DNA of 64,000 nt from Catenuloplanes atrovinosus (lineage in GTDB: Bacteria; Actinomycetota; Actinomycetes; Mycobacteriales; Micromonosporaceae): positions 682,001 to 746,000 of the forward strand of contig NZ_JAVDYB010000001.1 of assembly GCF_031458235.1 (NCBI RefSeq), given 5' to 3'. The translations under genes and the position numbers were made by a program. The stretch's first letter is position 1. Every line of letters starts with the position of its first letter. Positions 1-64,000 of the stretch are shown here, in pieces. Under the pieces are notes generated by a model. The model saw only the letters and a list, made by a program, of their open reading frames with translations, made no database searches and was not told where the DNA came from.

Positions 1-471
1 GATCGCGTGCATCCGGTCCGGGTGACGCAGCTCCGCCGCCGCGGCCAGGTCCCGCGCGTCCGGCGCGGTGAGCCGGTCCACGTCGTCCGGCACCGGCGCG
101 ACCGCGGTCGCGGCCACCGCCAGGTCCGCGTCCGTGAGCAGCGCGGCCGCCCAACTCGCCAGCACCTCGTCGACCTGTGCGCGCCACGGCTCACCCGGCG
201 TCGGGTGCACGTCGGAGCCGGTCAGCCAGTCCAGCCGCCCCGCGCCGCCGGTGCCGGTGATCAGCAGCAGGCCGGCCTCCAGGTCGGTCGGGTAGCGCAG
301 CCGGGCCGCGACCGCGACCGCGGCGCGCACCTGCTCCTCGGCCAGCCGGAAGGAGAGGAAACCGGGGCGCGGAGGGTACGCCGAGAGCAGCCAGCGGGTC
401 GTCGCATGGATCACCGGGGAGAGGTCGGTGAAGGGTGCCGACCCGGTGGACTCGATCGGCTCGGTCGTCAT
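1..471 (-). CDS. Unknown protein, 3' end outside the window
   Basis: An open frame runs from an ATG at 471 off the left edge, giving 157 residues without a stop. The N-terminus reads MTTEPIESTG and the rest is rich in Ala, Leu, Arg and Asp; I see no signal peptide, membrane segment or catalytic motif. The frame has the expected third-position GC bias, whereas the competing frames here look like shadows. It is divergent from the acyl-CoA ligase at 718, with 246 bp between them. I do not recognise the family; only the N-terminal part is visible. Confidence 0.6.
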   Translation of the reverse strand, partial: MTTEPIESTGSAPFTDLSPVIHATTRWLLSAYPPRPGFLSFRLAEEQVRAAVAVAARLRYPTDLEAGLLLITGTGGAGRLDWLTGSDVHPTPGEPWRAQVDEVLASWAAALLTDADLAVAATAVAPVPDDVDRLTAPDARDLAAAAELRHPDRMHAI

Positions 472-679
472 GAGAACCTCGCAAAGGCGTGGTGCGCTTG
501 GAGACTCGCCGTGCGACGGTGCGAGCGAGCAGGCCTCATGGTAGGGGAGCCGGGCCCGCCCGCCAGCCCCGTGATCGGGTGAACCCGAAAAAATTACCCG
601 TTCGCGGGGTGATCAATCGGACTTGTGGCCGTCGATGGACGCATGAGCGACGCTCGGATTCCGATCACGCTGCTGGTAA

Positions 680-710
680 CCTACGGACACGTAACTTACG
701 GAGTCGTAGG
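680..710. promoter_or_regulatory. 31-bp palindromic operator before the acyl-CoA ligase
   Basis: A 31-bp imperfect palindrome is centred on base 695. Its core CGTAA-C-TTACG (690-700) is perfect and its outer arms CCTACG (680-685) and CGTAGG (705-710) pair exactly; 11 of 15 positions match overall. It overlaps the AGGAG ribosome binding site (708-712) of the gene starting at 718, so a bound protein would block transcription or translation initiation. Long dyads of this kind before acyl-CoA ligase genes are typical of TetR-family regulators of fatty-acid metabolism; that assignment is inference. Confidence 0.6.
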
Positions 711-717
711 AGAGCGC

Positions 718-2403
718 GTGGCAGACGATCGTCCCTGGCTGGCGGCGTATCCGGAGGGTGTCCCGGCGGAGATCACGGTCCCCGACAAGCCGCTCACGGC
801 GAACCTGGACGCGGCCGTGGCACGCTTCCCGGACCGGGTCGCGCTCGACTTCCTCGGCGCCGCAACGACCTACCGTGAGCTGGGCGAACAGGTCGCGCGC
901 GCAGCCGGCGCGCTGCACGAGCTGGGCGTCCGCGCCGGTGACCGGGTCGCGCTGGTCCTGCCGAACTGCCCGCAGCACGTGGTGGCGTTCTACGCGGTCC
1001 TCCGGCTCGGCGCGATCGTGGTCGAGCACAACCCGCTCTACACCAAGGACGAACTGGCGCAGCAGCTCGCCGACCACGGCGCGCGCGTCGCCGTGGTCTG
1101 GCAGAAGGTCGCGGCGCTGGTCGAGGCCACGCGCGACCGGACGAGCGTCGAGACGATCATCGCGGTGGACCTGCCCGCCGCGCTGCCCACGCTCAAGCGG
1201 CTGGCGCTGCGGCTGCCGCTCGCCCAGGCCCGCCGCACCCGCGCGGACATGACCGCGCCCGCCCCCGCCTCCGCGCTGAGCTGGGAGAAGCTGGTCGCGC
1301 GCGCGGCGCCGATCCCGGACGGCGTGCCCGGCCCGTCGGTGGGGGACACCGCGCTGTTGCAGTACACCGGCGGCACCACCGGCACGCCCAAGGGCGCGAT
1401 CCTCACCCACCGCAACCTCGCGGCGAACGCGGAGCAGAACCGGGCCTGGGTGCCGGGCCTGCGCGACGGCGGCGAGGTGTTCTACGCGGTGCTGCCGATG
1501 TTCCACGTGTACGGCGTGACGCTCTGCCTCACCACGGCCGTGATGATCGGCGCGACCACCGTGCTGCTGCCCCGATTCGACCCCGGCATGGTGCTGGACG
1601 CGGCGAAGCGCCGGCCGCCCACGTTCTTCCCGGGCGTGCCGACCATGTACGACCGGCTCGGCGCCGAGGTGGTCAAGCGCGGCGCCGACCTCTCCTCGGC
1701 CCGGTACGCGATCTCCGGTGCGATGGCGCTGCCGCCGGACACGGTCGAGCGCTGGGAGAAGATCACCGGCGGGCTGCTGATCGAGGGGTACGGCATGACC
1801 GAGACCTCCCCGATCACGGTCGGCAATCCGATGTCCACGGGCCGCCGCGCCGGCTCGATCGGCGTGCCGTTCCCGTCCACCCGCGTCCGGCTCGCCGACC
1901 GCGACGACCCGAGCGTGGACGTGCCGCCCGGCGAGCCCGGCGAGTTGCTCATCCAGGGCCCGCAGGTGTTCTCCGGCTACTGGAACCTGCCGGACGAGAC
2001 CGCGCGCGTGCTGCTGCCCGGCGGCTGGATCCGCACCGGCGACGTGGCCGTGATGAGCGAGGACGGCTACCTCACCATCGTCGACCGGATCAAGGAACTG
2101 ATCATCACGGGCGGCTTCAACGTGTACCCGTCCGAGATCGAGACGCTGCTGCGCCGCCACCCCGACGTGGCGGACGCGGCCGTGGTCGGCCTGCCCTCGG
2201 AGAACGCGGGCGAGCAGGTCGTCGCCGTGGTGGTGCCGGCCGAGGGCGCCACGCCCGACCCGGACGAGCTGCGTGCCTGGGCGCGGGAACGACTGGCCGG
2301 CTACAAGGCGCCGCGCCGCATCGTGATCGCCACCGAGCTGCCGCGCAGCATGATCGGCAAGGTGCTGCGCCGCCAGGTCCGGGACAACCTGCTGGCGTCG
2401 TAG
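718..2403 (+). CDS. fadD: Long-chain fatty acid-CoA ligase (AMP-forming)
   Basis: A 561-residue ANL-superfamily adenylating enzyme that activates fatty acids with ATP to acyl-AMP and then acyl-CoA. The AMP-binding P-loop YTGGTTGTPKG lies near residue 215, the acyl-AMP motif GYGMTETSP near 357, the RTGD motif near 436, and the catalytic lysine of the C-terminal subdomain is in SMIGKVLRR near 546. The GTG at 718 is preferred over upstream frame extensions because AGGAG ends five bases before it and the upstream part carries the operator. Length is normal for the family. The precise chain-length specificity cannot be read from sequence; fadD is used in the generic sense. Confidence 0.9.
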   Translation: MADDRPWLAAYPEGVPAEITVPDKPLTANLDAAVARFPDRVALDFLGAATTYRELGEQVARAAGALHELGVRAGDRVALVLPNCPQHVVAFYAVLRLGAIVVEHNPLYTKDELAQQLADHGARVAVVWQKVAALVEATRDRTSVETIIAVDLPAALPTLKRLALRLPLAQARRTRADMTAPAPASALSWEKLVARAAPIPDGVPGPSVGDTALLQYTGGTTGTPKGAILTHRNLAANAEQNRAWVPGLRDGGEVFYAVLPMFHVYGVTLCLTTAVMIGATTVLLPRFDPGMVLDAAKRRPPTFFPGVPTMYDRLGAEVVKRGADLSSARYAISGAMALPPDTVERWEKITGGLLIEGYGMTETSPITVGNPMSTGRRAGSIGVPFPSTRVRLADRDDPSVDVPPGEPGELLIQGPQVFSGYWNLPDETARVLLPGGWIRTGDVAVMSEDGYLTIVDRIKELIITGGFNVYPSEIETLLRRHPDVADAAVVGLPSENAGEQVVAVVVPAEGATPDPDELRAWARERLAGYKAPRRIVIATELPRSMIGKVLRRQVRDNLLAS

Positions 2404-2454
2404 TTTTCCGGCGGGGTGGCCGGGTAGTTCCGTTCTCATGAGCGAGCGTGCGAG

Positions 2455-2644
2455 CGGGACCATCGGCTCAGCGCCGACCACACGGGCACCGCGGCCGGCG
2501 GACGGAGGCCGGGCATGGCTCGGCGCCGCGACCGCGGCCGCGGATGGGGCCGGGCATGGCTCGGCACCGCGGCGGGCGGATGCGGTCCGGCATGAGTGAA
2601 CCATCGGCTCAGCGCCGGGACCGCGGCGGGCGGATCGGCCCGGC
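2455..2644. repeat. Degenerate direct repeats between two genes
   Basis: This spacer is made of repeated blocks. ACCATCGGCTCAGCGCCG occurs at 2459-2476 and 2600-2617 (18 of 18 identical), and CCGGGCATGGCTCGGC occurs at 2509-2524 and 2550-2565. The in-between sequence consists of variants of CCGCGGCGGGCGGA. Frames reading through it are low-complexity Arg/Pro/Gly, so I treat it as non-coding expanded sequence directly abutting the start of the P450-like gene at 2645. Confidence 0.6.
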
Positions 2645-3769
2645 ATGAGCGTTTCCGGAACCGCGGTCGGGGCGCCGCGCACCGAGAGCGGTCGCACGGA
2701 ACGGCGGCGGCCACCCCGGGCCACCGCGCGGGACACGGTCCGCGTGCTCACCCGGGTGCTGGCGCCCGGCGTCGCGCGCGGCGTGGTCGCGCCGCGCCCG
2801 TGGGTGGGACGGCTCGGCCTGGACCGCTTCGCGGACGCGGAGATCAACCGTCTGCGCGACCGGTACGGCCTGGGCCCGCTGCGGCTCACGTTGCCGGGCC
2901 GCTCGGTCGCGCTGATCCTGGACGACGGCCACGCCCGGCGCGCGCTCTCCGGCGAGTTCCCGCAGGCGGCGCGCGAGCGCCTCAGCGCGCTGGCGCACTA
3001 CGCGTTCCCCGGCGGCCCGTCCGCCGGTTCGGAGCCGGCCGGGGACGTCGAGCGGGTCATGCGGGAGGAGATCCGGCCGCTCGCCGCGGACGGCACGGTC
3101 GGCTGGGACGAGGTGCGGCCCGCGCTGCGCCGCGCGGTCCGGCGGATCGTGCTCGGCGACGCCGCCCGCGACGACGATCTGCTCACCGGCCTGCTCGACC
3201 GGCTGCGCGACGACGCGAACTGGGGCTACCTGCGCCGCCGCCGCGACCCGGTGCGCTGGCGCTTCCACGCCCGGGTCCGCGCCCACCTGCGCCGCGCCGG
3301 CCACCCGGCCCTCGCCGAACGCGCACCCGAGCTGCTGGCCGAGCTGGAGGACGCGGGCGCGGCGGCGTACCGGACGCTCGGCCTGCTCGCCACGCACCCG
3401 GGCGCGCTGGCCACCGCGCGCGCGGACACCGCGTACCTCCAGGGCTGCGTGCGCGAGGCCCGGCGGCTGTGGCCGGACGAGCCCGCCGCGCTGCGCCAGA
3501 CCCGGACCCTGACCCGCTGGGACGGCGCCGAACTCCCGGCCGGCACCACGCTGGTCGTACCCACGATCTGGTCGCACCGGCCGGCCCGCTTCACGCCCGA
3601 GCCGTCGGCGCGGCCACCCGGCCCGGCGCTGCGTACCGCCAGCGCCATGATCCAAAGCCTGATCGACGGGTACGACCTGCGCCTCACCGGCTCGGACCGC
3701 CTCCACCCGCTCCCGCGCACGCTGTACCCGCACGAGTTGCGGTTCTCGTTCCGCCGTTCCCAGGTCTGA
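2645..3769 (+). CDS. Cytochrome P450-like protein lacking the haem-binding cysteine
   Basis: The 374-residue product has the fold landmarks of a bacterial P450: an I-helix-like segment (EDAGAAAYRTLGLLATHP), the K-helix ExxR motif in REARRLWP near residue 270, and the following strand with LPAGTTLVVP. After HRPARFTPEP the sequence jumps to RPPGPALRTASAMIQ, which matches what normally follows the haem loop. The stretch with the signature FxxGxxxCxG is absent and no cysteine is present there, so the protein should not bind haem by the usual thiolate. The deletion keeps the frame. The family normally has about 400-450 residues. It may be a decaying gene or a repurposed non-haem homologue. The start is weakly supported because repeats precede it. 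Confidence 0.7.
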   Translation: MSVSGTAVGAPRTESGRTERRRPPRATARDTVRVLTRVLAPGVARGVVAPRPWVGRLGLDRFADAEINRLRDRYGLGPLRLTLPGRSVALILDDGHARRALSGEFPQAARERLSALAHYAFPGGPSAGSEPAGDVERVMREEIRPLAADGTVGWDEVRPALRRAVRRIVLGDAARDDDLLTGLLDRLRDDANWGYLRRRRDPVRWRFHARVRAHLRRAGHPALAERAPELLAELEDAGAAAYRTLGLLATHPGALATARADTAYLQGCVREARRLWPDEPAALRQTRTLTRWDGAELPAGTTLVVPTIWSHRPARFTPEPSARPPGPALRTASAMIQSLIDGYDLRLTGSDRLHPLPRTLYPHELRFSFRRSQV

Positions 3770-3786
3770 CGGTTATCGTCTCGCGG

Positions 3787-4662
3787 ATGGACCGGCGGCA
3801 GGCATACCTCGCGATCTGGCTCGTGCTGCTGACCGCGGCCCAGTCGGCCGCGCTGCTCGCCGTCTACCGCGTCTTCGTCCAGACCCGCACCGGCCAGGCC
3901 GTCGACACCATCTCGCTCACCGCCAACCAGATCGGCCGCGACGAGTTGGAGGGCCCGGTCACCCTGGTGCTCAACGCCATGTCCGTGGTGTCGCTCGCGC
4001 TGGTCACCGCGCTCGTCTTCTTCATCGCCGCGATCCGCCGCCGGTACCTGCTCGCCGTGGTCGCCATCGTGATCATCGTCGGCGCGAACGTCACCACCCA
4101 GTTGCTCAAGCTCCGCGGCCTGCGTCCCGACTACGGCATCGACCCCGACCGGGTCACCGTCGGCAACACCCTCCCCAGCGGTCACACCACGATCGCCGCC
4201 TCGGTGGCGATCGCCTTCATCCTGGTCCTGCCGCGCGCGCTCAGCGGCCCCGGCACGATCGCGGTGGCCGTCTGGTCCGCGTTCGCCGGCGTGGCCACGC
4301 TTGCCGCCGGCTGGCACCGCCCCAGCGACGCGGTGGCCGCGTTCCTGGTAGCGGGCGTCTGGGCCTCGGCCGCCTGCCTGCTGCTCGTCCCATCACTGCC
4401 CCGATCCGGCCTGGACCCGCCCGCCCGGGGCCTCGGCTGGGCCGCGGGCGTGCTGCTGGGCGCCGGCGTGGCCGCACTGATCATGGCCGTCCTGCTGCTC
4501 CGGCTCACCCACGACGTGATCAACTGGTCGATCGAGGACCTCAGCCGGTCCCGCCTGCTGGTGGCCTACGCCGGCGGCGCCTCCGGCATCGCCGGCACCG
4601 CCTGTCTCGTCCTGGGCCTCGTAGCGGCCACCGTTCCCCGAATGGTCCCCGCCCGCCCGTAG
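3787..4662 (+). CDS. PAP2-family membrane phosphatase
   Basis: A 291-residue integral membrane protein with about six hydrophobic helices. The phosphatase signature is present in relaxed form: KLRGLRP, then LPSGHTT, then GWHRPSDAV, corresponding to the three conserved PAP2 motifs with the catalytic His in SGH and HxxxD. Such enzymes remove phosphate from lipid phosphates or undecaprenyl pyrophosphate at the outer face of the membrane. The first and third motifs deviate from KX6RP and SRX5HX3D, so the substrate is uncertain. The ATG at 3787 is 17 bases after the stop of the P450-like gene, suggesting co-transcription. Confidence 0.8.
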   Translation: MDRRQAYLAIWLVLLTAAQSAALLAVYRVFVQTRTGQAVDTISLTANQIGRDELEGPVTLVLNAMSVVSLALVTALVFFIAAIRRRYLLAVVAIVIIVGANVTTQLLKLRGLRPDYGIDPDRVTVGNTLPSGHTTIAASVAIAFILVLPRALSGPGTIAVAVWSAFAGVATLAAGWHRPSDAVAAFLVAGVWASAACLLLVPSLPRSGLDPPARGLGWAAGVLLGAGVAALIMAVLLLRLTHDVINWSIEDLSRSRLLVAYAGGASGIAGTACLVLGLVAATVPRMVPARP

Positions 4663-5131
4663 TCTCCCGCTGCGGCTGCCTGATTCATCACTCAGCGAGC
4701 GAATGCCGCGGCGAGGCTGCCGAGGCAGGACTCGCGGACTCGCCCGCAGTGGATTCAACCCTCGCCACGCTCGATATACGGATGTCGCGGGCGGTCGAGT
4801 GGCGTGGCGGCTGGCATGCGGTCCCGAGAGCGTCATATGCCGAAATATCGGGCGCGGAGCGCCGATCGACCGGCCCCTGCCGTCGGACCGGCGCGGCGAG
4901 CGCTGCGCATCCGCGCGGGCCTCAGCGCTGCTCGAAAGGGGGCGTGGCCAGGCCGCCCTGTCCCGTCCGGCCCGAGCCGGCTCCCGTGCCTCAGGCTCCG
5001 GATCGAATGCGATCGAGGCGGGAAACGGACGGCCCGGCCGGAGGTCTCTTGCGGGAGAACCGGTGATTCTGCCGGCGCGGGCCGCCGCGGCGAGATCCTA
5101 CGGCCCGCGCCGATCAACATTGAGGCCGGGA
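4663..5131. other. Intergenic stretch without a convincing gene
   Basis: All six frames give Arg- and Ala-rich translations without recognisable domains. A 21-base segment near 4842-4862 (GAAATATCGGGCGCGGAGCG plus C) recurs with one change near 55638-55658, in another gene-free stretch. Short blocks here, such as GGCATGCGGTCCCGAGAGCG, loosely resemble the interspersed repeat at 21896. I see no strong terminator or promoter. Confidence 0.4.
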
Positions 5132-5518
5132 TCAGGTGCGGGTCACGGTGACCGCGGCCGCCGCCAGCGCGCGCTCCACGGTCTCCAGCAGTTGGCGGGA
5201 CTGGAACGGCTTCGGGACCAGGTAGTCGCGCGGGCTCGGGGGGTCGTTCAGTTCCTCAGGGCGCAGTGAGCCGCTGGCCAGCACGATCGGCAGGTCGGCG
5301 GTGCGCGGGTCGAGGCGGAGCGTGTTGCGTACCTCCAGGCCGGTCATGTGCGGCATCTGGTTGTCGATGATCAGCACGTCCGGCTGCTCCGCGCGGACCC
5401 GGGCCAGCGCCGCCGCGCCGTCCTCCTCGACCCGGACGGTGTGGCCGGCGCGGCGCAGCACGGCCGCCACGATGGCGCGTAAGTCCGGATCGTCGTCGGC
5501 AGCGATGATGGTCGCCAT
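5132..5518 (-). CDS. Stand-alone response regulator receiver domain
   Basis: A 128-residue protein consisting only of a CheY-like receiver. The acidic pocket is DDD at residues 8-10, the phosphoacceptor is Asp52 in VLIIDNQMP, the switch residue is Ser82, and the conserved lysine is Lys103 in VPKPF. There is no output domain, so it should act by protein contact or in a phosphorelay. The ATG at 5518 follows GGAGG with suitable spacing; a TTG twelve bases upstream is less likely. No histidine kinase is adjacent; the nearest in this window is at the far right edge. Confidence 0.9.
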   Translation of the reverse strand: MATIIAADDDPDLRAIVAAVLRRAGHTVRVEEDGAAALARVRAEQPDVLIIDNQMPHMTGLEVRNTLRLDPRTADLPIVLASGSLRPEELNDPPSPRDYLVPKPFQSRQLLETVERALAAAAVTVTRT

Positions 5519-5611
5519 ACGGTCCTCCAAGTGCCCAACTGGCTTTCAAGCACTAAAACACCATATGTCGTAATTGTTGGTTGAATTTGTGTCGGGTTGG
5601 CGACAGGTGGG

Positions 5612-8143
5612 TCAGCTCCGGCGTGGCTGCGTCCGCCGCGTGGGTGGTGCGGTGGTCGGGTCCTCCGGCCACGGGTGGCGCGGATACCGTCCCCGCAACT
5701 CGGCCCTGACCTGCGGATATCCGTTCGCCCAGAAGGACGGTAGGTCGCGCGTCACCGCCACCGGACGCCCGGCCGGGGACAGCAGGTGCAGCACCACCTC
5801 CACCCGGCCGTCGGCCACCCGCGGCGCCCGTGCCCAGCCGAACGCCTCCTGCACCTTCACGGCCAGCACCGGCGCGGCCGGATCCGCGTAGTCCAGCCGT
5901 ACCCGCGACCCGCTCGGCACCGTCACCCGCTCCGGCGCCACCTCGTCCAGCCGCGCCGCCTCCCGCCACGGCAGCAGTCGCCGCAGCGCCGCGCTCAGGT
6001 CGGCCCGCCGCAGATCACCGAGGCGCCGCGCGCCCGCCAGTTCCGGGCCCAGCCACTCGTCCAGCCGCGCCAGCAGCGCGTCATCGCTCACGTCCGGCCA
6101 CGGCTCGCCCAGCGCGGCTCGGCAGAACGCCAGCCGCTCGCGCAGCGCGGTCGCCTCCCGCCCCCAGGTGAGCGTCCCGGTCAGGCCCCGATCGGCGAGG
6201 GCCTCGCGCAGCGCGGCGGCGATCAGCGCCGGGTCCGGCCGGGCCGGCGCGCGTTCGCGCAGCACCAGCGCGCCCAGCCGCTCCACGTGCCGGGCCCGCA
6301 CCTCGTCGCCGTCCCAGGCCACCTCGTCGCCGGCGCTCAGCAGCGGCGCGCCGGCCTCGCGCGCGGTGGCCTCGTCGATCACGGCGGCCAGCCGTACCCG
6401 TGCGTTGGCCCGCCCCGCGGCCCGATCCGCGGCCGCGATCGCCAGCCACGGGCTGCCCGCCAGCGCCGACCCGTCCGCCAGTTCGGCGGCGGTCCCGCCG
6501 GCCATGAGATAACCCCCGCCGTCGGTACGCCGTGCCCGCGCCAGCCACTCCGGATACGCCAGCCCCGCCACCAGCCCCGCCGCGAGATCATCCGCCGGCC
6601 GCCGGCCTCCCGGGCGCCCGCCGTCCGGACCGTCGCCGGTCACGGCCGCGCGCAGGCGGCGGGACTCGGCGCGCCAGCGGCCCGAGGCGGCCGGATCGGC
6701 GCCGGAGCGCAGCGCCCGCCAGACCGCCGCCAGGTCGTCACGGCGCCCGGTCAGCGTGTCGTCGGCCAGCAGCGCCACCACCTCGGCCGCCCGGTCGGCG
6801 CCGACCGCCGCGGCGCCGTCCAGCAGCGCGCGGGCCAGCCGCGGATGCGCGCCCACCCGGGACATGGCCCGGCCGCGCGGCGTGACCCGGCCGTCCGCGC
6901 CCACCGCGCCGAGCGCGCGCAGCGTCGCCGTGGCGACCTCCATCGCGGCGGCCGGCGGCGGGTCGGGCAGCGCGAGCCCGGTGCCGTCCGGCGCGCCCCA
7001 GCAGGCCAGCTCCAGCGCGAACCCGGTCAGGTCCGCCGCGACGATCTCCGGCGCCGGGAACGCGGGCAGCCGCTCGTGCTCCGCCTCCGCCCAGCAGCGG
7101 TAGACGCGGCCCGGCGCCTCCCGGCCGGCCCGGCCCGCGCGCTGCGTGGCCGACGCGCGCGAGACCCGTACCGTGGCCAATGAGCCGAGACCCCGGGACA
7201 AATCCATCCGGGGTACGCGGCTGAGCCCCGCGTCCACGACCACGCGCACGCCCGGCACGGTCAGGCTGCTCTCCGCCACCGCGCTGGCCAGCACCACGCG
7301 CCGCCGCGGGCCCGGCCGCAGCGCCGCGTCCTGGGCGCCGGAGTCCTGCCGGCCGTGCAGCGTGATCAGGTCGGCGTCGTCGCGCAGCCCGGACAGCCGG
7401 CCCGCGACCGCGCCGATCTCCCCGGCGCCGGGCAGGAAGACCAGCAGGTCCCCGTGGCTGTCCGCCAGCGCGCGCCGCACCACGGCCGCCACGTGGTCGA
7501 GGAAGCGCGGCTCCACCCGCATCCCGTGCGGCGGCGGGATCGGCCGCTCCGGTGGCGCCCACACCACCTCGACCGGGTGCACGGCCGCGGTCGCGGTCAC
7601 CACCGGCGCCGCGGGGGAGGCCAGGCAGCGGGCGATCCGGTCCGCCTCGGCGGTGGCGGAGGTGGCCAGCACCAGCAGGTCGGGGCGGAGGTTGGCGCGG
7701 ACGTCGGCCGCGAACGCGAGCGCCAGATCGGAGTCGAGGTGGCGCTCGTGGCACTCGTCCAGGATCAGCGCGGCCGTGCCGGGCAGTTCCGGATCGCGTT
7801 GCAGCCGGGCGACGAGCACACCGGTGGTGACCACCTCGACGCGGGTGCGCGGCCCGGTCCGGCGATCGCCGCGGACCGTGTAGCCGACGGTCTCGCCGAC
7901 CGGCTCACCGAGCAGCGCGGCCATCCGCCGCGCGGCGGCCCGCGCCGCCACCCGCCGCGGCTCCGCGACGATCACGCGCCCGCCGGCGGCCGCGGCGGAG
8001 AACGCCAGCGCCGGCGGGACCACGGTGGTCTTGCCGGTGCCGGGCGGCGCGACCAGCACGGCCGCGCCGTGGCCGGCGAGCGTGGAGATGAGCGACTCCA
8101 GGACCTCCTCGACCGGAAGCCCGGTGTCCCGCCAGCCCGTCAC
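5612..8143 (-). CDS. hrpB: HrpB-type ATP-dependent RNA helicase
   Basis: A superfamily 2 DExH helicase of 843 residues, the usual HrpB length. Motif I PPGTGKTT is at residues 33-40, motif II is DECH at 129-132, motif III SAT at 162-164, and motif VI QRAGRAGR follows in the second RecA domain. After this come the helicase-associated HA2 region and the HrpB C-terminal domain (PSGSRVRLDYADP, then VLAVKVQEAFGW). It starts at a GTG. The role of HrpB homologues in actinobacteria is not established; RNA remodelling is inferred from family. It is preceded on the same strand by a small conserved gene and an ABC-F gene, possibly as one transcriptional group. Confidence 0.95.
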   Translation of the reverse strand: MTGWRDTGLPVEEVLESLISTLAGHGAAVLVAPPGTGKTTVVPPALAFSAAAAGGRVIVAEPRRVAARAAARRMAALLGEPVGETVGYTVRGDRRTGPRTRVEVVTTGVLVARLQRDPELPGTAALILDECHERHLDSDLALAFAADVRANLRPDLLVLATSATAEADRIARCLASPAAPVVTATAAVHPVEVVWAPPERPIPPPHGMRVEPRFLDHVAAVVRRALADSHGDLLVFLPGAGEIGAVAGRLSGLRDDADLITLHGRQDSGAQDAALRPGPRRRVVLASAVAESSLTVPGVRVVVDAGLSRVPRMDLSRGLGSLATVRVSRASATQRAGRAGREAPGRVYRCWAEAEHERLPAFPAPEIVAADLTGFALELACWGAPDGTGLALPDPPPAAAMEVATATLRALGAVGADGRVTPRGRAMSRVGAHPRLARALLDGAAAVGADRAAEVVALLADDTLTGRRDDLAAVWRALRSGADPAASGRWRAESRRLRAAVTGDGPDGGRPGGRRPADDLAAGLVAGLAYPEWLARARRTDGGGYLMAGGTAAELADGSALAGSPWLAIAAADRAAGRANARVRLAAVIDEATAREAGAPLLSAGDEVAWDGDEVRARHVERLGALVLRERAPARPDPALIAAALREALADRGLTGTLTWGREATALRERLAFCRAALGEPWPDVSDDALLARLDEWLGPELAGARRLGDLRRADLSAALRRLLPWREAARLDEVAPERVTVPSGSRVRLDYADPAAPVLAVKVQEAFGWARAPRVADGRVEVVLHLLSPAGRPVAVTRDLPSFWANGYPQVRAELRGRYPRHPWPEDPTTAPPTRRTQPRRS

Positions 8144-8175
8144 GCGATCGCCGCCTCTCGTCCGTACCGTGGGAA

Positions 8176-8406
8176 TCAGTCTCGGTAGGAGCGGCTGACC
8201 ATGTCGAGCGCCCAGGTCATCCGGTGCGCGGCGGACTCCGGGTGGTCGCCGAACTCGCCGGCGACCTCGCCGGCGCAGCCGGTCTCGCCGAGGCGGCCGA
8301 GCGTGTCGACGACGGCGGCGCGGACCTCGGCGTCGGCCGGGCGCTGGGACGCTTGCAGGCAGGAGGCGAACAGCGCCTCCGCGCGGACGGCTTCACGTGT
8401 GTTCAC
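8176..8406 (-). CDS. Small conserved actinobacterial protein
   Basis: A 76-residue soluble protein starting at GTG 8406 (VNTREAVRAEALFASCLQ). A purine-rich AGGGGG lies just upstream. It contains the recognisable block GCAGEVAGEFGDHPESAAHRM, shared by short uncharacterised proteins in many Streptomyces and relatives; that family recognition is from memory and has no assigned function. It is helical and acidic, with no signal or metal site. It lies between hrpB and the ABC-F gene on the same strand. Confidence 0.75.
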   Translation of the reverse strand: MNTREAVRAEALFASCLQASQRPADAEVRAAVVDTLGRLGETGCAGEVAGEFGDHPESAAHRMTWALDMVSRSYRD

Positions 8407-8445
8407 GGTGACCCCCTGGGTGTCTTGCCTGGTGACATAGCTAAC

Positions 8446-8462
8446 CCGGCACACGGTGCCGG
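8446..8462. terminator. Short GC hairpin after the ABC-F gene
   Basis: The arms CCGGCAC and GTGCCGG (7 bp, 3-base loop) sit 28 bp beyond the stop of the ABC-F gene and 40 bp before the small gene at 8406. There is no T-run, so this could be a weak terminator or an operator for the small gene. Confidence 0.35.
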
Positions 8463-8489
8463 TCGGGTAGGCGCGCGGGTGCCAACCGG

Positions 8490-10133
8490 TTACAGCGGCG
8501 GCTCGGTGACCGTGCCCGCGTCGACCGCGAGCCGGCGGTTGACCCGGACCGCGTCCAGCATCCGGCGGTCGTGCGTGACCAGCAGCAGCGTGCCGGGGTA
8601 GCTCTCCAGCGCGGACTCCAGCTGCTCGATCGCGGGCAGGTCCAGGTGGTTCGTGGGCTCGTCCAGGACCAGCAGGTTCACGCCGCGCGCCTGGAGAAGG
8701 GCCAGGGCCGCGCGGGTACGTTCGCCCGGCGACAGCGACGCGGCCGGCCGCGTCACGTGCTCCGCCCGCAGCCCGAACTTGGCCAGCAGCGTGCGCACCT
8801 CGGCCGGCGCCTGGTCCGGCACGTGCGCGGCGAACGCGTCGACCAGCGCGTCGTCGCCGAGGAACAGCCCGCGCGCCTGGTCCACCTCGCCGACCACCAC
8901 GCCGGAGCCGAGCGCGGCCGTGCCCGAGGTCAGCGGCACCCGGCCCAGCAGCGCCGCCAGCAGCGTCGACTTGCCGGCGCCGTTCGCCCCGGTGATCGCG
9001 ACCCGGTCGGCCCAGTCGATCTGCACCGTCACCGGCCCGAGCGTGAACGACCCGCGGGCCACCACGGCCTCGCGCAGCGACGCCACCACCGCGCCGGCCC
9101 GGGGCGCGGCCGCGATGGTCATCCGCAGCTCCCACTCCTTGCGCGGCTCCTCGACCACCTCCAGCCGCTCGATCATCCGCTCGGTCTGCCGGGCCTTCGC
9201 GGCCTGCTTCTCGGTCGACTCCGCGCGGTGCTTGCGGCCGATCTTGTCGTTGTCCGTGGACTTGCGGCGGGCGTTGCGGACGCCCTTCTCCATCCAGTTG
9301 CGCTGCATGCGGGCGCGCGCCTCCAGGCCGCCGAGCGTGTCCGCGTACTCCTCGTAGGACTCGCGGGCGTGCCGGCGCGCGGTCTCCCGCTCCTCCAGGT
9401 ACGCCTCGTAGCCGCCGCCGTACGTGTTGACCTGCTGCTGCGCCAGGTCCAGCTCGACCACCCGGTTCACGGTCCGGGCCAGGAACTCGCGGTCGTGGCT
9501 GACCAGCACGGTCGCGGCACGCAGCCCGGTCACGAAGCGCTCCAGCCGGGCCAGGCCGTCCAGGTCCAGGTCGTTGGTGGGCTCGTCGAGCAGCACCACG
9601 TCGTACCGGCTGAGCAGCAGCGACGCGAGCCCGGCACGGGCCGCCTGGCCGCCGGAGAGCCCGGTCATCGGGTGGTCGAGGTCGACCGCGAGCCCGAGGT
9701 CGGCCGCCACCTCGCCGGCCCGCTCGTCCAGGTCCGCGCCGCCGAGGTCGAGCCAGCGCTCCAGCGCGGCCGAGTAGGCGTCGTCCGCGCCCGGCCGCTG
9801 TTCGGCCAGCGCCGCCGTGGCCTCGTCCAGCGCCGTCTGCGCCGCGGCCACGCCGGTCCGCCGGGCCAGGAACGCGCGCACCGACTCGCCGGGCACCCGG
9901 TCCGCCTCCTGCGGCAGGTAGCCGACGGTCGCGGTCGGCGGATTGACCTGCACCGCACCCTGCTCGGCCGGGATCAGGCCGGCCAGCGTGCGCAGCAGCG
10001 TGGACTTCCCGGCGCCGTTCACCCCGACCAGCCCGACCACGTCGCCGGGCGCGACGACGAGGTCCAGACCGGAGAAGAGGACGCGGTCCCCATGGCCGGC
10101 GGCGAGGTCGCGGGCAATCATCGTGGCGGTCAC
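8490..10133 (-). CDS. ABC-F family ATPase (ribosome-associated type)
   Basis: A 547-residue protein with two ATP-binding cassettes on one chain and no membrane segments. The first Walker A is GVNGAGKSTLL and its signature LSGGQAARAGLASLLL; the second Walker A is GANGAGKSTLLA and signature LSPGERTRAALALL, each with a Walker B LLDEPTN or VLDEPTN. Between them is the charged linker (RNARRKSTDNDKIGRKHRAE) typical of ABC-F proteins, which bind the ribosomal E site and in some subfamilies give antibiotic resistance. No resistance phenotype can be inferred. The start may be GTG 10133 or ATG 10121; no clear Shine-Dalgarno sequence precedes either. Confidence 0.9.
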   Translation of the reverse strand: MTATMIARDLAAGHGDRVLFSGLDLVVAPGDVVGLVGVNGAGKSTLLRTLAGLIPAEQGAVQVNPPTATVGYLPQEADRVPGESVRAFLARRTGVAAAQTALDEATAALAEQRPGADDAYSAALERWLDLGGADLDERAGEVAADLGLAVDLDHPMTGLSGGQAARAGLASLLLSRYDVVLLDEPTNDLDLDGLARLERFVTGLRAATVLVSHDREFLARTVNRVVELDLAQQQVNTYGGGYEAYLEERETARRHARESYEEYADTLGGLEARARMQRNWMEKGVRNARRKSTDNDKIGRKHRAESTEKQAAKARQTERMIERLEVVEEPRKEWELRMTIAAAPRAGAVVASLREAVVARGSFTLGPVTVQIDWADRVAITGANGAGKSTLLAALLGRVPLTSGTAALGSGVVVGEVDQARGLFLGDDALVDAFAAHVPDQAPAEVRTLLAKFGLRAEHVTRPAASLSPGERTRAALALLQARGVNLLVLDEPTNHLDLPAIEQLESALESYPGTLLLVTHDRRMLDAVRVNRRLAVDAGTVTEPPL

Positions 10134-10223
10134 AAGGAGACGATGCTACCGATGGCGGATTCCACCCCGGAGGTACGGCCGAGCGGTTACGTTGTGCCTG
10201 GTGGCCGGTGTGGCGGGAGCGGG

Positions 10224-11189
10224 GTGAGCGAGATGGATGAGCGTTCGTTCTGGACCGCGGTGGCGCTGCTGACGGCGGAGGAGCCGGACGCCGCGGTGGC
10301 CACGCTCACGGCCGAGCTGGCCGCCCGCCCGATCCACGAGATCACCGCGTTCGCGGACCACCTGGCCGTGGTCGTGCACGCGATCGACACGCCCGCGCAC
10401 GCGTCCTACGTGCCCGGCGGCGCGGAGGCGTTCCTGGCGGCCCGGTGCGCCGTCGTGGCGGCCGGGCGAGACACGTACCAGCGGGTGTTCGCGGCTCCGC
10501 CGGAGATCGAGGCGTTCGCCGCGCCGGGCGCGGAGTGGCTGCTGGCGGTGCCGGCCAACGCGTACGAGCGGGCCACCGGCACGGCCTGGACGCACGAGCC
10601 GCCGGTCAGTGTGGAGACCGGCAGCAACCCGCTCTGGTCTCCGATCACGGCGGACGACACGGACGAGGAGAGCTGGCTGACGTACGGCGGCGGCCTGCAC
10701 ACCGTGCTCGGCACCCGCCCCGCCTACGACGCCACCATGCAGGTGCTGATCGCCGCCGTCGACGCCGACCCGCGCTGGCGGCGCTGGTGGTCCCGGGCCG
10801 GCGTGCACACGCTCGACCTGGCGCCGTACTACAGCGACGGTGACGCGCCGGGCGTGACGATCCGCCGGGGCCGGCAGCGCGTGGTGGTGGACGCGATCCT
10901 GGACCCGCGCGGCTTCGCCCGCACCGACCGCACGTTCCTCTGCGAGCTGGCCCGCACCGACCTGCTCACCATGCTCTCCGCCGTCCGTACCGCGCTCGAC
11001 CTCGGCGCGCTGCCACCGCTGCCGCGCATCCCCGACCTGCCGGACATGCCCGACTCGTTCGCCCCCGGCCAGGACCTCCCCCGCCTCGACGTCGACGACG
11101 TAGTCCGCTTCGCCGAGGAGGTCGGCGGCGTCGATCTCGAGGAACTCCGCCCGGTCCTCCACATGCTCGCCACCGACCCACCCCTCTGA
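10224..11189 (+). CDS. DUF4240-like protein
   Basis: A soluble protein of about 321 residues. The N-terminal 130 residues (MDERSFWTAVALL, then LTAELAARPIHEITAFADHL, then a C-terminal block with VVAAGRDTYQRVFAAPPE) fit the DUF4240 pattern seen in actinobacteria; the remainder is an uncharacterised alpha/beta region. No catalytic motif is evident. GTG 10224 has GGGAG upstream, and an ATG nine bases downstream is an equally good start. It is divergent from the ABC-F gene, with about 90 bp between them. Confidence 0.75.
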   Translation: MSEMDERSFWTAVALLTAEEPDAAVATLTAELAARPIHEITAFADHLAVVVHAIDTPAHASYVPGGAEAFLAARCAVVAAGRDTYQRVFAAPPEIEAFAAPGAEWLLAVPANAYERATGTAWTHEPPVSVETGSNPLWSPITADDTDEESWLTYGGGLHTVLGTRPAYDATMQVLIAAVDADPRWRRWWSRAGVHTLDLAPYYSDGDAPGVTIRRGRQRVVVDAILDPRGFARTDRTFLCELARTDLLTMLSAVRTALDLGALPPLPRIPDLPDMPDSFAPGQDLPRLDVDDVVRFAEEVGGVDLEELRPVLHMLATDPPL

Positions 11190-11222
11190 CCCCCGGCCCG
11201 GCCGAATCGAGTGGGGGATTCC

Positions 11223-11381
11223 ATGGCTTCCGAGCCCGTACGATCCGTCTGGCCGATCGCCGTCGCGGTGGCCGCCGGCGCACTCGGCTACGTGATTCTG
11301 GCGCTCGCCGCCGTGCCGCCGGCCGTGGGCGTCCCGCTCGCCGTGCTGGCCGCGGGCGGTGCGTTGCTAAGCGCGGGGTGA
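11223..11381 (+). CDS. Short two-helix membrane peptide, remnant of a longer protein
   Basis: A 52-residue peptide beginning MASEPVRSVWPIAVAVAAG, with two adjacent hydrophobic segments and little else. Its layout matches the N-terminal membrane part of the 312-residue protein at 13808 (VRRVAVTLAIGALTYLV and the following helix). Its TGA (11379-11381) overlaps the GTG (11378) of the next frame as GTGA. A GGGGGA box precedes the ATG. It is either the broken front of a shortened paralogue or a separate translationally coupled peptide. Confidence 0.45.
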   Translation: MASEPVRSVWPIAVAVAAGALGYVILALAAVPPAVGVPLAVLAAGGALLSAG

Positions 11382-11707
11382 AGGTCCGCCGCATCTTCCT
11401 GATCGATCAGCCCGGTGGCGGCATCGAGCCCGAGGTCCGGCGCACGTGTGAGCGGCAGAGCCGGATGGGCATCGAGATCCGGTTGCTCGACCGCGCCATG
11501 ATCCCCGACGTGCGGCGCGTGGACGGGCTCGGGTTCATCGTCTTCGACGGCCTGATGACGTACGAGGTCATCCCGTCGTCGATGGAGGTCGAGGCGCGAT
11601 CGGCCATCGCGGAGACCCGGCTGCTGCTGTCCCAGAAGCGGGTGCGGAAGTTCACCGAGATCTTCCACGATCTGTGGGAGGCGGGGCAGGAACTGCCGAG
11701 GGCGTGA
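11378..11707 (+). pseudogene. C-terminal fragment paralogous to the 13808 membrane protein
   Basis: This 109-residue frame begins VKVRRIFLIDQPGGG and aligns without gaps to the C-terminal third of the protein at 13808-14746: VKVRRIFLID, EQSRMGIE versus RQSRMGIE, FIVFDGLVSYE versus FIVFDGLMTYE, VAETRLVM versus IAETRLLL. The central 150 residues of the full-length protein are missing, and the membrane part lies in a different frame just upstream. This looks like a duplicated copy that lost its middle. A split but functional pair joined by the GTGA overlap cannot be excluded. Confidence 0.6.
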
Positions 11708-11710
11708 CGG

Positions 11711-12676
11711 TCAGCGCAGCAGGCCGGTCACGACGTCGCGGACCTCGGCCGCGCAGCCCCAGGAGAGGCTGACGCCGGCGCCGCCGTGGCCGTAGTTGTG
11801 CACCACGTGATGGCCGTCGACCAGCTCGTGCTCCACCCGGACCGGGTCACGCGCCGGCCGGATGCCGATGCGGTGGCCGACGACCGGCAGCGCGGCGATC
11901 CGCGGGTCGACGCGGGCGCACCGGTCGACGATGCCGGCCGCGATGCGGGCGTCCTCGGCGACGTCGGCCCGGCCGGTCTCGGCGCTGCCGCCGAGCAGCA
12001 GCAGCTGGCCCTGCGGCAGCAGGTACGTCATCTCCCGCAGGTCGTCCGTGTGTTCCGCGAAGAACTCCTCGATGCCCGGGTTCTCCACCACGACCAACTG
12101 CCCCCGGATCGGTACGACCAGCGGGTCCGGCACGAACGCGCCCGCGCCCGGGCCGGTGCAGTTGACCACGACCGGCGCCTCCCCGGCGACGCCGGCCAGC
12201 CGCGGTGAGTGCCCGATCGCCATCGTGCCCCCGGCCGCCTTCAGCCGCCGTTGCAGGTATTCCAGGTAGACCGGCATGTCGACGACCGGCGCGGAGTACC
12301 GCCACCCGGCGGTGAACCCCGGCGGCAGCTCGCCGGGCGCGCACGGCCGGTAGCCGGGCAGGCCGGGCGCGTACTCCGCGGGGGTGGTGCGGGTGCGGGA
12401 CGCCTCGGTGCCGTCCACCAGGCGGACGCCGGAGTCCGGCGCGGCGGCGGACAGCTCCGCGAGTGTCCGATAGGTGACGCCGCTCCACAGCGGAACCCGC
12501 TCGTGCGAGGCGTAGAGCGGATCCCAGATCGCCCCGGCCGCGCACGAGGTGGACTCCGACGGCGGGGTCGCGGTGCGGACGTGGACAGCCAGCCCGGCCT
12601 CCGCCACCAGCACCGCCGTGGTGAGGCCGGACACGCCGGCGCCGATGATCAGTACATCCGCGCGAACGCTGGTCAT
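11711..12676 (-). CDS. FAD-dependent D-amino-acid oxidase family protein
   Basis: A 321-residue DAO-family flavoprotein. The N-terminal dinucleotide-binding motif is IIGAGVSGLTTAVLVAEAG, followed by a cofactor contact region STSCAAGAIWDP. The C-terminal signature HNYGHGGAGVSLSWG matches the D-amino-acid oxidase pattern, with the conserved Arg in GIRPARDPVR before it. Members oxidise D-amino acids to imino acids with release of hydrogen peroxide. Length is typical (320-350 residues). It ends four bases from the paralogue fragment on the opposite strand and is divergent from the SCO2521-like gene. Confidence 0.9.
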   Translation of the reverse strand: MTSVRADVLIIGAGVSGLTTAVLVAEAGLAVHVRTATPPSESTSCAAGAIWDPLYASHERVPLWSGVTYRTLAELSAAAPDSGVRLVDGTEASRTRTTPAEYAPGLPGYRPCAPGELPPGFTAGWRYSAPVVDMPVYLEYLQRRLKAAGGTMAIGHSPRLAGVAGEAPVVVNCTGPGAGAFVPDPLVVPIRGQLVVVENPGIEEFFAEHTDDLREMTYLLPQGQLLLLGGSAETGRADVAEDARIAAGIVDRCARVDPRIAALPVVGHRIGIRPARDPVRVEHELVDGHHVVHNYGHGGAGVSLSWGCAAEVRDVVTGLLR

Positions 12677-12822
12677 TCCGTGACGATATCGGGGCTCTGC
12701 GTAGTCCGACAGTGATCCGCGCTATGTCGTTCGTCGATATATCTGTAATGGGCACCTTGCGACTGTATGGTGCTGAATCCAAAACTGAGCGTTGCATTAT
12801 CGACACGCAGTGCGGTGCAATC

Positions 12823-12865
12823 GGAGGATCTGCGTGAGCTGAGCCACTCCGGGGGCGACCCCGGA
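12823..12865 (+). promoter_or_regulatory. Leader with a two-codon upstream ORF and GNRA hairpin
   Basis: Ahead of the SCO2521-like gene there is GGAGG (12823-12827), six bases, then GTG-AGC-TGA (12834-12842), a two-codon reading frame with an excellent ribosome site. Immediately after it lies a hairpin with TCCGGGG and CCCCGGA arms (12848-12865) closed by a GCGA tetraloop of the GNRA class. The true start follows at 12882 with its own AAGGA. A minimal upstream ORF beside a stable hairpin could tune translation; this is inference. Confidence 0.4.
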
Positions 12866-12881
12866 TCCCGATAAGGAATCC

Positions 12882-13808
12882 ATGTTGATCCTCGGAGAGA
12901 TCCATACCGGGCTGCTACGGCATTCCGCCCCGGTCACCACGGGTCTGGCGCGGGAATTGCTCGATCTGGTCGCGGGCGAGACGGTGCGCGTCTCGGAGCG
13001 GCCGATATCGTGCGTCTGGTCGCCGGACCTGACCACGGGTGTCGACTGTGGCCTCACCGGCGCGTCCGGCGGGACCGGCCGGGCCGTCGGTACGGTGCGT
13101 CACCGCGCCGTCATCACCGGCGGGCGGGTGGTGCAGGCGTCCGCGCACGCGGTGGTGGACCGGGCCGCCGACGTCCGCCGGCTGCCGTGGTCGCACTACA
13201 TCGCCCGGCCCGGCCACCTGGAGGTGCTGACCAAGGGGCCGCTGGACGCCCTCGCGGACGGCTTCCTGTCCACCGAGCGCGCTCCCGCCGCGCTCGACCT
13301 GGGCGGCATCTGCGCCCGGACGTTCGACCGCGTGCAGGCCGCGCCGCAGCTGGACCGCCGGGTGGCGCTGCGCGCGCCGCGCACCCGGTTCCGCTGGTCC
13401 GCGACGCCCGGCGCGAGCGCGGTGCATTTGGCGATCGAGGACGGTGACCTGCGCCGGCTCCGGCTCACGCTGCCCGAGCTGCCGGCCGCCCGGATCGCGG
13501 ACCTGTGCGCGGACATCGCGCGGCACGACTGGCTGCTCAGCACGCTGATCGAGGTGATCGGCGCGAGCGCGCTCGGCGTCCGGTCGCGCGAGGAGGCGCT
13601 GCGCCGGCTGGCCCCGGCCATCGACACGCTGCTGGACCTGTGGATGCCGGCGGCCCGGCTGGACGACGACATGGCCGCGGTCTGGGCGTCGCTGGAGCGC
13701 CGGCCCGGCTTCACCCGGCAGTGGGACACGCTGGTCGGCCGCATCCGGGACCAGCTGCTGGCCGGCACCGTCCAGGCGATGTCGTCCACCGCCGGGGTGG
13801 GGGTCTGA
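12882..13808 (+). CDS. SCO2521-family protein
   Basis: A 308-residue soluble protein beginning MLILGEIHTGLLRHSAPVTT. I recognise it as the family named after Streptomyces coelicolor SCO2521, a conserved actinobacterial protein without known function that sits beside SCO2522-2525 homologues, as here. The first 200 residues are beta-rich (TRFRWSATPGASAVHLAIEDGDL); the last 100 are helical. No catalytic residues are evident. The ATG has AAGGA upstream. Its TGA overlaps the ATG of the next gene (TGATG at 13806), so the two are translationally coupled. Confidence 0.85.
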   Translation: MLILGEIHTGLLRHSAPVTTGLARELLDLVAGETVRVSERPISCVWSPDLTTGVDCGLTGASGGTGRAVGTVRHRAVITGGRVVQASAHAVVDRAADVRRLPWSHYIARPGHLEVLTKGPLDALADGFLSTERAPAALDLGGICARTFDRVQAAPQLDRRVALRAPRTRFRWSATPGASAVHLAIEDGDLRRLRLTLPELPAARIADLCADIARHDWLLSTLIEVIGASALGVRSREEALRRLAPAIDTLLDLWMPAARLDDDMAAVWASLERRPGFTRQWDTLVGRIRDQLLAGTVQAMSSTAGVGV

Positions 13809-14746
13809 TGCAGAGCACAGCCCGGTCCCGGGTGGTGCGGCGGGTCGCGGTCACGCTGGCCATCGGCGCGCTGACGTACCTGGTCACCGACTACTTCGAG
13901 CAGCCGACGATCCTGGCGATCGCGCTCTCCATCCTGCTCGGCAGCGTCACGCTGATCAGCCAGTTCCTGATCGAGTTCGAGCAGCGGCTGGCCGCGGTCG
14001 AGGAGCTGGAACGCGACCGGTCGCAGCGGATGGAGGAGCTGGTCCGGGAGGCGTTCTCGAAGATCAATGAGGCGACCGAGCTGTTCGGGCTGGTGGAGGC
14101 GTCCGCGTTGCAGACCGACCTGGTCACGCAGCTGGTCCGGCACTCGACGCAGATCACGCCGGCCTCGCCGCCGCTGGTCTACGACTTCGTCCAGTCGGAG
14201 ATCAGCCGGATGTCCGACTTCCTCAAGGAACTGGCCGAGGGCGGCAGCGTCACCTACTACGGCGAGGACCGGGACTGGCTGCTCGGCCTCACCCGGCACG
14301 CGCGGGTCAGCATCGACGCGGTCAGCATGGAGTGGGTCGACCGCGGGCTGTGGGACAGCGAGATCGGCCAGCGCTATCTGCACGCCCAGCGCGGCGCCGT
14401 GGAGCGCGGCGTGAAGGTGCGCCGCATCTTCCTCATCGACCGGCCCGGCGACGGCCTCGCGCCCGGCATCAGCGAGGCCTGCGAGGAGCAGAGCCGGATG
14501 GGCATCGAGGTCCGGCTGCTGGACCCGGCCGCGCTCCCCGGCCCGCTCAGCGTGCAGATGCGCGACTTCATCGTCTTCGACGGCCTGGTCAGCTACGAGA
14601 CCACGCCGGTGATGCTGGACGGGAAGATCCGGCCGGTGGTGGCGGAGACCCGGTTGGTCATGCGCGATTCCCGGGTACGGGAACGGTGCGATCTCTACGG
14701 CGAGGTCTGGGACCTGGCGACGGAGGTTCCTACGCCCGGGAGGTGA
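13808..14746 (+). CDS. Membrane-anchored protein coupled to the SCO2521-like gene
   Basis: A 312-residue protein. Residues 1-55 hold two membrane helices (VAVTLAIGALTYLVTDY and ILAIALSILLGSVTLIS). A coiled-coil-like stretch follows (FEQRLAAVEELERDRSQRMEELV), then a cytoplasmic domain with TRHARVSIDAVSMEWVDRG, AVERGVKVRRIFLID, SRMGIEVRLLD and FIVFDGLVSYE. That alternation resembles the core of phospholipase D-like folds, but the HxK motif is missing, so a binding or sensor role is more likely than catalysis; this is inference. It runs convergently into the SCO2522-like gene with a 17-bp overlap. A shortened paralogue lies at 11223-11707. Confidence 0.75.
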   Translation: MQSTARSRVVRRVAVTLAIGALTYLVTDYFEQPTILAIALSILLGSVTLISQFLIEFEQRLAAVEELERDRSQRMEELVREAFSKINEATELFGLVEASALQTDLVTQLVRHSTQITPASPPLVYDFVQSEISRMSDFLKELAEGGSVTYYGEDRDWLLGLTRHARVSIDAVSMEWVDRGLWDSEIGQRYLHAQRGAVERGVKVRRIFLIDRPGDGLAPGISEACEEQSRMGIEVRLLDPAALPGPLSVQMRDFIVFDGLVSYETTPVMLDGKIRPVVAETRLVMRDSRVRERCDLYGEVWDLATEVPTPGR

Positions 14747-15701
14747 AGACGTAGTCGATCCGGTCGACCACCTCGTCCGGCAGCGTGACGCCCTCCGCCG
14801 CGGCGCGCCGCGCGACCTGCGCGCCCACCTCGGGCTGGATCGCGACCTGGCTCAGGATCACCCGTACCGCCTGCTCGATCTCGATGAACCGGGTGTCGAG
14901 CACCGAGGCGGTACGGAACGCGGCGAACGGCGCGGCCCGCGGCTCCCACTGCACCACGGCCGGCATCTCGTGCCAGGTGCCCGGCAGCTCCGCGGGCGTG
15001 ACCGGCTCCGGCCGCCACACCGGCTCACCGTGGTCGCGCAGCAGGCCCATCCGGAGCAGCTGCCAGACCGCGGCCAGGAACGGGCACGCCCACAGCCGGC
15101 CGGTCTTGTGCTCCTGCCAGATCTCCACGTCGACGTAGATCGAGTGGTTCTTCACCGCGTTCTGCCGGGGCGGCTGCCAGCCGGGGTGCGCGTCCATCGC
15201 CTCGGACACGGCCACGCCGGTGGACGGCGGCTCGCCGTTGGAGAGCCAGCCGCTCTGGTGGGTGGGCGGGCGCGACCCGTTCGTGCCCCGGGGCGGGTCC
15301 GCCACCAGGCGGCCCTCCACGATCCGCGCCACCTCGACGCCGTCCGCGGCGGCGCACGCGGACTCCCGCGCGATGTAGTCGATCCGCAGCCCGCTCTCCT
15401 CCGCCGCGCTCACCAGCGCGGGCAGCACCTCGGCGGGCGAGCCGAACGGCGCGAAGTAGTCGTCGATCAGGAAGCAGGTGCTGATCCGGGTGGCCTGGCC
15501 CGGCCGGCTGTCCGCCTCCATCCGCCGCAGCGCCTCCGCCCACGGCCGGACCCGCCGGAACTGCGCGCGCAGCCGCTCCGGCCCGGCCGCGAAGTCCTCC
15601 ATGTAGAGGTGACCCAGCTCGATGGAGAGGTGGGAGAGCGGGGTGGACCTGACCTTCGGCGTCGCGGTGCTCTCGCTGTACGTCACCTCGGGAACGGTCA
15701 C
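14730..15701 (-). CDS. SCO2522-family protein
   Basis: A 323-residue protein starting at GTG 15701 (VTVPEVTYSESTATPKVRST) with GGGAGG upstream. The central signature ISTCFLIDDYFAPFGSPAEVLP is the hallmark by which I recognise the SCO2522 family. The section after it (SGLRIDYIARESACAAADG) and the block KNHSIYVDVEIWQ are also conserved-looking. No enzymatic motif is assigned. Its GTG overlaps the TGA of the P-loop gene as GTGA, so it is translationally coupled as the last gene of the four-gene minus-strand operon. Confidence 0.85.
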   Translation of the reverse strand: MTVPEVTYSESTATPKVRSTPLSHLSIELGHLYMEDFAAGPERLRAQFRRVRPWAEALRRMEADSRPGQATRISTCFLIDDYFAPFGSPAEVLPALVSAAEESGLRIDYIARESACAAADGVEVARIVEGRLVADPPRGTNGSRPPTHQSGWLSNGEPPSTGVAVSEAMDAHPGWQPPRQNAVKNHSIYVDVEIWQEHKTGRLWACPFLAAVWQLLRMGLLRDHGEPVWRPEPVTPAELPGTWHEMPAVVQWEPRAAPFAAFRTASVLDTRFIEIEQAVRVILSQVAIQPEVGAQVARRAAAEGVTLPDEVVDRIDYVFTSRA

Positions 15702-16615
15702 AGGCCCTCCCACGCGGCGTCGTCCACGATCCGCTTGGCCAGCGTCTCCAGCGCGTCCACGGTCTGCTGGTTGGCCGCGTGCCGCTGCCACACGTCGCCG
15801 TCGGTGAGCAGTTGCTCGCGCCACTGCAGCACCGGGTCGAGCGGGATCTGGCCGAGCATCAGCGTGCGCCCGACGCGCTCCCGCGCGGCCTGGCGTTGCA
15901 GCTCCTGGTTGCACGCGTTCACCCAGGCCAGTTGCTCCGGGCGGAGGCCGGCGTGCTCGGGCGAGCTGGGGTCGACCACCGCGGTGCGCACGAACCGCAC
16001 CGAGTTCGCGAGCCGGTCCGGGTCGTGCCCACGGACCGCGCCGATCTTCAGGATGCCGCGCGCGCCGTAGACCAGGCTGGACGCCGCCACGATGTGCTGG
16101 CTGGTCCACCGGTGGAAGACCAGCCACCGGTGCCGCAGGTGGGCCAGCTCGTCCCGCGCGGTCGCGGCCAGCGCGATGTCGATCGCGTACGACCGGCCGG
16201 CGCTGAGGTCGACCAGGCAGAGATCGAACTCCTCGTCCAGCCGGAGGAACAGGTCGGCGCACCGGTCCACGATGTCGCCGGTCGAGGCGAACTCGCCGCC
16301 GCCCGCGTCACCCGGGTAGAGCATCAGCCGGCCCGCCCCGGCCGGCCGGGTGCGCAGGCTGGGCCGCTGCGACTCGGCCCAGACGTTCAGCCGGCGCGGC
16401 GCCGCGCACTGACCGCGCAGGTACGAGTGCATGCCCTCGCGCTCGACCCCGGCCTGCGCGGCGGAGATCTGGAAGATCGCGCCCGCCGTGGGCGAGCCGA
16501 AGTCGAAGTCGAGGTAGCAGGCGTTGCCGCCCTGCAACGCGTGCCGGTAGACCACGTTGCTGCTGGTCACCGACCGCCCGGTGCCGCCCTTGTCGGACGT
16601 GGCGAAGACGAGCAT
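15698..16615 (-). CDS. SCO2523-family variant P-loop protein
   Basis: A 305-residue MinD/ParA-like ATPase relative. The deviant Walker A is SDKGGTGRSV at residues 7-16, followed by CYLDFDFGSP in the switch I position and FDLCLVDLSAGRSYA in the Walker B position. The family is annotated in actinobacteria as variant P-loop because the loop departs from KGGxGKT: the usual lysine before Thr/Ser is replaced by Arg, while the signature lysine remains. It probably binds nucleotide and partners with its neighbours. It begins one base after the stop of the SCO2524-like gene and overlaps the SCO2522-like gene. Confidence 0.85.
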   Translation of the reverse strand: MLVFATSDKGGTGRSVTSSNVVYRHALQGGNACYLDFDFGSPTAGAIFQISAAQAGVEREGMHSYLRGQCAAPRRLNVWAESQRPSLRTRPAGAGRLMLYPGDAGGGEFASTGDIVDRCADLFLRLDEEFDLCLVDLSAGRSYAIDIALAATARDELAHLRHRWLVFHRWTSQHIVAASSLVYGARGILKIGAVRGHDPDRLANSVRFVRTAVVDPSSPEHAGLRPEQLAWVNACNQELQRQAARERVGRTLMLGQIPLDPVLQWREQLLTDGDVWQRHAANQQTVDALETLAKRIVDDAAWEGL

Positions 16616-16616
16616 G

Positions 16617-18467
16617 TCACACCGGTTCCGCGGTGGCCTCGCGCGCGGCGGCGAGACGGTCGAGCCGGATGAGCACGTCCTCGGCCAGCGCCTTGGCGCT
16701 GCCCGGCCGCTGCCGCAGGATTCGGCGGGCGCGCTGGAGCTGCCGGTTGACCTGCTCGAGTTCGTTGCGCAGCCGCTCGCCGCGCTGGGGCAGGCCGTTG
16801 AGCTGCTCCTGGTCGTACAGGTGCTCGGCCTCGATCAGCAGGTCGGAGGCGATGTCCGCGAGCCGCTCACTGCGCGGCGGCGAGCTGCGGATCACCTGCG
16901 CGGCCGTGATCAGGCAGTCGACCACCCGCTTGGTGTAGTACCAGGACGGGAGCGTCTGCGTGGTGCCGACGTCGAACACGCGGGACGGGTCGTCCCACAG
17001 GTCGGCGGCGCGGTCGTCCGCGATCCGGCGCTCGGTCAGGTGCGTCCACACGCGACCCGCCAGCGACGTGGCGTTCTGCCGGGCCTCGTTGTCGGAGAGC
17101 AGGCCGGCCAGGTGCACCGTGCGCTTGAGCAGCACCGGCGCGAAGTCCGACGCCACCCAGCCGAGCTGCGGCCCGCCCGACTTCTCGCTGCCCACCAGCG
17201 GGAACGCCTCACCCGGGTGGTGCAGCCGGATCGCCGGGTCGTGCTCGAACGGGCGGCGGGTGATGCGGCTGCGGTTGGCCAGCTCGTCCAGCACCACGCC
17301 GACCCGGGCGAGATCCGCGTCGGACGCGCGCCGGGTGATCAGGTCCTGCACCACCATGCCGCTGATCAGCAGGCTGAAGTAGTCGGAGGCGCGCCCGTCC
17401 GTGGTCTGCCACGGCAGGTCCTCCAGCGGCCAGCGGTCCGACCCGAACGTGCCGACCACCGACCAGTACGACTGGGTGAGGTCCCAGCGCAGCTGGAGCG
17501 CCTGCGCCAGGCGCAGCTGGTCCTCGTTGAGCAGGCCGAGCAGGCGGGTGCGCTCGGAGAACAGCGACCGGATCGCGTCCAGCGCGACCACCGTGAAGTA
17601 CAGGTACGGCTTCGGCTCGGCCACGCCGTCGCGCTGTCGCCCGATCGGGTCGTTGACCTGGACCACCGGCGCGTCCTCCACCAGCCCCCAGGACCAGCCG
17701 CACTCGAACAGCCGGTGCGGGTTGTCCAGCCGGCTGCCCTCCTCGGCGCCGGAACCGATCGTGACGTCGTCCCGCAGGCGGGCGTTGATCTCCCGCAGCG
17801 AGCGGCGGAGCTCCTCCACGACCTGCCGCTCCGGCTGCGCACCCTGGTTGGTGGTGCGCAGCAGTTGCCGGCCCTCCTCCTCGGTGGCGTCGAAGACGTT
17901 CACCGCGAAGCTGCGCAGCAGCCCGACCATCGCGGCGGTGAGCCGGGCGCTGGCCATCTGCTCCAGCCGGTCGACCTGCTGCCGCAGCGCCTCGCGGGTG
18001 AGCACCGCGCGGAACGTCTTCGCGAAACCGATGGTGGCGAGCATCAGCGTGACCGAGATCGAGAACGAGTCCACCACGTCGAGGCCGCGCTGCTCGGGCT
18101 TGATCTCGTCGATCGCCTCCGGGTCGGCCGCGCTGAAGTAGCTGTCACCGGAGAAGATCGGCGTGCCGTCGTCCGCCGTGTACTTCTCCAGGTACACCGT
18201 GATCAACTGGACCAGTCGCTTCGGCACCTCCAGGTGGTCGCCGAGCGCGGCCAGCGAGCCGATCACGTCATCCTCGGTCTCGTCCGGTCGGTCGATCCGG
18301 AACGTCGGCACGTCCGCGGCCGGGGACATGATGCAGAGCAGCTGCTCCGCGTCGCTGATCGAGTTGCTGCCGTCGCGGCCGCCCCAGCGCCAGTCGGCGC
18401 CGTTACCCGAGTAGCTGGCGAATGCCCGCCAGATTTCCAGGAGGTGCTGGCGAGGTTGGACGTCCAT
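16617..18467 (-). CDS. SCO2524-family protein
   Basis: A 616-residue mostly helical protein starting MDVQPRQHLLEIWRAFASYSG. It is recognisable as the SCO2524 family by size, context and the N-terminal block with SGDSYFS. The long alpha-helical C-terminus (GERLRNELEQVNRQLQRARRI) could form coiled coils. No enzyme motif, signal peptide or membrane segment is evident. AGGAAGGTGAG upstream gives a plausible ribosome site. The start lies inside the 3' end of the methyltransferase gene (65-bp overlap), and the stop is one base from the next ATG, indicating a tightly coupled operon. Confidence 0.85.
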   Translation of the reverse strand: MDVQPRQHLLEIWRAFASYSGNGADWRWGGRDGSNSISDAEQLLCIMSPAADVPTFRIDRPDETEDDVIGSLAALGDHLEVPKRLVQLITVYLEKYTADDGTPIFSGDSYFSAADPEAIDEIKPEQRGLDVVDSFSISVTLMLATIGFAKTFRAVLTREALRQQVDRLEQMASARLTAAMVGLLRSFAVNVFDATEEEGRQLLRTTNQGAQPERQVVEELRRSLREINARLRDDVTIGSGAEEGSRLDNPHRLFECGWSWGLVEDAPVVQVNDPIGRQRDGVAEPKPYLYFTVVALDAIRSLFSERTRLLGLLNEDQLRLAQALQLRWDLTQSYWSVVGTFGSDRWPLEDLPWQTTDGRASDYFSLLISGMVVQDLITRRASDADLARVGVVLDELANRSRITRRPFEHDPAIRLHHPGEAFPLVGSEKSGGPQLGWVASDFAPVLLKRTVHLAGLLSDNEARQNATSLAGRVWTHLTERRIADDRAADLWDDPSRVFDVGTTQTLPSWYYTKRVVDCLITAAQVIRSSPPRSERLADIASDLLIEAEHLYDQEQLNGLPQRGERLRNELEQVNRQLQRARRILRQRPGSAKALAEDVLIRLDRLAAAREATAEPV

Positions 18468-19242
18468 CCCGGTGGCTCACCTTCCTGTGAGACGCACTGC
18501 CTCTACCTGCGAAACCAGTTACGACGATCATTCCCTTGTAGCCGTCGCGGAGGGTGGTGTCGTCCACGGTGTGGACATCGATATTGTGCGTCAGCCCCGC
18601 AAGGCAACGCTCGATGTCGTTCTCGTCCACGGCCAGGGCGGGAAAGTCCAGCCCACCCACGCGGTAGCCCTGGGACTCCTTCATGAAGGCGGCGACGAAC
18701 GGGGCGAATCGCTTCAGTGATCCGATGAAGTTGCGGGTGGCGCGCTCGAACTCCTTGCCGTTCTGCGTGATCGACTCGGCGACGAAGAACATCGTGCCCA
18801 TGTCGTACTCACCGTCCTGCGGCAGCGTGAACACGTTTCCCGGCACGACCTCGGTCCGGTCCCGGATGGCGGCGGCCGGATCGGCGATGGCGTCGTAGTC
18901 GGGACGGCCGGCCCGGAGCCGTTCGGTGAACGCGGCCCAGCTCGGGCTCGGCGACTGCCGCTGGCGGGTCAGCCACGCCCGGTTGGTCCTGGCCCGCTCG
19001 TACAGCGTCACCCGGTCGGCCCAGGGCAGCATGGAGAGGGCGGGGTAGAGGTTCGTGCCGGTGCCGACGTCGATCGCCCGGCCGTGCCGGCGTGGCTGGG
19101 CCGCGGCGAAGAAGTCACCGAGATAATCCAGGATCTCGCTGTCGTCGTCCCGCAGGCTGCCGTAGTTGTGCTCGAAGTACCAGTCAGAGTCGAATGCGTC
19201 CCACGCCCACTCCGCGTTCGACCGAGTCCGTGTATCGGTCAT
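18403..19242 (-). CDS. SCO2525-family SAM-dependent methyltransferase
   Basis: A 279-residue class I methyltransferase from ATG 19242. The SAM-binding motif I is GRAIDVGTGTNLYPALSML, followed by the acidic ribose-binding residue in VTLYERA; the motif IV region is EYDMGTMFFVAESI. The core ends at GMIVVTGFAGR, after which about 30 low-complexity residues run into the start of the SCO2524-like gene. That tail is atypical and might come from a lost stop codon. It is the first gene of the minus-strand operon 2525-2524-2523-2522. The methyl acceptor is unknown. Confidence 0.85.
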   Translation of the reverse strand: MTDTRTRSNAEWAWDAFDSDWYFEHNYGSLRDDDSEILDYLGDFFAAAQPRRHGRAIDVGTGTNLYPALSMLPWADRVTLYERARTNRAWLTRQRQSPSPSWAAFTERLRAGRPDYDAIADPAAAIRDRTEVVPGNVFTLPQDGEYDMGTMFFVAESITQNGKEFERATRNFIGSLKRFAPFVAAFMKESQGYRVGGLDFPALAVDENDIERCLAGLTHNIDVHTVDDTTLRDGYKGMIVVTGFAGRGSASHRKVSHRDGRPTSPAPPGNLAGIRQLLG

Positions 19243-19632
19243 AACCGACTGTAACTCCCTCGTTGGTCGCGAGCACTCAACTTGGGGTTCCGGGTCGGCT
19301 CCGGATGTGCGCGGTGACTCGCTTTGGAGACCCGACCCCGGTCGGTGTGCTGTCACTGTGATGGAGCCAGTTGAGTGGCCATATTGGACGGACCTAGTTA
19401 TACACCATCTATGTGCGCGTTCGTGGCCCCGCACGATGTTTTGCCGAGATCTACCCACAAGCATGAAGCACGCCCGCCAGCCCGCGACGCTCCGTCGTTT
19501 GCGCGGCGACTCTGTGGCGTGATCATCTGCTTTCCCTCGCGCATTAATGCATTCGGGACATAAAGGAGGTCTCGCATCCGAATCGGTGTCGCCGTCGCAT
19601 GGTGAACGACCGGGGCCGCCACGGGTTTCGGC
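19243..19632. other. Gene-free stretch upstream of the SCO2525-like operon
   Basis: This 390-bp interval is less GC-rich than its surroundings, with AT-rich words such as TAGTTATACACCATCTATG near 19395 and GCATTAATGC near 19542. It probably holds the promoter of the minus-strand operon. On the plus strand there is a perfect ribosome-binding word AAAGGAGGT at about 19562-19570 with no start codon at proper distance. I see no supportable reading frame. Confidence 0.4.
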
Positions 19633-20265
19633 TCAGCCCAGCCCTTCCACCGCCTCGCGCGCCCCCGTCGCCCGGCCGGGCAGCGGCGCGCCCGGCGACG
19701 CCCGCAGGCCGTCCAGCATGATCGACAGTGCCCGCGCGCGCATCTCGTCCGTACCGAACTCGCCCCGGCTCAGCAGCAGTGAGCCGAGCACCGCGATGTC
19801 GCCCGCGCCCACGTCCGCGCGCAGCGCGCCCTCCGCCTGCGCGCCCCGGACGATCTCGTCCAGCAGGTCCAGGATCTCGTCCCGGTGCCGCGCGGCCGCC
19901 GGGTCGTCGTGCGCGGCTCGGCAGGCGGCGGGGGAGAGCAGCGACAGGCGCAGGCTCAGGCGCAGGTCGCGCGAGTGCTCCAGCAGCCGGACCAGCGCGT
20001 CCCAGGCCGACGGCTGCTCCGCCACCGCGGTGCGCGCCTCCGCGGCCAGCGCGCCGAGGTTATCCCGCGCCACCGCGCGCATCAGCGCGTCCCGGTCCGG
20101 GAACCGCCGGTACAGCGTCCCGGTGCCGACGCCGGCCCGGCGCGCGATCTCCTCCATCGGGTGTTCCGTGCCCTCGTCCAGGAAGACCTGCTTGGCCACG
20201 GCGATTATCTGGTCGCGGTTGCGCCGCGCGTCGGCGCGCAGCCGCATCCCCTGCTCGGTGGACAT
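19633..20265 (-). CDS. TetR-family transcriptional regulator
   Basis: A 210-residue TetR regulator starting at ATG 20265 (MSTEQGMRLRADARRNRDQI). The helix-turn-helix is MEEIARRAGVGTGTLYRRFPDRDAL near residues 40-60; the rest is the helical ligand domain. It is divergent from the P450 gene at 20372, with 106 bp between them, so it is the likely regulator of that P450-ferredoxin pair. A longer frame reaches 20334 but extends into the intergenic promoter region. Confidence 0.9.
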   Translation of the reverse strand: MSTEQGMRLRADARRNRDQIIAVAKQVFLDEGTEHPMEEIARRAGVGTGTLYRRFPDRDALMRAVARDNLGALAAEARTAVAEQPSAWDALVRLLEHSRDLRLSLRLSLLSPAACRAAHDDPAAARHRDEILDLLDEIVRGAQAEGALRADVGAGDIAVLGSLLLSRGEFGTDEMRARALSIMLDGLRASPGAPLPGRATGAREAVEGLG

Positions 20266-20371
20266 GGCCAGATTCTGCCGTGGACTTCGCCGGGTGGCCG
20301 GTCTACGGTCGGACTGTAACCGGAAGCGTTTCATCCACTTCTAATCGATCTTTTGCGATGGGATGGCACCG

Positions 20372-21563
20372 ATGACCGCTCCGCACCTCCAGACCACGCG
20401 CACCTGCCCGTTCGCGCCGCCCGCCGAGCACGAGCGGCTGCGCGACCTCGGGAAGCCGACCAAGGTCACCATGCCGAACGGTGAGCAGGCCTGGGCGCTC
20501 GGCCGGCTCGAGGACATCCGCGCGATGCTGTCCGACCCCCGGTTCAGCTCCGACCGCTTCCAGCCCGGCTTCCCGACGCTGGTCAAGGAGCGCCCGCAAC
20601 AGCTGCGCCAGGGCGGGTTCCGGCCGTCGTTGATCATGATGGACCCGCCGGAGCACGGCGAGGTGCGCCGCACGATCATCGGCGAGTTCACCGTCAAGCG
20701 GATGGCCGCGCTGCGCCCGCGCATCCAGCAGATCGTGGACGACCACATCGACGCGATGCTCGCCGGGCCGAACCCGGCCGACCTGGTCAAGGCGCTGTCC
20801 CTGCCGGTCCCGTCGCTGGTCATCTGCGAGATGCTCGGTGTGCCGTACGCGGATCACGACTTCTTCCAGACCTCGTCCGCCACGCTGCTGCGGCTGTCCG
20901 CCCCGCCCGAGGAGCGCGCCGCCGCCTCCGAGGCCATCCGGGCGTACCTGGCCGATCTCGTCGACCGCAAGCGTGAGCAGCCCGCCGACGACCTGCTCAG
21001 CCGCCAGCTCGCCAAGACCGGCGACATCGAGGAACTGGTCGGCCTCGGCTTCCTGCTGCTGCTCGCCGGCCACGAGACCACCGCCAACATGATCTCGCTC
21101 GGCGTGGTGGCGTTGCTGGACCACCCCGACCAGCTCGCCGCGCTGCGCGCCGACCCGTCGCGCACGCCCGCCGCCGTCGAGGAGCTGCTGCGCTACTTCA
21201 CCATCGCCGAGTTCGCCACCTCCCGGGTGGCCCGCGAGGACGTGGAGCTGGGCGGCGTGCTCATCCGCGCCGGCGAGGGCGTCGTGACGCTCGGCAACGC
21301 CGCCAACCGCGACCCGGCCGCGTTCGCGAACCCCGCCGACTTCGACGTCGACCCGCGGCGCCCGCCACCACATCGCGTTCGGCTACGGCCCCCACCAGTG
21401 CCTCGGCCAGAACCTCGCCCGCCTCGAACTCCAGATCGTCTTCGACACCCTCTTCCGGCGCGTCCCCACGCTGCGCCTCGCCACCCCCGCCGACGACCTT
21501 CCCTACAAGGACGACGCCACCATCTACGGCATCTACGAACTCCCCGTCACCTGGACCACCTGA
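20372..21563 (+). pseudogene. Cytochrome P450, frameshifted before the haem loop
   Basis: The first frame encodes a bacterial class I P450: I-helix LLLLAGHETTANM, ExxR in EELLRYF, through AFANPADFDVDP. Near 21358-21366 the frame is lost, and the rest of the protein continues in the next frame: ARHHIAFGYGPHQCLGQNLAR with the haem-ligand cysteine, then a normal C-terminus ending ELPVTWTT and TGA at 21561. One extra base (or two missing) in the C/G-rich run around CCCGCGGCGCCC explains it. It could be a sequencing error or a real inactivating mutation. The intact gene would be about 396 residues. The paired ferredoxin and TetR argue for recent or no inactivation. Confidence 0.8.
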
Positions 21564-21763
21564 TGCCCACGATCGTGGCCGACGCCACCCGCTGCGTCGG
21601 CGCCGGCCAATGCGTCCTCACCGACCCCGACGCCTTCGACCAGGACGACGACCAGGGCCTCGTCCTCATCCTCCACCCCACCCCCACCAGCGCCGACGCG
21701 CTGTCCCGCGCCCGCCAGGCCATCCTCCTCTGCCCCAGTCAGGCCCTCTCCCTCCACGAATAA
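21563..21763 (+). CDS. 3Fe-4S ferredoxin for the P450
   Basis: A 66-residue single-cluster ferredoxin (MPTIVADATRCVGAGQCVLT). Cys in RCVGAGQC and the LLCPSQAL segment supply three cysteine ligands, the pattern of 3Fe-4S ferredoxins that pass electrons to actinobacterial P450s; the fourth cysteine position is Gly/Ala. Its ATG overlaps the TGA of the P450 (TGATG), so it is co-translated. A ferredoxin reductase is not encoded nearby. Confidence 0.9.
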   Translation: MPTIVADATRCVGAGQCVLTDPDAFDQDDDQGLVLILHPTPTSADALSRARQAILLCPSQALSLHE

Positions 21764-22133
21764 CCCGCCCCGCCAGTCCCGGTCGCGTCGGTGCCGGTCC
21801 GCGAGTTCCGAAACGCCGTCGTCAGAGAGCCGCCGGGCACGGCGGCGCGGCCGGGAATGGCGGTGGCGAACTCGCGCGGACTTGCCGCCTCGGCTCCGGC
21901 AGGGAGGAGCGCCAGCGACGACCGGTGCCCGCGGGAGCATGCGGATCCCGTGCCGCCGGAAGCGGGAATATCAAGAACTGGAAACGCACGCGGCCGGTAC
22001 GGAGGTCGCGCCGCATAGCGAAATTGCGCGAAAAAAGGTTCGCGCCATGATGTGCATCAATTTCGATTCGCTTCCGGTCCCCACTCGCGACGTTGATTGG
22101 GCAATCAGCCGAGCGCCCTCGACGCACCCCGCC
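21764..22133. other. Gene-free stretch holding an interspersed repeat
   Basis: This is 370 bp between the ferredoxin stop and the 3' end of the convergent phosphatase gene. It contains the repeat at 21896-21968. To its right the sequence becomes less GC-rich (GCGCGAAAAAAGGTTCGCGCC at about 22024, an imperfect dyad with GCGCGAA and TTCGCGC arms around AAAAGG), which may serve as a terminator. No coding frame is convincing. Confidence 0.45.
21896..21968 (+). repeat. Interspersed 73-bp repeat, copy 1
   Basis: A 49-bp block starts CCGGCAGGGAGGAGCGCCAG and ends CCCGCGGGAGCATGCGG; after nine variable bases follows CGCCGGAAGCGGGAA. The 49-bp block and the 15-base tail are identical to the inverted copy at 61412-61485. 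Partial copies occur at 56214-56257 and 56279-56327. All lie outside genes. Confidence 0.8.
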
Positions 22134-23648
22134 TCACAGCGGAAACTCGTCGAACAGCAGCACGTCCCCACCCGCCACCGTGTCATAGCGGTAGGAGCGG
22201 ACCACCCCCGCCGCCGAGTCGAGCACGCTGAAGACCGTCACCTCGTCGCTCGACACGAACGGCAACGGCGCCCCGCCCGGCCCGGTCAACGGCGCCACCG
22301 TCGGCACCACCGGCTCCAGCCCGCCCGGATCGCCCTGCAGCACGTAATCCGGACCCGCGGGCGCCGCCCGCACCCGCCCCGACAGCTTGTGGAACGCCCC
22401 CCACGTGTTCCCCACGTTCGACGTCTCCAGCCAGTTCACCCCCGCGTCGTCCCGGAACCGGGCCCACACGTGCGAGTGCCCGTTCAGCACCAGGTTCACG
22501 TAGTACGCCGAGAACACCGGCGCCAGATCCCGCAGCACGTAGTCGTCCGCCAGCGGATACTCGTACCGCACCGTGTCCTCCGTGATCACCGGCACCGGGT
22601 CGGTGAACGCCGGTACCGAGTTGAACCCCAGGCCGTGACTCGGGTGGTGGAACATCACCGCCCGGTACCGCGCCGCCCGCGCCTCCGCCGACGTCAGCGC
22701 CGACACCAGGAACTCGTACTGCGGTGACCCCTTGCCGATCGGCGCGAAGATGAACCGCCCGTGCGTGTGCGGGCCGTCCTGGTAGGTGCCGGAGCGCTCC
22801 GGCCGCCAGATCTCCGTGCCGAACAGCGACACCACGTACACGTCGCCGACCGTCCGGGCCCACCAGCGCGGCCCGCCGCTGTCGCTGGCCGGGACCGGGA
22901 ACATCGCCTCGTACGTGCTGACGTCCCAGTCGTCCGGCACCGCGTCGTTGAACTGGAAGTCCAGCGTCTCCGTCGCCGACCAGCGCCCGATCACCTCGTG
23001 GTTGCCGATCGCCGGGTACAGCGGCGCGGACGAGATGAGCGGCGCCCCGGTGAACGTGCGCCCGGCCGCGGTCCACGAGGCGCGCCCGCCGAGCGCCGCG
23101 AAGAACGCCCGCCCGTTCGCGTGGTCGAACCAGTCGCTGGCCCGGTCCACCACGTTGACCATGTCGCCGGCGAACAGCACGCCGTCCAGCGAGCCCGCGG
23201 TCTCCGCCGCCAGCTCCAGGTTGGCCGGGACCATCGGCCCGAGCTGGTGGTCGCTGGTGAGCAGCAGCCGCACCGGGCTCCCGGCCGGCGGCGCGCCGCG
23301 CAGCGCGTGCACGCCGGAGACCGAGACCTCGCCGTCCGACCGGACCGAGACCACCCGGTACGGCGTGTCCTCCTCCGGTAGGCCGTCGACCACCGCGAGC
23401 TGGCGGTGCACCGGCCGCGGGACCGGCCCGGCGGGGGAGTCCTCCCGCATCCGGGGCAGCGGCGTCGTGCCGGCGCGCACCACCCGTACGCCCGGAACCG
23501 CACCGCGCAGTGCCGCGGCCGGATCGGCGGCGGCCACCGCGGGCCCGAGCAGCACCGCGTTGTCCGTGCCGGGGGAGGTGGTGTGCCAGACGACGGTGAC
23601 GGATCCGGGCCGGGGATCGAGCAGGTACGGCTCACAGAGCAGGTCCAT
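22134..23648 (-). CDS. Metallophosphoesterase, purple acid phosphatase-like
   Basis: A 504-residue calcineurin-fold phosphatase. An N-terminal beta-sandwich-like part (RPGSVTVVWHTTSPGTDNAVLL) precedes the catalytic domain with LLLTSDHQLG, LFAGDMVNVVD, AIGNHEVIGRW, VMFHHPSHG and LVLNGHSHVWARF, covering the metal ligands of the family. No classical signal peptide is seen at this start, though such enzymes often act outside. The start at ATG 23648 is six bases after a TAGCCT -10 element, implying a leaderless mRNA, and PHO-box-like repeats lie at the -35 position, consistent with induction by phosphate starvation. Confidence 0.9.
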   Translation of the reverse strand: MDLLCEPYLLDPRPGSVTVVWHTTSPGTDNAVLLGPAVAAADPAAALRGAVPGVRVVRAGTTPLPRMREDSPAGPVPRPVHRQLAVVDGLPEEDTPYRVVSVRSDGEVSVSGVHALRGAPPAGSPVRLLLTSDHQLGPMVPANLELAAETAGSLDGVLFAGDMVNVVDRASDWFDHANGRAFFAALGGRASWTAAGRTFTGAPLISSAPLYPAIGNHEVIGRWSATETLDFQFNDAVPDDWDVSTYEAMFPVPASDSGGPRWWARTVGDVYVVSLFGTEIWRPERSGTYQDGPHTHGRFIFAPIGKGSPQYEFLVSALTSAEARAARYRAVMFHHPSHGLGFNSVPAFTDPVPVITEDTVRYEYPLADDYVLRDLAPVFSAYYVNLVLNGHSHVWARFRDDAGVNWLETSNVGNTWGAFHKLSGRVRAAPAGPDYVLQGDPGGLEPVVPTVAPLTGPGGAPLPFVSSDEVTVFSVLDSAAGVVRSYRYDTVAGGDVLLFDEFPL

Positions 23649-23654
23649 GATCCC

Positions 23655-23710
23655 AGGCTAGGGAGGACGGGGCGCCGGACCGGCGAACAGGACGTGACCG
23701 CGACGTGAGC
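23655..23710 (-). promoter_or_regulatory. Probable PHO box and -10 element of the phosphatase
   Basis: Reading the minus strand, three heptamers at exact 11-bp spacing occur: GCTCACG (23710-23704), GGTCACG (23699-23693) and GTTCGCC (23688-23682). This fits the direct-repeat units (GTTCACC-like) bound by PhoP in Streptomyces. A TAGCCT hexamer at 23660-23655 is a plausible -10, six bases before the ATG. The repeats thus cover the -35 region, as expected for PhoP activation. Assignment to PhoP is inference from spacing, motif and the phosphatase downstream. Confidence 0.6.
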
Positions 23711-23749
23711 AGACGCACACGGGAACCCAAGGTGAGCAGACGCACACGG
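23705..23749. repeat. Two identical 18-bp direct repeats
   Basis: GTGAGCAGACGCACACGG occurs at 23705-23722 and 23732-23749 with a 27-bp period. The first copy overlaps the outermost PHO-box unit. They might be an additional regulator site or a small duplication. Confidence 0.6.
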
Positions 23750-23751
23750 AA

Positions 23752-23791
23752 AAGGGGTTGACCACCCACGGGGGAAGGTGGTCAACCCCTT
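23752..23791 (-). terminator. Strong hairpin terminator after the gamma-glutamyltransferase gene
   Basis: A perfect 15-bp stem (AAGGGGTTGACCACC at 23752-23766, complement at 23777-23791, 10-base loop). On the minus strand it is followed by TTCC, making a CCCCTTTTCC tail. It lies 85 bp beyond the stop of the ggt gene and insulates the phosphatase promoter from read-through. Confidence 0.8.
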
Positions 23792-23876
23792 GTGCGCTCA
23801 GCGTACGACGCCCGCGCCAGGAACACCAGGCCCGACGTCGTACTTTCGCTTCACCGTCCGGTCACCGTGCCGTCCC

Positions 23877-25664
23877 CTAACGTCCGGCGCGGACCACCCC
23901 GGCGGCGCCGACCCCTCGCCGGACCGGCTCGGCCACGGCCGTGAGCTGCCCGTTCCGGCCGAACTCGATCGCGGTCGCCGCGCCGATCTCGGCCGTGGAG
24001 GTGAACGCCGGATGCCCGAGCGCGGTCAGGTCCGCGCCGTACGCGGCGATGAACGCGGGCTCGGCCTGCGGCGTGGGCGAGTTGCGCTGCGACGCCCGCG
24101 GCGCGGCCACCGCCTCCGGCAGGGTCATGTCCAGGTCGATCCGGTTGACCAGGATCTGCAGCACGGTGGTGATGATGGTGGCGCCGCCGGGCGAGCCGAC
24201 CGCCACGAACGGCTTGCCGTCCTTGAGCACGATCGTCGGCGACATGGAGCTGCGCGGGCGCTTGTTCGGCCCGGGCAGGTTCGGGTCAGCCGCGGTGCCC
24301 TGGGTCGGCGTGAAGTTGAAGTCGGTCAGCTCGTTGTTGAGCAGGATGCCCCGGCCCGGCACCACGATCCCGGAGCCGCCGATCTGCTCGATGGTGAACG
24401 TGTACGACACCACGTTGCCCCACTTGTCCGCCACGGTCAGGTGCGTGGTGCTCACGCTGTTGTCCGTGTCCGGCGCCGGAGAGGCCGCCGTGGCGCAGCC
24501 CGTGTACCGCCCGTCCGGAACGCCCGGCGCGACCGGCTTGGGCAGCGCCGTCGCGGAGACCGCGCACCGCCGCTCCGCCGCGAACCGGTCGCTGAGCAGC
24601 TCGTCCAGCACCGCGCGGCGGGTGTAGTCGCCCACGTACCGGTTGCGGTCCGCGAACGCCAGCGCGGACGCCTCCAGGTACCGGTGCAGCGCGTCCGCGT
24701 CGGAGAGCGCCCCCAGGTCGTACCCCTCCAGGATGTTGAGCGCCTCGCCCACCGCGGTCCCGCCGCTGGACGGCGTGGCCATGCCGTAGACGTCCAGCCC
24801 GCGATATCCCGAGCGGGTCGGGGCCGGGAACCGCGCCTGGTAGCGCGCCAGGTCGCGGACCGTCATCCCGCCCGGCCGGATCGGGTGCGCCCAGGTGCCG
24901 ATCGGCGTGTCCGACACCGGCGGGTCCTGCACGGCCGCCGCGATGTCCCGCGCGACCGGGCCGGAGTAGAACACGTCCGTGCCGCGCTTGCCGATCAGCC
25001 GGTACGTGTCCGCCAGGTCCGGGTTGCGGAACGTGGACCCGACCGCGGGCGGCGCGCCGCCGGGCAGGAACAGCTCCGCGGACGAGTCGAACTGCCCGAA
25101 GATCGCCGCGTTCGCCGCGACCTGCGCCTGGAACGTGGCGTCCACCGTGAAGCCGCGGTCCGCCACGTCCGCGGCCGGGCGCAGCAGCTCGCCGAGCGGC
25201 CGGCTGCCCCACCGGTCCGCCGCCGCCTCCCAGGTCGCGAGCGTGCCCGGCACGCCGACGGAGAGGCCGCTGACCCGGGCCGCGTTGAAGTCCAGCGCCG
25301 TACCGTCCGGGTTCTGGAACGAGGTCTCGCGCATGGACGCGGGCGCCGCCTCCCGCCCGTCGATCGTGTGCACGCGCCGGGTGCGCGCGTCGTAGTAGAG
25401 GAAGAACCCGCCGCCGCCGATCCCGGCCGAGAACGGCTCGGTGACGCCGATGGTGGCCGCGGCCGCGATCGCGGCGTCGACCGCGTTGCCGCCCCGGCGG
25501 AGCACCTCGAGGCCGACCGCGGTGACGGTCGGGTCGACCGAGGAGACCGCGCCGCCGTACCCGGTGGCGGTGGGGGAGATCGCCGGCTGGTACGCCTGCG
25601 CGGGCGTGGCACTGATCATGGTGGCGGCTAGCGTGGCGGCGGTCAGCGCCGCGAGTTGCTTCAC
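23877..25664 (-). CDS. ggt: Gamma-glutamyltransferase, secreted
   Basis: A 595-residue Ntn-hydrolase that removes or transfers the gamma-glutamyl group of glutathione and related peptides. It starts at GTG 25664 with GGAGGG upstream and has a Sec signal peptide ending near TPAQA. Family landmarks are VEVLRRGGNAVDAAIA-like LEVLRRGGNAVDAA, PFSAGIGGGGFFLYY, the nucleophilic threonine in NSVSTTHLTVAD near residue 403 (the start of the small subunit after autocleavage), ILLNNELTDF, and GSPGGATIITTV. Length is normal. A strong terminator follows. Confidence 0.95.
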   Translation of the reverse strand: MKQLAALTAATLAATMISATPAQAYQPAISPTATGYGGAVSSVDPTVTAVGLEVLRRGGNAVDAAIAAAATIGVTEPFSAGIGGGGFFLYYDARTRRVHTIDGREAAPASMRETSFQNPDGTALDFNAARVSGLSVGVPGTLATWEAAADRWGSRPLGELLRPAADVADRGFTVDATFQAQVAANAAIFGQFDSSAELFLPGGAPPAVGSTFRNPDLADTYRLIGKRGTDVFYSGPVARDIAAAVQDPPVSDTPIGTWAHPIRPGGMTVRDLARYQARFPAPTRSGYRGLDVYGMATPSSGGTAVGEALNILEGYDLGALSDADALHRYLEASALAFADRNRYVGDYTRRAVLDELLSDRFAAERRCAVSATALPKPVAPGVPDGRYTGCATAASPAPDTDNSVSTTHLTVADKWGNVVSYTFTIEQIGGSGIVVPGRGILLNNELTDFNFTPTQGTAADPNLPGPNKRPRSSMSPTIVLKDGKPFVAVGSPGGATIITTVLQILVNRIDLDMTLPEAVAAPRASQRNSPTPQAEPAFIAAYGADLTALGHPAFTSTAEIGAATAIEFGRNGQLTAVAEPVRRGVGAAGVVRAGR

Positions 25665-25806
25665 AGTGGCCCTCCGAGATCGACGAGTGTCAGACCAGAC
25701 CTACCGCCCACCACCCCGCGACGCAAGCACCCGGAGCAGTTCGGTTGCGGCCGGGTAGCAACGGGCGGCCGGACCTTCCCCGGGCCGCACCCGATTTCCT
25801 ACCGTC

Positions 25807-26088
25807 GTGACCATGCGTGACAACGAGAAGGTGCGGTTCGACCCCACCGCCCCCGACATCCGCCCGGTCGGCTGGCAGGTGCAGATGCGGATCGACTGGG
25901 TGGTGACCCAGGTGATGGCCACCCACCGCGGCCTGCCCGAGGAGCAGGTGCGCATCGAGTTGGCCCAGCGGCTGCGCGGCATGGGCGCCACCGCCGGCCA
26001 GCGTCAGGTGGACAACTACGCGCGCGCGATCTCCGCGATGCCGCAGCTCCCCGCGACCGGCACCGCCACCGACACCGCCGGTCGTTAA
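25807..26088 (+). CDS. Small unknown protein
   Basis: A 93-residue (or 91 from ATG 25813) soluble protein: DNEKVRFDPTAPDIRPVGWQ, then an amphipathic helical section with RIELAQRLRGMGATAGQRQV. There is no signal peptide or cysteine. It lies 43 bp before the amino-acid permease on the same strand. No Shine-Dalgarno sequence is visible, so it may be leaderless. I do not recognise a function. Confidence 0.65.
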   Translation: MTMRDNEKVRFDPTAPDIRPVGWQVQMRIDWVVTQVMATHRGLPEEQVRIELAQRLRGMGATAGQRQVDNYARAISAMPQLPATGTATDTAGR

Positions 26089-26130
26089 GACCACGTTTAC
26101 CGATCATGTACCGGCGGCATTCCTGCCGCC

Positions 26131-27459
26131 ATGACGACCACGGAGCGCACCGAGCTGCGGCGCGTGATCAGCCGGCCGGTGCTGACGTTCTTCATCCTCG
26201 GCGATGTACTGGGCGCCGGCATCTACTCGCTCACCGGCGAGGTCGGCGCGGACTCCGGCGGTGCGATCTGGGCCAGCTTCCTGATCGCGTTCGCGCTGGC
26301 GTTCCTCACCGCGTTCGCGTACCTGGAGCTGGTCACCAAGTACCCGCAGGCGGCCGGCGCGGCGCTCTACGTCGACCGCGCGTTCGGCATCCGCGCGCTG
26401 TCGTTCATGGTCACGTTCGCGGTGATGGCCTCCGGCGTGACGTCCGCGGCGTTCGCGGCCAGCCGGGTCGGCGGCCGCTACTTCACCGGCCTCACCGGCG
26501 TGGAGAACCCGCCGGCCGTGCTGATCGGCGTCGTCGCCATCCTGCTGGTCGCGGCCGTGAACCTGTGGGGCGTGGCCGAGTCGCTGCGGGTCAACGTGGC
26601 GATCACCTGCATCGAGCTGGCCGGCCTGCTGTTCATCATCGGCCTGGGCGGCTGGGTGCTGGCCACCGGTGGCGGCGACCCGTCCGCCGCGTTCGAGTTC
26701 TCCGGCACCGGCTTCGGCGTGGTCACCGGCCTGCTCGCCGGTGCCGCCACCGCGTTCTACGCGTTCATCGGCTTCGAGGACTCGGCGAACCTGGCCGAGG
26801 AGGTCACCGAGCCGCGCACGTGCTTCCCGCCCGCGCTGGTCACCGGCCTGGTGCTGGCCGGCGTCGTCTACCTGCTGGTCGCGTTCACCGCCGCGATGAC
26901 CGTGCCGCTGGGCACGCTGATCGAGTCCACCGGCCCGCTGCTGGAGGTGGTCCGGATCGGCGCGCCCGGGTTGCCCGCCGACCGGGTCTTCTCCGCGGTC
27001 TCGATCATCGCGGTCAGCAACACCATGCTGATCAACATGCTGATGGCGTCCCGGCTGCTCTACGGCATGGCCAACCGCGGCGTGCTGCCGGCGGTCTTCG
27101 GCCGGGTCGGCGCGCGCCGCACGCCCTGGGTGTCGATCGCGTTCACCACCGCGGTCGCGATCCTGCTGCTGATCGCGGTGGACGACCTCGGCGACCTCTC
27201 CGACACCACGGTGCTGCTGCTCACCGCCGTGTTCCTGGCCGTCAACGTCTCCGCGCTGGTGCTGCGCCGCGACACCGTGGAGCACGACCACTTCCGTGCG
27301 CCGACCGCGGTGCTGGTGCTCGGCGCGCTCGTCTCGGCGGTCTTCCTGCTGCCCGTGGTCCGCGAGGCCGGGGTCTACCTGCTGGCGTTCTGGCTGCTGC
27401 TCGGCGGCGCGGTGCTCTGGGCGATCAACTGGGCGGTCACCCGGTCGACCGCACGCTGA
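26131..27459 (+). CDS. APC-superfamily amino acid permease
   Basis: A 442-residue membrane transporter with about twelve hydrophobic helices. The N-terminal motif ILGDVLGAGIYSLTGEVG is the substrate and sodium-site helix 1 of the APC fold; helix 6 is represented by AFYAFIGFEDSANLAEEV. It likely moves amino acids or polyamines with a cation; the substrate cannot be assigned. It ends 23 bp inside the 3' end of the convergent kinase gene. Confidence 0.9.
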   Translation: MTTTERTELRRVISRPVLTFFILGDVLGAGIYSLTGEVGADSGGAIWASFLIAFALAFLTAFAYLELVTKYPQAAGAALYVDRAFGIRALSFMVTFAVMASGVTSAAFAASRVGGRYFTGLTGVENPPAVLIGVVAILLVAAVNLWGVAESLRVNVAITCIELAGLLFIIGLGGWVLATGGGDPSAAFEFSGTGFGVVTGLLAGAATAFYAFIGFEDSANLAEEVTEPRTCFPPALVTGLVLAGVVYLLVAFTAAMTVPLGTLIESTGPLLEVVRIGAPGLPADRVFSAVSIIAVSNTMLINMLMASRLLYGMANRGVLPAVFGRVGARRTPWVSIAFTTAVAILLLIAVDDLGDLSDTTVLLLTAVFLAVNVSALVLRRDTVEHDHFRAPTAVLVLGALVSAVFLLPVVREAGVYLLAFWLLLGGAVLWAINWAVTRSTAR

Positions 27460-29239
27460 TGTCGCGCACCCGCACCGTGTAGGGCGGCGGGTTCTCCCGC
27501 GCGCTGCCGGACGCGCCGAGCGTCACCGTGCCGGCCGGCACCGGCTCCGGCAGCTCCATCACCGCGACCTGCTCGGTGCCGCGCCACACGGTGACCCGGT
27601 CCGGGCCGGCGCGCATGGTCAGCTCGACCGGCTCGCCGAGCGCGATCGGCGCGGCCAGCGCCTTGCTGCCGATCTCCGTCTTGGCGGCGCCGCCGGTCGG
27701 CTGGCGGTGCAGGTCCAGGCGGCCCTGGCAGACGTGCAGCACGTGCCCGTCCGGATCGTTCACGCCGAACCAGAGCGACGCGCACGCGCCCGGCGAGAGC
27801 AGCGTGATCGTGGCGGCGATCTCCAGGTCACCGCCGAACACCGTGGCCGGCCCGGTGCACCGGAACCAGCCGTCCGACTCGCGGGTGATCGTCATCCCGC
27901 CGTCCGCGCTGGCGCAGATGCCGCCGAACTCCGTGCTCGGCGCCCAGTTCGCGCCGGTGTTCAGCGCATCGGTCAGCGCCTTCCCGTTCGCGCCGGTGGC
28001 CAGCGGCTCCGGCAGCGCGATCCCGGTGCCGGACTCCGCGCCGGGCGCCTCCGGGTTCGGCCGCACGCCGCCGTCCCCGACGGCCGGCGGCGCGCTCGCA
28101 CCCGCCTGGCCGAGCTCGCCCGCGGACAGCCCGCCGGCGCGGATCACCAGCAGGACCGCGATCGTGGCGACCAGCGCCACCGCCGTCAGCACGCCGGCCA
28201 CGGTCGCGACCAGCCCGCTCCGCCACCAGGCCGTCCCGGCCGGTGCGGCCGGTGCCGCGGAAGCCACCGGGGACACGGGGGCGGCCGCGACCACCGGTTC
28301 GGCCGGCGGGTCCGGCGTCAGCACCGCGACCACCTCGGCCGGCGGCAGCTCGTCCGTGGCCTCGCCGCTCGCGTCCAGCAGCATGTCGAGCAGCTTGCGC
28401 GCGGTCGGCCGGTCCTCCGGCTTCTTCGCCAGCGCGGCCGCGACCACCTTGCGCAGCTCCGGCGTCAGCCCTTCCAGGTCCGGTTCCTCCGAGAGGATGC
28501 GCATCGCGGTCAGCGGCATCGACGCGTCCTGGAACGGCGTGCGCCCGGTCCCCGCGTACATCACCACGGCACCCCAGGCGAAGATGTCCGCCTTCGGGGT
28601 GGTCGTCACCTTGGTGGCCGTGTCCAGCCGCTCCGGCGGCATGTACGCCACCGTGCCCAGCATCTCGTGCGTCTTCGTGACGTTGCTGGTCGCGTCCGTG
28701 GCCCGGGCGATGCCGAAGTCGATCACCTTGGGGCTGCCCGGTGGCAGCAGCACGTTGCGTGGCTTCAGATCCCGGTGCACCACGCCCGCGCCGTGGATCG
28801 CGACCAGCGCGGTCGCCATGCCGATCGCCAGGCCGTGCAGGTTCGCCGCGGTGAGCGGCCCCTGCTCCTTGACCACGTCCGCCAGGCTCGGCCCGTCCAC
28901 GAACTCGACGACCAGGTAGGGGTACTCGTGGTCGGGGTCCGCGTCCAGCACCTCCGCGGTGCAGAACGGCGGCACCTGCTTGGCCCGGTTCACCTCGCTG
29001 CGGAACCGCCGCCGGAAGTCCGGCTGGGCCGCCAGGTCCGCCCTGATCACCTTGACCGCGACCGGCCGCCCCTCCTCGTCCTCCGCGAGGTAGACCGTGC
29101 CCATGCCGCCCTCGCCGAGCCGGCCCTTGATGCGGTATCTGCCCAGCTCAGTGGGGTCGAGCGAGTGCAGCGGCGAGACCTTGGCACCGCGCGACACGTC
29201 CGCCGCGCCCTCGTCCGGCGCAACTCGAGGCGATTTCAC
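27437..29239 (-). CDS. Transmembrane Ser/Thr protein kinase with a LamG-like extracellular domain
   Basis: A 600-residue Hanks-type kinase from GTG 29239. The glycine loop GEGGMG is at 42-47, ATP-binding Lys63 in VAVKV, HRD at 155-157 with catalytic Asp157, DFG at 174-176, and PPE in the activation segment. A Pro/Ala linker leads to one membrane helix (about 342-366). The outer part ends in a beta-sandwich-like domain (ITLLSPGACASLWFG, then MRAGPDRVTVWRGTEQVAVM) that resembles concanavalin/LamG or 3-keto-glycoside-hydrolase-like folds, possibly sensing carbohydrate. The N-terminal start is uncertain: the frame is open to 29371, and a later GTG before SRGAK is possible. Confidence 0.9.
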   Translation of the reverse strand: MKSPRVAPDEGAADVSRGAKVSPLHSLDPTELGRYRIKGRLGEGGMGTVYLAEDEEGRPVAVKVIRADLAAQPDFRRRFRSEVNRAKQVPPFCTAEVLDADPDHEYPYLVVEFVDGPSLADVVKEQGPLTAANLHGLAIGMATALVAIHGAGVVHRDLKPRNVLLPPGSPKVIDFGIARATDATSNVTKTHEMLGTVAYMPPERLDTATKVTTTPKADIFAWGAVVMYAGTGRTPFQDASMPLTAMRILSEEPDLEGLTPELRKVVAAALAKKPEDRPTARKLLDMLLDASGEATDELPPAEVVAVLTPDPPAEPVVAAAPVSPVASAAPAAPAGTAWWRSGLVATVAGVLTAVALVATIAVLLVIRAGGLSAGELGQAGASAPPAVGDGGVRPNPEAPGAESGTGIALPEPLATGANGKALTDALNTGANWAPSTEFGGICASADGGMTITRESDGWFRCTGPATVFGGDLEIAATITLLSPGACASLWFGVNDPDGHVLHVCQGRLDLHRQPTGGAAKTEIGSKALAAPIALGEPVELTMRAGPDRVTVWRGTEQVAVMELPEPVPAGTVTLGASGSARENPPPYTVRVRDISVRSTG

Positions 29240-29444
29240 CCGGCACAAGTTACTAGGCGCGCCTGTTCCGGGAGCGTGCACCGCCCCTTTAGGACGACTT
29301 TCGGATAGACCCGCTCCCGGCGCCAGACGATCCGCGTGCTCCCGCGGGGCCCCCGATGACCTGCCGGCCACGCTGCGCTGGTGGCGGATCGGGTGCGATC
29401 ACGGTGCCGGTCACCGTCGTGACCGGCACCGTGGCGCTGAGGGA

Positions 29445-29909
29445 TCAGTTGTCCGGGCTGGTCCACTCGCAGTGGGCGACGCCGCCGGTCTGCTTGCCGG
29501 CCTTGACCACCTGTACCGAGGAGCCGTGCACGAAGATCTCGCAGGTCACGTCGTCGGTCTGGCCGGACATGGCGATGACGACCACGTGCGTCGCGCCGCC
29601 GTCCGGGTCGACCGTCTTCTGCCACGGCATGGTCGCGTTCTTGTCGTCCGTGGCCGTGCCGTCGACCTGGTACGTCACCTGGGCCGACGTGCCCGCGCCG
29701 GTGACCCGCACCGTGATCCCGTCGGCCGGGACGGTGGAGGTGTCCGAGCCGCCGGCGCCACCGGTCGAGGCGGACGCGACGGGCGTGGGGCTGCTGGTCG
29801 GCGCCTTCGGGGAGGCGGACGCGCTATTGCCGGAGGAGCCGCACGCGGCCGTGGTGAGGGCGAGCAGCGAGGCGGCGACGACGAGGGGCAGACGACGATT
29901 GCGGATCAA
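29445..29909 (-). CDS. Secreted lipoprotein, MmpS-like
   Basis: A 154-residue lipoprotein: signal peptide with lipobox LTTAAC (Cys23), a Ser/Pro/Ala-rich spacer to about residue 60, then a beta-rich domain (GITVRVTGAGTSAQVTYQVD, followed by TMPWQKTV and two cysteines in VTCEIFV and VAHCEW). The pattern VTYxVDG...MPWxKT resembles the exported domain of MmpS-type accessory proteins. No MmpL transporter is adjacent, so function is open. Confidence 0.8.
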   Translation of the reverse strand: MIRNRRLPLVVAASLLALTTAACGSSGNSASASPKAPTSSPTPVASASTGGAGGSDTSTVPADGITVRVTGAGTSAQVTYQVDGTATDDKNATMPWQKTVDPDGGATHVVVIAMSGQTDDVTCEIFVHGSSVQVVKAGKQTGGVAHCEWTSPDN

Positions 29910-30060
29910 CGCGAATCTCTTTCACTCGTTGGGATGCCCCAAGCGTGACCGATTTGCCGAGTGAATCCTAATTCATGTGCATGTGCTTCCCGTCATACCG
30001 CGCCTCGTTGACGCAGCTCCCTACCCTTCGGTCACCACTTACCAGAACGGGAGGAGATCG

Positions 30061-30960
30061 ATGCGGCGGACGGTGGCGGTGATCGCGGCGGCAGCGGTGA
30101 TCATGCCGGTGCTCGCGGGGTGCAGCACGGTGAGCACGGAGTCGGACCAGGTGGCGTTGCACTACGACGCCGGGGCCTTCTCCAGCACGACGTTCCAGGA
30201 GTGCGTGACGCAGAACAACCGCACCTGGGACGGGCCGGGGGAGAAGTACTACAAGTACCCGGCCGGGCAGCGGAACTTCGACTTCACCGGGAGCGACGAC
30301 GCGGAGAGCGCGCCGTACACCGTGGTCTCCCGGGACAACCAGGAGCTCACCGTCTCCGGCGGCCTCACGTTCCACCTGGACACCTCGTGCGATCCGGACG
30401 GCGGCATGCTTCGCGAGTTCCACGAGGAGATCGGGCTGAAGTTCCAGCCGACGATGGACGGCGACGGCCAGACCACGGACCGGTGGCTGGAGATGTTGCG
30501 CTTCTACATCGGACAGCCGCTGAACAAGGCGCTGGCCACGGAGGCGCAGAAGTACGACTGGCTGGCGCTCTACAACGACCCGGCCACCCGCGCGCAGTTC
30601 GAGACCGCGATCAACGCGAACCTGGGCAACGCGGTGATGGCCACCACCGGCGGCAAGGCGTACTTCCTGCAGTTCAACCTCACGCTGCAGAAGCCCACGC
30701 CGCGCAAGGAACTGGTCGACGGGCTGGCCGCGGTCCAGGTGGCGATCACCGAGCGGCAGGCGGTCAAGGAGCAGAACGCGACCGTCGACGAGAAACTCAA
30801 GCAGATCGAGAAGCTGGTCGCGGTGCTCGGCCCGGACGGCTACGTGCTCTACGACGCGATGCAGCGCTGCCTCACCGGTGAGGCGCCGAAGGGCTGCCCG
30901 CAGTTCCTGGCGCTCCCGCAGGGCGGCAGCGTCGATGTCCCCGCGCCGGCGAGCAGCTGA
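30061..30960 (+). CDS. SPFH/band 7-like lipoprotein
   Basis: A 299-residue exported lipoprotein with lipobox VLAGC (Cys21). After the signal comes GAFSSTTFQECVTQNNRTWD and a band-7-like core (LTVSGGLTFHLDTSCDPDGG, then LRFYIGQPLNKALATEAQKY), followed by a helical part with TERQAVKEQNATVDEKLKQI, as in SPFH proteins. It should be anchored at the outer face of the membrane. The ATG at 30061 has GGGAGGAG with good spacing. A terminator follows at 31028. Confidence 0.8.
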   Translation: MRRTVAVIAAAAVIMPVLAGCSTVSTESDQVALHYDAGAFSSTTFQECVTQNNRTWDGPGEKYYKYPAGQRNFDFTGSDDAESAPYTVVSRDNQELTVSGGLTFHLDTSCDPDGGMLREFHEEIGLKFQPTMDGDGQTTDRWLEMLRFYIGQPLNKALATEAQKYDWLALYNDPATRAQFETAINANLGNAVMATTGGKAYFLQFNLTLQKPTPRKELVDGLAAVQVAITERQAVKEQNATVDEKLKQIEKLVAVLGPDGYVLYDAMQRCLTGEAPKGCPQFLALPQGGSVDVPAPASS

Positions 30961-31027
30961 CGGGTTTCCCTTGGGCCGGCAGGCGCCGCGCCGATACTGC
31001 TGACGCACCGCTCACGGACGAGCGGCG

Positions 31028-31057
31028 GGGCGAGCCCGGGGATCCACGGGCTCGCCC
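31028..31057 (+). terminator. Hairpin after the SPFH-like gene
   Basis: A perfect 11-bp stem, GGGCGAGCCCG (31028-31038) with its complement at 31047-31057 and an 8-base loop, 67 bp after the stop at 30960 and just before the next gene. It has no T-run, as is common in GC-rich actinomycetes. Confidence 0.6.
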
Positions 31058-31084
31058 GTTCACATGCTGAGCACGGAGGCGGCG

Positions 31085-31951
31085 ATGGCGGGCCGGTGGA
31101 GATTCAGGATGGCTACGGCCGCGCTGGCGGTGGTCGCCGCCGCGGTGCCGGTCGCCGCGCCGTCGCTGACCAGCGTCGGCACGCCGCAGGTCGCGGCCGG
31201 GTCGCGGGCCATGTGGCTGTGGAGCCGCGCCGAGGCCGCGGAGGTCGTGCCGTGGGCCGCGGCGCACGGCGTCACCGAGATCTTCGCGTACGTGGAGACG
31301 GACGTGGCCTCGACGCCGCAGCTCGCCCGGCTGAAGGAGATCCGGAAGCGGGCCGGCGCGGTCGGCATCCGGCTGATCGCGCTGAACGGCGAGCCCGGCT
31401 GGGTGAACGACCCGGCCGCGGCCGTCGCCTGGCGCCGGGCCGTCACCGCCACCGGTCTCTTCGCCGGCCTGCACGTCGACGTCGAGCCGCACGTGCTCCC
31501 CGGCTGGGAGGCCAACCGTTCCACGATCGGCGCCCGCTACGTGTCCATGCTGGACAAGCTGCGCACCGGCGCCACGCTGCCGATCGAGGCGGACGTGGCG
31601 TTCTGGTACGGCGAGGTCACCGTCACCGGCGGCCGCAACCTGGCCACCGAGACGCTCAAGCGCGTCGACGCGGTCACGGTGATGAGCTATCGGGACACCG
31701 CCACCGGCGCGAACTCGATGTACGCGGTCAGCCGCGACTGGCTCGCCCGCGGTGCCACCGCGGGCAAGAAGGTCCGTCTCGGCGCGGAGACCGCACCGCT
31801 GCCCGACTGCGCCTACTGCAGCTTCGCCGAGGAGGGCGCCACGATCCTCGGCGCCGAGCTGGCGCGGCTGGACGTCGCCGCGGCCCGGGACCGCGCGTAC
31901 AACGGCATCTCGATCCAGCACTACGCCAGCTGGCGCGCGCTGCACGCCTGA
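31085..31951 (+). CDS. Secreted glycoside-hydrolase-like TIM-barrel protein
   Basis: A 288-residue protein from ATG 31085, five bases after GGAGG; an ATG at 31064 is less well placed. The N-terminus is a signal peptide (MATAALAVVAAAVPVAAPSL). The mature part reads as a beta/alpha barrel: MWLWSRAEAAEVVPWAAAHG, GLHVDVEPHVLPGW with a DxE pair, and DAVTVMSYRDTATG, resembling the barrel strands of GH18-like enzymes. A hydrolase acting on glycans is plausible, but catalytic residues are not proven. Confidence 0.7.
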   Translation: MAGRWRFRMATAALAVVAAAVPVAAPSLTSVGTPQVAAGSRAMWLWSRAEAAEVVPWAAAHGVTEIFAYVETDVASTPQLARLKEIRKRAGAVGIRLIALNGEPGWVNDPAAAVAWRRAVTATGLFAGLHVDVEPHVLPGWEANRSTIGARYVSMLDKLRTGATLPIEADVAFWYGEVTVTGGRNLATETLKRVDAVTVMSYRDTATGANSMYAVSRDWLARGATAGKKVRLGAETAPLPDCAYCSFAEEGATILGAELARLDVAAARDRAYNGISIQHYASWRALHA

Positions 31952-31955
31952 TCCG

Positions 31956-32756
31956 TCAGCCCTTGACCGCGCCCGCGGTGATCCCGGCGACGAACCAGCG
32001 CTGGAGGAAGGCGTAGAGCAGCACCATCGGCACGGACGCCACCACCACGCCGGTGAACAGCAGCGGATAGTCGGTCAGGTACTCGCCGGAGAAGTCCAGC
32101 AGCGCCAGCGGCAGCGTGCGCCGGGCCGGGTCGTCGATGAACAGCAGCGGGTAGAGCAGGTCGTTCCAGTGCATGACCAGCAGGAAGATCGCGGTGGCGG
32201 CGAGCGACGGCAGCGACAGCGGCACGGCGACGCGGCGGTAGGCGGCCCACGACCCGGCGCCGTCCAGCGCGGCCGCCTCGAACAGCTCGCGCGGCAGCGT
32301 GCGCATGAAGCCGGACAGGATGAAGACCGCGACCGGCAGCGTCACCACCACGTTGATCAGCATCAGGCCGGCCAGGCTGTCGCGCAGGCCGAGCCGGTCG
32401 AACTGCACGTACTGCGGGATCATCATCGCCTGCGCGGGCACGGCGAGCCCGGCGGCGAAGACGGCGAACAGCACCCGGGACGGCCAGCGGGGGAGCCGGG
32501 CCACCGCGTAGCCGACCAGGCTGGCCAGCAGCAGCGTGGCCGGGACCGAGACCAGCACGACCAGCACGCTGTTGCCGAAGACGCGCAGCAGCCCGGCGTC
32601 GCCGAGGATCTCGCGGTAGTTGGCCAGCGTGGGGGAGAGCGGCGGCCCGAACGGCGACGCGAAGAGATCCGGCGTGGTCTTGAACGACCCGAACAGCACC
32701 ACCAGCAGCGGTACGGTGATCAGCAGCGCGTAGAGCGCGAGCAGCGGGCGCCTCAC
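31956..32756 (-). CDS. Sugar ABC transporter permease (MalG type)
   Basis: A 266-residue inner-membrane permease with six helices. The EAA loop is LPRELFEAAALDGAGSWAAY. It starts at GTG 32756, overlapping the TGA of the upstream permease by four bases. With the gene at 32753 it forms the membrane pore for the binding protein at 33598. No ATPase gene is in the operon; actinomycetes often use a shared ATPase (MsiK type) for such systems. Confidence 0.9.
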   Translation of the reverse strand: MRRPLLALYALLITVPLLVVLFGSFKTTPDLFASPFGPPLSPTLANYREILGDAGLLRVFGNSVLVVLVSVPATLLLASLVGYAVARLPRWPSRVLFAVFAAGLAVPAQAMMIPQYVQFDRLGLRDSLAGLMLINVVVTLPVAVFILSGFMRTLPRELFEAAALDGAGSWAAYRRVAVPLSLPSLAATAIFLLVMHWNDLLYPLLFIDDPARRTLPLALLDFSGEYLTDYPLLFTGVVVASVPMVLLYAFLQRWFVAGITAGAVKG

Positions 32757-33601
32757 CGTCCGGCTCCGATCCGGGCGGCTCGGCCCTGCAGCCAGGTGAC
32801 CACGCCGATCGCCACCATGAACACGACGGACTCCGCCGCGGCGTACCCGAGCTGGCTGTTGGCGAACGTGGTGTAGATGCGCGTCGACAGGATGTCCAGC
32901 GAGGACCGCGGCGGATTGCCCGCCAGCCCGAGGATCAGGTCGAACGCCTTGAACGACTGGATCGTCGTGTACGCCACCACCAGCGCGGTCGCCGGCGCCA
33001 GCATCGGCCAGGTGACGAACCGGAAGCGCTGCCAGCGCCCGGCGCCGTCGACGTGCGCGGCCTCGTGCAGCTCGGCCGGGATCTGGTTGATGCCCGCTAT
33101 GAAGATCACCATCATCTGTCCCGCGTGGAACCAGACCTGTGCCACCGCCACCCACAGGATCGCGGTGTCCTCGTCGCCGAGGAACGTGCCCGGCACGCCG
33201 AGCGAGTGCAGCAGCCCCAGGTTCGGGTCGTAGACGAACCGCCAGACGAACGCGACCGAGATCGAGGAGAGCACGGTCGGCAGGAAGAACAGCGCGCGCA
33301 GCGCGGTCGAGCCGCGGCTGCGGGCGGCGAGCAGCACGGCCAGCCCGAGCGCCAGCACCGTCTGCCCGCTCACCACGGCCAGCAGGAACGTCAGGTTGTT
33401 GCCGAGCGCGTTCGCGAACTGGTCGTCATCGGTGGCGATGCGCACCAGGTTGTCCGCGCCGACGCGGTTGAAGCCGGGGCTGAACCCGTCCCAGTCCGTC
33501 GTGGCGTACTGCAGGCCCTGCGCGGCCGGCAGCACGAAGAAGGCCAGGTAGAGTGCGAGCGCCGGAATCGGGAAGAGGTAGAGACCCCAGGTGCGCCTCA
33601 C
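32753..33601 (-). CDS. Sugar ABC transporter permease (MalF type)
   Basis: A 282-residue permease with six helices (FPIPALALYLAFFVLPAAQG at the N-terminus) and the EAA loop IPAELHEAAHVDGAGRWQRF. It starts at GTG 33601 in a GTGA overlap with the binding-protein gene, so the three genes are translated in series. Carbohydrate substrate is inferred from family. Confidence 0.9.
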   Translation of the reverse strand: MRRTWGLYLFPIPALALYLAFFVLPAAQGLQYATTDWDGFSPGFNRVGADNLVRIATDDDQFANALGNNLTFLLAVVSGQTVLALGLAVLLAARSRGSTALRALFFLPTVLSSISVAFVWRFVYDPNLGLLHSLGVPGTFLGDEDTAILWVAVAQVWFHAGQMMVIFIAGINQIPAELHEAAHVDGAGRWQRFRFVTWPMLAPATALVVAYTTIQSFKAFDLILGLAGNPPRSSLDILSTRIYTTFANSQLGYAAAESVVFMVAIGVVTWLQGRAARIGAGR

Positions 33602-34887
33602 CGCTTCTGGTCCACCACCCGCTGCGCCGCCTCGGCCGCCTCCTCCGGCTTCGTGCCGCCGACCACCTTCACGGCCGCCTCCTCCACGGCCGTACGGATG
33701 TCCAGGTTGTTGAACTGGAAGCGCGGTGCCAGCAGTGTCTTGCGGGTCAGCCAGGGCGCGAACGCCTTGAGATCCGCGTTCGTGTACTCCACGCCCTTCA
33801 CGGTCACGTGCTGCGACGTGCCGTTCGCGTAGACCCCGGCCACGGCCGGATCGGACAGGTGCTGGAGCCAGGCCAGCGCCGCGCCCCTCTTCGACGAGTT
33901 CGCGTTGACGCCCAGGATGAACGTGGCGTTGAAGATGCCCTCGTACCGCGCCTGCCCGGCCGCGACCGTGATCGGCGCGTAGAGCCCGAGCGGGAACCGC
34001 GCGCCGAGCTTGCGGACCGGGCCGGCCGCGTAGGAGCCGGTGGCCAGGAACGCGGCCTTCCCGGTGGCGAACAGCTGCATCGCGGCCTCGTTCGCCGAGC
34101 CGGTGGCGCCGTCCTGGAAGTACGGCTTGAGCTGCTCGTACTGCCGGAGCGTGGTGAGGAACCAGTCGTCCGTGACCTTCAGTGTGCCGGCCTCGACCCG
34201 CGCGAAGGCGTCGTCGGCGGGCGCGTTGTTCATCACCATCGAGTTGATCAGCTGGCCGCCGTTGCCGCTGTCCCCGCCCGGCCAGGCGATCGGCGTGACG
34301 CCCTTGGACCGCAGCCCGTCCAGCACGCCGAGGAAGCCGTCCCAGTCCTGCGGCAGGTTCGCGTACCCGTGCGTGGCCAGCAGGTCCGGGTTCGTCACCG
34401 GCATGTTGAAGACCAGCTGGTACGGCAGGCCGAGCTGCTTCCCGCCGCCGGCCCCGGCCGTGATCAGCGCCGGTTCGTACGCATCGACCAGCGACTGCCC
34501 GGTCAGGTCGCTCCACACGCCGGCGGACGCGATGTTGGCGAACTGCGCGCCGCGGAACGCGGTGAACGCGTCGCCCACGCCGCCGCCGCGGATCTTCGTC
34601 AGCGCCGTGCTCTGGTAGTCCGCGGAGGCGGAGATGTCCTGCCGGACCGTGACCTTCGGGTGCTTCCGCGTGAAGCTCGCGATCACCTGGTCGAAGACCT
34701 CCTTGTCCTCGGCCCGCCAGTGCGCGAACGACAGCTCACCCTCGACCGGGCCGTCGAACCCGGCCGCGCCGCTGCCCCGCGGCGCGGCCTCACCGCCCGG
34801 CCCGGCGCACGCGGCGAGCGCGACGGCGCCACCGGTGAGACCGGCGGCCTTCAGCAGGCCTCGGCGGGAGAAGACGTGGTTGGACAT
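33598..34887 (-). CDS. Extracellular sugar-binding lipoprotein of the ABC transporter
   Basis: A 429-residue family 1 solute-binding protein. The N-terminus has a twin-arginine-like SRRGLLKAAG and a lipobox with Cys27 (VALAACAG). The body shows LSFAHWRAEDKEVFDQVIAS, KHPKVTVRQD and GDAFTAFRGAQFANI, typical of ligand-binding lobes. ATG 34887 follows GGAGG; the frame extends further upstream without support. First gene of the three-gene transporter operon. No regulator or glycosidase is adjacent, so the ligand is unknown. Confidence 0.9.
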   Translation of the reverse strand: MSNHVFSRRGLLKAAGLTGGAVALAACAGPGGEAAPRGSGAAGFDGPVEGELSFAHWRAEDKEVFDQVIASFTRKHPKVTVRQDISASADYQSTALTKIRGGGVGDAFTAFRGAQFANIASAGVWSDLTGQSLVDAYEPALITAGAGGGKQLGLPYQLVFNMPVTNPDLLATHGYANLPQDWDGFLGVLDGLRSKGVTPIAWPGGDSGNGGQLINSMVMNNAPADDAFARVEAGTLKVTDDWFLTTLRQYEQLKPYFQDGATGSANEAAMQLFATGKAAFLATGSYAAGPVRKLGARFPLGLYAPITVAAGQARYEGIFNATFILGVNANSSKRGAALAWLQHLSDPAVAGVYANGTSQHVTVKGVEYTNADLKAFAPWLTRKTLLAPRFQFNNLDIRTAVEEAAVKVVGGTKPEEAAEAAQRVVDQKR

Positions 34888-35046
34888 GCGCGTGCGCCTC
34901 CGTGCGATGAGATCGTTGCGCCGAAACTTCCCACATTTCCTACCGACTTGCAAGGTTTTAGTGATGACGTCGTGTGTTCACGTGCACGGCGTGATCGTCA
35001 TGAGCGCGACGGTACGCGCCGACCGTCCAAGATCGACAGAGGGCGG

Positions 35047-36141
35047 TCAGCTCTCGAACGAGGTGGCGTACGCCTCGAACCGGGCCCGCTGCTGCTCGAC
35101 CAGCGGAGACCCGTGCGCGTACGCGTGATCGAAGATCGCCGACCGGCCCGGGTTCGGCAGGTTCACCACCCGCTCGCGCAGCCCCACCGCGAGGTGCTGG
35201 ACCTCCTCCTCGATCTTCACGAAGAAGTCCTCGTCCGCGAGCTGCTGACGGCGCAGGAACGTGGCCAGCCGGGCGATCGGGTCGCGCGCCGCCCACGCCT
35301 CCTGCTCCGCGGCCAGCCGGTACCGCGTCGGGTCGTCCGAGGTGGTGTGCGCGCCCATCCGGTACGTGTACGCCTCGATCAGCGTGGGCCCGCCGCCGCG
35401 CCGCGCCCGGTCCATCGCGTGCCGCGTCACCGCGTAGCTGGCCAGCACGTCGTTGCCGTCCACCCGCAGGCCGGGGAAGCCGAAGCCGGCCGAGCGCCGG
35501 TGGATCGGCGCCCGGGACTGCCGCTCGGTGCCCACGCTGATCGCGTACTGGTTGTTCTGGCAGAAGAAGACGATCGGGGCCTGGTGCACGCCGGCCCAGA
35601 TGAACGACTCGTTGACGTCACCCTGTGCGGTCGCGCCGTCACCGAAGTAGACGATCACGGCCTCGCCGTCGTCGCCGATCCGCCCGTCCAGCGTCACGCC
35701 CATCGCGTACCCGGTGGCGTGCAGCGTCTGCGCGCCCACCACCAGCGTGTACATGTGCGTCTTGTAGGCCTCCGGGTCCCACGCGCCCTGATCCACGCCG
35801 CGGAACAGGCCGAACGGCAGCAGCGGGTCCAGGCCGCGCGCGGTCAGCACGCCGTGCTCGCGGTAGCTCGGGAACACCATGTCCTGCGGCCGCAGCGCCC
35901 GGCCGGAGCCGATCTGCGCCGCCTCCTGCCCGTACAGGCTGGCCCACAGCGCCATCTCGCCCTGCCGTTGCAGCGCCACGCCCTCCGCGTCCAGCCGCCG
36001 CGTGACGACCATGTCGCGGTAGAGACCGCGGTACTCGTCGTCGGTCAGGTCGACGGTGTACTCCACGCCGTCGTGGCCGACCGCGCGCTCGGTCCGCTCG
36101 CCGTCCGGCGTCAAGAGCTGTACGAAGTCCCCGTCGCCCAT
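35047..36141 (-). CDS. pdhA: 2-oxo acid dehydrogenase E1 component, alpha subunit
   Basis: A 364-residue thiamine-diphosphate enzyme subunit. The ThDP motif is GDGATAQGDVNESFIWAGVHQAPIVFF-like, beginning at GDG and ending CQNNQYA; the phosphorylation-loop equivalent is YRMGAHTTSDDPTRY. It decarboxylates pyruvate or a branched-chain 2-oxo acid together with a beta subunit, feeding an E2 acyltransferase. Neither the beta subunit nor E2 is in the flanking genes, so it is an orphan here. ATG 36141 follows GAAGGG. Confidence 0.85.
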   Translation of the reverse strand: MGDGDFVQLLTPDGERTERAVGHDGVEYTVDLTDDEYRGLYRDMVVTRRLDAEGVALQRQGEMALWASLYGQEAAQIGSGRALRPQDMVFPSYREHGVLTARGLDPLLPFGLFRGVDQGAWDPEAYKTHMYTLVVGAQTLHATGYAMGVTLDGRIGDDGEAVIVYFGDGATAQGDVNESFIWAGVHQAPIVFFCQNNQYAISVGTERQSRAPIHRRSAGFGFPGLRVDGNDVLASYAVTRHAMDRARRGGGPTLIEAYTYRMGAHTTSDDPTRYRLAAEQEAWAARDPIARLATFLRRQQLADEDFFVKIEEEVQHLAVGLRERVVNLPNPGRSAIFDHAYAHGSPLVEQQRARFEAYATSFES

Positions 36142-36208
36142 GTTCAACCCTTCGCTGGATGTTTCCGCTGGATCTTGAGGCGCCACAGATTCTCGCAGGC
36201 GGCAGCCT

Positions 36209-36222
36209 GTCACCCCGGTGAC
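36209..36222. promoter_or_regulatory. Perfect 14-bp palindrome between two divergent genes
   Basis: GTCACCCCGGTGAC lies in the 180-bp space between the E1-alpha gene (start 36141, minus) and the stress-protein gene (start 36322, plus). Its position suits an operator acting on either promoter. No regulator is adjacent. Confidence 0.4.
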
Positions 36223-36321
36223 CCTGCACACAACGAATTCACATCGATACCGGTACAGAACCGTGTCGTTACGCGGGTAATCCCTTCGGGTACAGCGGAC
36301 CCCGAACACCTGGAGGAGATC

Positions 36322-36858
36322 ATGACCGTTCCCGATTCCGGTACGCCCATCCCGCCCGGCCCGACCGGCGCCGTACCCGCCGCGCCCGCGCCCACCGACA
36401 CGAGTTCCTCGGTCTCGGTGGCGAGCTACCCCGACTACCAGTCCGCGCAGCGCGCCGTCGACTACCTCTCCGACAACCAGTTCCCGGTGGAGAAGACCGC
36501 CATCATCGGCACCGACCTGCGCCTGGTCGAGAACGTGCTGGGCCGGCTCACCATCGGCCGCGCCGCGCTCGCCGGCCTGGCCAGCGGCGCGTACTTCGGC
36601 TTCTTCATCGGCCTGCTGCTCGGCCTCTTCACCGAGGGCGGCTGGCTCGGCATCATGCTGTCCGCCGTGCTGATCGGTGCGCTGTGGGGTGCGGTCTTCG
36701 GCGCGATCGCGCACGCCCTCACCGGCGGTCGCCGTGACTTCACGTCTCGTAGCTCGCTGCAGGCCGGCCAGTACGCCGTCACCGCCACCCCCGACGTCGC
36801 CGAGCAGGCCCGCCAGCTTCTCGTCCGCCTCAACTGGCAGGCGTCCGGCGCGTCCTGA
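36322..36858 (+). CDS. General stress protein-like membrane protein
   Basis: A 178-residue protein. A Pro/Ala-rich start is followed by SVASYPDYQSAQRAVDYLSDNQFPVEKTAII, the N-terminal domain of the general stress protein 17M-like family, then two membrane helices (AALAGLASGAYFGFFIGLLLGLF and the following ILSAVLIGALWGAVFGAIA-like segment) and a short tail. ATG 36322 has GGAGGA. Function in the family is not established beyond stress induction. Confidence 0.8.
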   Translation: MTVPDSGTPIPPGPTGAVPAAPAPTDTSSSVSVASYPDYQSAQRAVDYLSDNQFPVEKTAIIGTDLRLVENVLGRLTIGRAALAGLASGAYFGFFIGLLLGLFTEGGWLGIMLSAVLIGALWGAVFGAIAHALTGGRRDFTSRSSLQAGQYAVTATPDVAEQARQLLVRLNWQASGAS

Positions 36859-36948
36859 ATCACGTCCGGTCGATTCCGTGGTTCGTCGCCGGCTCGTGGG
36901 TATGTCCACATCGGGACCCGCACGCGAGGGAGGGGAACGGGCCACGGA

Positions 36949-37875
36949 ATGACCAGGGACCAACACCACGAGGACAGGGACGAACGCCGCGTCTGGTCGA
37001 AGATCGACCTGATCAAGCTCTCGGCCGGCACGCTCGCCGCGATATCGTCGGCCGTGTGCGCGTCCTGGCTGGGCGTCGCCGGCACCATCGTCGGCGCCGC
37101 CGTCGCCAGCGTGATCGCCACGGTCGGCCAGGAGCTCTACGCCCACTCCCTCAAACACACCTACCAACGCCTCCGGGGCGTACGCCTGGAACAGGCCCTC
37201 GCCGTCGTCGGCGCCACCAACCGCCCCGCCGCCAACCCTCCGGTGCGCCCCGCCGACCGGGCCATCGCGGCGGACACGGTCGAGACGGTGCTCCTGGACG
37301 ACTTCGCCGACGCGGACCCCGGCCCGTCGCGCACCGCCCCGGACCGCCGCGCCTCCGACCGCCCGATCCCGGCCCGCGCCGCCGCTTCGGCCTCGGCGTC
37401 CGGCCCCGATCACGACGAACCCGCCGCCCGCACCCGCTTCGCCGACCGCTCCGACGACGACTCCACCGTCCGCCGCGCGCACCGGCTCCGCCTCGTCCTC
37501 GCCACGGTGGCCATGTTCGTCTTCGCCATGCTGGCCATCACCGCCTTCGAGCTGATGGCCGGCGACTCCCTGGCCGGCCTCTTCGGCGACGGCTCCGCCG
37601 GTGCCACCACGCTTCCCTTCGTGACCGGCAACGGCGACCCGACCCCGATCTACACCCCGGAGCCACCCCTCTCCACCGTGCCCGCCGACGCGACCCCCAC
37701 CGCCCCGGCCGACCCGCTCCAGTCCACGGCCCCCGCCGAGACCCCCGCCGCCACCGACCCGGCGCCGACCACCGAAACCAACCCCCGGCCCGACCAGCCC
37801 ACCGACCCCCTGACGCCACCGGCGCCCGCCGACCAGCCCCCACCCGCCGCCGACCCGGCCGCCCCGATCGGCTGA
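36949..37875 (+). CDS. Membrane protein with a Pro/Thr-rich tail, unknown
   Basis: A 308-residue protein. The N-terminal 60 residues are charged, then hydrophobic (LAAISSAVCASWLGVAGTIV) and followed by AVASVIATVGQELY; a cytoplasmic-like low-complexity linker leads to a strong helix (LVLATVAMFVFAMLAITAFE near residue 190), and the last 90 residues are Pro, Thr and Ala rich, probably crossing the wall. This arrangement recurs in uncharacterised actinobacterial proteins. A strong terminator follows. Confidence 0.7.
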   Translation: MTRDQHHEDRDERRVWSKIDLIKLSAGTLAAISSAVCASWLGVAGTIVGAAVASVIATVGQELYAHSLKHTYQRLRGVRLEQALAVVGATNRPAANPPVRPADRAIAADTVETVLLDDFADADPGPSRTAPDRRASDRPIPARAAASASASGPDHDEPAARTRFADRSDDDSTVRRAHRLRLVLATVAMFVFAMLAITAFELMAGDSLAGLFGDGSAGATTLPFVTGNGDPTPIYTPEPPLSTVPADATPTAPADPLQSTAPAETPAATDPAPTTETNPRPDQPTDPLTPPAPADQPPPAADPAAPIG

Positions 37876-37890
37876 CCACCCACCTTCTCC

Positions 37891-37920
37891 GAGGCGTCCC
37901 CCACTCGCGGGGGACGCCTC
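37891..37920 (+). terminator. Hairpin terminator
   Basis: A perfect 12-bp stem, GAGGCGTCCCCC (37891-37902) with its complement at 37909-37920 and a 6-base loop, 15 bp after the stop of the membrane protein gene. The 240 bp between it and 38161 hold nothing I can assign. Confidence 0.75.
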
Positions 37921-38160
37921 GGCGTCTACGCCACCATCCCGCCGGCTCGATCCGATCGGGGGATGCGACCGCCCGATCGGAGTTCCATCGATGTGCGGTC
38001 CGCGCATGATCAGCTCTGTCGCGCGCCGCAGGGCGCCACGAGCCCACCACCACGACGCGATTCGCGCCCCGAGGGCCGGCGGGCCGATCCCGTGCCGCGG
38101 CGACGCGGCGGCCCCGGGGTGGACGCCACGAATTCCACCCCGGGGCCACACGCGAGAACG

Positions 38161-39042
38161 TCAGGAATACTGCGGAATGATCTCCGAAGCGAACATGAGC
38201 AACTGGTCGTGGTTGTAGGCGACCCGCGGGAAATACAGGATCGGATAATCCGCTCCCGCCTCCAGCACCGAGTCGATCTTCGCCTGCAGCCGCTCCTTCG
38301 ACCAGTCCACCTCCACATTGACCGACGTCGACTTCACGATGTCGTCATAGTCCCGCCCCACCGTCTCGCAGTGACGACGCAGGATCTCCAGCTTCTCCCG
38401 GATCACCTCAGGATCGCCGTTGCCGAAGTTCGCGCCGTTCGCGTACTTGGCGACCAGCTTCAGCGTCACGTTCTCCCCACCGCCGCCGATCCAGAACGAC
38501 GGGTGCGGACGGCGTACCCCCTTGGGCTCGTTGATCGGCTTGTCGATCGAGTAGTACCTGCCGTTGAAGACCGGAGAATCCTCGGTCCACATCTTGGTGA
38601 CGATCTCGACGGCCTCGCGGAACGCGCCCATCCGGTCGCGCAACTCCGGCCACTCGTAGCCGTACGCCCGCCACTCGTGCTCGTACCAGCCGGCGCCGAT
38701 GCCCGCGTAGAGCCGGCCGTGGCTGGCCACGTCCACGGTCGACGCGATCTTGGCGTAGAGCGCGGGGTGGCGGTAGCCGTTGCAGCCGACCATCTGGCCG
38801 ATGTTGACGCGCGAGGTGTCCCGGGCCAGCGTGGACGTGATCGTCCAACACTCGAACACGGTGTTCATGGTGGGCTCGGGCGTGGTGTGGAAGTGGTCGT
38901 AGACCCAGATCGAGTCCCACGGACCCGCGTCCGCGGCCTTCGCCACCGCGGTCATCGCCTCGTACTGCTCGATGGGGTCGGCGATCTCGGTGAGATCCAT
39001 CCGCCAGCCCTGGGGAACGAACACGCCAAATCGTACGGTCAT
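38161..39042 (-). CDS. LLM-class F420-dependent oxidoreductase
   Basis: A 293-residue luciferase-like TIM-barrel protein of the subgroup that uses cofactor F420. Landmarks are WDSIWVYDHFHTTPEPTMNT, IGQMVGCNGYRHPALYAKIA, GRLYAGIGAGWYEHEW and FWIGGGGENVTLKLVA. The substrate is unknown. It stops just beyond the terminator region and is followed upstream, on the same strand, by the HxlR gene, 15 bp from its stop to this ATG, so both may share a transcript. Confidence 0.9.
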   Translation of the reverse strand: MTVRFGVFVPQGWRMDLTEIADPIEQYEAMTAVAKAADAGPWDSIWVYDHFHTTPEPTMNTVFECWTITSTLARDTSRVNIGQMVGCNGYRHPALYAKIASTVDVASHGRLYAGIGAGWYEHEWRAYGYEWPELRDRMGAFREAVEIVTKMWTEDSPVFNGRYYSIDKPINEPKGVRRPHPSFWIGGGGENVTLKLVAKYANGANFGNGDPEVIREKLEILRRHCETVGRDYDDIVKSTSVNVEVDWSKERLQAKIDSVLEAGADYPILYFPRVAYNHDQLLMFASEIIPQYS

Positions 39043-39057
39043 GGGATGATCCTATGA

Positions 39058-39468
39058 TCATCCGACGTTGCGGCGATCCACCTCGTCCTGGATGAGTTCG
39101 ACCAGTTCGACGACCTTCCCGGCGACGGTCGCGCCGAACGGCGTGAGGCTGTACTCGACCCGCGGCGGGATGGTGGCCTGCACGTCGCGGCGGACCAGGC
39201 CGTCGCGCTCCAGCGCCTGCAACGTCTGGGCGAGCATCTTCTCGCTGACCCCGTCGACGCGGCGGCGCAGCGCGTTGAACCGGTAGGTGCCGCCGTTCAG
39301 CGCCGCGAGCGCCAGCACCCCCCACTTGCCGGCGACGTCCTCCAGGATGCCGCGCGAGGTGCAATGACGCGCGAAGACGCTGGCGGCGAGCTGGTCGACG
39401 GCATCCTGCGTGGTCACGCCCTCCACCGTATCCGGTTCCGCGGCACGGCGTTTCGTGTCGGTGCTCAC
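39058..39468 (-). CDS. HxlR-family regulator
   Basis: A 136-residue winged-helix regulator. Core: RHCTSRGILEDVAGKWGVLA with the conserved cysteine and GKW, then FNALRRRVDGVSEKMLAQTL and RRDVQATIPPRVEYSLTPFG. The single Cys near the N-terminus matches the redox- or quinone-sensing position of YodB-type members. GTG 39468 is chosen because the operator lies directly upstream; GTG 39417 is an alternative that would remove a 17-residue polar extension. It is divergent from a quinone-reductase-like gene, its probable target. Confidence 0.85.
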   Translation of the reverse strand: MSTDTKRRAAEPDTVEGVTTQDAVDQLAASVFARHCTSRGILEDVAGKWGVLALAALNGGTYRFNALRRRVDGVSEKMLAQTLQALERDGLVRRDVQATIPPRVEYSLTPFGATVAGKVVELVELIQDEVDRRNVG

Positions 39469-39474
39469 TTCTGG

Positions 39475-39501
39475 TTGGCACTTTCTAAAAGTTAGTACAG
39501 T
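39475..39501 (+). promoter_or_regulatory. HxlR operator inside the reductase promoter
   Basis: ACTTT-CTA-AAAGT (39480-39492) is a perfect 13-bp dyad. It sits between TTGGCA (39475-39480), a good -35 match, and TACAGT (39496-39501), a TANNNT -10, with a short 15-bp spacer. Binding of the HxlR protein would occlude the plus-strand promoter of the gene at 39551 and lie next to its own start. Assigned by position and symmetry. Confidence 0.6.
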
Positions 39502-39550
39502 CTCGGTGTGCAGCACTGAGCTGTCGCACGGACCAACCGAGGAGCAATTC

Positions 39551-40408
39551 ATGATCGTCGTCACCGGCGCCACCGGACACCTGGGCCGCCTCGTGGTGCA
39601 GGACCTGCTCGACCGCGGCGTGCCCGCCGGCGAGATCGTCGCCGCCGTGCGTACCCCGGACAAGGCCGCCGACCTGGCCGCGAGCGGCGTGCAGGTGCGC
39701 GAGGCCGACTACGACCGGCCGGAGACGCTGGCCCCGGCGTTCGCCGGCGCGGACCGGCTGCTGTTCATCTCCGGCAGCGTGCCGGGCGCGCGCCTGCCCC
39801 AGCACCACGCCGTGGTCGACGCCGCGAAGGCCGCGGGCGTGGGCCTCATCGCGTACACCAGCATCCTCAAGGCCGACACCACCACGATGCTGCTGGCCGC
39901 CGACCACCGCGCGACCGAGGCCCGGATCCGCGAAACCGGCCTGCCGCACGTGTTCCTGCGCAACGGCTGGTACCTGGAGAACTACACCGAGCGCCTCACC
40001 GACACGCTCCGCAACGGCGCGATCCTGGGCGCCGCCGGCGACGGCCGGCTCGCCGCCGCGGCCCGCGCCGACTACGCCGCGGCCGCCGGCGCCGTGCTCA
40101 CCTCGGACGGCCCAGTCAACGTCGCCTACGAACTGGCCGGCGACGAGTCGTTCACGATGGCCGAACTCGCCGCGCAGATCACCGAGCACTCCGGCACCCC
40201 GGTCACCTACCGCGACCTCCCGGTCGACGAGTACGCGACCACCCTGACCGGCTTCGGCCTGCCCCCCGAGGCCGCCACGGTCATCGCCGACGCCGACGCC
40301 GGCATCGCCCGCGGCGAGCTCACCACCGACTCCCGCGACCTGTCCCGCCTGATCGCCCGCCCCACCACCTCCATGCCCGACGCCATCGCCACCACCCTCA
40401 ACAACTGA
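39551..40408 (+). CDS. NAD(P)H-dependent quinone oxidoreductase-like protein
   Basis: A 285-residue atypical short-chain dehydrogenase/NmrA-like protein. The dinucleotide motif is VTGATGHLGRLVVQDLLDRG at the N-terminus; the later segments FISGSVPGARLPQHHAVVDA, LRNGWYLENYTERL and TLTGFGLPPEAATVIADADA are typical of QOR2/YtfG-type quinone reductases. ATG 39551 has AGGAG. Divergent from the HxlR regulator, matching known quinone-responsive HxlR-reductase pairs. Confidence 0.85.
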   Translation: MIVVTGATGHLGRLVVQDLLDRGVPAGEIVAAVRTPDKAADLAASGVQVREADYDRPETLAPAFAGADRLLFISGSVPGARLPQHHAVVDAAKAAGVGLIAYTSILKADTTTMLLAADHRATEARIRETGLPHVFLRNGWYLENYTERLTDTLRNGAILGAAGDGRLAAAARADYAAAAGAVLTSDGPVNVAYELAGDESFTMAELAAQITEHSGTPVTYRDLPVDEYATTLTGFGLPPEAATVIADADAGIARGELTTDSRDLSRLIARPTTSMPDAIATTLNN

Positions 40409-40490
40409 CCCCCTCCCCCCTCCCCACGCCGGCCGCCCCCTCGCCGGCCCCTCTCGCCGGCCGCCCCCACGCCGGCCCCCCTCGCCGCGT

Positions 40491-40548
40491 CGATCTAGGC
40501 CGGATTCACGTGATCGGAGATCACCTCGTCGGAATCCGCCCTAGATCG
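40491..40548. repeat. 58-bp palindromic element, copy 1
   Basis: The arms CGATCTAGGCCGGATT (40491-40506) and AATCCGCCCTAGATCG (40533-40548) pair at 15 of 16 positions around a 26-base loop. The loop begins CACGTGATCGGAGATC and itself contains GTGATC-GGA-GATCAC. The second copy (61837-61894) has the same arms, the same loop length and nearly the same first 16 loop bases. Both are followed by a GC-rich tandem array. Confidence 0.8.
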
Positions 40549-40667
40549 GCGCGGCGCGGCGAGGGGCGGCGCGGCGCGGCGAGGGGCGGCGCGGCGCGGC
40601 GAGGCGAGGGGCGGCGCGGACGAGGGGGCGGCGCGGCGAGGGGCGGCGCGGCGCGGGGGCGGCGCGC
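40549..40667. repeat. GC-rich tandem array
   Basis: Repeats of GGCGCGGCGAGGGGC and shortened variants run from the palindromic element to the IS target site. A similar C-rich array (GCCGGCCCC variants) precedes the palindrome at 40415-40485. The frames through it are Arg/Gly/Ala repeats without support as genes. Confidence 0.7.
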
Positions 40668-41737
40668 GCTAGCTGTGCTGTCCCGACAGGTTGGTGACGC
40701 GGTGGGCGGGTGGGTGGCCGCCGAGGGCGGTGTGGGGTCGGTGGTAGTTGTACCAGTCGAGCCAGCCGGGGTAGGCGTCGCAGCGGGCGGTGTCGGTGGT
40801 GTAGGGCTGGTGGTAGGCCCATTCTTCGGTGAGGGTGCGGTGGAAGCGTTCGACTTTGCCGTTGGTCTGGGGTCGCCAGGGCCGGGTGTGGCGGGGTTGG
40901 ATGCCGAGGTCTGCGCAGGTGGTGTGCCAGGTGTTTTTGGTGTAGGCCCAGGCGTTGTCGGTCAGGACGCGGTGGACGCGCACGCCGTGTGCGGTGAACC
41001 ATGCGGTGGCGCGGCGTAGGAATCCGGCGCAGGTGGCGGCGGTTTCGTCGGGAAGGATTTCGGAGTAGGCCAGGCGGCTGTGGTCGTCGAGGGCGGTGTG
41101 GATGTAGGCGTAGCCTGCGCCGTTGCGGTTGGTGCGGCCGGCGGGTCGGCCGAGGGTTTTGTGTCCGCCGCCGTCGGGGATACGGGCGAGTTTCTTGACG
41201 TCGATGTGGACGAGTTCGCCGGGCTGGTCGCGTTCGTAGCGGCGTACGGGTTCGCCGGTGGCCCGGTCCAGGCAGGCCAGGACTGGTTCGCCGTGCCGGA
41301 CGAGGATGCGGTGCGCGGTCGACGGTGCGATACCGGCGCGGGTGGCCAGCCGGGCAGGGCCGATGCGGTGCGCACGGCGCATCGCGAGGACGTGTGCCTC
41401 GACTGGGGCGGGGGTGCGTGCGGGGCTGTGGTGCGGCCGGCTGGAACGGTCGGTCATCCCGGCTGGTCCGTGTTCGCGGTAGCGGCGGGCCCACCGCTGT
41501 GCGGTGGTCGGCGAGACCTGGAACCGCGCCGCAGCGGCCCGTAACGGCCATCCGTCATCGACCACGCAACGCGCCAGGCGCAGCCGCCCGGTCGGTGTCA
41601 GGGATGCATTAGCGTGAGTCACGAGGACCTTCCTGAGATCGGTGCGGCTGTTGTGGTAGCTCCACACCTATCCGGAAGGTCCTCACCTCATCAAGATCCC
41701 GTACCCGTCACCAACGTCCCGAGACAGCACAGCTAGC
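40668..41737 (-). mobile_element. Complete IS481-family insertion sequence with target duplication
   Basis: The element spans 40674-41731 (1058 bp), bounded by inverted ends: left TGTGCTGTCCCGACAGGTTG then GTGAC, right (reversed) TGTGCTGTCTCGGGACGTTG then GTGAC. It is flanked by GCTAGC on both sides (40668-40673 and 41732-41737), a 6-bp target duplication of the NCTAGN type known for IS481. One transposase gene fills it. The right duplication supplies the stop codon of the diguanylate cyclase gene, leaving that protein intact. Confidence 0.9.
40669..41622 (-). CDS. IS481-family transposase
   Basis: A 317-residue DDE transposase starting at GTG 41622 (VTHANASLTPTGRLRLARCV) with AGGAAGG five bases upstream. 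An N-terminal helix-turn-helix (PLRAAAARFQVSPTTAQRWA) is followed by the rve integrase core: LVHIDVKKLARIPDGGG with the first Asp, VLTDNAWAY with the second, and GKVERFHRTL with the Glu; YNYHRPHTALGG is the usual C-terminal block. It appears intact. Its TAG stop falls within the left target duplication, that is, outside the inverted end. Confidence 0.95.
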   Translation of the reverse strand: MTHANASLTPTGRLRLARCVVDDGWPLRAAAARFQVSPTTAQRWARRYREHGPAGMTDRSSRPHHSPARTPAPVEAHVLAMRRAHRIGPARLATRAGIAPSTAHRILVRHGEPVLACLDRATGEPVRRYERDQPGELVHIDVKKLARIPDGGGHKTLGRPAGRTNRNGAGYAYIHTALDDHSRLAYSEILPDETAATCAGFLRRATAWFTAHGVRVHRVLTDNAWAYTKNTWHTTCADLGIQPRHTRPWRPQTNGKVERFHRTLTEEWAYHQPYTTDTARCDAYPGWLDWYNYHRPHTALGGHPPAHRVTNLSGQHS

Positions 41738-42941
41738 GCGGCCGGGCCGCCTCTGGTGGGGAGGCGCGGTGGCGGCCGCGCTTCGCCGCCGCCTCCGTCT
41801 CCGCGGGGGTGGGGGGTGGCGGGGTGCGAGCCGGGTCCTGCTTGCGGTTCGCCTTGACCGTGTACATGTGCGCGTCCGCTGCCCGGAGTACGCCGTCGAA
41901 GTCGCGCCGGCCGAAGCTGGCGGTGCCGGGCACGCCGACCGTCCCGTCGCCGACCGTGGTGGCGAAGCCGATGCTGGTCCCGACGTGCACCGTGGTGCCC
42001 TGGAGTTGGATGGGGGCCGCGACCGCCTCCATGCAGCGCCGCGCCACTTCCGCGGCCACGCCCGCGTCCGCGCCGGACAGCACGATGACGAACTCGTCGC
42101 CGCCCAGGCGGGCCACGATGTCGTCGTCGCGGGCCTGGGCGAGCAGGCGTGCCGCGACCACCTTCAGCAGTTCGTCGCCGGCTGCGTGCCCGAGTGTGTC
42201 GTTGACCTGCTTGAAGCCGTCCAGGTCGAGCGCGAGCACGGCCATCTCGCGCCGGTCGGCCATCGCCTGCCGGGCGAAGTCGTGCAGCCGGGTACGGTTC
42301 GCCAGCCCGGTGAGCGCGTCGTGGTGCACCTGGTAGCTGAGCGCGGCCTTGACGTCCTGCATCGCCCGGATGCGCTTGTTCGCGCCGCGGGCCGGCAGCC
42401 CGGTGAGCAGCGTGAGGCAGACCAGCACGGTCACGATGACGATCAGCGAGAATCCGTCGCCGGGGGAGAGCCAGACCGGTTCGTGGATGAGCACGGTGCC
42501 GAGCAGCCCGGCGATCGCGGCGGCGCCGGAGACGAACGCACCGCGCAGGTCGTCGCGGAACGCGGCGGCGTAGATCGGGACCAGCAGCACCGCCCACATC
42601 TGCCCGGCGCGCGGATCCTCGGACGTGCCGTAGACCAGCACCAGCGCACTGAGCAGGTCGATCGGGATCTGCGCGAGGCTCAGTACGCGGTAGCCGCGCC
42701 CACCCCGGTGGCGTAGCGCGATCAGCGAGAGCAGGCAGCCGACGGCGATCAGCGCCACGGCCAGCAGCACCCAGGTCAGTTGCGCCAGCCCGTGCGGCGC
42801 CGGCCCGGGAGTGATCATCGAGAACGTGACCAGGCAGGCGACGGCACCGAATACGCGCACGCCGAGCGTGGCCAGCTCGACCACGCGCCGCTGCTGAAGC
42901 GAGCCGGCGTCGCCTTCGCCGTGCCCCGCCTTACCGTTCAT
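41733..42941 (-). CDS. Membrane-bound diguanylate cyclase (GGDEF)
   Basis: A 402-residue protein with about five or six membrane helices in the first 190 residues, then a GGDEF domain: DALTGLANRTRLHDF, LALDLDGFKQVNDTLGH, and the active-site RLGGDEFVIVL. It makes cyclic di-GMP; no EAL domain is present. ATG 42941 is taken; ATG 42974 would add eleven residues. Its stop TAG is part of the GCTAGC target duplication of the adjacent IS element. Confidence 0.9.
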   Translation of the reverse strand: MNGKAGHGEGDAGSLQQRRVVELATLGVRVFGAVACLVTFSMITPGPAPHGLAQLTWVLLAVALIAVGCLLSLIALRHRGGRGYRVLSLAQIPIDLLSALVLVYGTSEDPRAGQMWAVLLVPIYAAAFRDDLRGAFVSGAAAIAGLLGTVLIHEPVWLSPGDGFSLIVIVTVLVCLTLLTGLPARGANKRIRAMQDVKAALSYQVHHDALTGLANRTRLHDFARQAMADRREMAVLALDLDGFKQVNDTLGHAAGDELLKVVAARLLAQARDDDIVARLGGDEFVIVLSGADAGVAAEVARRCMEAVAAPIQLQGTTVHVGTSIGFATTVGDGTVGVPGTASFGRRDFDGVLRAADAHMYTVKANRKQDPARTPPPPTPAETEAAAKRGRHRASPPEAARPR

Positions 42942-43005
42942 CCCCACCGTCCCCGGCCGCCGTGCCTGTCCCATCGGCCGTGAAGGTGCGAACTTTACAA
43001 ACCGC

Positions 43006-44106
43006 CTACCCGGTCACACCGAGCAGGAACTCGCGGAGCGCCGCCCGGTACGGCGGGACCGTGGTGAGGTCCGCGTGCTCGTCCGGGCCGTGCTGCCCCT
43101 CGCCGCCGATGCCGAACGCGACCGCGGCCATCCCGGCCTGGAAGTAGAACCGGCCGTCCCCGGCGCCGTGCCGTCGCAGGTACTCCCCGCCGTACCCCTG
43201 CGCCCGCGCGGCGCGGCGGAGCACGGCCACGTCCGGATGGTCGCGCTCGGCCAGGTGCGGCGCGTCCACGTGCGCGACGCCGACCGCCACGCCCGGGCCG
43301 GCGATCTCGGAGAGGTGCGTGGTCACCTCCGCGACGCTGCGCCCGGTGAAGTCCGGGTCGGTGGGCGGGAAGCGCAGGTTGAGCCAGGCGGACGCGGCGG
43401 CCGGAACCTGGTTGAACGCCACGTTCGGCGTGTCGATCTTCGCGACGTTGATGGTGGTGCGCCAGGCCTCCTCGCGCGGCACCGGGTAGCGCTCCAGCAG
43501 CGCGCGCACCGCGCCGACCACGGTGAGCAGCGCGTTGTCGCCGAGCCAGGGGTACGCACCGTGCGCCGCCCGGCCCTCCGCGGTGAGCGTGACGTCGATC
43601 AGGCCCTTGGACTCGACCGTGATGTCCAGCCGGCTCATCTCGCCGATCACCGCGAAGTCCGCGCTCACGCCGGCCTCGATCTGGTGCCCGGTGCCGTCGC
43701 GGCCGCCGACCTCCTCGTCCGCCACCAGCTGAAGGCCCAGCGGGTACGGCAGCTGCGGCGCCAGTTCCCGGAAGACGTCCGCCATGACCAGCGCGGACAG
43801 CTTCATGTCCTGGGCGCCGCGGGCGTACAGCAGGTCGCCCTCGCGGCGCGGCGTGAACAGCGCGTCCGGCGCCGGCACCACGTCCAGGTGCCCGTTCAGG
43901 ATGATCCGGAACCGGCCGGGCCGCACGTCACCGCGGTAGAGCAGCACGCTGGGCTTGCCGCGGGACTCGAACCGCTCGACCGTGAAGCCGGGCCCGGCCC
44001 GGTCGACCATCCAGTCCAGCGCGCGGGCCAGCTCGCCCGGCCGGTCCGCGGTGCTCGGAATGCGCAACAGCTCATCGGCCGCGGTCAGCCACGCCTTGTC
44101 CAGCAT
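43006..44106 (-). CDS. M20-family zinc peptidase or deacylase
   Basis: A 366-residue metallohydrolase. Metal-binding motifs are LNGHLDVVPAP (His, Asp), ARGAQDMKLSALVMA (Asp), QLVADEEVGG (Glu-Glu), and the later GEGQHGPDEHADL with the final His. The dimerisation domain lies between (SKGLIDVTLTAEGRAAHGAY). Members cleave peptides or N-acyl amino acids. It precedes pobA on the same strand with an 17-bp gap from the pobA stop to its ATG, so it may be in the same transcript. Confidence 0.9.
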   Translation of the reverse strand: MLDKAWLTAADELLRIPSTADRPGELARALDWMVDRAGPGFTVERFESRGKPSVLLYRGDVRPGRFRIILNGHLDVVPAPDALFTPRREGDLLYARGAQDMKLSALVMADVFRELAPQLPYPLGLQLVADEEVGGRDGTGHQIEAGVSADFAVIGEMSRLDITVESKGLIDVTLTAEGRAAHGAYPWLGDNALLTVVGAVRALLERYPVPREEAWRTTINVAKIDTPNVAFNQVPAAASAWLNLRFPPTDPDFTGRSVAEVTTHLSEIAGPGVAVGVAHVDAPHLAERDHPDVAVLRRAARAQGYGGEYLRRHGAGDGRFYFQAGMAAVAFGIGGEGQHGPDEHADLTTVPPYRAALREFLLGVTG

Positions 44107-44123
44107 CGCTTCAGTGTGGCGGC

Positions 44124-45299
44124 TCAATCCGAATACGGCAGGCCGACGTAGTTCTCCGCGAGTGACGTCGCGGCGGGTTCGGAGGTGGCGGTGTAGCGGA
44201 GCTGGGCCAGTTGCAGCTCGCGCTGGAAGGGGTCGTGCTCCGGGAACGTGTGCAGCATCGACGTCATCCACCAGGAGAAGTGCTGCGCGCGCCAGACCCG
44301 GCCGAGGCAGGCGTCGGCGTACCCGTCGGCGAGTCGTTCGTCGCCGGACCGCAGCAGCGCGGTGAGCGCGAGGCTCAGCCGGCGCACGTCGGCGATCGCG
44401 AGGTTCATGCCCTTCGCGCCGGTCGGCGGCACGATGTGCGCGGCGTCGCCGGCCAGGAACAGCCGCCCGTGCCGCATCGGCGCGACCACGAAGCTGCGCA
44501 TGCCGGTCACGCCCTTCTCCAGGATCGGGCCCTCGGCCAGCGTGAATCCGTCCGCGGCGAGCCGGGTGTGCAGCTCGTCCCAGATCCGCCGGTCGGACCA
44601 GTCCTCGATCCGCTCGTCCGGCGGCACCTGGAGGTAGAGCCGGGTGACCGACGGCGACCGCATGCTGTGCAGCGCGAACCCGCGCGGGTGGTACGTGTAG
44701 ATCAGCTCGTGGTGCGACGGCGGCGCCTCGGCGAGCACGCCGAGCCAGGCGAACGGGTACGTGTGCTGGTGCACGGTGAGCGCGCCGGCCGGCACCGAGT
44801 CCCGGGTGATGCCGTGGAACCCGTCGCACCCGGCGATCGCGTCGCAGTCGAGCGCCCGCGCGCTGCCGTCCGCGTCCGTGAAGCTGATCAGCGGCCGGGT
44901 CGAGCCGACGTCGTGCACCGCCACGCCGGAGACGCCGAAGCGCAGGTCACCGCCGTCCGCCAGGCGCCGCGCGATCAGGTCCTTGACCACCTCCTGCTGA
45001 CCGTAGACCGTGATCCGCCGCCCGGTGAGCGCGGCGAAGTCGATGCGGTGGTCGGCGCCGTCGAAACGCAGCGAGATGCCGTCGTGCGGCAGGCCCTGCG
45101 CGTCCATCCGGGTGCCGACGCCGGCGGCGCGCAGCAGCTCGACCGTGGGCTGCTCCAGCACGCCGGCCCGGACGCGGCGCTGCACGTAATCCCGGTCGCG
45201 CAGCTCCAGCACGACGGAGTCGATGCCCTCCAGGTGCAGCAGGTGTGACAGGAGCAGGCCGGCGGGGCCGGCGCCGATGATCCCGACCTGAGTCCGCAT
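44124..45299 (-). CDS. pobA: 4-hydroxybenzoate 3-monooxygenase
   Basis: A 391-residue flavoprotein hydroxylase converting 4-hydroxybenzoate to protocatechuate with NADPH and oxygen. The FAD motif GAGPAG is at residues 9-14, the DG motif is in AIAGCDGFHGITR, and the second FAD motif is LAGDAAHIVPPTGAKGMNLA, which is characteristic of PobA. Length is as expected (about 390). No protocatechuate ring-cleavage genes are in the window. A small dyad and the divergent small gene at 45371 lie upstream. Confidence 0.95.
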   Translation of the reverse strand: MRTQVGIIGAGPAGLLLSHLLHLEGIDSVVLELRDRDYVQRRVRAGVLEQPTVELLRAAGVGTRMDAQGLPHDGISLRFDGADHRIDFAALTGRRITVYGQQEVVKDLIARRLADGGDLRFGVSGVAVHDVGSTRPLISFTDADGSARALDCDAIAGCDGFHGITRDSVPAGALTVHQHTYPFAWLGVLAEAPPSHHELIYTYHPRGFALHSMRSPSVTRLYLQVPPDERIEDWSDRRIWDELHTRLAADGFTLAEGPILEKGVTGMRSFVVAPMRHGRLFLAGDAAHIVPPTGAKGMNLAIADVRRLSLALTALLRSGDERLADGYADACLGRVWRAQHFSWWMTSMLHTFPEHDPFQRELQLAQLRYTATSEPAATSLAENYVGLPYSD

Positions 45300-45340
45300 G
45301 GCAGCACGCTATCGCCTGAACCGCTCGGTGAGAACAGCCG

Positions 45341-45358
45341 CCTACCCGTGAGTAGGGT
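45341..45358. promoter_or_regulatory. Dyad and -10 element between pobA and a small gene
   Basis: CCTAC-N6-GTAGG (45341-45356) is a perfect short dyad in the 71-bp space between the two divergent starts. TAGGGT at 45353-45358 is a plausible -10 for the plus-strand gene starting at 45371, giving an almost leaderless transcript. It may be the operator for a pobA regulator not in the window. Confidence 0.4.
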
Positions 45359-45370
45359 AGCCTCGCGCAC

Positions 45371-45667
45371 ATGAGCATCTCGGGAACCTGGAACGTAGAG
45401 ATCAGCACGCCGATGGGCAAGCAGTCGGCGATCCTCGACCTGGTGGCGGACGGTGACGTGCTCACCGGCACCGCGAAGCAGGGTGGCGAGACCGCCCCGA
45501 TCCAGGACGGCACGACCTCCGGCGACAACGCCACGTTCACGCTCGACCTCACCAAGCCGATCCCGGTCAAGCTGGCCTTCAACGTGACCGCCAGCGGCGA
45601 CGCGCTCTCCGGCGATGTCAAGCTCGGCGCGTTCGGCACCTCGAAGGTGTCCGGCACGCGCGCCTGA
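45371..45667 (+). CDS. Small beta-rich protein, unknown
   Basis: A 98-residue protein starting MSISGTWNVEISTPMGKQSA. It is built of alternating hydrophobic and polar strands with repeated turns (ADGDVLTGTAKQGG, ASGDALSGDVKLGAFG), suggesting a small lipocalin-like or beta-sandwich fold. There is no signal peptide or cysteine. Similar short proteins occur in actinobacteria without known function. Divergent from pobA. Confidence 0.75.
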   Translation: MSISGTWNVEISTPMGKQSAILDLVADGDVLTGTAKQGGETAPIQDGTTSGDNATFTLDLTKPIPVKLAFNVTASGDALSGDVKLGAFGTSKVSGTRA

Positions 45668-45678
45668 CACCCCGCGGC

Positions 45679-46422
45679 TCACGCTCTCCGGCTCAGCCCG
45701 GAGAGCGTGACCGTGAGCGCCGGCCAGTGCGGGCCGAGCGGGTCGATGAACGAGTAGTGGTGCGCGTCCGCGGGCGCGACCAGCGCGGCGCCGTGCCGCG
45801 CCGCGTAGGCCTCGGAGAGCCCGACCGGCACCGTCCCGTCCCGCCGGCCGTGCAGGAGCACGACCTTCTCCGGCGGTACGGACGGCAGCCGCATCGGATC
45901 GAGCCCGGCGTGCCCGGTCGCCGGCCCGCCGAGGAACGCGCGCACCGCCCCGTCGCCGAGCCCCAGTTCCTCCGCCCGGCACAGGTCCGCGACCGGCGCG
46001 ATCGCCACCACCGCGTACACCGACCGATCATGTGCGGCCACCGCGAGCGCGAGCTGGCCGCCCGCGGAGTGACCGATCACGATCATGCGGCCGTCGTGCG
46101 CGGTGACCAGCGACGGCAGCGCGCCGAGCGCGGCGCGCACGTCGGACGCGGTCACGCCCGGGTCGCCGGGGACGCGGCGGTACTCGGCCGAGGCCGTGGT
46201 CCAGCCGGCCGCGCGCAGCGCCTCCGCCATCGGGCCGGTGTGCGCGTGGCCGAAGCGCGGGCGCCAGAAGCCGCCGTGCAGGAGCACCAGCAGCGGGCGG
46301 TCCGCGTTCCCGGTCCGTACCGCCGCGATCTGGTCCTGGTGGTCGCCGTAGGCGACCGTGAAATCAGGGGCTGGGGCCGGCCGGGACAGGACCGACTCGT
46401 CGTCCGCGACCGGGTTCAGCAC
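45679..46422 (-). CDS. Alpha/beta hydrolase, possible arylformamidase
   Basis: A 247-residue hydrolase from GTG 46422. The oxyanion motif HGGFWRPRFGHAH is near the N-terminus, the nucleophile elbow is VIGHSAGGQLAL, the acid is in LLHGRRDGTVP, and the His is in PADAHHYSFIDP. The HGGFW motif and carboxylesterase-type arrangement are shared with kynurenine formamidases. It overlaps the kynureninase gene by seven bases, and the operon otherwise lacks the N-formylkynurenine hydrolase, so that role is a strong inference. Confidence 0.85.
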   Translation of the reverse strand: MLNPVADDESVLSRPAPAPDFTVAYGDHQDQIAAVRTGNADRPLLVLLHGGFWRPRFGHAHTGPMAEALRAAGWTTASAEYRRVPGDPGVTASDVRAALGALPSLVTAHDGRMIVIGHSAGGQLALAVAAHDRSVYAVVAIAPVADLCRAEELGLGDGAVRAFLGGPATGHAGLDPMRLPSVPPEKVVLLHGRRDGTVPVGLSEAYAARHGAALVAPADAHHYSFIDPLGPHWPALTVTLSGLSRRA

Positions 46423-47681
46423 AGCGCGGCCAGCGCGGCGGCGGCGCGCCAGCAGTCGTGGTAGCTGGAGTAGAGCGGCACCGGGGCCAGCCGGACCACG
46501 TCCGGCTCGCGCGAGTCGACCAGCACGCCGTGCTCGAAGCGCAGCCGCTTGGCAAGCTCGCCCGCGCTCTGCCCACCGACGCGCACGGAGACCTGCGCGC
46601 CGCGCCGCCCGGGCTCGCGCGGCGTGATCACGTCCAGCGGCCGGCCGGGCGTGACCGCGTCCAGCGCGTCCATCAGGTACGAGGTCAGGCGCACGCTGCG
46701 GGCGCGCAGCCGAGGCATGCCGGCCTCGTCGAACAGCTGGAGCGCGCTGGTCATCGGCGCCAGCGCGAGCGTCTGCGGTGTGGACACCTGCCACGCGTCC
46801 GCGGTGGCCGGCGGCCGGTTGACCGGCGCCATCTCGAACCGGGTGCTCTCGTCGTTGCCCCACCAGCCGTCCAGCCGGCGCACCGCGGGGTCGCCGAGGT
46901 GACGGGCGTGCACGAACGCGCTGCCGGGCGCGCCCGGCCCGGAGTTGAGGTACTTGTAGTTGCACCAGGCGGCGAAGTCGACACCCCAGTCGTGCAGGCG
47001 CAGCTCCACGTTGCCGGCCGCGTGCGCCAGGTCCCAGCCGACGATCGCGCCGGCCGCGTGCCCGGCCTCGGTCACGGCCGCGATGTCGACCAGCTCGCCG
47101 GTGAGGTAGTTGACGCCGCCGAGCAGCAGCAGCGCGACCGTGTCGCCGGAGTCCCGCAGGTACCCGACGACGTCCTCGGTGCGCAGCGCGTCCTCGCCGG
47201 CGCGCGGGCGCAGCCGTACCACCGTGGTCTCCGGGTCCAGCCCGTGCAGCGCGGCCTGGCTGCGCACCGCGTAGCTGTCCGACGGGAACGCGGCGTCCTC
47301 GATGACGATCCTGGTCCGCGTGCCGGACGGCCGGTAGAACGAGATCATCAGCAGGTGCAGGTTGACGGTCAGCGAGTTCATCACCACCGTCTCCTCCGGG
47401 CGTGCGCCGACGAGGCGCGCGGACGGCACGGCCAGCCGCTGCGGCAGGCTCAGCCAGGGATCGTGCGCCTCCCAGTGACCCTCGACGCCGAGCGTGGCCC
47501 AGTCGTCCAGGTGCGCGGCCAGTTCGTCGCGGACCGCGCGGGGCTGCAGGCCGAGCGAGTTGCCGACCAGGTAGGCGGCCTCCTCGTACCGGCCGCCGGA
47601 CGCGGGCGGCACCAGGAACATGTGCCGCCGGCCGGGGTCGTCGGCGTCCCGGCGCAGCGCGTCGGTCTCGTCCAGCGTCAT
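46416..47681 (-). CDS. kynU: Kynureninase
   Basis: A 421-residue PLP enzyme that cleaves L-kynurenine to anthranilate and alanine. Landmarks are YLVGNSLGLQPRAVRDELAA, MNSLTVNLHLLMISFYRPSG, the aspartate motif GWDLAHAAGNVELRLHDWGV, and the PLP lysine in FAAWCNYKYLNSGPG near residue 244. ATG 47681 has AGGAG five bases upstream. Middle gene of a three-gene operon with tryptophan dioxygenase upstream and the hydrolase downstream. No 3-hydroxyanthranilate genes are adjacent, so anthranilate may be the end product. Confidence 0.95.
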   Translation of the reverse strand: MTLDETDALRRDADDPGRRHMFLVPPASGGRYEEAAYLVGNSLGLQPRAVRDELAAHLDDWATLGVEGHWEAHDPWLSLPQRLAVPSARLVGARPEETVVMNSLTVNLHLLMISFYRPSGTRTRIVIEDAAFPSDSYAVRSQAALHGLDPETTVVRLRPRAGEDALRTEDVVGYLRDSGDTVALLLLGGVNYLTGELVDIAAVTEAGHAAGAIVGWDLAHAAGNVELRLHDWGVDFAAWCNYKYLNSGPGAPGSAFVHARHLGDPAVRRLDGWWGNDESTRFEMAPVNRPPATADAWQVSTPQTLALAPMTSALQLFDEAGMPRLRARSVRLTSYLMDALDAVTPGRPLDVITPREPGRRGAQVSVRVGGQSAGELAKRLRFEHGVLVDSREPDVVRLAPVPLYSSYHDCWRAAAALAALC

Positions 47682-47737
47682 CGGGTCTCCTGGATCCACG
47701 TCGAAAGGGCGCACGTCTCGTCTCTCCGGCTCACGGA

Positions 47738-48535
47738 TCACATGTGGGTGCGAGCTTCCCACAGCTCCGGGAAGACCACGCGGGACATGGACCGTTCCAG
47801 CCACGCGATGCCCGCGGAGCCGCCGGAGCCGGGCTTCGCGCCCATCGTGCGGCGCACCGCCAGCAGGTGCTGGTGCCGCCACTCGCCGAACGCGACCGCC
47901 ACGTCGGTCAGCGCCTCGCCGAGCATGCGCAGGTGGTTGTCGGGGCCGTCGCCGTCCCGGTAGACCTGCACCCAGTCCGCCTTGCCGCGGCGGGCCAGCA
48001 GCGCCATGGTCTCGTCCCACAGGCTCGGGTCCTCGAAGGCCCTGACCAGCCGCGGGTACGCGGCCGAGCGCCGGAACGGCCGGATCAGCGACTCGGTCTT
48101 GAGGCCGAGGATGAACTCCAGCTCCCGGTACGCGGCCGACTGGAAGCCCGAGCCCTCGCCGAGCAGGTCCCGGAAGCGGTTGAAGTCGGCCGGCGTCATC
48201 CAGCTCAGCGCCTTCCACGCCGCGTTCAGCCCGTCCAGGTCCAGCGCGGCGCGGCGCAGCGGGGCGAGCGCGCCCCAGGCGTCGTCCTTCACGATCAGCG
48301 TGCGGGCCTCGTCCAGCTCGAACCGGGTCAGCCCGAAGTAGAGCTCCATGATCTGGCTGACGACCAGGAACGACATCTCGCCCGGGTCGCCGCTGAGCGT
48401 GCGCTGCAACGAGTGCAGCGTGCCGGCGTGGACGTAGGCGTCGTACGGGATGCGGCCGGGGAACTCGGTGGTGGGCTCGCCGCCGTTGGCGCCGGCCCGG
48501 GCGTCGCGTTGCTCCGCGGTGCGGCTCTCGATCAC
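47738..48535 (-). CDS. kynA: Tryptophan 2,3-dioxygenase
   Basis: A 265-residue haem dioxygenase that opens the indole ring of L-tryptophan to N-formylkynurenine, the first step of the pathway. Conserved parts are IPYDAYVHAGTLHSLQRTLS, EMSFLVVSQIMELYFGLTRF, GEGSGFQSAAYRELEFILG, and EWRHQHLLAVRRTMGAKPGS with the haem-ligand histidine. The GTG at 48535 is the first start after the promoter region; a longer frame overlaps the divergent regulator and is unlikely. First gene of the kyn operon. Confidence 0.9.
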   Translation of the reverse strand: MIESRTAEQRDARAGANGGEPTTEFPGRIPYDAYVHAGTLHSLQRTLSGDPGEMSFLVVSQIMELYFGLTRFELDEARTLIVKDDAWGALAPLRRAALDLDGLNAAWKALSWMTPADFNRFRDLLGEGSGFQSAAYRELEFILGLKTESLIRPFRRSAAYPRLVRAFEDPSLWDETMALLARRGKADWVQVYRDGDGPDNHLRMLGEALTDVAVAFGEWRHQHLLAVRRTMGAKPGSGGSAGIAWLERSMSRVVFPELWEARTHM

Positions 48536-48654
48536 GTCGACAATGATTGCTCCGTGGTTCGCCTTTTCGGAATGCCTTGTCCACGGTCCCGGCGCGGTTC
48601 TACTTTCTGAACGGTACGTTGTTTCGCCATCGACTTTGTGATCGGAAACCACGC

Positions 48655-49101
48655 ATGGATGACATGGACTGGGCAATCCTCGGCGAGCTCCAGGTGGACG
48701 CGCGGCTGTCCTACTCCGAGTTGTCCCGGCGCGTGCACCTCTCCGCGCCCGCGGTGGCCGAGCGGGTGCGCCGGCTGGAGGAGTCCGGCGTGATCACCGG
48801 CTACCACGCGCACGTCGACCCGGCGAAGGCCGGCCGCAGCGTGCTCGCGCTGATCCGGATGTCCTGCTACGGGCCGCTCTGCGTGCTGCGCGACCCGGAC
48901 GTGGCGGCCTGGCCGGAGATCCTCCAGATCCACCGCGTCACCGGCGACACGTGCTGCATGCTGCGAGTGGCGGCCGCGTCGATGATCGGGTTCGAGCGCG
49001 TGATCGACCGGCTCGGCCGGTACGGGCCGCCGTCCAGCACGATGATCCTTTCCACGCCGCTGGAGTGGCGCCCGCTCACGCCCACGTCTACCGTAGACTG
49101 A
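48655..49101 (+). CDS. Lrp/AsnC-family regulator
   Basis: A 148-residue Lrp-type regulator: N-terminal helix-turn-helix (DARLSYSELSRRVHLSAPAV, then RVRRLEESGVITGYHAHVDP) and a RAM ligand domain with VTGDTCCMLRVAA. ATG 48655 is chosen because the extension upstream lies in the promoter space. It is divergent from kynA by about 119 bp, the standard position for control of the kyn operon in response to tryptophan or kynurenine; the effector is inferred. The space holds CCGTGG and CCACGG arms that could be part of the site. Confidence 0.9.
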   Translation: MDDMDWAILGELQVDARLSYSELSRRVHLSAPAVAERVRRLEESGVITGYHAHVDPAKAGRSVLALIRMSCYGPLCVLRDPDVAAWPEILQIHRVTGDTCCMLRVAAASMIGFERVIDRLGRYGPPSSTMILSTPLEWRPLTPTSTVD

Positions 49102-49151
49102 TTCGTCGATTTGCGGATTATCGGCGCGTTATCGCCGGTAGCCTTCCCGGC

Positions 49152-49670
49152 ATGACGAGAACTGCGAAGTCAACCTTTATCCTCGCCGCATCCGTCTCCC
49201 TCGCCGGGCTCTCTCTCGCGCTCTCCGCACCCGCATACGCGGACGACAACGCGTACTTCGAGATCCGTAACGTATACAACGACAAATGCCTGGACGCGGA
49301 CAAGAGCATGCTCGTGAAAGCCGGCACCCGGCTGCAGTTGTGGGACTGCCACGACGGCGACAACCAGCTCTGGTACGCCGACGGGGACGCCATCCGGAAC
49401 AAGGCCAGCGGGCGCTGCCTGGACGCGGACACCCAGACCGCCGCCATGAACGGCACCCGCGTGCGGCTGTGGAACTGTTCCGGCTCCACGCAGCAGCAAT
49501 GGCGCATGGAGCGGATGGAGAACGGCAACACCATGATCCGGAACGTGGCCACCGGGCGCGGGCTGGACGCCGACCGCAACGTGCTCTTCCAGAACGGCAC
49601 CGAGGTCCAGTTGTGGGAGGACTGGAACGGTGCGGACAACCTCAACCAGCAGTGGTACACCACGCCCTAA
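49152..49670 (+). CDS. Secreted ricin-type beta-trefoil lectin
   Basis: A 172-residue exported protein with a Sec signal peptide ending at SAPAYA. The mature part contains three trefoil repeats, each with a CLDAD or GLDAD element and a W-rich QxW end (DNQLWYADG, QQQWRMERM, NQQWYTTP). The third repeat has Gly in place of the Cys of CLDAD. It is a stand-alone carbohydrate-binding module. It converges with the LCP gene, with a 4-bp overlap of 3' ends. Confidence 0.9.
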   Translation: MTRTAKSTFILAASVSLAGLSLALSAPAYADDNAYFEIRNVYNDKCLDADKSMLVKAGTRLQLWDCHDGDNQLWYADGDAIRNKASGRCLDADTQTAAMNGTRVRLWNCSGSTQQQWRMERMENGNTMIRNVATGRGLDADRNVLFQNGTEVQLWEDWNGADNLNQQWYTTP

Positions 49671-50821
49671 TCGTCATTCACCACCGTCGGATTGCTCGTC
49701 AGAAAAGACTCGACCTCGTCCTCCGCGATCGCGTCGAACAGCGCGACCGACGTGTCGTCGAGAATCTCCGCGCTGCCCACTCCGTCGATGGTCTCGGAGT
49801 TGAATTCGCCGTCGTTGACCTTGAGCGTGGTCAGCGCGTCGGAACGGATCCCGCGCATCGCGAAGATCCAGTCCTCCAGCGGAATGCCGCCGTCGTCAAC
49901 CGTCATGGTCCTGCCGACGGCGGCCAGCAGGGACGGCAGCTCGGTCGTCTCCTCGTCCAGCACGTTCTTGAGCACCGCGCGCATGAACTGCTGCTGGTGC
50001 CGCTGCCTGCCGTAGTCGAAGTCGTTCGTCTCCAGCAGGTCCCGCTGCCGGACGAAGTCCAGCGCCTCCTCCGGCGTGAAGCAGCGGTTCCCCTTCTCGT
50101 ACACGTTCGGCGTCACGCCGCGGACCTTCGCCCGGATCGTGCCGTCCGGGTTCACGACGTACGGCGCGGCCCGCTCGCCGGTCCGGTCGTTCGTGCCGAG
50201 GTGGATCGACGTGACCGTGCCGTCCACGTACATGCAGACCTCACCGAGTTCCTCCACCACCTCGGTGAACCCGTCGAAGTCGATGATCGCGCCCGCGTCC
50301 GGCGTGATCCCGGTGGCGTCCCGCACGGTCATCGCCAGCAGCTCGAACCCGCCGGACAGCGCCGCCGCGCCGGTGAGCCCCTGGCTGCCCAGCGCGAACG
50401 CAGCGTTGATCTTGTTGGCGCCGCCCGGGAAGGACACCTCGCCGTTGTCGTACTCCGGGATCTCCACCAGCGTGTCCCGCGGCAGCGACACCAGGTAGGC
50501 GTGGTCGTGCGCCTCGGGAATGTGCAGGATGATGATCGAGTCGGACCGGGCCGGCTGGTCCTCCTCGCCCGGCCGCGTGTCCAGGCCGACCAGCAGGATG
50601 TTCTTCGCGCCCTCGACCTCGACGCGCTCCCGCTGCGGGCGCGCGTCGCCGAGCAGGTCCTGCCGGGTCACCGTGCCGGTGGCCGCGGACAGCAGCATCC
50701 GGCCGCCCACGACCGCACCACCGCCCAGCACCAGCATCGTGGCGGCCGCACCCGCGAGAATCCTGCCCCACGGTGTCCTGCGGCGCCCCCAGCCCTGATT
50801 CCTCCTGCTCGTACGCCTCAC
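49667..50821 (-). CDS. LytR-CpsA-Psr (LCP) cell-wall ligase
   Basis: A 384-residue membrane-anchored enzyme that attaches glycopolymers to peptidoglycan. One membrane helix (ILAGAAATMLVLGGGAVVGG) follows a basic start; the LCP domain has ILLVGLDTRPGEEDQPARSDSI-type substrate site (NILLVGLDTR, RSDSIIILHI), LVSLPRDTLVEIP with catalytic Arg/Asp, GGANKINAAF, and VRQRDLLETNDFDYGRQRHQ. GTG 50821 has AGGAG at ideal spacing; a longer frame to 50881 exists but lacks a site. Confidence 0.9.
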   Translation of the reverse strand: MRRTSRRNQGWGRRRTPWGRILAGAAATMLVLGGGAVVGGRMLLSAATGTVTRQDLLGDARPQRERVEVEGAKNILLVGLDTRPGEEDQPARSDSIIILHIPEAHDHAYLVSLPRDTLVEIPEYDNGEVSFPGGANKINAAFALGSQGLTGAAALSGGFELLAMTVRDATGITPDAGAIIDFDGFTEVVEELGEVCMYVDGTVTSIHLGTNDRTGERAAPYVVNPDGTIRAKVRGVTPNVYEKGNRCFTPEEALDFVRQRDLLETNDFDYGRQRHQQQFMRAVLKNVLDEETTELPSLLAAVGRTMTVDDGGIPLEDWIFAMRGIRSDALTTLKVNDGEFNSETIDGVGSAEILDDTSVALFDAIAEDEVESFLTSNPTVVNDD

Positions 50822-50914
50822 GCGCTCTCCTGATCGTTTCAGGCGGCCGGCACCTCGCACGCCGGCCGCCGCGGCGGTCATTACCGGCGAGCACGCGCAA
50901 GAACGACAAAGGGT

Positions 50915-51745
50915 TCAGATCTCACTCTCCGTCAGCCCCTCCTGACGTCCGGTCGCGGCCGTGGGGTCGGTGCCGGCGAGGAACGCGCCGGCCGTGGCGG
51001 CGAGGCGGGTGGCGCCGAGCGCGGTGGCCCAGCGCGCCACCTCGCGGCCGAGCGCGGTCGCGGCGGCCTCGTCGCCGGCGTCGCGGTGCAGGACCGCGAG
51101 CAGCAACTGCTGGGAGAGCGTGCCGGTGACGGCGCCGGCGCGGGCGCCCAGCGCGGTGGCGTGCTCCCACCGGCTGCGGGCGGCGTCGTGGTCGCCGGCG
51201 TCGTGGTCGTGGTCGCCCAGGTGACGGAGCGCCTCCCGCTCCAGCAGGTCGTCGCCGGTGCCGAGCGCGGACCGGTAGCGCGCGGGCGCCGCGTCACGCC
51301 GACCGGCCAGGTTGTCGTCGATCAGCCCGCGGTAGAAGCGCGCCCAGCCGCGGCGTACCCCGTCCTCGGCTTGATCTTCGAGCCGGTCGGCATCGGCCGC
51401 CAGCGCCTCGATCACCCGCGGATCGCGGCCCGCCGGGCCGGGGCGGAACGTCCCCCGATCGAAGAGCAGCGCGCGGTACGCGGCCCGCAGCCGCAGAAAC
51501 CCGACGTCCCAGACGTCCGCGTGCGCGAGCGCCGGGTGCCGCAGCCGCGCCTCGGCATGGGCGGTGCCGGCGTACCAGTCGCTCTCCAGCGCCACCTCCG
51601 CGGCCGCGAGCGCGATGCCGGGCTCGGCGCCGCCGGTCCGCCGGGCGGCGTCCAGCAGGCGGATCGCGCCGGACCAGCGGCCGGCGTGGGCCAGCGCGCG
51701 GGCGGCCCGAGTCAGCTCATGAGCGTCGATCTCGATCGTGGTCAT
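50915..51745 (-). CDS. TPR-like helical-repeat protein
   Basis: A 276-residue Ala-rich helical protein (MTTIEIDAHELTRAARALAH). Its pattern of 30-40-residue helix pairs, for example GRWSGAIRLLDAARRTGG and RSRWEHATALGARAGAVTG, resembles tetratricopeptide repeats; four to six units are likely. There is no signal or enzyme motif. It is divergent from the MarR gene and its ATG is 12 bp from the probable MarR operator, so it is likely controlled by that regulator. Confidence 0.75.
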   Translation of the reverse strand: MTTIEIDAHELTRAARALAHAGRWSGAIRLLDAARRTGGAEPGIALAAAEVALESDWYAGTAHAEARLRHPALAHADVWDVGFLRLRAAYRALLFDRGTFRPGPAGRDPRVIEALAADADRLEDQAEDGVRRGWARFYRGLIDDNLAGRRDAAPARYRSALGTGDDLLEREALRHLGDHDHDAGDHDAARSRWEHATALGARAGAVTGTLSQQLLLAVLHRDAGDEAAATALGREVARWATALGATRLAATAGAFLAGTDPTAATGRQEGLTESEI

Positions 51746-51756
51746 GGCCGCGAAGG

Positions 51757-51774
51757 TAGTTATCGTGAAAACTA
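51757..51774. promoter_or_regulatory. Probable MarR operator
   Basis: TAGTTATC-GT-GAAAACTA is an 18-bp dyad (7 of 8 pairs) in the 69-bp gap between the divergent TPR-like and MarR genes. It is AT-rich in an otherwise GC-rich region, as MarR sites usually are, and lies where it could repress both promoters. Confidence 0.6.
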
Positions 51775-51814
51775 TCCACAAGAAAACAGACTCCGGTCGA
51801 TGAAAAGGGGTTCG

Positions 51815-52318
51815 ATGCGCGACTCGGTGGACCGGCACGTCGAGACCTGGGCGCGCGAGCTGCCCTGGATGGATCCGGTACAGGAGGCGATCGCCGTGCG
51901 GATCTCCATCCTGGCCCGCCACCTGGCCCGGGGTCGCCGGGACGCGTTGACCGCCGGTGGACTGCGGCAGTGGGAGTTCAAGGTGCTCCTGACGCTGCGC
52001 CGCCTCGGCCCGCCGTACAGCACCAGCCCGTCCCACCTGGCCGACCTGCTCGGGCTCACCCGCGGCGCGCTCTCCGCGCGGCTCCGGCCGCTCGAGGAGG
52101 CCGGTCTGCTCACCCGCGCCACCGACCCGGCCGACCGGCGGCGCGTCCACGTCCGTCTCACCGACGCCGGCTCCGCCGCCTTCGACCGGCACGCCTCCGC
52201 CGAGAGCCGCACCGAGTCCGGTCTGCTGGCCGCGCTGACCCCGGAGCAGCGCCACGAGCTGGCCGGCCTGTTGCGCACGCTGGTCCAGGCCGCCGAGTCC
52301 GCCGGCCCGGCGTCGTAG
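51815..52318 (+). CDS. MarR-family regulator
   Basis: A 167-residue winged-helix regulator. The recognition helix is in SHLADLLGLTRGALSARLRP and the wing in TDPADRRRVHVRLTDAG, the DxRxR signature of MarR proteins. ATG 51815 has AAGGGG just upstream; ATG 51800 is possible. Divergent from the TPR-like gene. Confidence 0.9.
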   Translation: MRDSVDRHVETWARELPWMDPVQEAIAVRISILARHLARGRRDALTAGGLRQWEFKVLLTLRRLGPPYSTSPSHLADLLGLTRGALSARLRPLEEAGLLTRATDPADRRRVHVRLTDAGSAAFDRHASAESRTESGLLAALTPEQRHELAGLLRTLVQAAESAGPAS

Positions 52319-52381
52319 CGTCGGCGCGGTCCGTACCGGGGTGCTCCGGTTGCCGTCACGGTGGGACGGGAGAATGGGCGA

Positions 52382-52780
52382 ATGGCGAAACGACGGCGGG
52401 AGACCGGTGGCGGGGCGTGCCCGTGCGGCACCGGTGCCGGGTACGACGAATGCTGCGGGCCGCTGCACCGCGGCGAGTCCACCGCGCCGACCGCGGAGGC
52501 GCTGATGCGCTCGCGGTTCAGCGCGTTCGCCCGCGGCGACGCCCGCTATCTGCTCCAGACGTGGCATCCGAGCACCCGCCCGGGTGAGCTGACGCTCGAC
52601 CAGGGACAGCGCTGGCTGCGCCTGGACATCGTGGACACCGGCGGCGGCTCACTGTTCGAGGCGGGCGGCGAGGTGGAGTTCAAGGCGCACTACCGGGCCG
52701 GCGGGCGAACCGGCACGGTGCACGAGCGGAGCCGGTTCACGCGCGAGGACGGCCGCTGGTTCTACGTCGCGGAGGCATGA
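52382..52780 (+). CDS. YchJ/UPF0225-family protein
   Basis: A 132-residue protein. The N-terminal SEC-C-like zinc motif is CPCGTGAGYDECCGPLH, followed by TAEALMRSRFSAFARGDARYLLQTWHPS and a cystatin-like domain ending EDGRWFYVAEA. This is the standard architecture of UPF0225; the function is unknown but zinc binding is expected. Confidence 0.9.
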   Translation: MAKRRRETGGGACPCGTGAGYDECCGPLHRGESTAPTAEALMRSRFSAFARGDARYLLQTWHPSTRPGELTLDQGQRWLRLDIVDTGGGSLFEAGGEVEFKAHYRAGGRTGTVHERSRFTREDGRWFYVAEA

Positions 52781-52848
52781 TCGAGTCATATCCATGTTGG
52801 AACGCGCCGGGCCGCCTGGATAGCCTCTGTCGAAGGGGGTGAGCGGCC

Positions 52849-53616
52849 GTGCACGGTGCGTTGTTCGGTGTCACGTTCGTGCTGGCGAGCGTGTCCGCGA
52901 CCGTCTTCCTGATGCTGCGGTGCGAGGGGAAGGGGCGCCCGTTCGGCCCGAGCGCGCGGCGCTGGGCGCTCGCGGTGATCGGCGTGACCAGCGTGCTCTC
53001 CACCGTGACGGCCGGGCTCGCGATGCTGATCGTGTCGCAACTGCCGGCCGCGCTCCTCGGGCTCGGCGTGGCGGCGCCCAGCATGCTCTGGCTCAGCGAG
53101 ATCAACAAACGCGGCGCGGACCGGCGCGACCTGCGGCGGGACCTGTCCTCGGTGTGGCTGACCCGGCTGCTCACCCGGCTCCAGGAGGGGATGGCCGACG
53201 ACCGGGAGGCATGGTGCGCGGCGCGCGTCGACGACGAGTGGTCGACGGACGAGCTGAGCATGGCGGCGCGGCACTACCACGAGTACCTGATGGAGCGGCT
53301 GACCGTGGAGGAGCGGCGCCGGGGGCGCATCCACGCGCAGCTCAACGCGATCCAGTCCCGGCTGGACGTGGTGCACCTGATCGAGGCGAGCGCCAGCCGC
53401 GCCAAGGTGCTCGCCGCGTTGCAGGGCTCACGGACCACCAAGGAGCCGCGGTACGTCAAGGCCGCGGACGACCTGGGGCGGATGGCCGGCATCCTGCGGC
53501 ACGACGCATACCGTGACCTGATCCGGCTCCTGGGCCTGGCCTACAACGCGGGACATCACAAGATGGCGCCGTATCGGCCACCGATGGTGCTCAGCCCCGC
53601 GATGAGCAGGACCTAG
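52849..53616 (+). CDS. Membrane protein with a cytoplasmic helical domain, unknown
   Basis: A 255-residue protein from GTG 52849. Three hydrophobic segments lie in the first 85 residues (LFGVTFVLASVSATVFLML, LAVIGVTSVLSTVTAGLAML, LPAALLGLGVAAPSMLWL), then a charged helical domain with LTVEERRRGRIHAQLNAIQ and SRAKVLAALQGSRTTKEPRY. There are no recognised motifs. It overlaps the convergent XRE gene by four bases at the 3' end. Confidence 0.7.
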   Translation: MHGALFGVTFVLASVSATVFLMLRCEGKGRPFGPSARRWALAVIGVTSVLSTVTAGLAMLIVSQLPAALLGLGVAAPSMLWLSEINKRGADRRDLRRDLSSVWLTRLLTRLQEGMADDREAWCAARVDDEWSTDELSMAARHYHEYLMERLTVEERRRGRIHAQLNAIQSRLDVVHLIEASASRAKVLAALQGSRTTKEPRYVKAADDLGRMAGILRHDAYRDLIRLLGLAYNAGHHKMAPYRPPMVLSPAMSRT

Positions 53617-53888
53617 GTGAGCGCCTCGTCCACCGGGCGGAGCGCGAACTCGACCTGGGCGCCGAGCGCCTCGACCACGGAACAGAGCGTGCGGAGCGTA
53701 AGATTCTCCTCACCGGAGAGGATCTGGCTGACCCGGCCGGGGGAGACGCCCATCGCCTGGGCCAGCTCACCACGGGTCACCTTGTTCTCCCGCATGTACC
53801 ACGTGACCTCGTCGACCACCAGCCTGCCGAGGTCGCCTGCGGCGGGATCTCCGATCCTGGACGACTCGCTGCGGAACGGGTTTCGCAT
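53613..53888 (-). CDS. XRE-family helix-turn-helix regulator
   Basis: A 91-residue single-domain regulator: TRGELAQAMGVSPGRVSQIL is the helix-turn-helix, followed by SGEENLTLRTLCSVVEALGA. It lacks a toxin partner on the same strand, though short XRE proteins of this type can be antitoxins. ATG 53888 has AAGGAGG. Two matching dyads upstream suggest autoregulation. Confidence 0.9.
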   Translation of the reverse strand: MRNPFRSESSRIGDPAAGDLGRLVVDEVTWYMRENKVTRGELAQAMGVSPGRVSQILSGEENLTLRTLCSVVEALGAQVEFALRPVDEALT

Positions 53889-53924
53889 GACGGCCTCCTT
53901 CGCTTCTCGACCCTGCCATCGATG

Positions 53925-53959
53925 TTAGGCAGAACTAAAACCTTTAGGCAAGACTAAAG
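53925..53959. promoter_or_regulatory. Paired operators of the XRE regulator
   Basis: TTAGGCAGAACTAAA (53925-53939) and TTAGGCAAGACTAAA (53944-53958) are direct repeats with a 19-bp period, 13 of 15 identical. Each is also a dyad of the form TTAG-N6-CTAA. They lie 37-70 bp upstream of the XRE start. A 19-bp period places both on nearly the same helix face, suiting two cooperating dimers. Confidence 0.65.
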
Positions 53960-53974
53960 CGGTACGTCAAGAGT

Positions 53975-54009
53975 GCGCGGCCCCGGATCTGGCACATCCG
54001 GGGCCGCGC
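53975..54009 (-). terminator. Strong hairpin after the chitin-active oxygenase gene
   Basis: A perfect 14-bp stem, GCGCGGCCCCGGAT (53975-53988) with complement 53996-54009 and a 7-base loop, beginning 8 bp beyond the stop codon at 54017. It separates the oxygenase from the XRE promoter. Confidence 0.8.
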
Positions 54010-54016
54010 CCGTCGC

Positions 54017-54706
54017 TCACGCGAAGATCACGTCACTGCACAGGTAGTACACCTGGTCCGCGTGGCTGGCCTTCCAGATCGTGTAGAGCACCGCCCGGCC
54101 GGTGCGCCCCGGCGCGTTGACGTTCACCGTGTAGGTGCGCCCGTTCAGCGCCGGGTCGGACTCGGTCTGCCCGCCCCCGGGCGGGATCACGCCGGTCTGC
54201 CCGACCAACTGCAGGTCGCCCCAGCCCATCCGCTGGGTCAGCGGATTGAAGCCGGGCCTGGTTACGTACGTCAACAGGTAGTCCGCGCCGTGCTGCGCCT
54301 GATCGTGCATGCGCAGCGTGAAGCTGGTCGACACGGTCTGCGCGGTCCACGCACCCGGCGTGTCCAGCGCGGAGTACCGGGTGCCGCCGGTGTTGCCCGC
54401 GCTGCACAGCGTGCCGTCCGGGATCGCGGCCTGGTGGTTGCCCTGCACGTTCTCCCGGTAGAGGCCGTTCCAGTTCCACATCGCGGTGGAGTCCGCGTTC
54501 CAGGCCTGCCAGCACATCGGGTCCTGGGTTGCCATGATCGGATTCTGGAAGTCGCTGCCCCACCGCTTCCAGCAGCCATAGTTGCGGGACGGCGGATTCA
54601 CCGTGGAGCCGTGCGCGGACGCGGTCTCCACCAGGCCGGTGGTGAGTACGAGCATGGCCGCGGCCGCGACGAGCAGCAGGCGGCGCAGCATTCTGGTGAT
54701 GGGCAT
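54017..54706 (-). CDS. Secreted AA10 lytic polysaccharide monooxygenase
   Basis: A 229-residue copper enzyme that oxidatively cleaves chitin or cellulose. The signal peptide is cut after ETASA, leaving His32 as the mature N-terminus (HGSTVNPPSRNYGCW), the first copper ligand; the second is probably His139 in DQAQHGADYLL. The block IWKASHADQVYYLCSDV is typical of AA10. It is a catalytic domain alone, without a carbohydrate-binding module. ATG 54706 has GGAG; longer frames have no support. Confidence 0.95.
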   Translation of the reverse strand: MPITRMLRRLLLVAAAAMLVLTTGLVETASAHGSTVNPPSRNYGCWKRWGSDFQNPIMATQDPMCWQAWNADSTAMWNWNGLYRENVQGNHQAAIPDGTLCSAGNTGGTRYSALDTPGAWTAQTVSTSFTLRMHDQAQHGADYLLTYVTRPGFNPLTQRMGWGDLQLVGQTGVIPPGGGQTESDPALNGRTYTVNVNAPGRTGRAVLYTIWKASHADQVYYLCSDVIFA

Positions 54707-55054
54707 GAAAACTCCAAGCACTCTCGTCGACGCTGATTGCGAAAGTGCCCGAGCGCAGGTCCCGTGGGTGGGTCGGTGCTGTAAGCGCCGCACGTGGTGC
54801 GCGCCGGGGCGTGCGCGGGAAGGTGCCCGCCCACCCGCGCCGTACTGCGAGGATTATCGGCTCCCGCAGGAGCCGAGCGTCACACAATCAAGAGATATAT
54901 GTCAATGAGTCCGCAGCGCGCGTCTCGATCCCGTCATCCGTCCCCCAGACGCGACGCGAGTCCCGCCGTCCGCCGCCGGTTGCTCGCAGGCCGTTGTCCG
55001 CGGCGCCCGTTGTCCGCGGCCCGGCGCATCCGGCGCGAATGGCGCGTTGCCAGC

Positions 55055-55345
55055 GGCTGTCGGCTGGTTCACCGGCAGGCGCACGCTGCCGGTGGCTGGT
55101 GGCCGGTGGCCGGTGGCCGGTGGCGGGTGGCGGGTGGCCGGTGGCGGGTGGCGGGTGGCCGGTGGCCGGTGGCCGGTTGCGGGTGGCCGTGGCGGGTGGC
55201 GGGTGGCCAGTGGCTGTCGGCTGGTTCACCGGCAGGCGCACGCTGCCGGTGGCCGGGTGGCCGGTGGCCGGTGGCCGGTGGCCGGTGGCCGTGGCGGGTG
55301 GCCGTGGCGGGTGGCCAGTGGCTGGCGGCTGGCGGCTGGTGCTAG
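55055..55345. repeat. GGTGGCN heptamer array with a duplicated 42-bp block
   Basis: Heptamers GGTGGCC, GGTGGCG and GGTGGCT repeat in irregular order across about 55089-55205 and 55250-55335. A 42-bp block beginning GGCTGTCGGCTGGTTCACCG is identical at 55055-55096 and 55212-55253, 157 bp apart, so a 157-bp unit including part of the array has duplicated. Confidence 0.8.
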
Positions 55346-55793
55346 CAGGGGCATGCTGCCAGCCCGTTGACTGTTCGCTGTCGGTTGGCTGCCGACCTAT
55401 CCGCTGCCAGATGTCCGCTGCTGGCTGCTGGACTGGATCACGTTCGGCGCTGACGGCTGCCCTTTGCTGGCGACTGCTAGACATCCCATGCCGACTGTCA
55501 TTGATCCGAATCGTGACCTTTCCAGCGGCTCTGATCGATCGCCTCACTTTGTGAGCCTCAGGCACCTTATTCGGCGCTAATTACGTGCCTACGGCTCACA
55601 TAGTGACCGCGATGATCAATTCGGCTCGCAAATATGGTGAAATTTCGGGCGCGGAGCGCTCGCAACCCAAGGCTTAGCACCGTCCTCACCGTCAGCGATC
55701 GAGAGATGCGGTGACCGAGACCAACAGCGGAATGACGGATAACAGCGCGAGCCCGCCGATCCGGCCGCAGCGGGGCGGAGGCGATCGTCTCCT

Positions 55794-55830
55794 TGGCTGC
55801 GGCTGCGGCTGCGGCTGCGGCTGCGGCTCC
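55794..55830. repeat. GGCTGC hexamer run
   Basis: Five to six GGCTGC units in succession, followed by its near-complement GCCGCAGCCG, so the end can fold back on the run. Confidence 0.7.
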
Positions 55831-55848
55831 GCCGCAGCCGCTTGTTCC

Positions 55849-56050
55849 CTGGCGGGCCGTGGTTTGCTGCGGGCCGAGTTTGCTGGCGGGCCGAGGTTTC
55901 CTGGCCGGCCGTAGTTTGCTGGCGGGCCGTGGTTTGCTGGCGGGCCGAGGTTTCCTGGCCGGCCGTAGTTTGCTGGCGGGCCGTGGTTTGCTGGCGGGCC
56001 GAGTTTGCTGGCGGGCCGTGGTTTGCTGGCGGGCCGTGTTCCCTGGGCGG
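55849..56050. repeat. 18-bp minisatellite
   Basis: About eleven units of roughly 18 bp, mainly TTTGCTGGCGGGCCGTGG alternating with TTTCCTGGCCGGCCGTAG and TTTGCTGGCGGGCCGAGG. Higher-order alternation (three-unit period) is visible. On the minus strand it reads as Pro-Ala-Ser-Lys-Pro-Arg repeats, which I do not consider a gene. Confidence 0.8.
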
Positions 56051-56213
56051 CCGACATTCCCCGCCGGCCGAGGTTCCCAGCCACGGCACGAAATGCGCGC
56101 CATGCAAGCTCGCCCTCGGCGGCCGCCGCGTGGGTTTCCCAGCCACGCCGGGACCGGCTCCGTCGCCGCGAGCGTAGCGGAGCGCCAGCGGAGTCGGAGC
56201 CCGCGGCGAGGTT

Positions 56214-56327
56214 TGCCCGCGGGAGCATGCGGAACCCGGCCCCGCCGGAAGCGGGAAAGCCTGGGTCTGCGGGGTATCCCCGGTGCCCGCGGGTGCGTGC
56301 GGAACCCTGCCACGTCGGAAGGGGGCT
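56214..56327 (+). repeat. Interspersed repeat, two partial copies in tandem
   Basis: TGCCCGCGGGAGCATGCGG (56214-56232), ten bases, then CGCCGGAAGCGGGAA (56243-56257) match the right half of the 73-bp repeat. A more diverged copy follows at 56279-56327 (CGGTGCCCGCGGGTGCGTGC and CGTCGGAAG). Confidence 0.7.
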
Positions 56328-56958
56328 ACGCCGTCGCGATGGTGAGGAGGCCGGCGGTGATCAGGACGCCGGCCCAGAGCCGGTCCAGGTTGAACCACGC
56401 CGTGCGGAGAATCCGCAGCCCCGCCACCTGATAGACGACCACCGCCACCACCCCCGCCACCACGAACATGGCCAGCGTATGGAGCCCGGCCGCCACCAGG
56501 CCCGCGAGCGCGTCGCCGCCCACGTGAGCGACCGCGTGCCCGTCATGCCCGGCCGCCGGGACCGGTGCGGTGGCGAGGACCGGCAGCAGCATGAGCCCGG
56601 CCCCGTGGGCCGACGACATGAGGAACGACCACCCCGCCAGCTCTGGCAGCGAGAGCCGCATGCCGGCCCAGCGGAAGTGCCGCCGGGACAGCGCCCGCCA
56701 CAGCCCGAACCCGACCAGCAGCGCGCCGCCGCCGATCGCGACCCACCGGGTGGCGACCACCGAGCGGGTGGCGGTGACCAGCGCGGCGACCACCCCTACC
56801 GAGGCGAGGTGCCCGGCCGCGATCGGGGGTAGGGAGAGCAGCAGCGCGCGCCGGGAGCGTTCCTGCAGGCCGCGGGCCACGGCGAAGAGCCAGCCCATGG
56901 CCGGGTTGATGCCGTGGAACGCGCCCAGCGCGGCCAGTGCGAGCAGGGAGAGCGTCAC
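56326..56958 (-). CDS. Polytopic membrane protein coupled to the SBP56 gene
   Basis: A 210-residue protein with five to six helices, starting at GTG 56958 (VTLSLLALAALGAFHGINPA) in a GTGA overlap with the SBP56-like gene. Histidines within helices (AFHGINPAMGW, SSAHGAGLMLLP, AAGLHTLAMF) and the motif HGxNP recall NicO/UreH-like or sulfite-exporter-like transporters. The coupling to a methanethiol oxidase suggests export of, or metal supply for, that reaction. Function not known. Confidence 0.7.
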   Translation of the reverse strand: MTLSLLALAALGAFHGINPAMGWLFAVARGLQERSRRALLLSLPPIAAGHLASVGVVAALVTATRSVVATRWVAIGGGALLVGFGLWRALSRRHFRWAGMRLSLPELAGWSFLMSSAHGAGLMLLPVLATAPVPAAGHDGHAVAHVGGDALAGLVAAGLHTLAMFVVAGVVAVVVYQVAGLRILRTAWFNLDRLWAGVLITAGLLTIATA

Positions 56959-58352
56959 GGGAAGCAGTACGAGTCGGAGGAGGCGTCGCCGCCCTGGAGT
57001 CGCGTCTGGTGCACGCGCAGGCCGCGGAAGTCGTCGCCGTGCGGGAAGTAGCGGTCGTCGAGCGTGAGGCCGTCGCCGGAGGAGTGCAGCAGTGCCTGCC
57101 ACGCGCCGACGCCGTCCGGGTAGAACTGGTCGTCCCAGGCGCCGTAGAGCGAGTTCGTCACGTAGACGCGGCGGCCGTCGCGGCTCACCTCGACCATCTG
57201 CGGGCCGCCGGCCAGGCGTTCGTCCGGGAACGACGGGTGCGGGGTGCGGCGCACGATGCCGCCCAGGTGCACGGAGCCGGCCTCGACCGGATGGAACGGG
57301 TCGCTCACGTCGTACCGTTTCAGCTCGCCCGTGCCCCAGCAGGAGACGTAGAGCCAGCGGTCGTCGACGGACAGGTCGATGTCGGTGACCAGCGGCGGAA
57401 CCGCGCCGAACGGTTGCAGCGCGGGCGGCAGCAGCGCCGGGTCCGCGGGCTCGGCCGGGATGTCGATCACCTTGGTGACGGCCCACTCGTCCCCGGACCG
57501 GTGCCAGACCCAGACGGACGCGGAGAGGTCCGCCACGCTGACCACCACGCCGACGAACCCGTACTGCCGGGTGGGGTCGTGGGCCGGGCGCAGTTCGAGC
57601 GGCATCTGGTACTGGTCGCCGAGGTCGACGCGCTGCACGTGCCGGCGGCGGCGCAGGTCCCAGAAGTGCAGCGCGTGCCCGTACTGGCGGCCCAGCAGCA
57701 GCTCGGGCACGATCCCGTCCTCGATCATGGAGGGCGTGCCCCACTCGGACGTGACCAGCACGTCCTGCGTGAGGTGCCACCAGAAGTCGTAGGCCAGGTA
57801 CTGCGGGCCGCGGTCGGCCTCCCAGGCGCCGCGCACGTCGAACGTGGTGTGGTCGAGCACCGCGATCCCGCCGGGGCCGTCGCCGGCCGCGCCGCCCAGC
57901 GCGGACAGGTAGATGCCGTCCGGCCCGCAGTGGACGGTGTGCGGGCGCGAGTAGCCGGCGCGCGTGGCGAGTTCCTCCGGCTGCAGCACCTTGGTGACGG
58001 CCGGCGCCCGGGGGTCGTCCTTGGTGTCGAGCACGTAGACGCGGGACGAGCGCAGGCCGGGCACGATCAGGTAGCGGCGCTCCACGTGCGGGTGCGGCGC
58101 GGTCGGGCAGAGCGCGCTGCTGCACGCGTTCCATCCGAAGTGGTGCAGTTCGTCGCCGGTGTACGGCAGGTCGGTCCAGCCGACCACCTGCCCGAACGAG
58201 CCGGACTCCGGATCGGTGTCCAGCACCGCGATCGCGTCCGGCCGGGTCGCCGACCGGTCGAACGCGGCCACGTAGGCCAGGGTCTCGGGCGGCGCGCCGG
58301 CCGCGTCGCGGGGCGAGGCGTAGAAGCTCGGATCGGGTCTCCACAGGGCCAT
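56955..58352 (-). CDS. Selenium-binding protein (SBP56)-type methanethiol oxidase
   Basis: A 465-residue beta-propeller protein of the SBP56 family, whose bacterial members oxidise methanethiol to formaldehyde, hydrogen sulfide and hydrogen peroxide using copper. Characteristic segments: GWNACSSALC, RPHTVHCGPDGIYLSALGG, DFWWHLTQDVLVTSEWGTP, YGHALHFWDL, CWGTGELKRYDVSDP and PQMVEVSRDGRRVYVTNSLY. ATG 58352 has GGAGG five bases upstream. It is divergent from an SfnB-like/SsuD-like pair, placing it in organosulfur use. Confidence 0.9.
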   Translation of the reverse strand: MALWRPDPSFYASPRDAAGAPPETLAYVAAFDRSATRPDAIAVLDTDPESGSFGQVVGWTDLPYTGDELHHFGWNACSSALCPTAPHPHVERRYLIVPGLRSSRVYVLDTKDDPRAPAVTKVLQPEELATRAGYSRPHTVHCGPDGIYLSALGGAAGDGPGGIAVLDHTTFDVRGAWEADRGPQYLAYDFWWHLTQDVLVTSEWGTPSMIEDGIVPELLLGRQYGHALHFWDLRRRRHVQRVDLGDQYQMPLELRPAHDPTRQYGFVGVVVSVADLSASVWVWHRSGDEWAVTKVIDIPAEPADPALLPPALQPFGAVPPLVTDIDLSVDDRWLYVSCWGTGELKRYDVSDPFHPVEAGSVHLGGIVRRTPHPSFPDERLAGGPQMVEVSRDGRRVYVTNSLYGAWDDQFYPDGVGAWQALLHSSGDGLTLDDRYFPHGDDFRGLRVHQTRLQGGDASSDSYCFP

Positions 58353-58447
58353 GACAACCTCCAAGGTCTGGAGACAAGCCTAGTATTCATGTAGGAAATG
58401 TGGGTAAGCTCCGGTCACGTTTTTCTCTCCCGAGGTGAGGGTGTCGC

Positions 58448-59632
58448 ATGACCGGGGTGCATGTCATCGCCGACGCGGCCGAGGCGCTGGACGTGGCACG
58501 CCGGCTGGCCGCCGAGTTCGCCAAGGACGCGTCCGCGCGCGACGCGGAGCGGCGGCTGCCCCGGGCCGAGCTGGACCGGCTCTCCGCGGCCGGGCTGCTG
58601 GCGATCACCGTGCCCGCGGAGCACGGCGGCGCGGACGTCGACGCGGTCACGCTCGCCGAGGTGATGCGCCTGCTCGCGGCCGCCGATCCGAACATCGCGC
58701 AGATCCCGCAGAGCCACTTCGTGTACGTCAACGTGATCCGCGCCCGGGGCACCGAGCGGCAGCGGGCGTTCTTCTTCGCGGAGTTGCTGGCCGGGAAGCG
58801 GTTCGGCAACGCGCAGTCCGAGGCCGGCACCAAGCACGTGCAGGACTACCGCACCCGCCTGATCGCGCGGGAGGACGGCTTCCGGCTGGAGGGTACGAAG
58901 CACTACAGCACCGGCGCGCTCTTCGCGGACTGGATCCCGGTGCTGGCCCGCGGCGACGACGACAAGCTGCACGTGGCGTACGTGGCGGCGGACTCGCCCG
59001 GCCTGACCGTGATCGACGACTGGAACGGCATGGGCCAGCGCACCACGGCCAGCGGCACGGTCCGGCTGGACGGCGTGCACGTGCCCGCGGACCGGGTGCT
59101 GCCGCACCACCTCACGTTCACCGGCCCGCAGCTGCACGGCGCGGTCGCGCAACTGCTGCACGCCGCGATCGACGCCGGCATCGCGGACGGCGCGCTGGCC
59201 GAGGCGGTCGAGTTCGTCCGCACGAGGTCCCGGCCGTACTTCGAGAGCGGTTTCGAGAAGGCCTCCGACGACCCGCTGCTGATCCAGCGCTTCGGCGAGC
59301 TGGCGATCGAGGTCCGGGCCGCGAACGCGCTGCTGTCCGACGCGGCCCGGGCGGTCGACGCGGCCCGCGCGGAGCTGACCGACGACAGCGCGGCCACGGC
59401 CTCGATCGCGGTCGCGGCGGCGAAGGCGTACGCCGACCGGGCCGCGCTCGCGGTCACCAACGCGCTGTTCGAGGTGTCCGGCACCCGGTCCAGCCTGGAC
59501 CCGCTCAACCTGCACCGGCACTGGCGCAACGCGCGCACCCACACACTGCACGACCCGGTCCGCTGGAAGGTCCAGCACATCGGGCGGTACGTGCTCAACG
59601 GCACCCGGCCGCCCCGGCACGGGCTGCTCTGA
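58448..59632 (+). CDS. sfnB: SfnB-family flavin-dependent monooxygenase (acyl-CoA dehydrogenase fold)
   Basis: A 394-residue acyl-CoA dehydrogenase-like protein of the SfnB/DszC group used to obtain sulfur from dimethyl sulfone and similar compounds. Landmarks are ITVPAEHGGADVDAVTLAEV, SHFVYVNVIRARGTERQRAF, FGNAQSEAGTKHVQDYRTRL, GTKHYSTGALFADWIPV and LHRHWRNARTHTLHDPVRWK; the ACAD catalytic Glu is replaced by this HxxxxxR type C-terminus. ATG 58448. Twenty-seven bases precede the SsuD-like gene, so they form an operon. Confidence 0.85.
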   Translation: MTGVHVIADAAEALDVARRLAAEFAKDASARDAERRLPRAELDRLSAAGLLAITVPAEHGGADVDAVTLAEVMRLLAAADPNIAQIPQSHFVYVNVIRARGTERQRAFFFAELLAGKRFGNAQSEAGTKHVQDYRTRLIAREDGFRLEGTKHYSTGALFADWIPVLARGDDDKLHVAYVAADSPGLTVIDDWNGMGQRTTASGTVRLDGVHVPADRVLPHHLTFTGPQLHGAVAQLLHAAIDAGIADGALAEAVEFVRTRSRPYFESGFEKASDDPLLIQRFGELAIEVRAANALLSDAARAVDAARAELTDDSAATASIAVAAAKAYADRAALAVTNALFEVSGTRSSLDPLNLHRHWRNARTHTLHDPVRWKVQHIGRYVLNGTRPPRHGLL

Positions 59633-59659
59633 CCGAAGCGAGACAAGGGGAGATCCACG

Positions 59660-60823
59660 ATGAGCCTCACGTTCCACTGGTTCCTGCCGACCTCCGGTGA
59701 CAGCCGGGACATCGTCGGCGGCGGGCACGGCGTCGCACCCGGTGCCGCCGCGCAGGCCCGGCCGGCCACCACGGCGTACCTCGGCCAGATCGCGCGCTCG
59801 GCGGAGCAGCTCGGCTTCGAGGGCGTGCTCACCCCGACCGGCGCGTGGTGCGAGGACGCGTGGATCACCACCGCGATGCTCACCGAGGTCACCGAGCGGC
59901 TCAAGTTCCTGGTCGCGTTCCGGCCCGGGCTGCTGTCGCCGACGCTGGCCGCGCACATGGCCACCACGTACCAGCGGCTCTCCCAGGGCCGGGTGCTGCT
60001 CAACGTGGTCACCGGCGGGGAGAGCGCGGAGCAGCGCGCGTACGGCGACTTCCTCGACAAGGAGGCGCGGTACGCCCGTACCGACGAGTTCCTGCACGTG
60101 GTCCGCGCGCTGTGGCGCGGCGAGACCGTCTCGCTCACCGGCGAACACGTGCGCGTCGAGAACGCGCGGCTGAACCGGCTGCCCGACCCGATCCCGCGGG
60201 TCTACTTCGGCGGGTCCTCCGCCGCGGCCGGCCCGGTCTCGGCCAAGCACTCCGACGTCTACCTCACCTGGGGCGAGCCGCCCGCGCAGGTCGCCCGCAA
60301 GCTGGAGTGGATCCGCGGGCTGACCGCCGCCGAGGGCCGCACCCAGCGGTACGGCATCCGCCTGCACACCATCACCCGGGACACCTCCGAGGAGGCGTGG
60401 GCCGAGGCGGGCCGGCTGCTGCGCGGCATCTCCGACGAGGAGATCGCGAAGGTCCAGGCCGGGCTGCACCGCAGCGAGTCCGAGGGGCAGCGGCGCATGC
60501 TCGCGCTCAACGGCGGCACCCGCGACGGCCTGGAGATCTCCCCGAACCTGTGGGCCGGCGTCGGCCTGATCCGCGGCGGCGCCGGCACCGCGCTGGTCGG
60601 CAGCCACACCGAGGTCGCCGACCGGATCGAGGAGTACGCGAACCTCGGCCTGAGCGAGTTCATCCTCTCCGGCTACCCGCACCTGGAGGAGGCGTACTGG
60701 TTCGGCGAGGGCGTGCTCCCGATCCTCCGCGAGCGCGGCCTGTGGCGGCACCCGGCCGGCGAGCCGGCGCTTCTCGACGCGGTGACGGTCCCGTTCACGC
60801 CCGAGCCGGTCCGGTCGAGCTGA
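59660..60823 (+). CDS. ssuD: SsuD-like FMNH2-dependent alkanesulfonate monooxygenase
   Basis: A 387-residue luciferase-like monooxygenase releasing sulfite from alkanesulfonates. Sequence features of the family: FHWFLPTSGDSRDIVGG, LTPTGAWCEDAWITTAML, LKFLVAFRPGLLSPTLAAHM, GRVLLNVVTGGESAEQRAYG, and YFGGSSAAAGPVSAKHSDVY. Length is typical. ATG 59660 has AAGGGGAG. A partner flavin reductase is not present in the window. The related SfnG (dimethyl sulfone monooxygenase) is an alternative function given the sfnB neighbour. Confidence 0.85.
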   Translation: MSLTFHWFLPTSGDSRDIVGGGHGVAPGAAAQARPATTAYLGQIARSAEQLGFEGVLTPTGAWCEDAWITTAMLTEVTERLKFLVAFRPGLLSPTLAAHMATTYQRLSQGRVLLNVVTGGESAEQRAYGDFLDKEARYARTDEFLHVVRALWRGETVSLTGEHVRVENARLNRLPDPIPRVYFGGSSAAAGPVSAKHSDVYLTWGEPPAQVARKLEWIRGLTAAEGRTQRYGIRLHTITRDTSEEAWAEAGRLLRGISDEEIAKVQAGLHRSESEGQRRMLALNGGTRDGLEISPNLWAGVGLIRGGAGTALVGSHTEVADRIEEYANLGLSEFILSGYPHLEEAYWFGEGVLPILRERGLWRHPAGEPALLDAVTVPFTPEPVRSS

Positions 60824-61008
60824 CCGCCGTACCGCTGCGGCTCCTCCCGCGCGATGCCCGCGATCCGCTCCAGCCCGCCCGTCCCGCCGAAATCCGCTGA
60901 CCGGCACCCCCGGCGGCGTACAACCGAGACCATGGCACGACGACGACCCGGCCGGCCGCGCCCCGGCACCACCCGCGCGCCCTACGCGGGCCCCCGGCCG
61001 GGGACGCG

Positions 61009-61407
61009 GTGGACACGTCGTTCTTCGGCGACCGGCCGCTGGAGACCCCCGCCATGCCCGGCGCGTTCACGCGGCTCGCGGAGCTGGTCGCGGGCCGGTT
61101 CCAGGGACGGGTACACCTGATCTCCAAGGCCGGGCCCGAGGTCGAACGGAACACCCGCGACCGGCTGCACCACCACGACTTCTTCACCCGCACCGGCGTA
61201 CCGGCGGAGAACGTGCACGTCGTCCGGGAACGCCGGGACAAGGCGGCCGTCTGCACCCGGCTCGGCATCACCCACTCCATCGACGACCGCCCGGACGTGC
61301 TCGCCCACCTGACGACCGTCCCGCACCGCTACCTGATGGGTTCGCCGCACGTCCCCGACTGGGGCACGCTGGCCATGCTGTGCCAGCAGCAAGATCCAAA
61401 ACCATAG
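61009..61407 (+). pseudogene. Remnant of a HAD-like hydrolase
   Basis: The 132-residue frame from GTG 61009 (VDTSFFGDRPLETPAMPGAF) contains the middle and late part of a HAD-like protein: GRVHLISKAGPEVERNTRDR, FFTRTGVPAENVHVVRERRD, LGITHSIDDRPDVLAHL. The N-terminal DxDG catalytic segment is missing; the 80 bases upstream encode only low-complexity Arg/Pro/Gly in another frame (from ATG 60932). The C-terminus stops abruptly after VPDWGTLAML at the edge of the interspersed repeat. It is probably decayed at both ends. Confidence 0.65.
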
Positions 61408-61411
61408 GGCT

Positions 61412-61485
61412 TTCCCGCTTCCGGCGTGGTCGCGGCCCGCATGCTCCCGCGGGCACCGGTCGTCGCTGGCGCTCCTCCCTGCCGG
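61412..61485 (-). repeat. Interspersed 74-bp repeat, copy in inverse orientation
   Basis: On the minus strand this carries the same 49-bp block (61485-61437), a ten-base gap and CGCCGGAAGCGGGAA (61426-61412) as the copy at 21896. It begins right after the truncated HAD-like gene. Confidence 0.85.
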
Positions 61486-61578
61486 TCCCGCACGTGGCCA
61501 CCCGACTCCCGCCCCGGCCGTCCCTCCCGAGCGGCCTCCACCCCGGCCGGCCCTCCTAGACAGCTTCCGTCGCCGTGC

Positions 61579-61690
61579 CGTTTCCGCCGCCGCGCCGGTT
61601 TCCGTCGTCGGGCTGGTTTCCGCCGCCGGGCCGCTTCCGCCGCGGCGCCGTTTCCGTCGTCGGGCCGTTTACGCCGCGGCGCCGCTTCCG
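61579..61690. repeat. 17-18-bp minisatellite
   Basis: About six units of GTTTCCGCCGCCGGGCCG and variants (GTTTCCGTCGTCGGGCTG, TTTACGCCGCGGCGCCG). The unit length and GTTTnC...GGGCCG layout resemble the minisatellite at 55849. The surrounding 61486-61836 holds no supportable gene. Confidence 0.7.
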
Positions 61691-61836
61691 CGCCTTCCTG
61701 CGCGGCGTCAGCACCGGCTGGCTCTACCGCGACTTCAGCACCTGTCGTCCCTCCCGCGTCCGCACTGGCAGCTCCTCTCCTGCGGCCTCTGCCGCCGCGC
61801 GCCGCACCGTGCCCGTCGATCCACCCTCCGCCGCGT

Positions 61837-61894
61837 CGATCTAGGGCGGATTCACGCGATTGGAGATCGAAACGCTGCAATCCGCCCTAGATCG
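61837..61894. repeat. 58-bp palindromic element, copy 2
   Basis: CGATCTAGGGCGGATT (61837-61852) and AATCCGCCCTAGATCG (61879-61894) form a perfect 16-bp inverted repeat around a 26-base loop starting CACGCGATTGGAGATC. It matches copy 1 at 40491-40548 in arms, loop length and loop start. A GC-rich array follows directly, as at copy 1. Confidence 0.85.
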
Positions 61895-62105
61895 GCGCGC
61901 CCAACGCGCCCAGCGCGCCCAGCGCGCCCAGCGCCCAGCGCGCCCAGCGCCCAGCGCGCCCAGCGCCCAGCGCGCCCAGCGCCCAGCGCGCCCAGCGCCC
62001 AGCGCGCCCAGCGCCCAGCGCGCCCAGCGCGCCCAGCACGCCAGCACGCCCAGCGCGCCAGCACGCCCAGCGCCCAGCGCGCCCAGCGCGCGCGGGGCGG
62101 GGCGG
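61895..62105. repeat. GCGCCCA tandem array
   Basis: GCGCGCCCA and GCGCCCA units (about 7 and 9 bp, often paired as 16 bp) run from the palindromic element to the end of the histidine-kinase gene, ending in GGGGC repeats. Long frames on both strands are Arg/Ala/Gly/Trp repeats and not genes. Confidence 0.8.
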
Positions 62106-62120
62106 GGCGGGGTGGTGGGG

Positions 62121-64000
62121 TCAGTCGGAGGTGTTGAGGGGGAGGCGGATTTGGAAGGCGGTGCCGGAGTCGCGGTGGAGGAGGGCGATCGTGCCGTGGT
62201 GGCGTTCGATGATGGCGCGGCTGATCGCCAGGCCGAGGCCGCTGCCCGGGATCGCCCGGTCGCGCGTGCGGGAGCTGCGGTAGAAGCGGGAGAACAGCCG
62301 GTCGCGTTCCTCCGGCGGGATGCCGATGCCCTGGTCCGCCACGACCAGTTCCGCGACGTAGTCGCCGTCGGCCGCGAGCGTGACCGTGACCTCGCCGCCG
62401 TCCGGGCTGTACTTGATCGCGTTGCCGATCAGGTTGTCCAGCACGCGCCGCAGCCGCAGCCGGTCGCCGGGCAGCACCAACTCGTCCGGCGCGTTCACCC
62501 GTAGCGTGATCGGTGACCGAGCGCCGGCGAGCGCGTCCTGCGCGGCGTCGGCCGCCTCGCGTACCACCTCGGCCAGATCGCACGGCGTGAGCTGCACCGA
62601 CGCGTGGCCGGTGTCCAGCGCTGCCAGGTCCAGCAGGTCGTCGATGATGCCGCGGAGCAGCGTGGTGTTGCGGTCGATCACCTCGAGCAGCGCGGGGCCG
62701 TCCGCGGCGAGCTGGGCGGGGGTCGCGTCGCGCAGCAGGCTGGTGTACGCGCTGATCGAGGTGAGCGGCGTGCGCATCTCGTGCCCGATCAGCGCCAGGT
62801 ACTCGTCCTTGCTGCGGGCCAGCTGCAGCTCCAGGTCCTCGGCGCGGCGCCGCTCCAGGAACTGCCCGACGTGCGCCGCGATGCCGGCCAGCAGCGCGAC
62901 CAGCGCGTCCTCCGGGTCCTCGACCACCTCGGCGAAGAACGCCAGCACGCCCAGCGTGCCGGTGCCGGACCGGACCGGGATGGCGAGCGCGGCGTGCAGT
63001 TTCGCGGCCTCCACCGTGTCCGCGGGCAGCAGCGGCTCGCCGTCCGCCGCGAGGTCGCGGATCCAGACGGGCTCGCCGGTCAGCCAGGCCTTGCCGGAGA
63101 TGCCCTGGCCGTACGCGAGCTGGTCCGGCACGTGCATCGGTGCCACGCTGCCCGGCGCGCTCCACCGGGCGGCCGGCCGCAGCACGCCGCCGGGGCCGTC
63201 GACCAGCCACAGCTCCGCGTGCGCCCAGCCCAGCGTGCCGGCCACCGCCTCCAGCACGCGCGGACCCGCCTCGGCCGCGCCCGCCGCCTCGGCCAGCGCG
63301 GACGCCACCGCCAGCTCGCAGTCGCGGAAGCGCTCGGTGCGCTTGAGCTCGGTGACGTCCTGCAGTGCGATCACGGCGCCGAGCCGGTTGCCGGTCGCGT
63401 CCGCGATCGGCTGGCCGTCGACCAGCAGCACGCGCGGGTGCTGGAGCGGCGAGTCGGCCAGCACCTGGAGCCCGTGCAGTTCCTCGCCGCGGAACGCGCG
63501 GGACAGCGGCGTGTCGTCCGGCGCCATCGGCCGCCCGTCCGCGTGCCGGAGCCCGAAGTCCAGGGGATGGGTGCCGGGCGCGAACGGTTCCGGCGTCCGG
63601 CCGGTGAACCGCAGCATCGGCGCGTTGATCAGCACCCGGCGGCCGTCGGCGTCGCAGGCGACCACGCCGTCGTGCAGGTTGTCCAGCACCGCGTCCAGGA
63701 AGCGCCGGTGCCGGTCCGCGATGCGCAGCGCCTCCCGCTCGGCCACGAACGTGCCGCACACCTCGGCCGCGTGCCCGACCACGGACTGCTCCGCCGCGGT
63801 CCACTCGCGCGGCCGGTAGTCGACCACCGCGCAGACGCCGGCGATCGCGCCGGTCCGGGACCGCACCGGGTAGCCGAGGTAGGCGCGCGCGTCCGCCTGG
63901 CGCACCGGGGCGTCCGGCGGTACCCGCGCGTCGTCGTGCACGTCGTTGACCACGAGCGGGCAGCCGGAGTCGAAGATGATGCGGGCGAGCGTGGAGGCGG
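62121..64000 (-). CDS. Sensor histidine kinase with GAF and PAS domains, 5' end outside the window
   Basis: The frame is open from the stop at 62121 to the right edge (626 residues visible). Order: end of a GAF-like domain (YLGYPVRSRTGAIAGVCAVV), PAS (LDAVLDNLHDGVVACDADGR), a second GAF (ELAVASALAEAAG to AIPVRSGTGTLGVLAFF), HisKA with the phospho-His in YLALIGHEMRTPLTSISAY, and HATPase with NLIGNAIKYSPDGG, VVADQGIGIPP and GSGLGLAISRAIIERH. No membrane helix is seen in the visible part, so it may be cytoplasmic. No response regulator is adjacent within the window. Confidence 0.9.
   Translation of the reverse strand, partial: ASTLARIIFDSGCPLVVNDVHDDARVPPDAPVRQADARAYLGYPVRSRTGAIAGVCAVVDYRPREWTAAEQSVVGHAAEVCGTFVAEREALRIADRHRRFLDAVLDNLHDGVVACDADGRRVLINAPMLRFTGRTPEPFAPGTHPLDFGLRHADGRPMAPDDTPLSRAFRGEELHGLQVLADSPLQHPRVLLVDGQPIADATGNRLGAVIALQDVTELKRTERFRDCELAVASALAEAAGAAEAGPRVLEAVAGTLGWAHAELWLVDGPGGVLRPAARWSAPGSVAPMHVPDQLAYGQGISGKAWLTGEPVWIRDLAADGEPLLPADTVEAAKLHAALAIPVRSGTGTLGVLAFFAEVVEDPEDALVALLAGIAAHVGQFLERRRAEDLELQLARSKDEYLALIGHEMRTPLTSISAYTSLLRDATPAQLAADGPALLEVIDRNTTLLRGIIDDLLDLAALDTGHASVQLTPCDLAEVVREAADAAQDALAGARSPITLRVNAPDELVLPGDRLRLRRVLDNLIGNAIKYSPDGGEVTVTLAADGDYVAELVVADQGIGIPPEERDRLFSRFYRSSRTRDRAIPGSGLGLAISRAIIERHHGTIALLHRDSGTAFQIRLPLNTSD

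What the first reader, a model, noticed from the sequence alone, without database searches (positions are those of the whole stretch)
12882..19242. SCO2521-2525-like set extended by a membrane protein
Established: SCO2521-2525 homologues are conserved neighbours in actinobacteria without known function. Seen here: a convergent layout in which SCO2525-2524-2523-2522 are tightly coupled (65-bp overlap, 1-bp gap, GTGA overlap) and face a SCO2521-like gene coupled by TGATG to a two-helix membrane protein with a PLD-like but HxK-less domain. A methyltransferase, a variant ParA-like P-loop protein and a membrane anchor in one set suggest a membrane-tethered machine, perhaps for protein modification or positioning. 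The membrane protein and SCO2522 share a similar core (FLID followed by a strand with xIxIRxLD/IDYIA), so they may be distant relatives.
Basis: partly seen in the sequence, partly recalled or inferred. Interest (0 to 1): 0.8.

Follow-up and report, generated by a model that had tools for sequence, protein, structure and literature searches.

The report
Actinobacterial gene set with interchangeable partners
A conserved bacterial gene set of unknown function includes a membrane protein with a dead phospholipase-D-like domain, and in other species the place of that protein is taken by large sensor-type NTPases, which suggests an alarm or defence circuit with exchangeable output parts.

Summary
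SCO2525-2524-2523-2522 (minus strand) face SCO2521 and a 312-aa membrane protein (MEM, 13808-14746), with the stated overlaps. Five proteins match NCBIfam SCO2521-2525, families without a stated function.

MEM is a real sixth member: beside SCO2521 in 65 of 85 regions, and in 4 of 296 sampled genomes, all among the 5 with SCO2521. Its model (pLDDT 92.8) has two N-terminal helices, the second long, and a PLD fold; the catalytic His and Lys are lost in 48 of 48 aligned rows.

The new result is partner exchange. Of 121 distinct regions, 118 have SCO2521: 79 hold MEM, 29 a STAND protein (DUF4062-NACHT-HEAT in the three scanned), 3 another two-helix membrane protein, 7 none of these, none two above 60 bits. 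The genome's second SCO2524 overlaps an nSTAND1-WD40 gene.

I read this as a conflict or regulated-death type system: SCO2521-2524 is the core, SCO2521 couples it to an exchangeable output, MEM is the output here. Kinship of MEM with SCO2522 is not supported. Function is inferred, not shown.

The parts
12882..13808 (+). SCO2521-family protein, 308 aa; the gene to which the variable partner is attached
   Evidence: NF040565 E 4.9e-105; in 84 of 85 regions (L092 has no SCO2521) a partner gene lies 12 to 1173 bp from it
13808..14746 (+). MEM: membrane protein, 312 aa, two N-terminal helices (the second long), C-terminal degenerate PLD domain (DUF6879-like)
   Evidence: AlphaFold2 pLDDT 92.8; Foldseek top hit 1byr (PLD family Nuc) E 2.3e-9; 46 of 48 aligned rows match Pfam DUF6879 at E 0.1 or better, the window's own copy below the curated cut-off
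13811..13976 (+). MEM membrane segment: helix residues 2-29 and first part of helix 34-98
   Evidence: model secondary structure; hydropathy peaks at residues 9-27 and 35-53
14171..14716 (+). PLD-like domain of MEM (residues about 122-303)
14564..14581 (+). remnant of the HxKxxxxD motif (residues 253-258): Lys replaced by Asp, final Asp kept; position 251 (His) is Met here
   Evidence: D253 48 of 48, D258 48 of 48, no His at 251 in 48 rows (one is a gap)
14730..15701 (-). SCO2522-family protein, 323 aa; fold without a significant match; invariant polar residues (H24, E28, H31, D80, D81, D108, E113)
   Evidence: NF040566 E 4.3e-139; model pLDDT 88.3; Foldseek no hit at E 0.001 or better; 47 of 47 rows at each named residue
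15698..16615 (-). SCO2523-family ParA/MinD-like P-loop protein, 305 aa
   Evidence: NF040564 E 2.8e-148
16571..16591 (-). variant Walker A KGGTGRS of SCO2523 (Arg for the P-loop Lys)
   Evidence: Arg in 86 of 86 rows, 85 distinct
16617..18467 (-). SCO2524-family protein, 616 aa, no relative of known function found; largest core protein
   Evidence: NF040567 E 2.5e-268; best solved-structure match E 0.11
18403..19242 (-). SCO2525-family SAM-dependent methyltransferase, NNMT/PNMT-like
   Evidence: NF040568 E 4e-90; Pfam NNMT_PNMT_TEMT E 1.4e-6; D, G, G, N, Y and P of the motif in 59 of 59 rows
11711..12676 (-). D-amino-acid-oxidase-family FAD oxidoreductase, divergent from SCO2521: frequent accessory
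   Evidence: Pfam DAO E 6.5e-33; on the opposite strand within 500 bp of SCO2521 in 40 of 92 distinct regions
11351..11707 (+). truncated extra copy of the MEM C-terminus on the far side of the oxidase gene
   Evidence: MEM profile 103 bits over positions 203-314; 76% DNA identity over 197 bases

Best explanation
SCO2521-2524 form the fixed core of an actinobacterial alarm or conflict-type system whose output part is exchangeable and is attached on the SCO2521 side of the locus. In this window the output is MEM: two membrane helices and a long stalk carrying a catalytically dead PLD domain that most likely binds a ligand or a protein of the core. On a trigger, the core (SCO2523, which probably binds ATP but hydrolyses it poorly, with SCO2524, SCO2522 and SCO2521) would release or activate MEM, which would then change the membrane (permeability or attachment of the complex). 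In relatives the same core is paired instead with DUF4062-NACHT-HEAT STAND proteins or, rarely, other proteins. SCO2525, the oxidase and a GNAT are optional modifiers. Shown here: gene set, coupling, partner exchange, dead PLD motif, variant P-loop, phylogenetic linkage. Inferred: that the core senses a trigger, that MEM is the output, and that the purpose is conflict or regulated growth arrest.
For: MEM linked to SCO2521: 4 of 296 genomes have MEM, all among the 5 with SCO2521 (hypergeometric P 1.6e-8); the fifth carries the CHAN protein. Partner exchange: above 60 bits MEM, STAND and CHAN never occur together in 118 SCO2521 regions (79, 29, 3 and none 7). STAND identity: DUF4062 + NACHT + HEAT in the three members scanned, the rest by profile. 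STAND beside the core is not background: G337 has one DUF4062 in 6.7 Mb and it is this one; 14 in 8 genomes. Other STAND-class links of SCO2524: nSTAND1-WD40 gene overlapping the second SCO2524 of this genome, DUF4062-NB-ARC-WD40 facing a split SCO2524 in L122 and TIR_2-AAA next to SCO2524 in L116. Dead PLD and variant P-loop invariant. Published context: conflict systems of multicellular bacteria combine NTPases, variable effectors and inactive MinD/ParA-like domains (PMC7159879, passages seen); SCO2525 is cited as needed for normal growth and as having a morphogenetic role (passages in PMC11472566 and PMC6344877).
Against: No significant PADLOC match for any of the six proteins. Phage or island context was not tested. 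About half of the window's family carries SCO2524 relatives (63 of 121), and some copies seem to sit in a conserved chromosomal context (L120, L121, L212, judged by reading), unlike most mobile defence systems. Partner labels change only 3 to 4 times on a quick tree of 85 SCO2523 rows, so exchange is real but slow, and loci are not independent. One STAND region (L087) has a weak MEM-profile hit (57 bits; no Pfam match) away from SCO2521. Seven of 118 regions show none of the three partners. SCO2525 is not seen in 26 of 84 regions (some contigs end too early to tell), so it is not a general safety catch. All four MEM rows of the 296-genome sample were in the profile used. MEM toxicity, ligand binding and contact with SCO2521 are untested. 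The published SCO2525 phenotype is developmental, not immune.
Confidence: 0.5

Rival explanations
1. A membrane-tethered morphogenesis or growth machine: the ParA-like SCO2523 and SCO2524 position an activity at the membrane through MEM, serving hyphal growth and sporulation; STAND and other partners are lineage-specific signal inputs to the same machine.
For: SCO2525 is cited for normal growth and a morphogenetic role, and sco2521-sco2526 is listed in the HupS regulon (passages); 63 of 121 family genomes carry SCO2524 relatives; MEM carries membrane helices.
Against: ParA-type cycling needs the P-loop Lys (general knowledge), which is Arg in 86 of 86 rows; replacement of MEM by large STAND proteins without MEM's membrane part is odd for a structural anchor; only 5 of 296 phylum genomes have the set.
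Confidence: 0.22
2. A small-molecule or protein-modifying enzyme complex: SCO2522, the methyltransferase, the oxidase and the GNAT make or modify a metabolite or peptide, and MEM or STAND parts sense it.
For: A methyltransferase, a DAO-type oxidase (40 of 92), a second DAO type (12 of 92) and a GNAT (17 distinct regions, with the repeat L123 removed) recur; SCO2522 has many invariant polar residues and weak class-I aminoacyl-tRNA-synthetase structural hits (ranks 2, 3, 5; rank 6).
Against: Those structural hits are not significant (E 0.1 to 0.45) and profile comparison with CysRS/MshC gives probability 0.1%; the modifying enzymes are optional.
Confidence: 0.17
3. Partner exchange is only lineage drift: unrelated neighbours happen to sit beside a conserved operon.
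For: Labels cluster on the tree (3 to 4 changes).
Against: 4-bp start/stop overlap of SCO2521 and MEM in 34 of 62 pairs, MEM found only in SCO2521 genomes in the phylum sample, no region with MEM and STAND above 60 bits in 118, STAND adjacency in a genome with one DUF4062.
Confidence: 0.06

Closest known systems
NCBIfam SCO2521-SCO2525 families (NF040564-NF040568)
   Same: All five core proteins match above the curated cut-offs.
   Different: The model names state no function; MEM, the STAND alternative, the oxidase and the GNAT are not part of these five models.
NTP-dependent conflict systems of multicellular bacteria (Kaur et al. 2020, PMC7159879; passages seen only)
   Same: NTPase-centred gene sets with variable effectors and inactive MinD/ParA-like domains.
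   Different: I searched the text for six terms: SCO25, DUF4062, PLD and methyltransferase do not occur. Whether its figures or tables hold this gene set under other names was not checked.
PLD superfamily (Nuc, PLD3, Zucchini, FAM83)
   Same: Same predicted fold of the MEM C-terminal domain.
   Different: His and Lys of HKD lost in 48 of 48 rows, so not a phospholipase or nuclease of the known chemistry.
ParA/MinD ATPases
   Same: SCO2523 P-loop region and weak Pfam ParA match (E 7.6e-4, below cut-off).
   Different: KGGTGRS instead of the canonical KGGxGK[ST] (canonical motif recalled).
2TM effectors of signalling-type anti-phage systems (such as CBASS; recalled, not tested)
   Same: Two membrane helices joined to a non-enzymatic, possibly ligand-binding domain.
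   Different: No significant PADLOC match for the six proteins; no cyclase was recognised among them.

Membership tests
SCO2521-2525 gene set | each protein passes its NCBIfam equivalog cut-off | tested here: met
SCO2521-2525 gene set | genes neighbour each other in other genomes | tested here: met
   SCO2525 seen in 58 of 84 SCO2521 regions of the first set
PLD superfamily, catalytic members | PLD fold | tested here: met
   predicted model and Foldseek
PLD superfamily, catalytic members | HxKxxxxD motif | tested here: not met
   no His at 251 and Asp for Lys at 253 in 48 of 48 rows
Pfam DUF6879 | score above gathering cut-off | tested here: inconclusive
   window copy 21.8 against 23.9 bits; 46 of 48 rows match at E 0.1 or better, best 1.9e-11
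ParA/MinD ATPase | intact deviant Walker A with both lysines | tested here: not met
   second Lys is Arg in 86 of 86 rows
STAND-type conflict system | STAND NTPase in the locus | tested here: not met
   no STAND-profile hit in the window and no DUF4062 in its genome; a STAND partner is present in 29 of 118 regions
known anti-phage system | match to a PADLOC model | tested here: not met
   only one weak hit, E 0.025, for SCO2523
class I aminoacyl-tRNA-synthetase-like fold (SCO2522) | significant structural or profile match | tested here: not met
   Foldseek E 0.1-0.45; hhalign with CysRS/MshC 0.1%
membrane effector (pore or depolarising protein) | toxicity or membrane damage on activation | not testable with these tools
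   needs expression experiments

The most novel reading that the evidence does not exclude
SCO2521-2524 is the signalling core of a so far undescribed actinobacterial immune or regulated-death system: SCO2522 makes or binds a nucleotide- or aminoacyl-type signal, SCO2523 is an ATP-bound switch, and SCO2521 docks one of several interchangeable outputs (2TM-dead-PLD protein, DUF4062-NACHT-HEAT or TIR-NTPase proteins, other membrane proteins), with the growth defect reported for SCO2525 mutants being unleashed output activity.
Probability: 0.3. Interest if true: 0.85.

Novelty: new variant of a known kind. Interest (0 to 1): 0.62.

Why it matters
The SCO2521-2525 families are named after S. coelicolor genes and state no function; one of them is cited as affecting growth and development. 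Showing that the set has a sixth, membrane-bound member, and that in relatives without it NLR-like STAND proteins stand beside SCO2521, turns an unknown operon into a testable signalling system with a defined core, coupling point and output. It also suggests a first reason why a methyltransferase mutant of this operon might grow badly.

Tried and rejected
Kinship of MEM and SCO2522: hhalign probability 0.5%, unsupported. Kinship of SCO2521 and SCO2524: 0.1%. SCO2522 as a class I aminoacyl-tRNA-synthetase-like enzyme: suggested by non-significant Foldseek hits, not supported by hhalign with CysRS/MshC; an ArgRS alignment was made but not compared. Solved-structure searches with the MEM, SCO2522, SCO2524 and SCO2521 profiles gave nothing below E 0.1. 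MEM as an active phospholipase or nuclease: rejected by motif loss. CHAN as a K+-channel-like protein: the filter-like NPLGxGD of L089 and L090 (likeness recalled) is not kept in L099 and Pfam finds nothing, so I call it only a two-helix membrane protein. Literature: SCO-name searches and domain searches found no description of the partner exchange; that is a statement about the held library and these terms only. The Gehring 2004 paper is not held; I know its claim only from citing papers and recall. The comparison was limited: 80 of 183 confirmed SCO2524 stretches were returned, the best ones. Conservation of the nSTAND1-SCO2524 pair was not shown: the family search with that SCO2524 found other copies at 43% identity or less, and I did not look for nSTAND1 beside them. 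A first count of 122 regions held one repeat (L123 is the same contig stretch as L051); one search removed it, and the numbers here are.
Full report
WHAT IS THERE. The six genes are present at the stated coordinates with the stated overlaps. NCBIfam assigns SCO2521, 2522, 2523, 2524 and 2525 above the curated cut-offs. The 312-aa membrane protein (MEM) has no significant NCBIfam model and only a sub-threshold Pfam match to DUF6879, but 46 of 48 aligned rows match DUF6879 at E 0.1 or better, the best at 1.9e-11. PADLOC has no significant match for any of the six.

MEM BELONGS TO THE SET. A search of genome contigs with SCO2524 confirmed 183 stretches, of which the best 80 were returned with up to 10 kb of flank. 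With the window and four further genome regions (L096-L099) this gave 85 regions. Profiles of the six proteins were built from the first loci and applied. MEM lies beside SCO2521 in 65 of 85: downstream on the same strand in 64, upstream on the same strand in one. This holds where SCO2521 and SCO2522 lie on opposite strands (41, as in the window) and on the same strand (23), so SCO2521-MEM behaves as one unit that has been turned round. In 34 of 62 measured pairs the in-frame MEM start nearest to the SCO2521 stop gives a 4-bp overlap; 5 of 62, the window among them, have the 1-bp TGATG type. In a sample of 296 genomes of the phylum, SCO2524 and SCO2521 are each in 5, the same 5; MEM at E 1e-15 or better is in 4, all among those 5 (hypergeometric P 1.6e-8). 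All four MEM rows were part of the profile used; three of them had been found before with a profile that did not hold them, the fourth is the window's own. Within the window's family SCO2524 relatives are common: 63 of 121 genomes at E 1e-10.

WHAT MEM LOOKS LIKE. AlphaFold2 with 48 rows gives pLDDT 92.8: helix 2-29, one long helix 34-98, then further helices and a mixed domain. Hydropathy supports two membrane segments in the window copy (residues 9-27 and 35-53). Over the 48 rows a threshold of 1.2 finds two in 30, one in 16 and three in 2; a stricter 1.5 finds two in 14 and one in 34. Foldseek puts the C-terminal domain in the PLD fold (1byr E 2.3e-9; PLD3, Zucchini, FAM83 also). Position 251 (the His of HxK) is not His in any of 48 rows (one is a gap), 253 (the Lys) is Asp in 48 and the final Asp 258 is kept in 48. 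So the domain is a PLD fold without its chemistry.

PARTNER EXCHANGE. Regions that lack MEM are mostly not empty there. In 16 of the first 85 a protein of about 1390-1630 aa stands divergent from SCO2521; three of these were scanned and show DUF4062, NACHT and HEAT repeats, the rest are assigned by profile. In three of the 16 the oxidase gene lies between. In 3 of 85 (L089, L090, L099) a protein with two C-terminal hydrophobic segments stands convergent to SCO2521. One region (L092) has only SCO2524 and 2523. Ten further regions were scored with the same profiles; one of them, L123, proved to repeat L051. Forty more regions, from 39 of the 63 genomes and chosen by me, held 13 repeats of earlier loci (identical SCO2523) and 27 new ones. 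Without repeats there are 121 regions, 118 with SCO2521: MEM 79 (65 + 4 + 10), STAND 29 (16 + 1 + 12), CHAN 3, none 7 (0 + 3 + 4), two classes above 60 bits 0. At 20 bits one region, L087, holds both: its STAND partner and a 57-bit MEM-profile hit away from SCO2521 without a Pfam match. In L232 the MEM beside SCO2521 is truncated and a longer copy lies beyond a broken oxidase gene; I count it as MEM. L114 holds two operons, of which only one has MEM beside it; L115 has a SCO2525 between SCO2521 and MEM.

THE SEVEN EXCEPTIONS. L116 carries a TIR_2-AAA protein directly before SCO2524. In L120, L121 and L212 the gene directly upstream of SCO2521 encodes a protein with hydrophobic stretches, with a glyoxalase domain by Pfam in L120 (L121 and L212 judged by reading only). 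L198 has another open frame with a hydrophobic stretch in the MEM slot (by reading). For L207 I saw no candidate in the part listed; in L225, where SCO2521 is in two pieces, the neighbours were not looked at.

IS THE STAND LINK CHANCE? Eight genomes held 14 DUF4062 matches in all; G337, whose locus L119 has the STAND partner, holds one in 6.7 Mb, and it is that one. The window's genome has none. Further links of SCO2524 to STAND-class genes: the second SCO2524 of the window's genome (contig position 4377651-4379324) overlaps an nSTAND1-WD40 open frame by 17 bp; a split SCO2524 in L122 faces a DUF4062-NB-ARC-WD40 gene. On a quick tree of 85 SCO2523 rows, in which 25 of 82 inner branches are weak, the partner label needs 3 changes without the unlabelled row, 4 with it. 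That is more than one exchange, but loci are related, so the simple exclusion probability (7.2e-14 for 92 regions) overstates the case.

THE CORE. SCO2523 has KGGTGRS with Arg at the P-loop Lys in 86 of 86 rows (85 distinct; the window's protein is in twice) and keeps D36, D38, G40 in all rows and D136 in 85 of 86: it may bind nucleotide but is unlikely to cycle like ParA. It also matches the NCBIfam KGGVGR-variant domain below the cut-off (31.8 of 90 bits). SCO2525 keeps the SAM-motif residues in 59 of 59 rows (58 distinct) but seems optional: seen in 58 of 84 SCO2521 regions of the first set (a lower bound, as some contigs end early). SCO2522 was modelled at pLDDT 88.3; no match at E 0.001 or better exists in PDB or viral models. 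Class I synthetases recur among the weak hits; the profile test against CysRS/MshC is negative. I treat this as a lead only. SCO2524 and SCO2521 were not modelled, for want of prediction jobs.

ACCESSORIES. A DAO-family oxidase stands on the opposite strand within 500 bp of SCO2521 in 40 of 92 distinct regions of the first two sets; a different DAO-family gene stands within 500 bp of MEM in 12 of 92. A GNAT (30 bits or more, some hits weak) lies within 2.5 kb of the core in 18 of 95 regions, 17 without the repeat L123; none of these shows a DAO hit above 60 bits. Extra copies of MEM with SCO2525 (L032) or with SCO2524 (L091), and a cluster of extra copies in L028, lie near some operons, which ties MEM to these proteins apart from SCO2521.

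LITERATURE. Three papers of the held library name one or more of SCO2521-2525. From passages only: sco2521-sco2526 is named as an operon in a HupS-controlled group and SCO2525 as necessary for normal growth (PMC11472566); SCO2525 is named among HrdB-controlled genes with a morphogenetic role (PMC6344877); mutagenesis of SCO2525 is cited to Gehring et al. 2004 (PMC3017869; the paper itself is not held). Two conflict-system papers were searched by term and seen in passages: neither holds DUF4062 or PLD, and no SCO25 names occur in the first. Which S. coelicolor gene is MEM could not be checked here.

MECHANISM. The most economical reading is a fixed core with an exchangeable output attached at SCO2521, as in NTPase-centred conflict systems; MEM would be the membrane output and its dead PLD domain the part that receives the signal. 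Steps shown are the gene content, linkage, exchange and motif losses; steps inferred are sensing, activation and purpose. The chief rival is a growth or morphogenesis machine with lineage-specific inputs. The experiments under the next steps separate them.

Noticed in passing
window 11211-11707: Short open frame followed by a truncated MEM C-terminus on the far side of the oxidase gene. Region L232, from a genome of the same genus, shows the mirror image: truncated MEM beside SCO2521 (6505-6783) and a longer copy (3837-4487) beyond an oxidase gene in pieces.
   Followed up: partly
window 11711-12676: D-amino-acid-oxidase-family gene divergent from SCO2521; found so in 40 of 92 regions, while 12 of 92 have a different DAO-family gene next to MEM.
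   Followed up: partly
L100 8649-10325 and 10309-13776 (own genome, contig position about 4.38 Mb): Second, diverged SCO2524 overlapping an nSTAND1-WD40 open frame.
   Followed up: partly
L116 5357-7828: TIR_2-AAA protein directly before SCO2524, in a locus with two SCO2524 copies and no MEM.
   Followed up: partly
L120 4795-6381; L121 14069-16276; L212 13580-15148: Protein with hydrophobic stretches and a glyoxalase-type C-terminus (Pfam tested in L120 only) directly upstream of SCO2521.
   Followed up: no
L032 18025-19693; L091 6087-8925; L028 3010-8970: Satellite copies of diverged MEM with SCO2525 or SCO2524 near the main operon.
   Followed up: no
L065, L078, L079, L089, L096, L098, L114, L117 and others: A GNAT acetyltransferase within 2.5 kb of the core in 18 of 95 regions (17 without a repeat), in regions where no DAO hit above 60 bits was seen.
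   Followed up: no
L058: This copy of the set lies on a record titled as a plasmid (Sphaerisporangium sp. TRM90804).
   Followed up: no
window 20363-21763: One open frame with a cytochrome P450 part and a C-terminal 4Fe-4S ferredoxin; a TetR gene lies next to it at 19633-20334.
   Followed up: no
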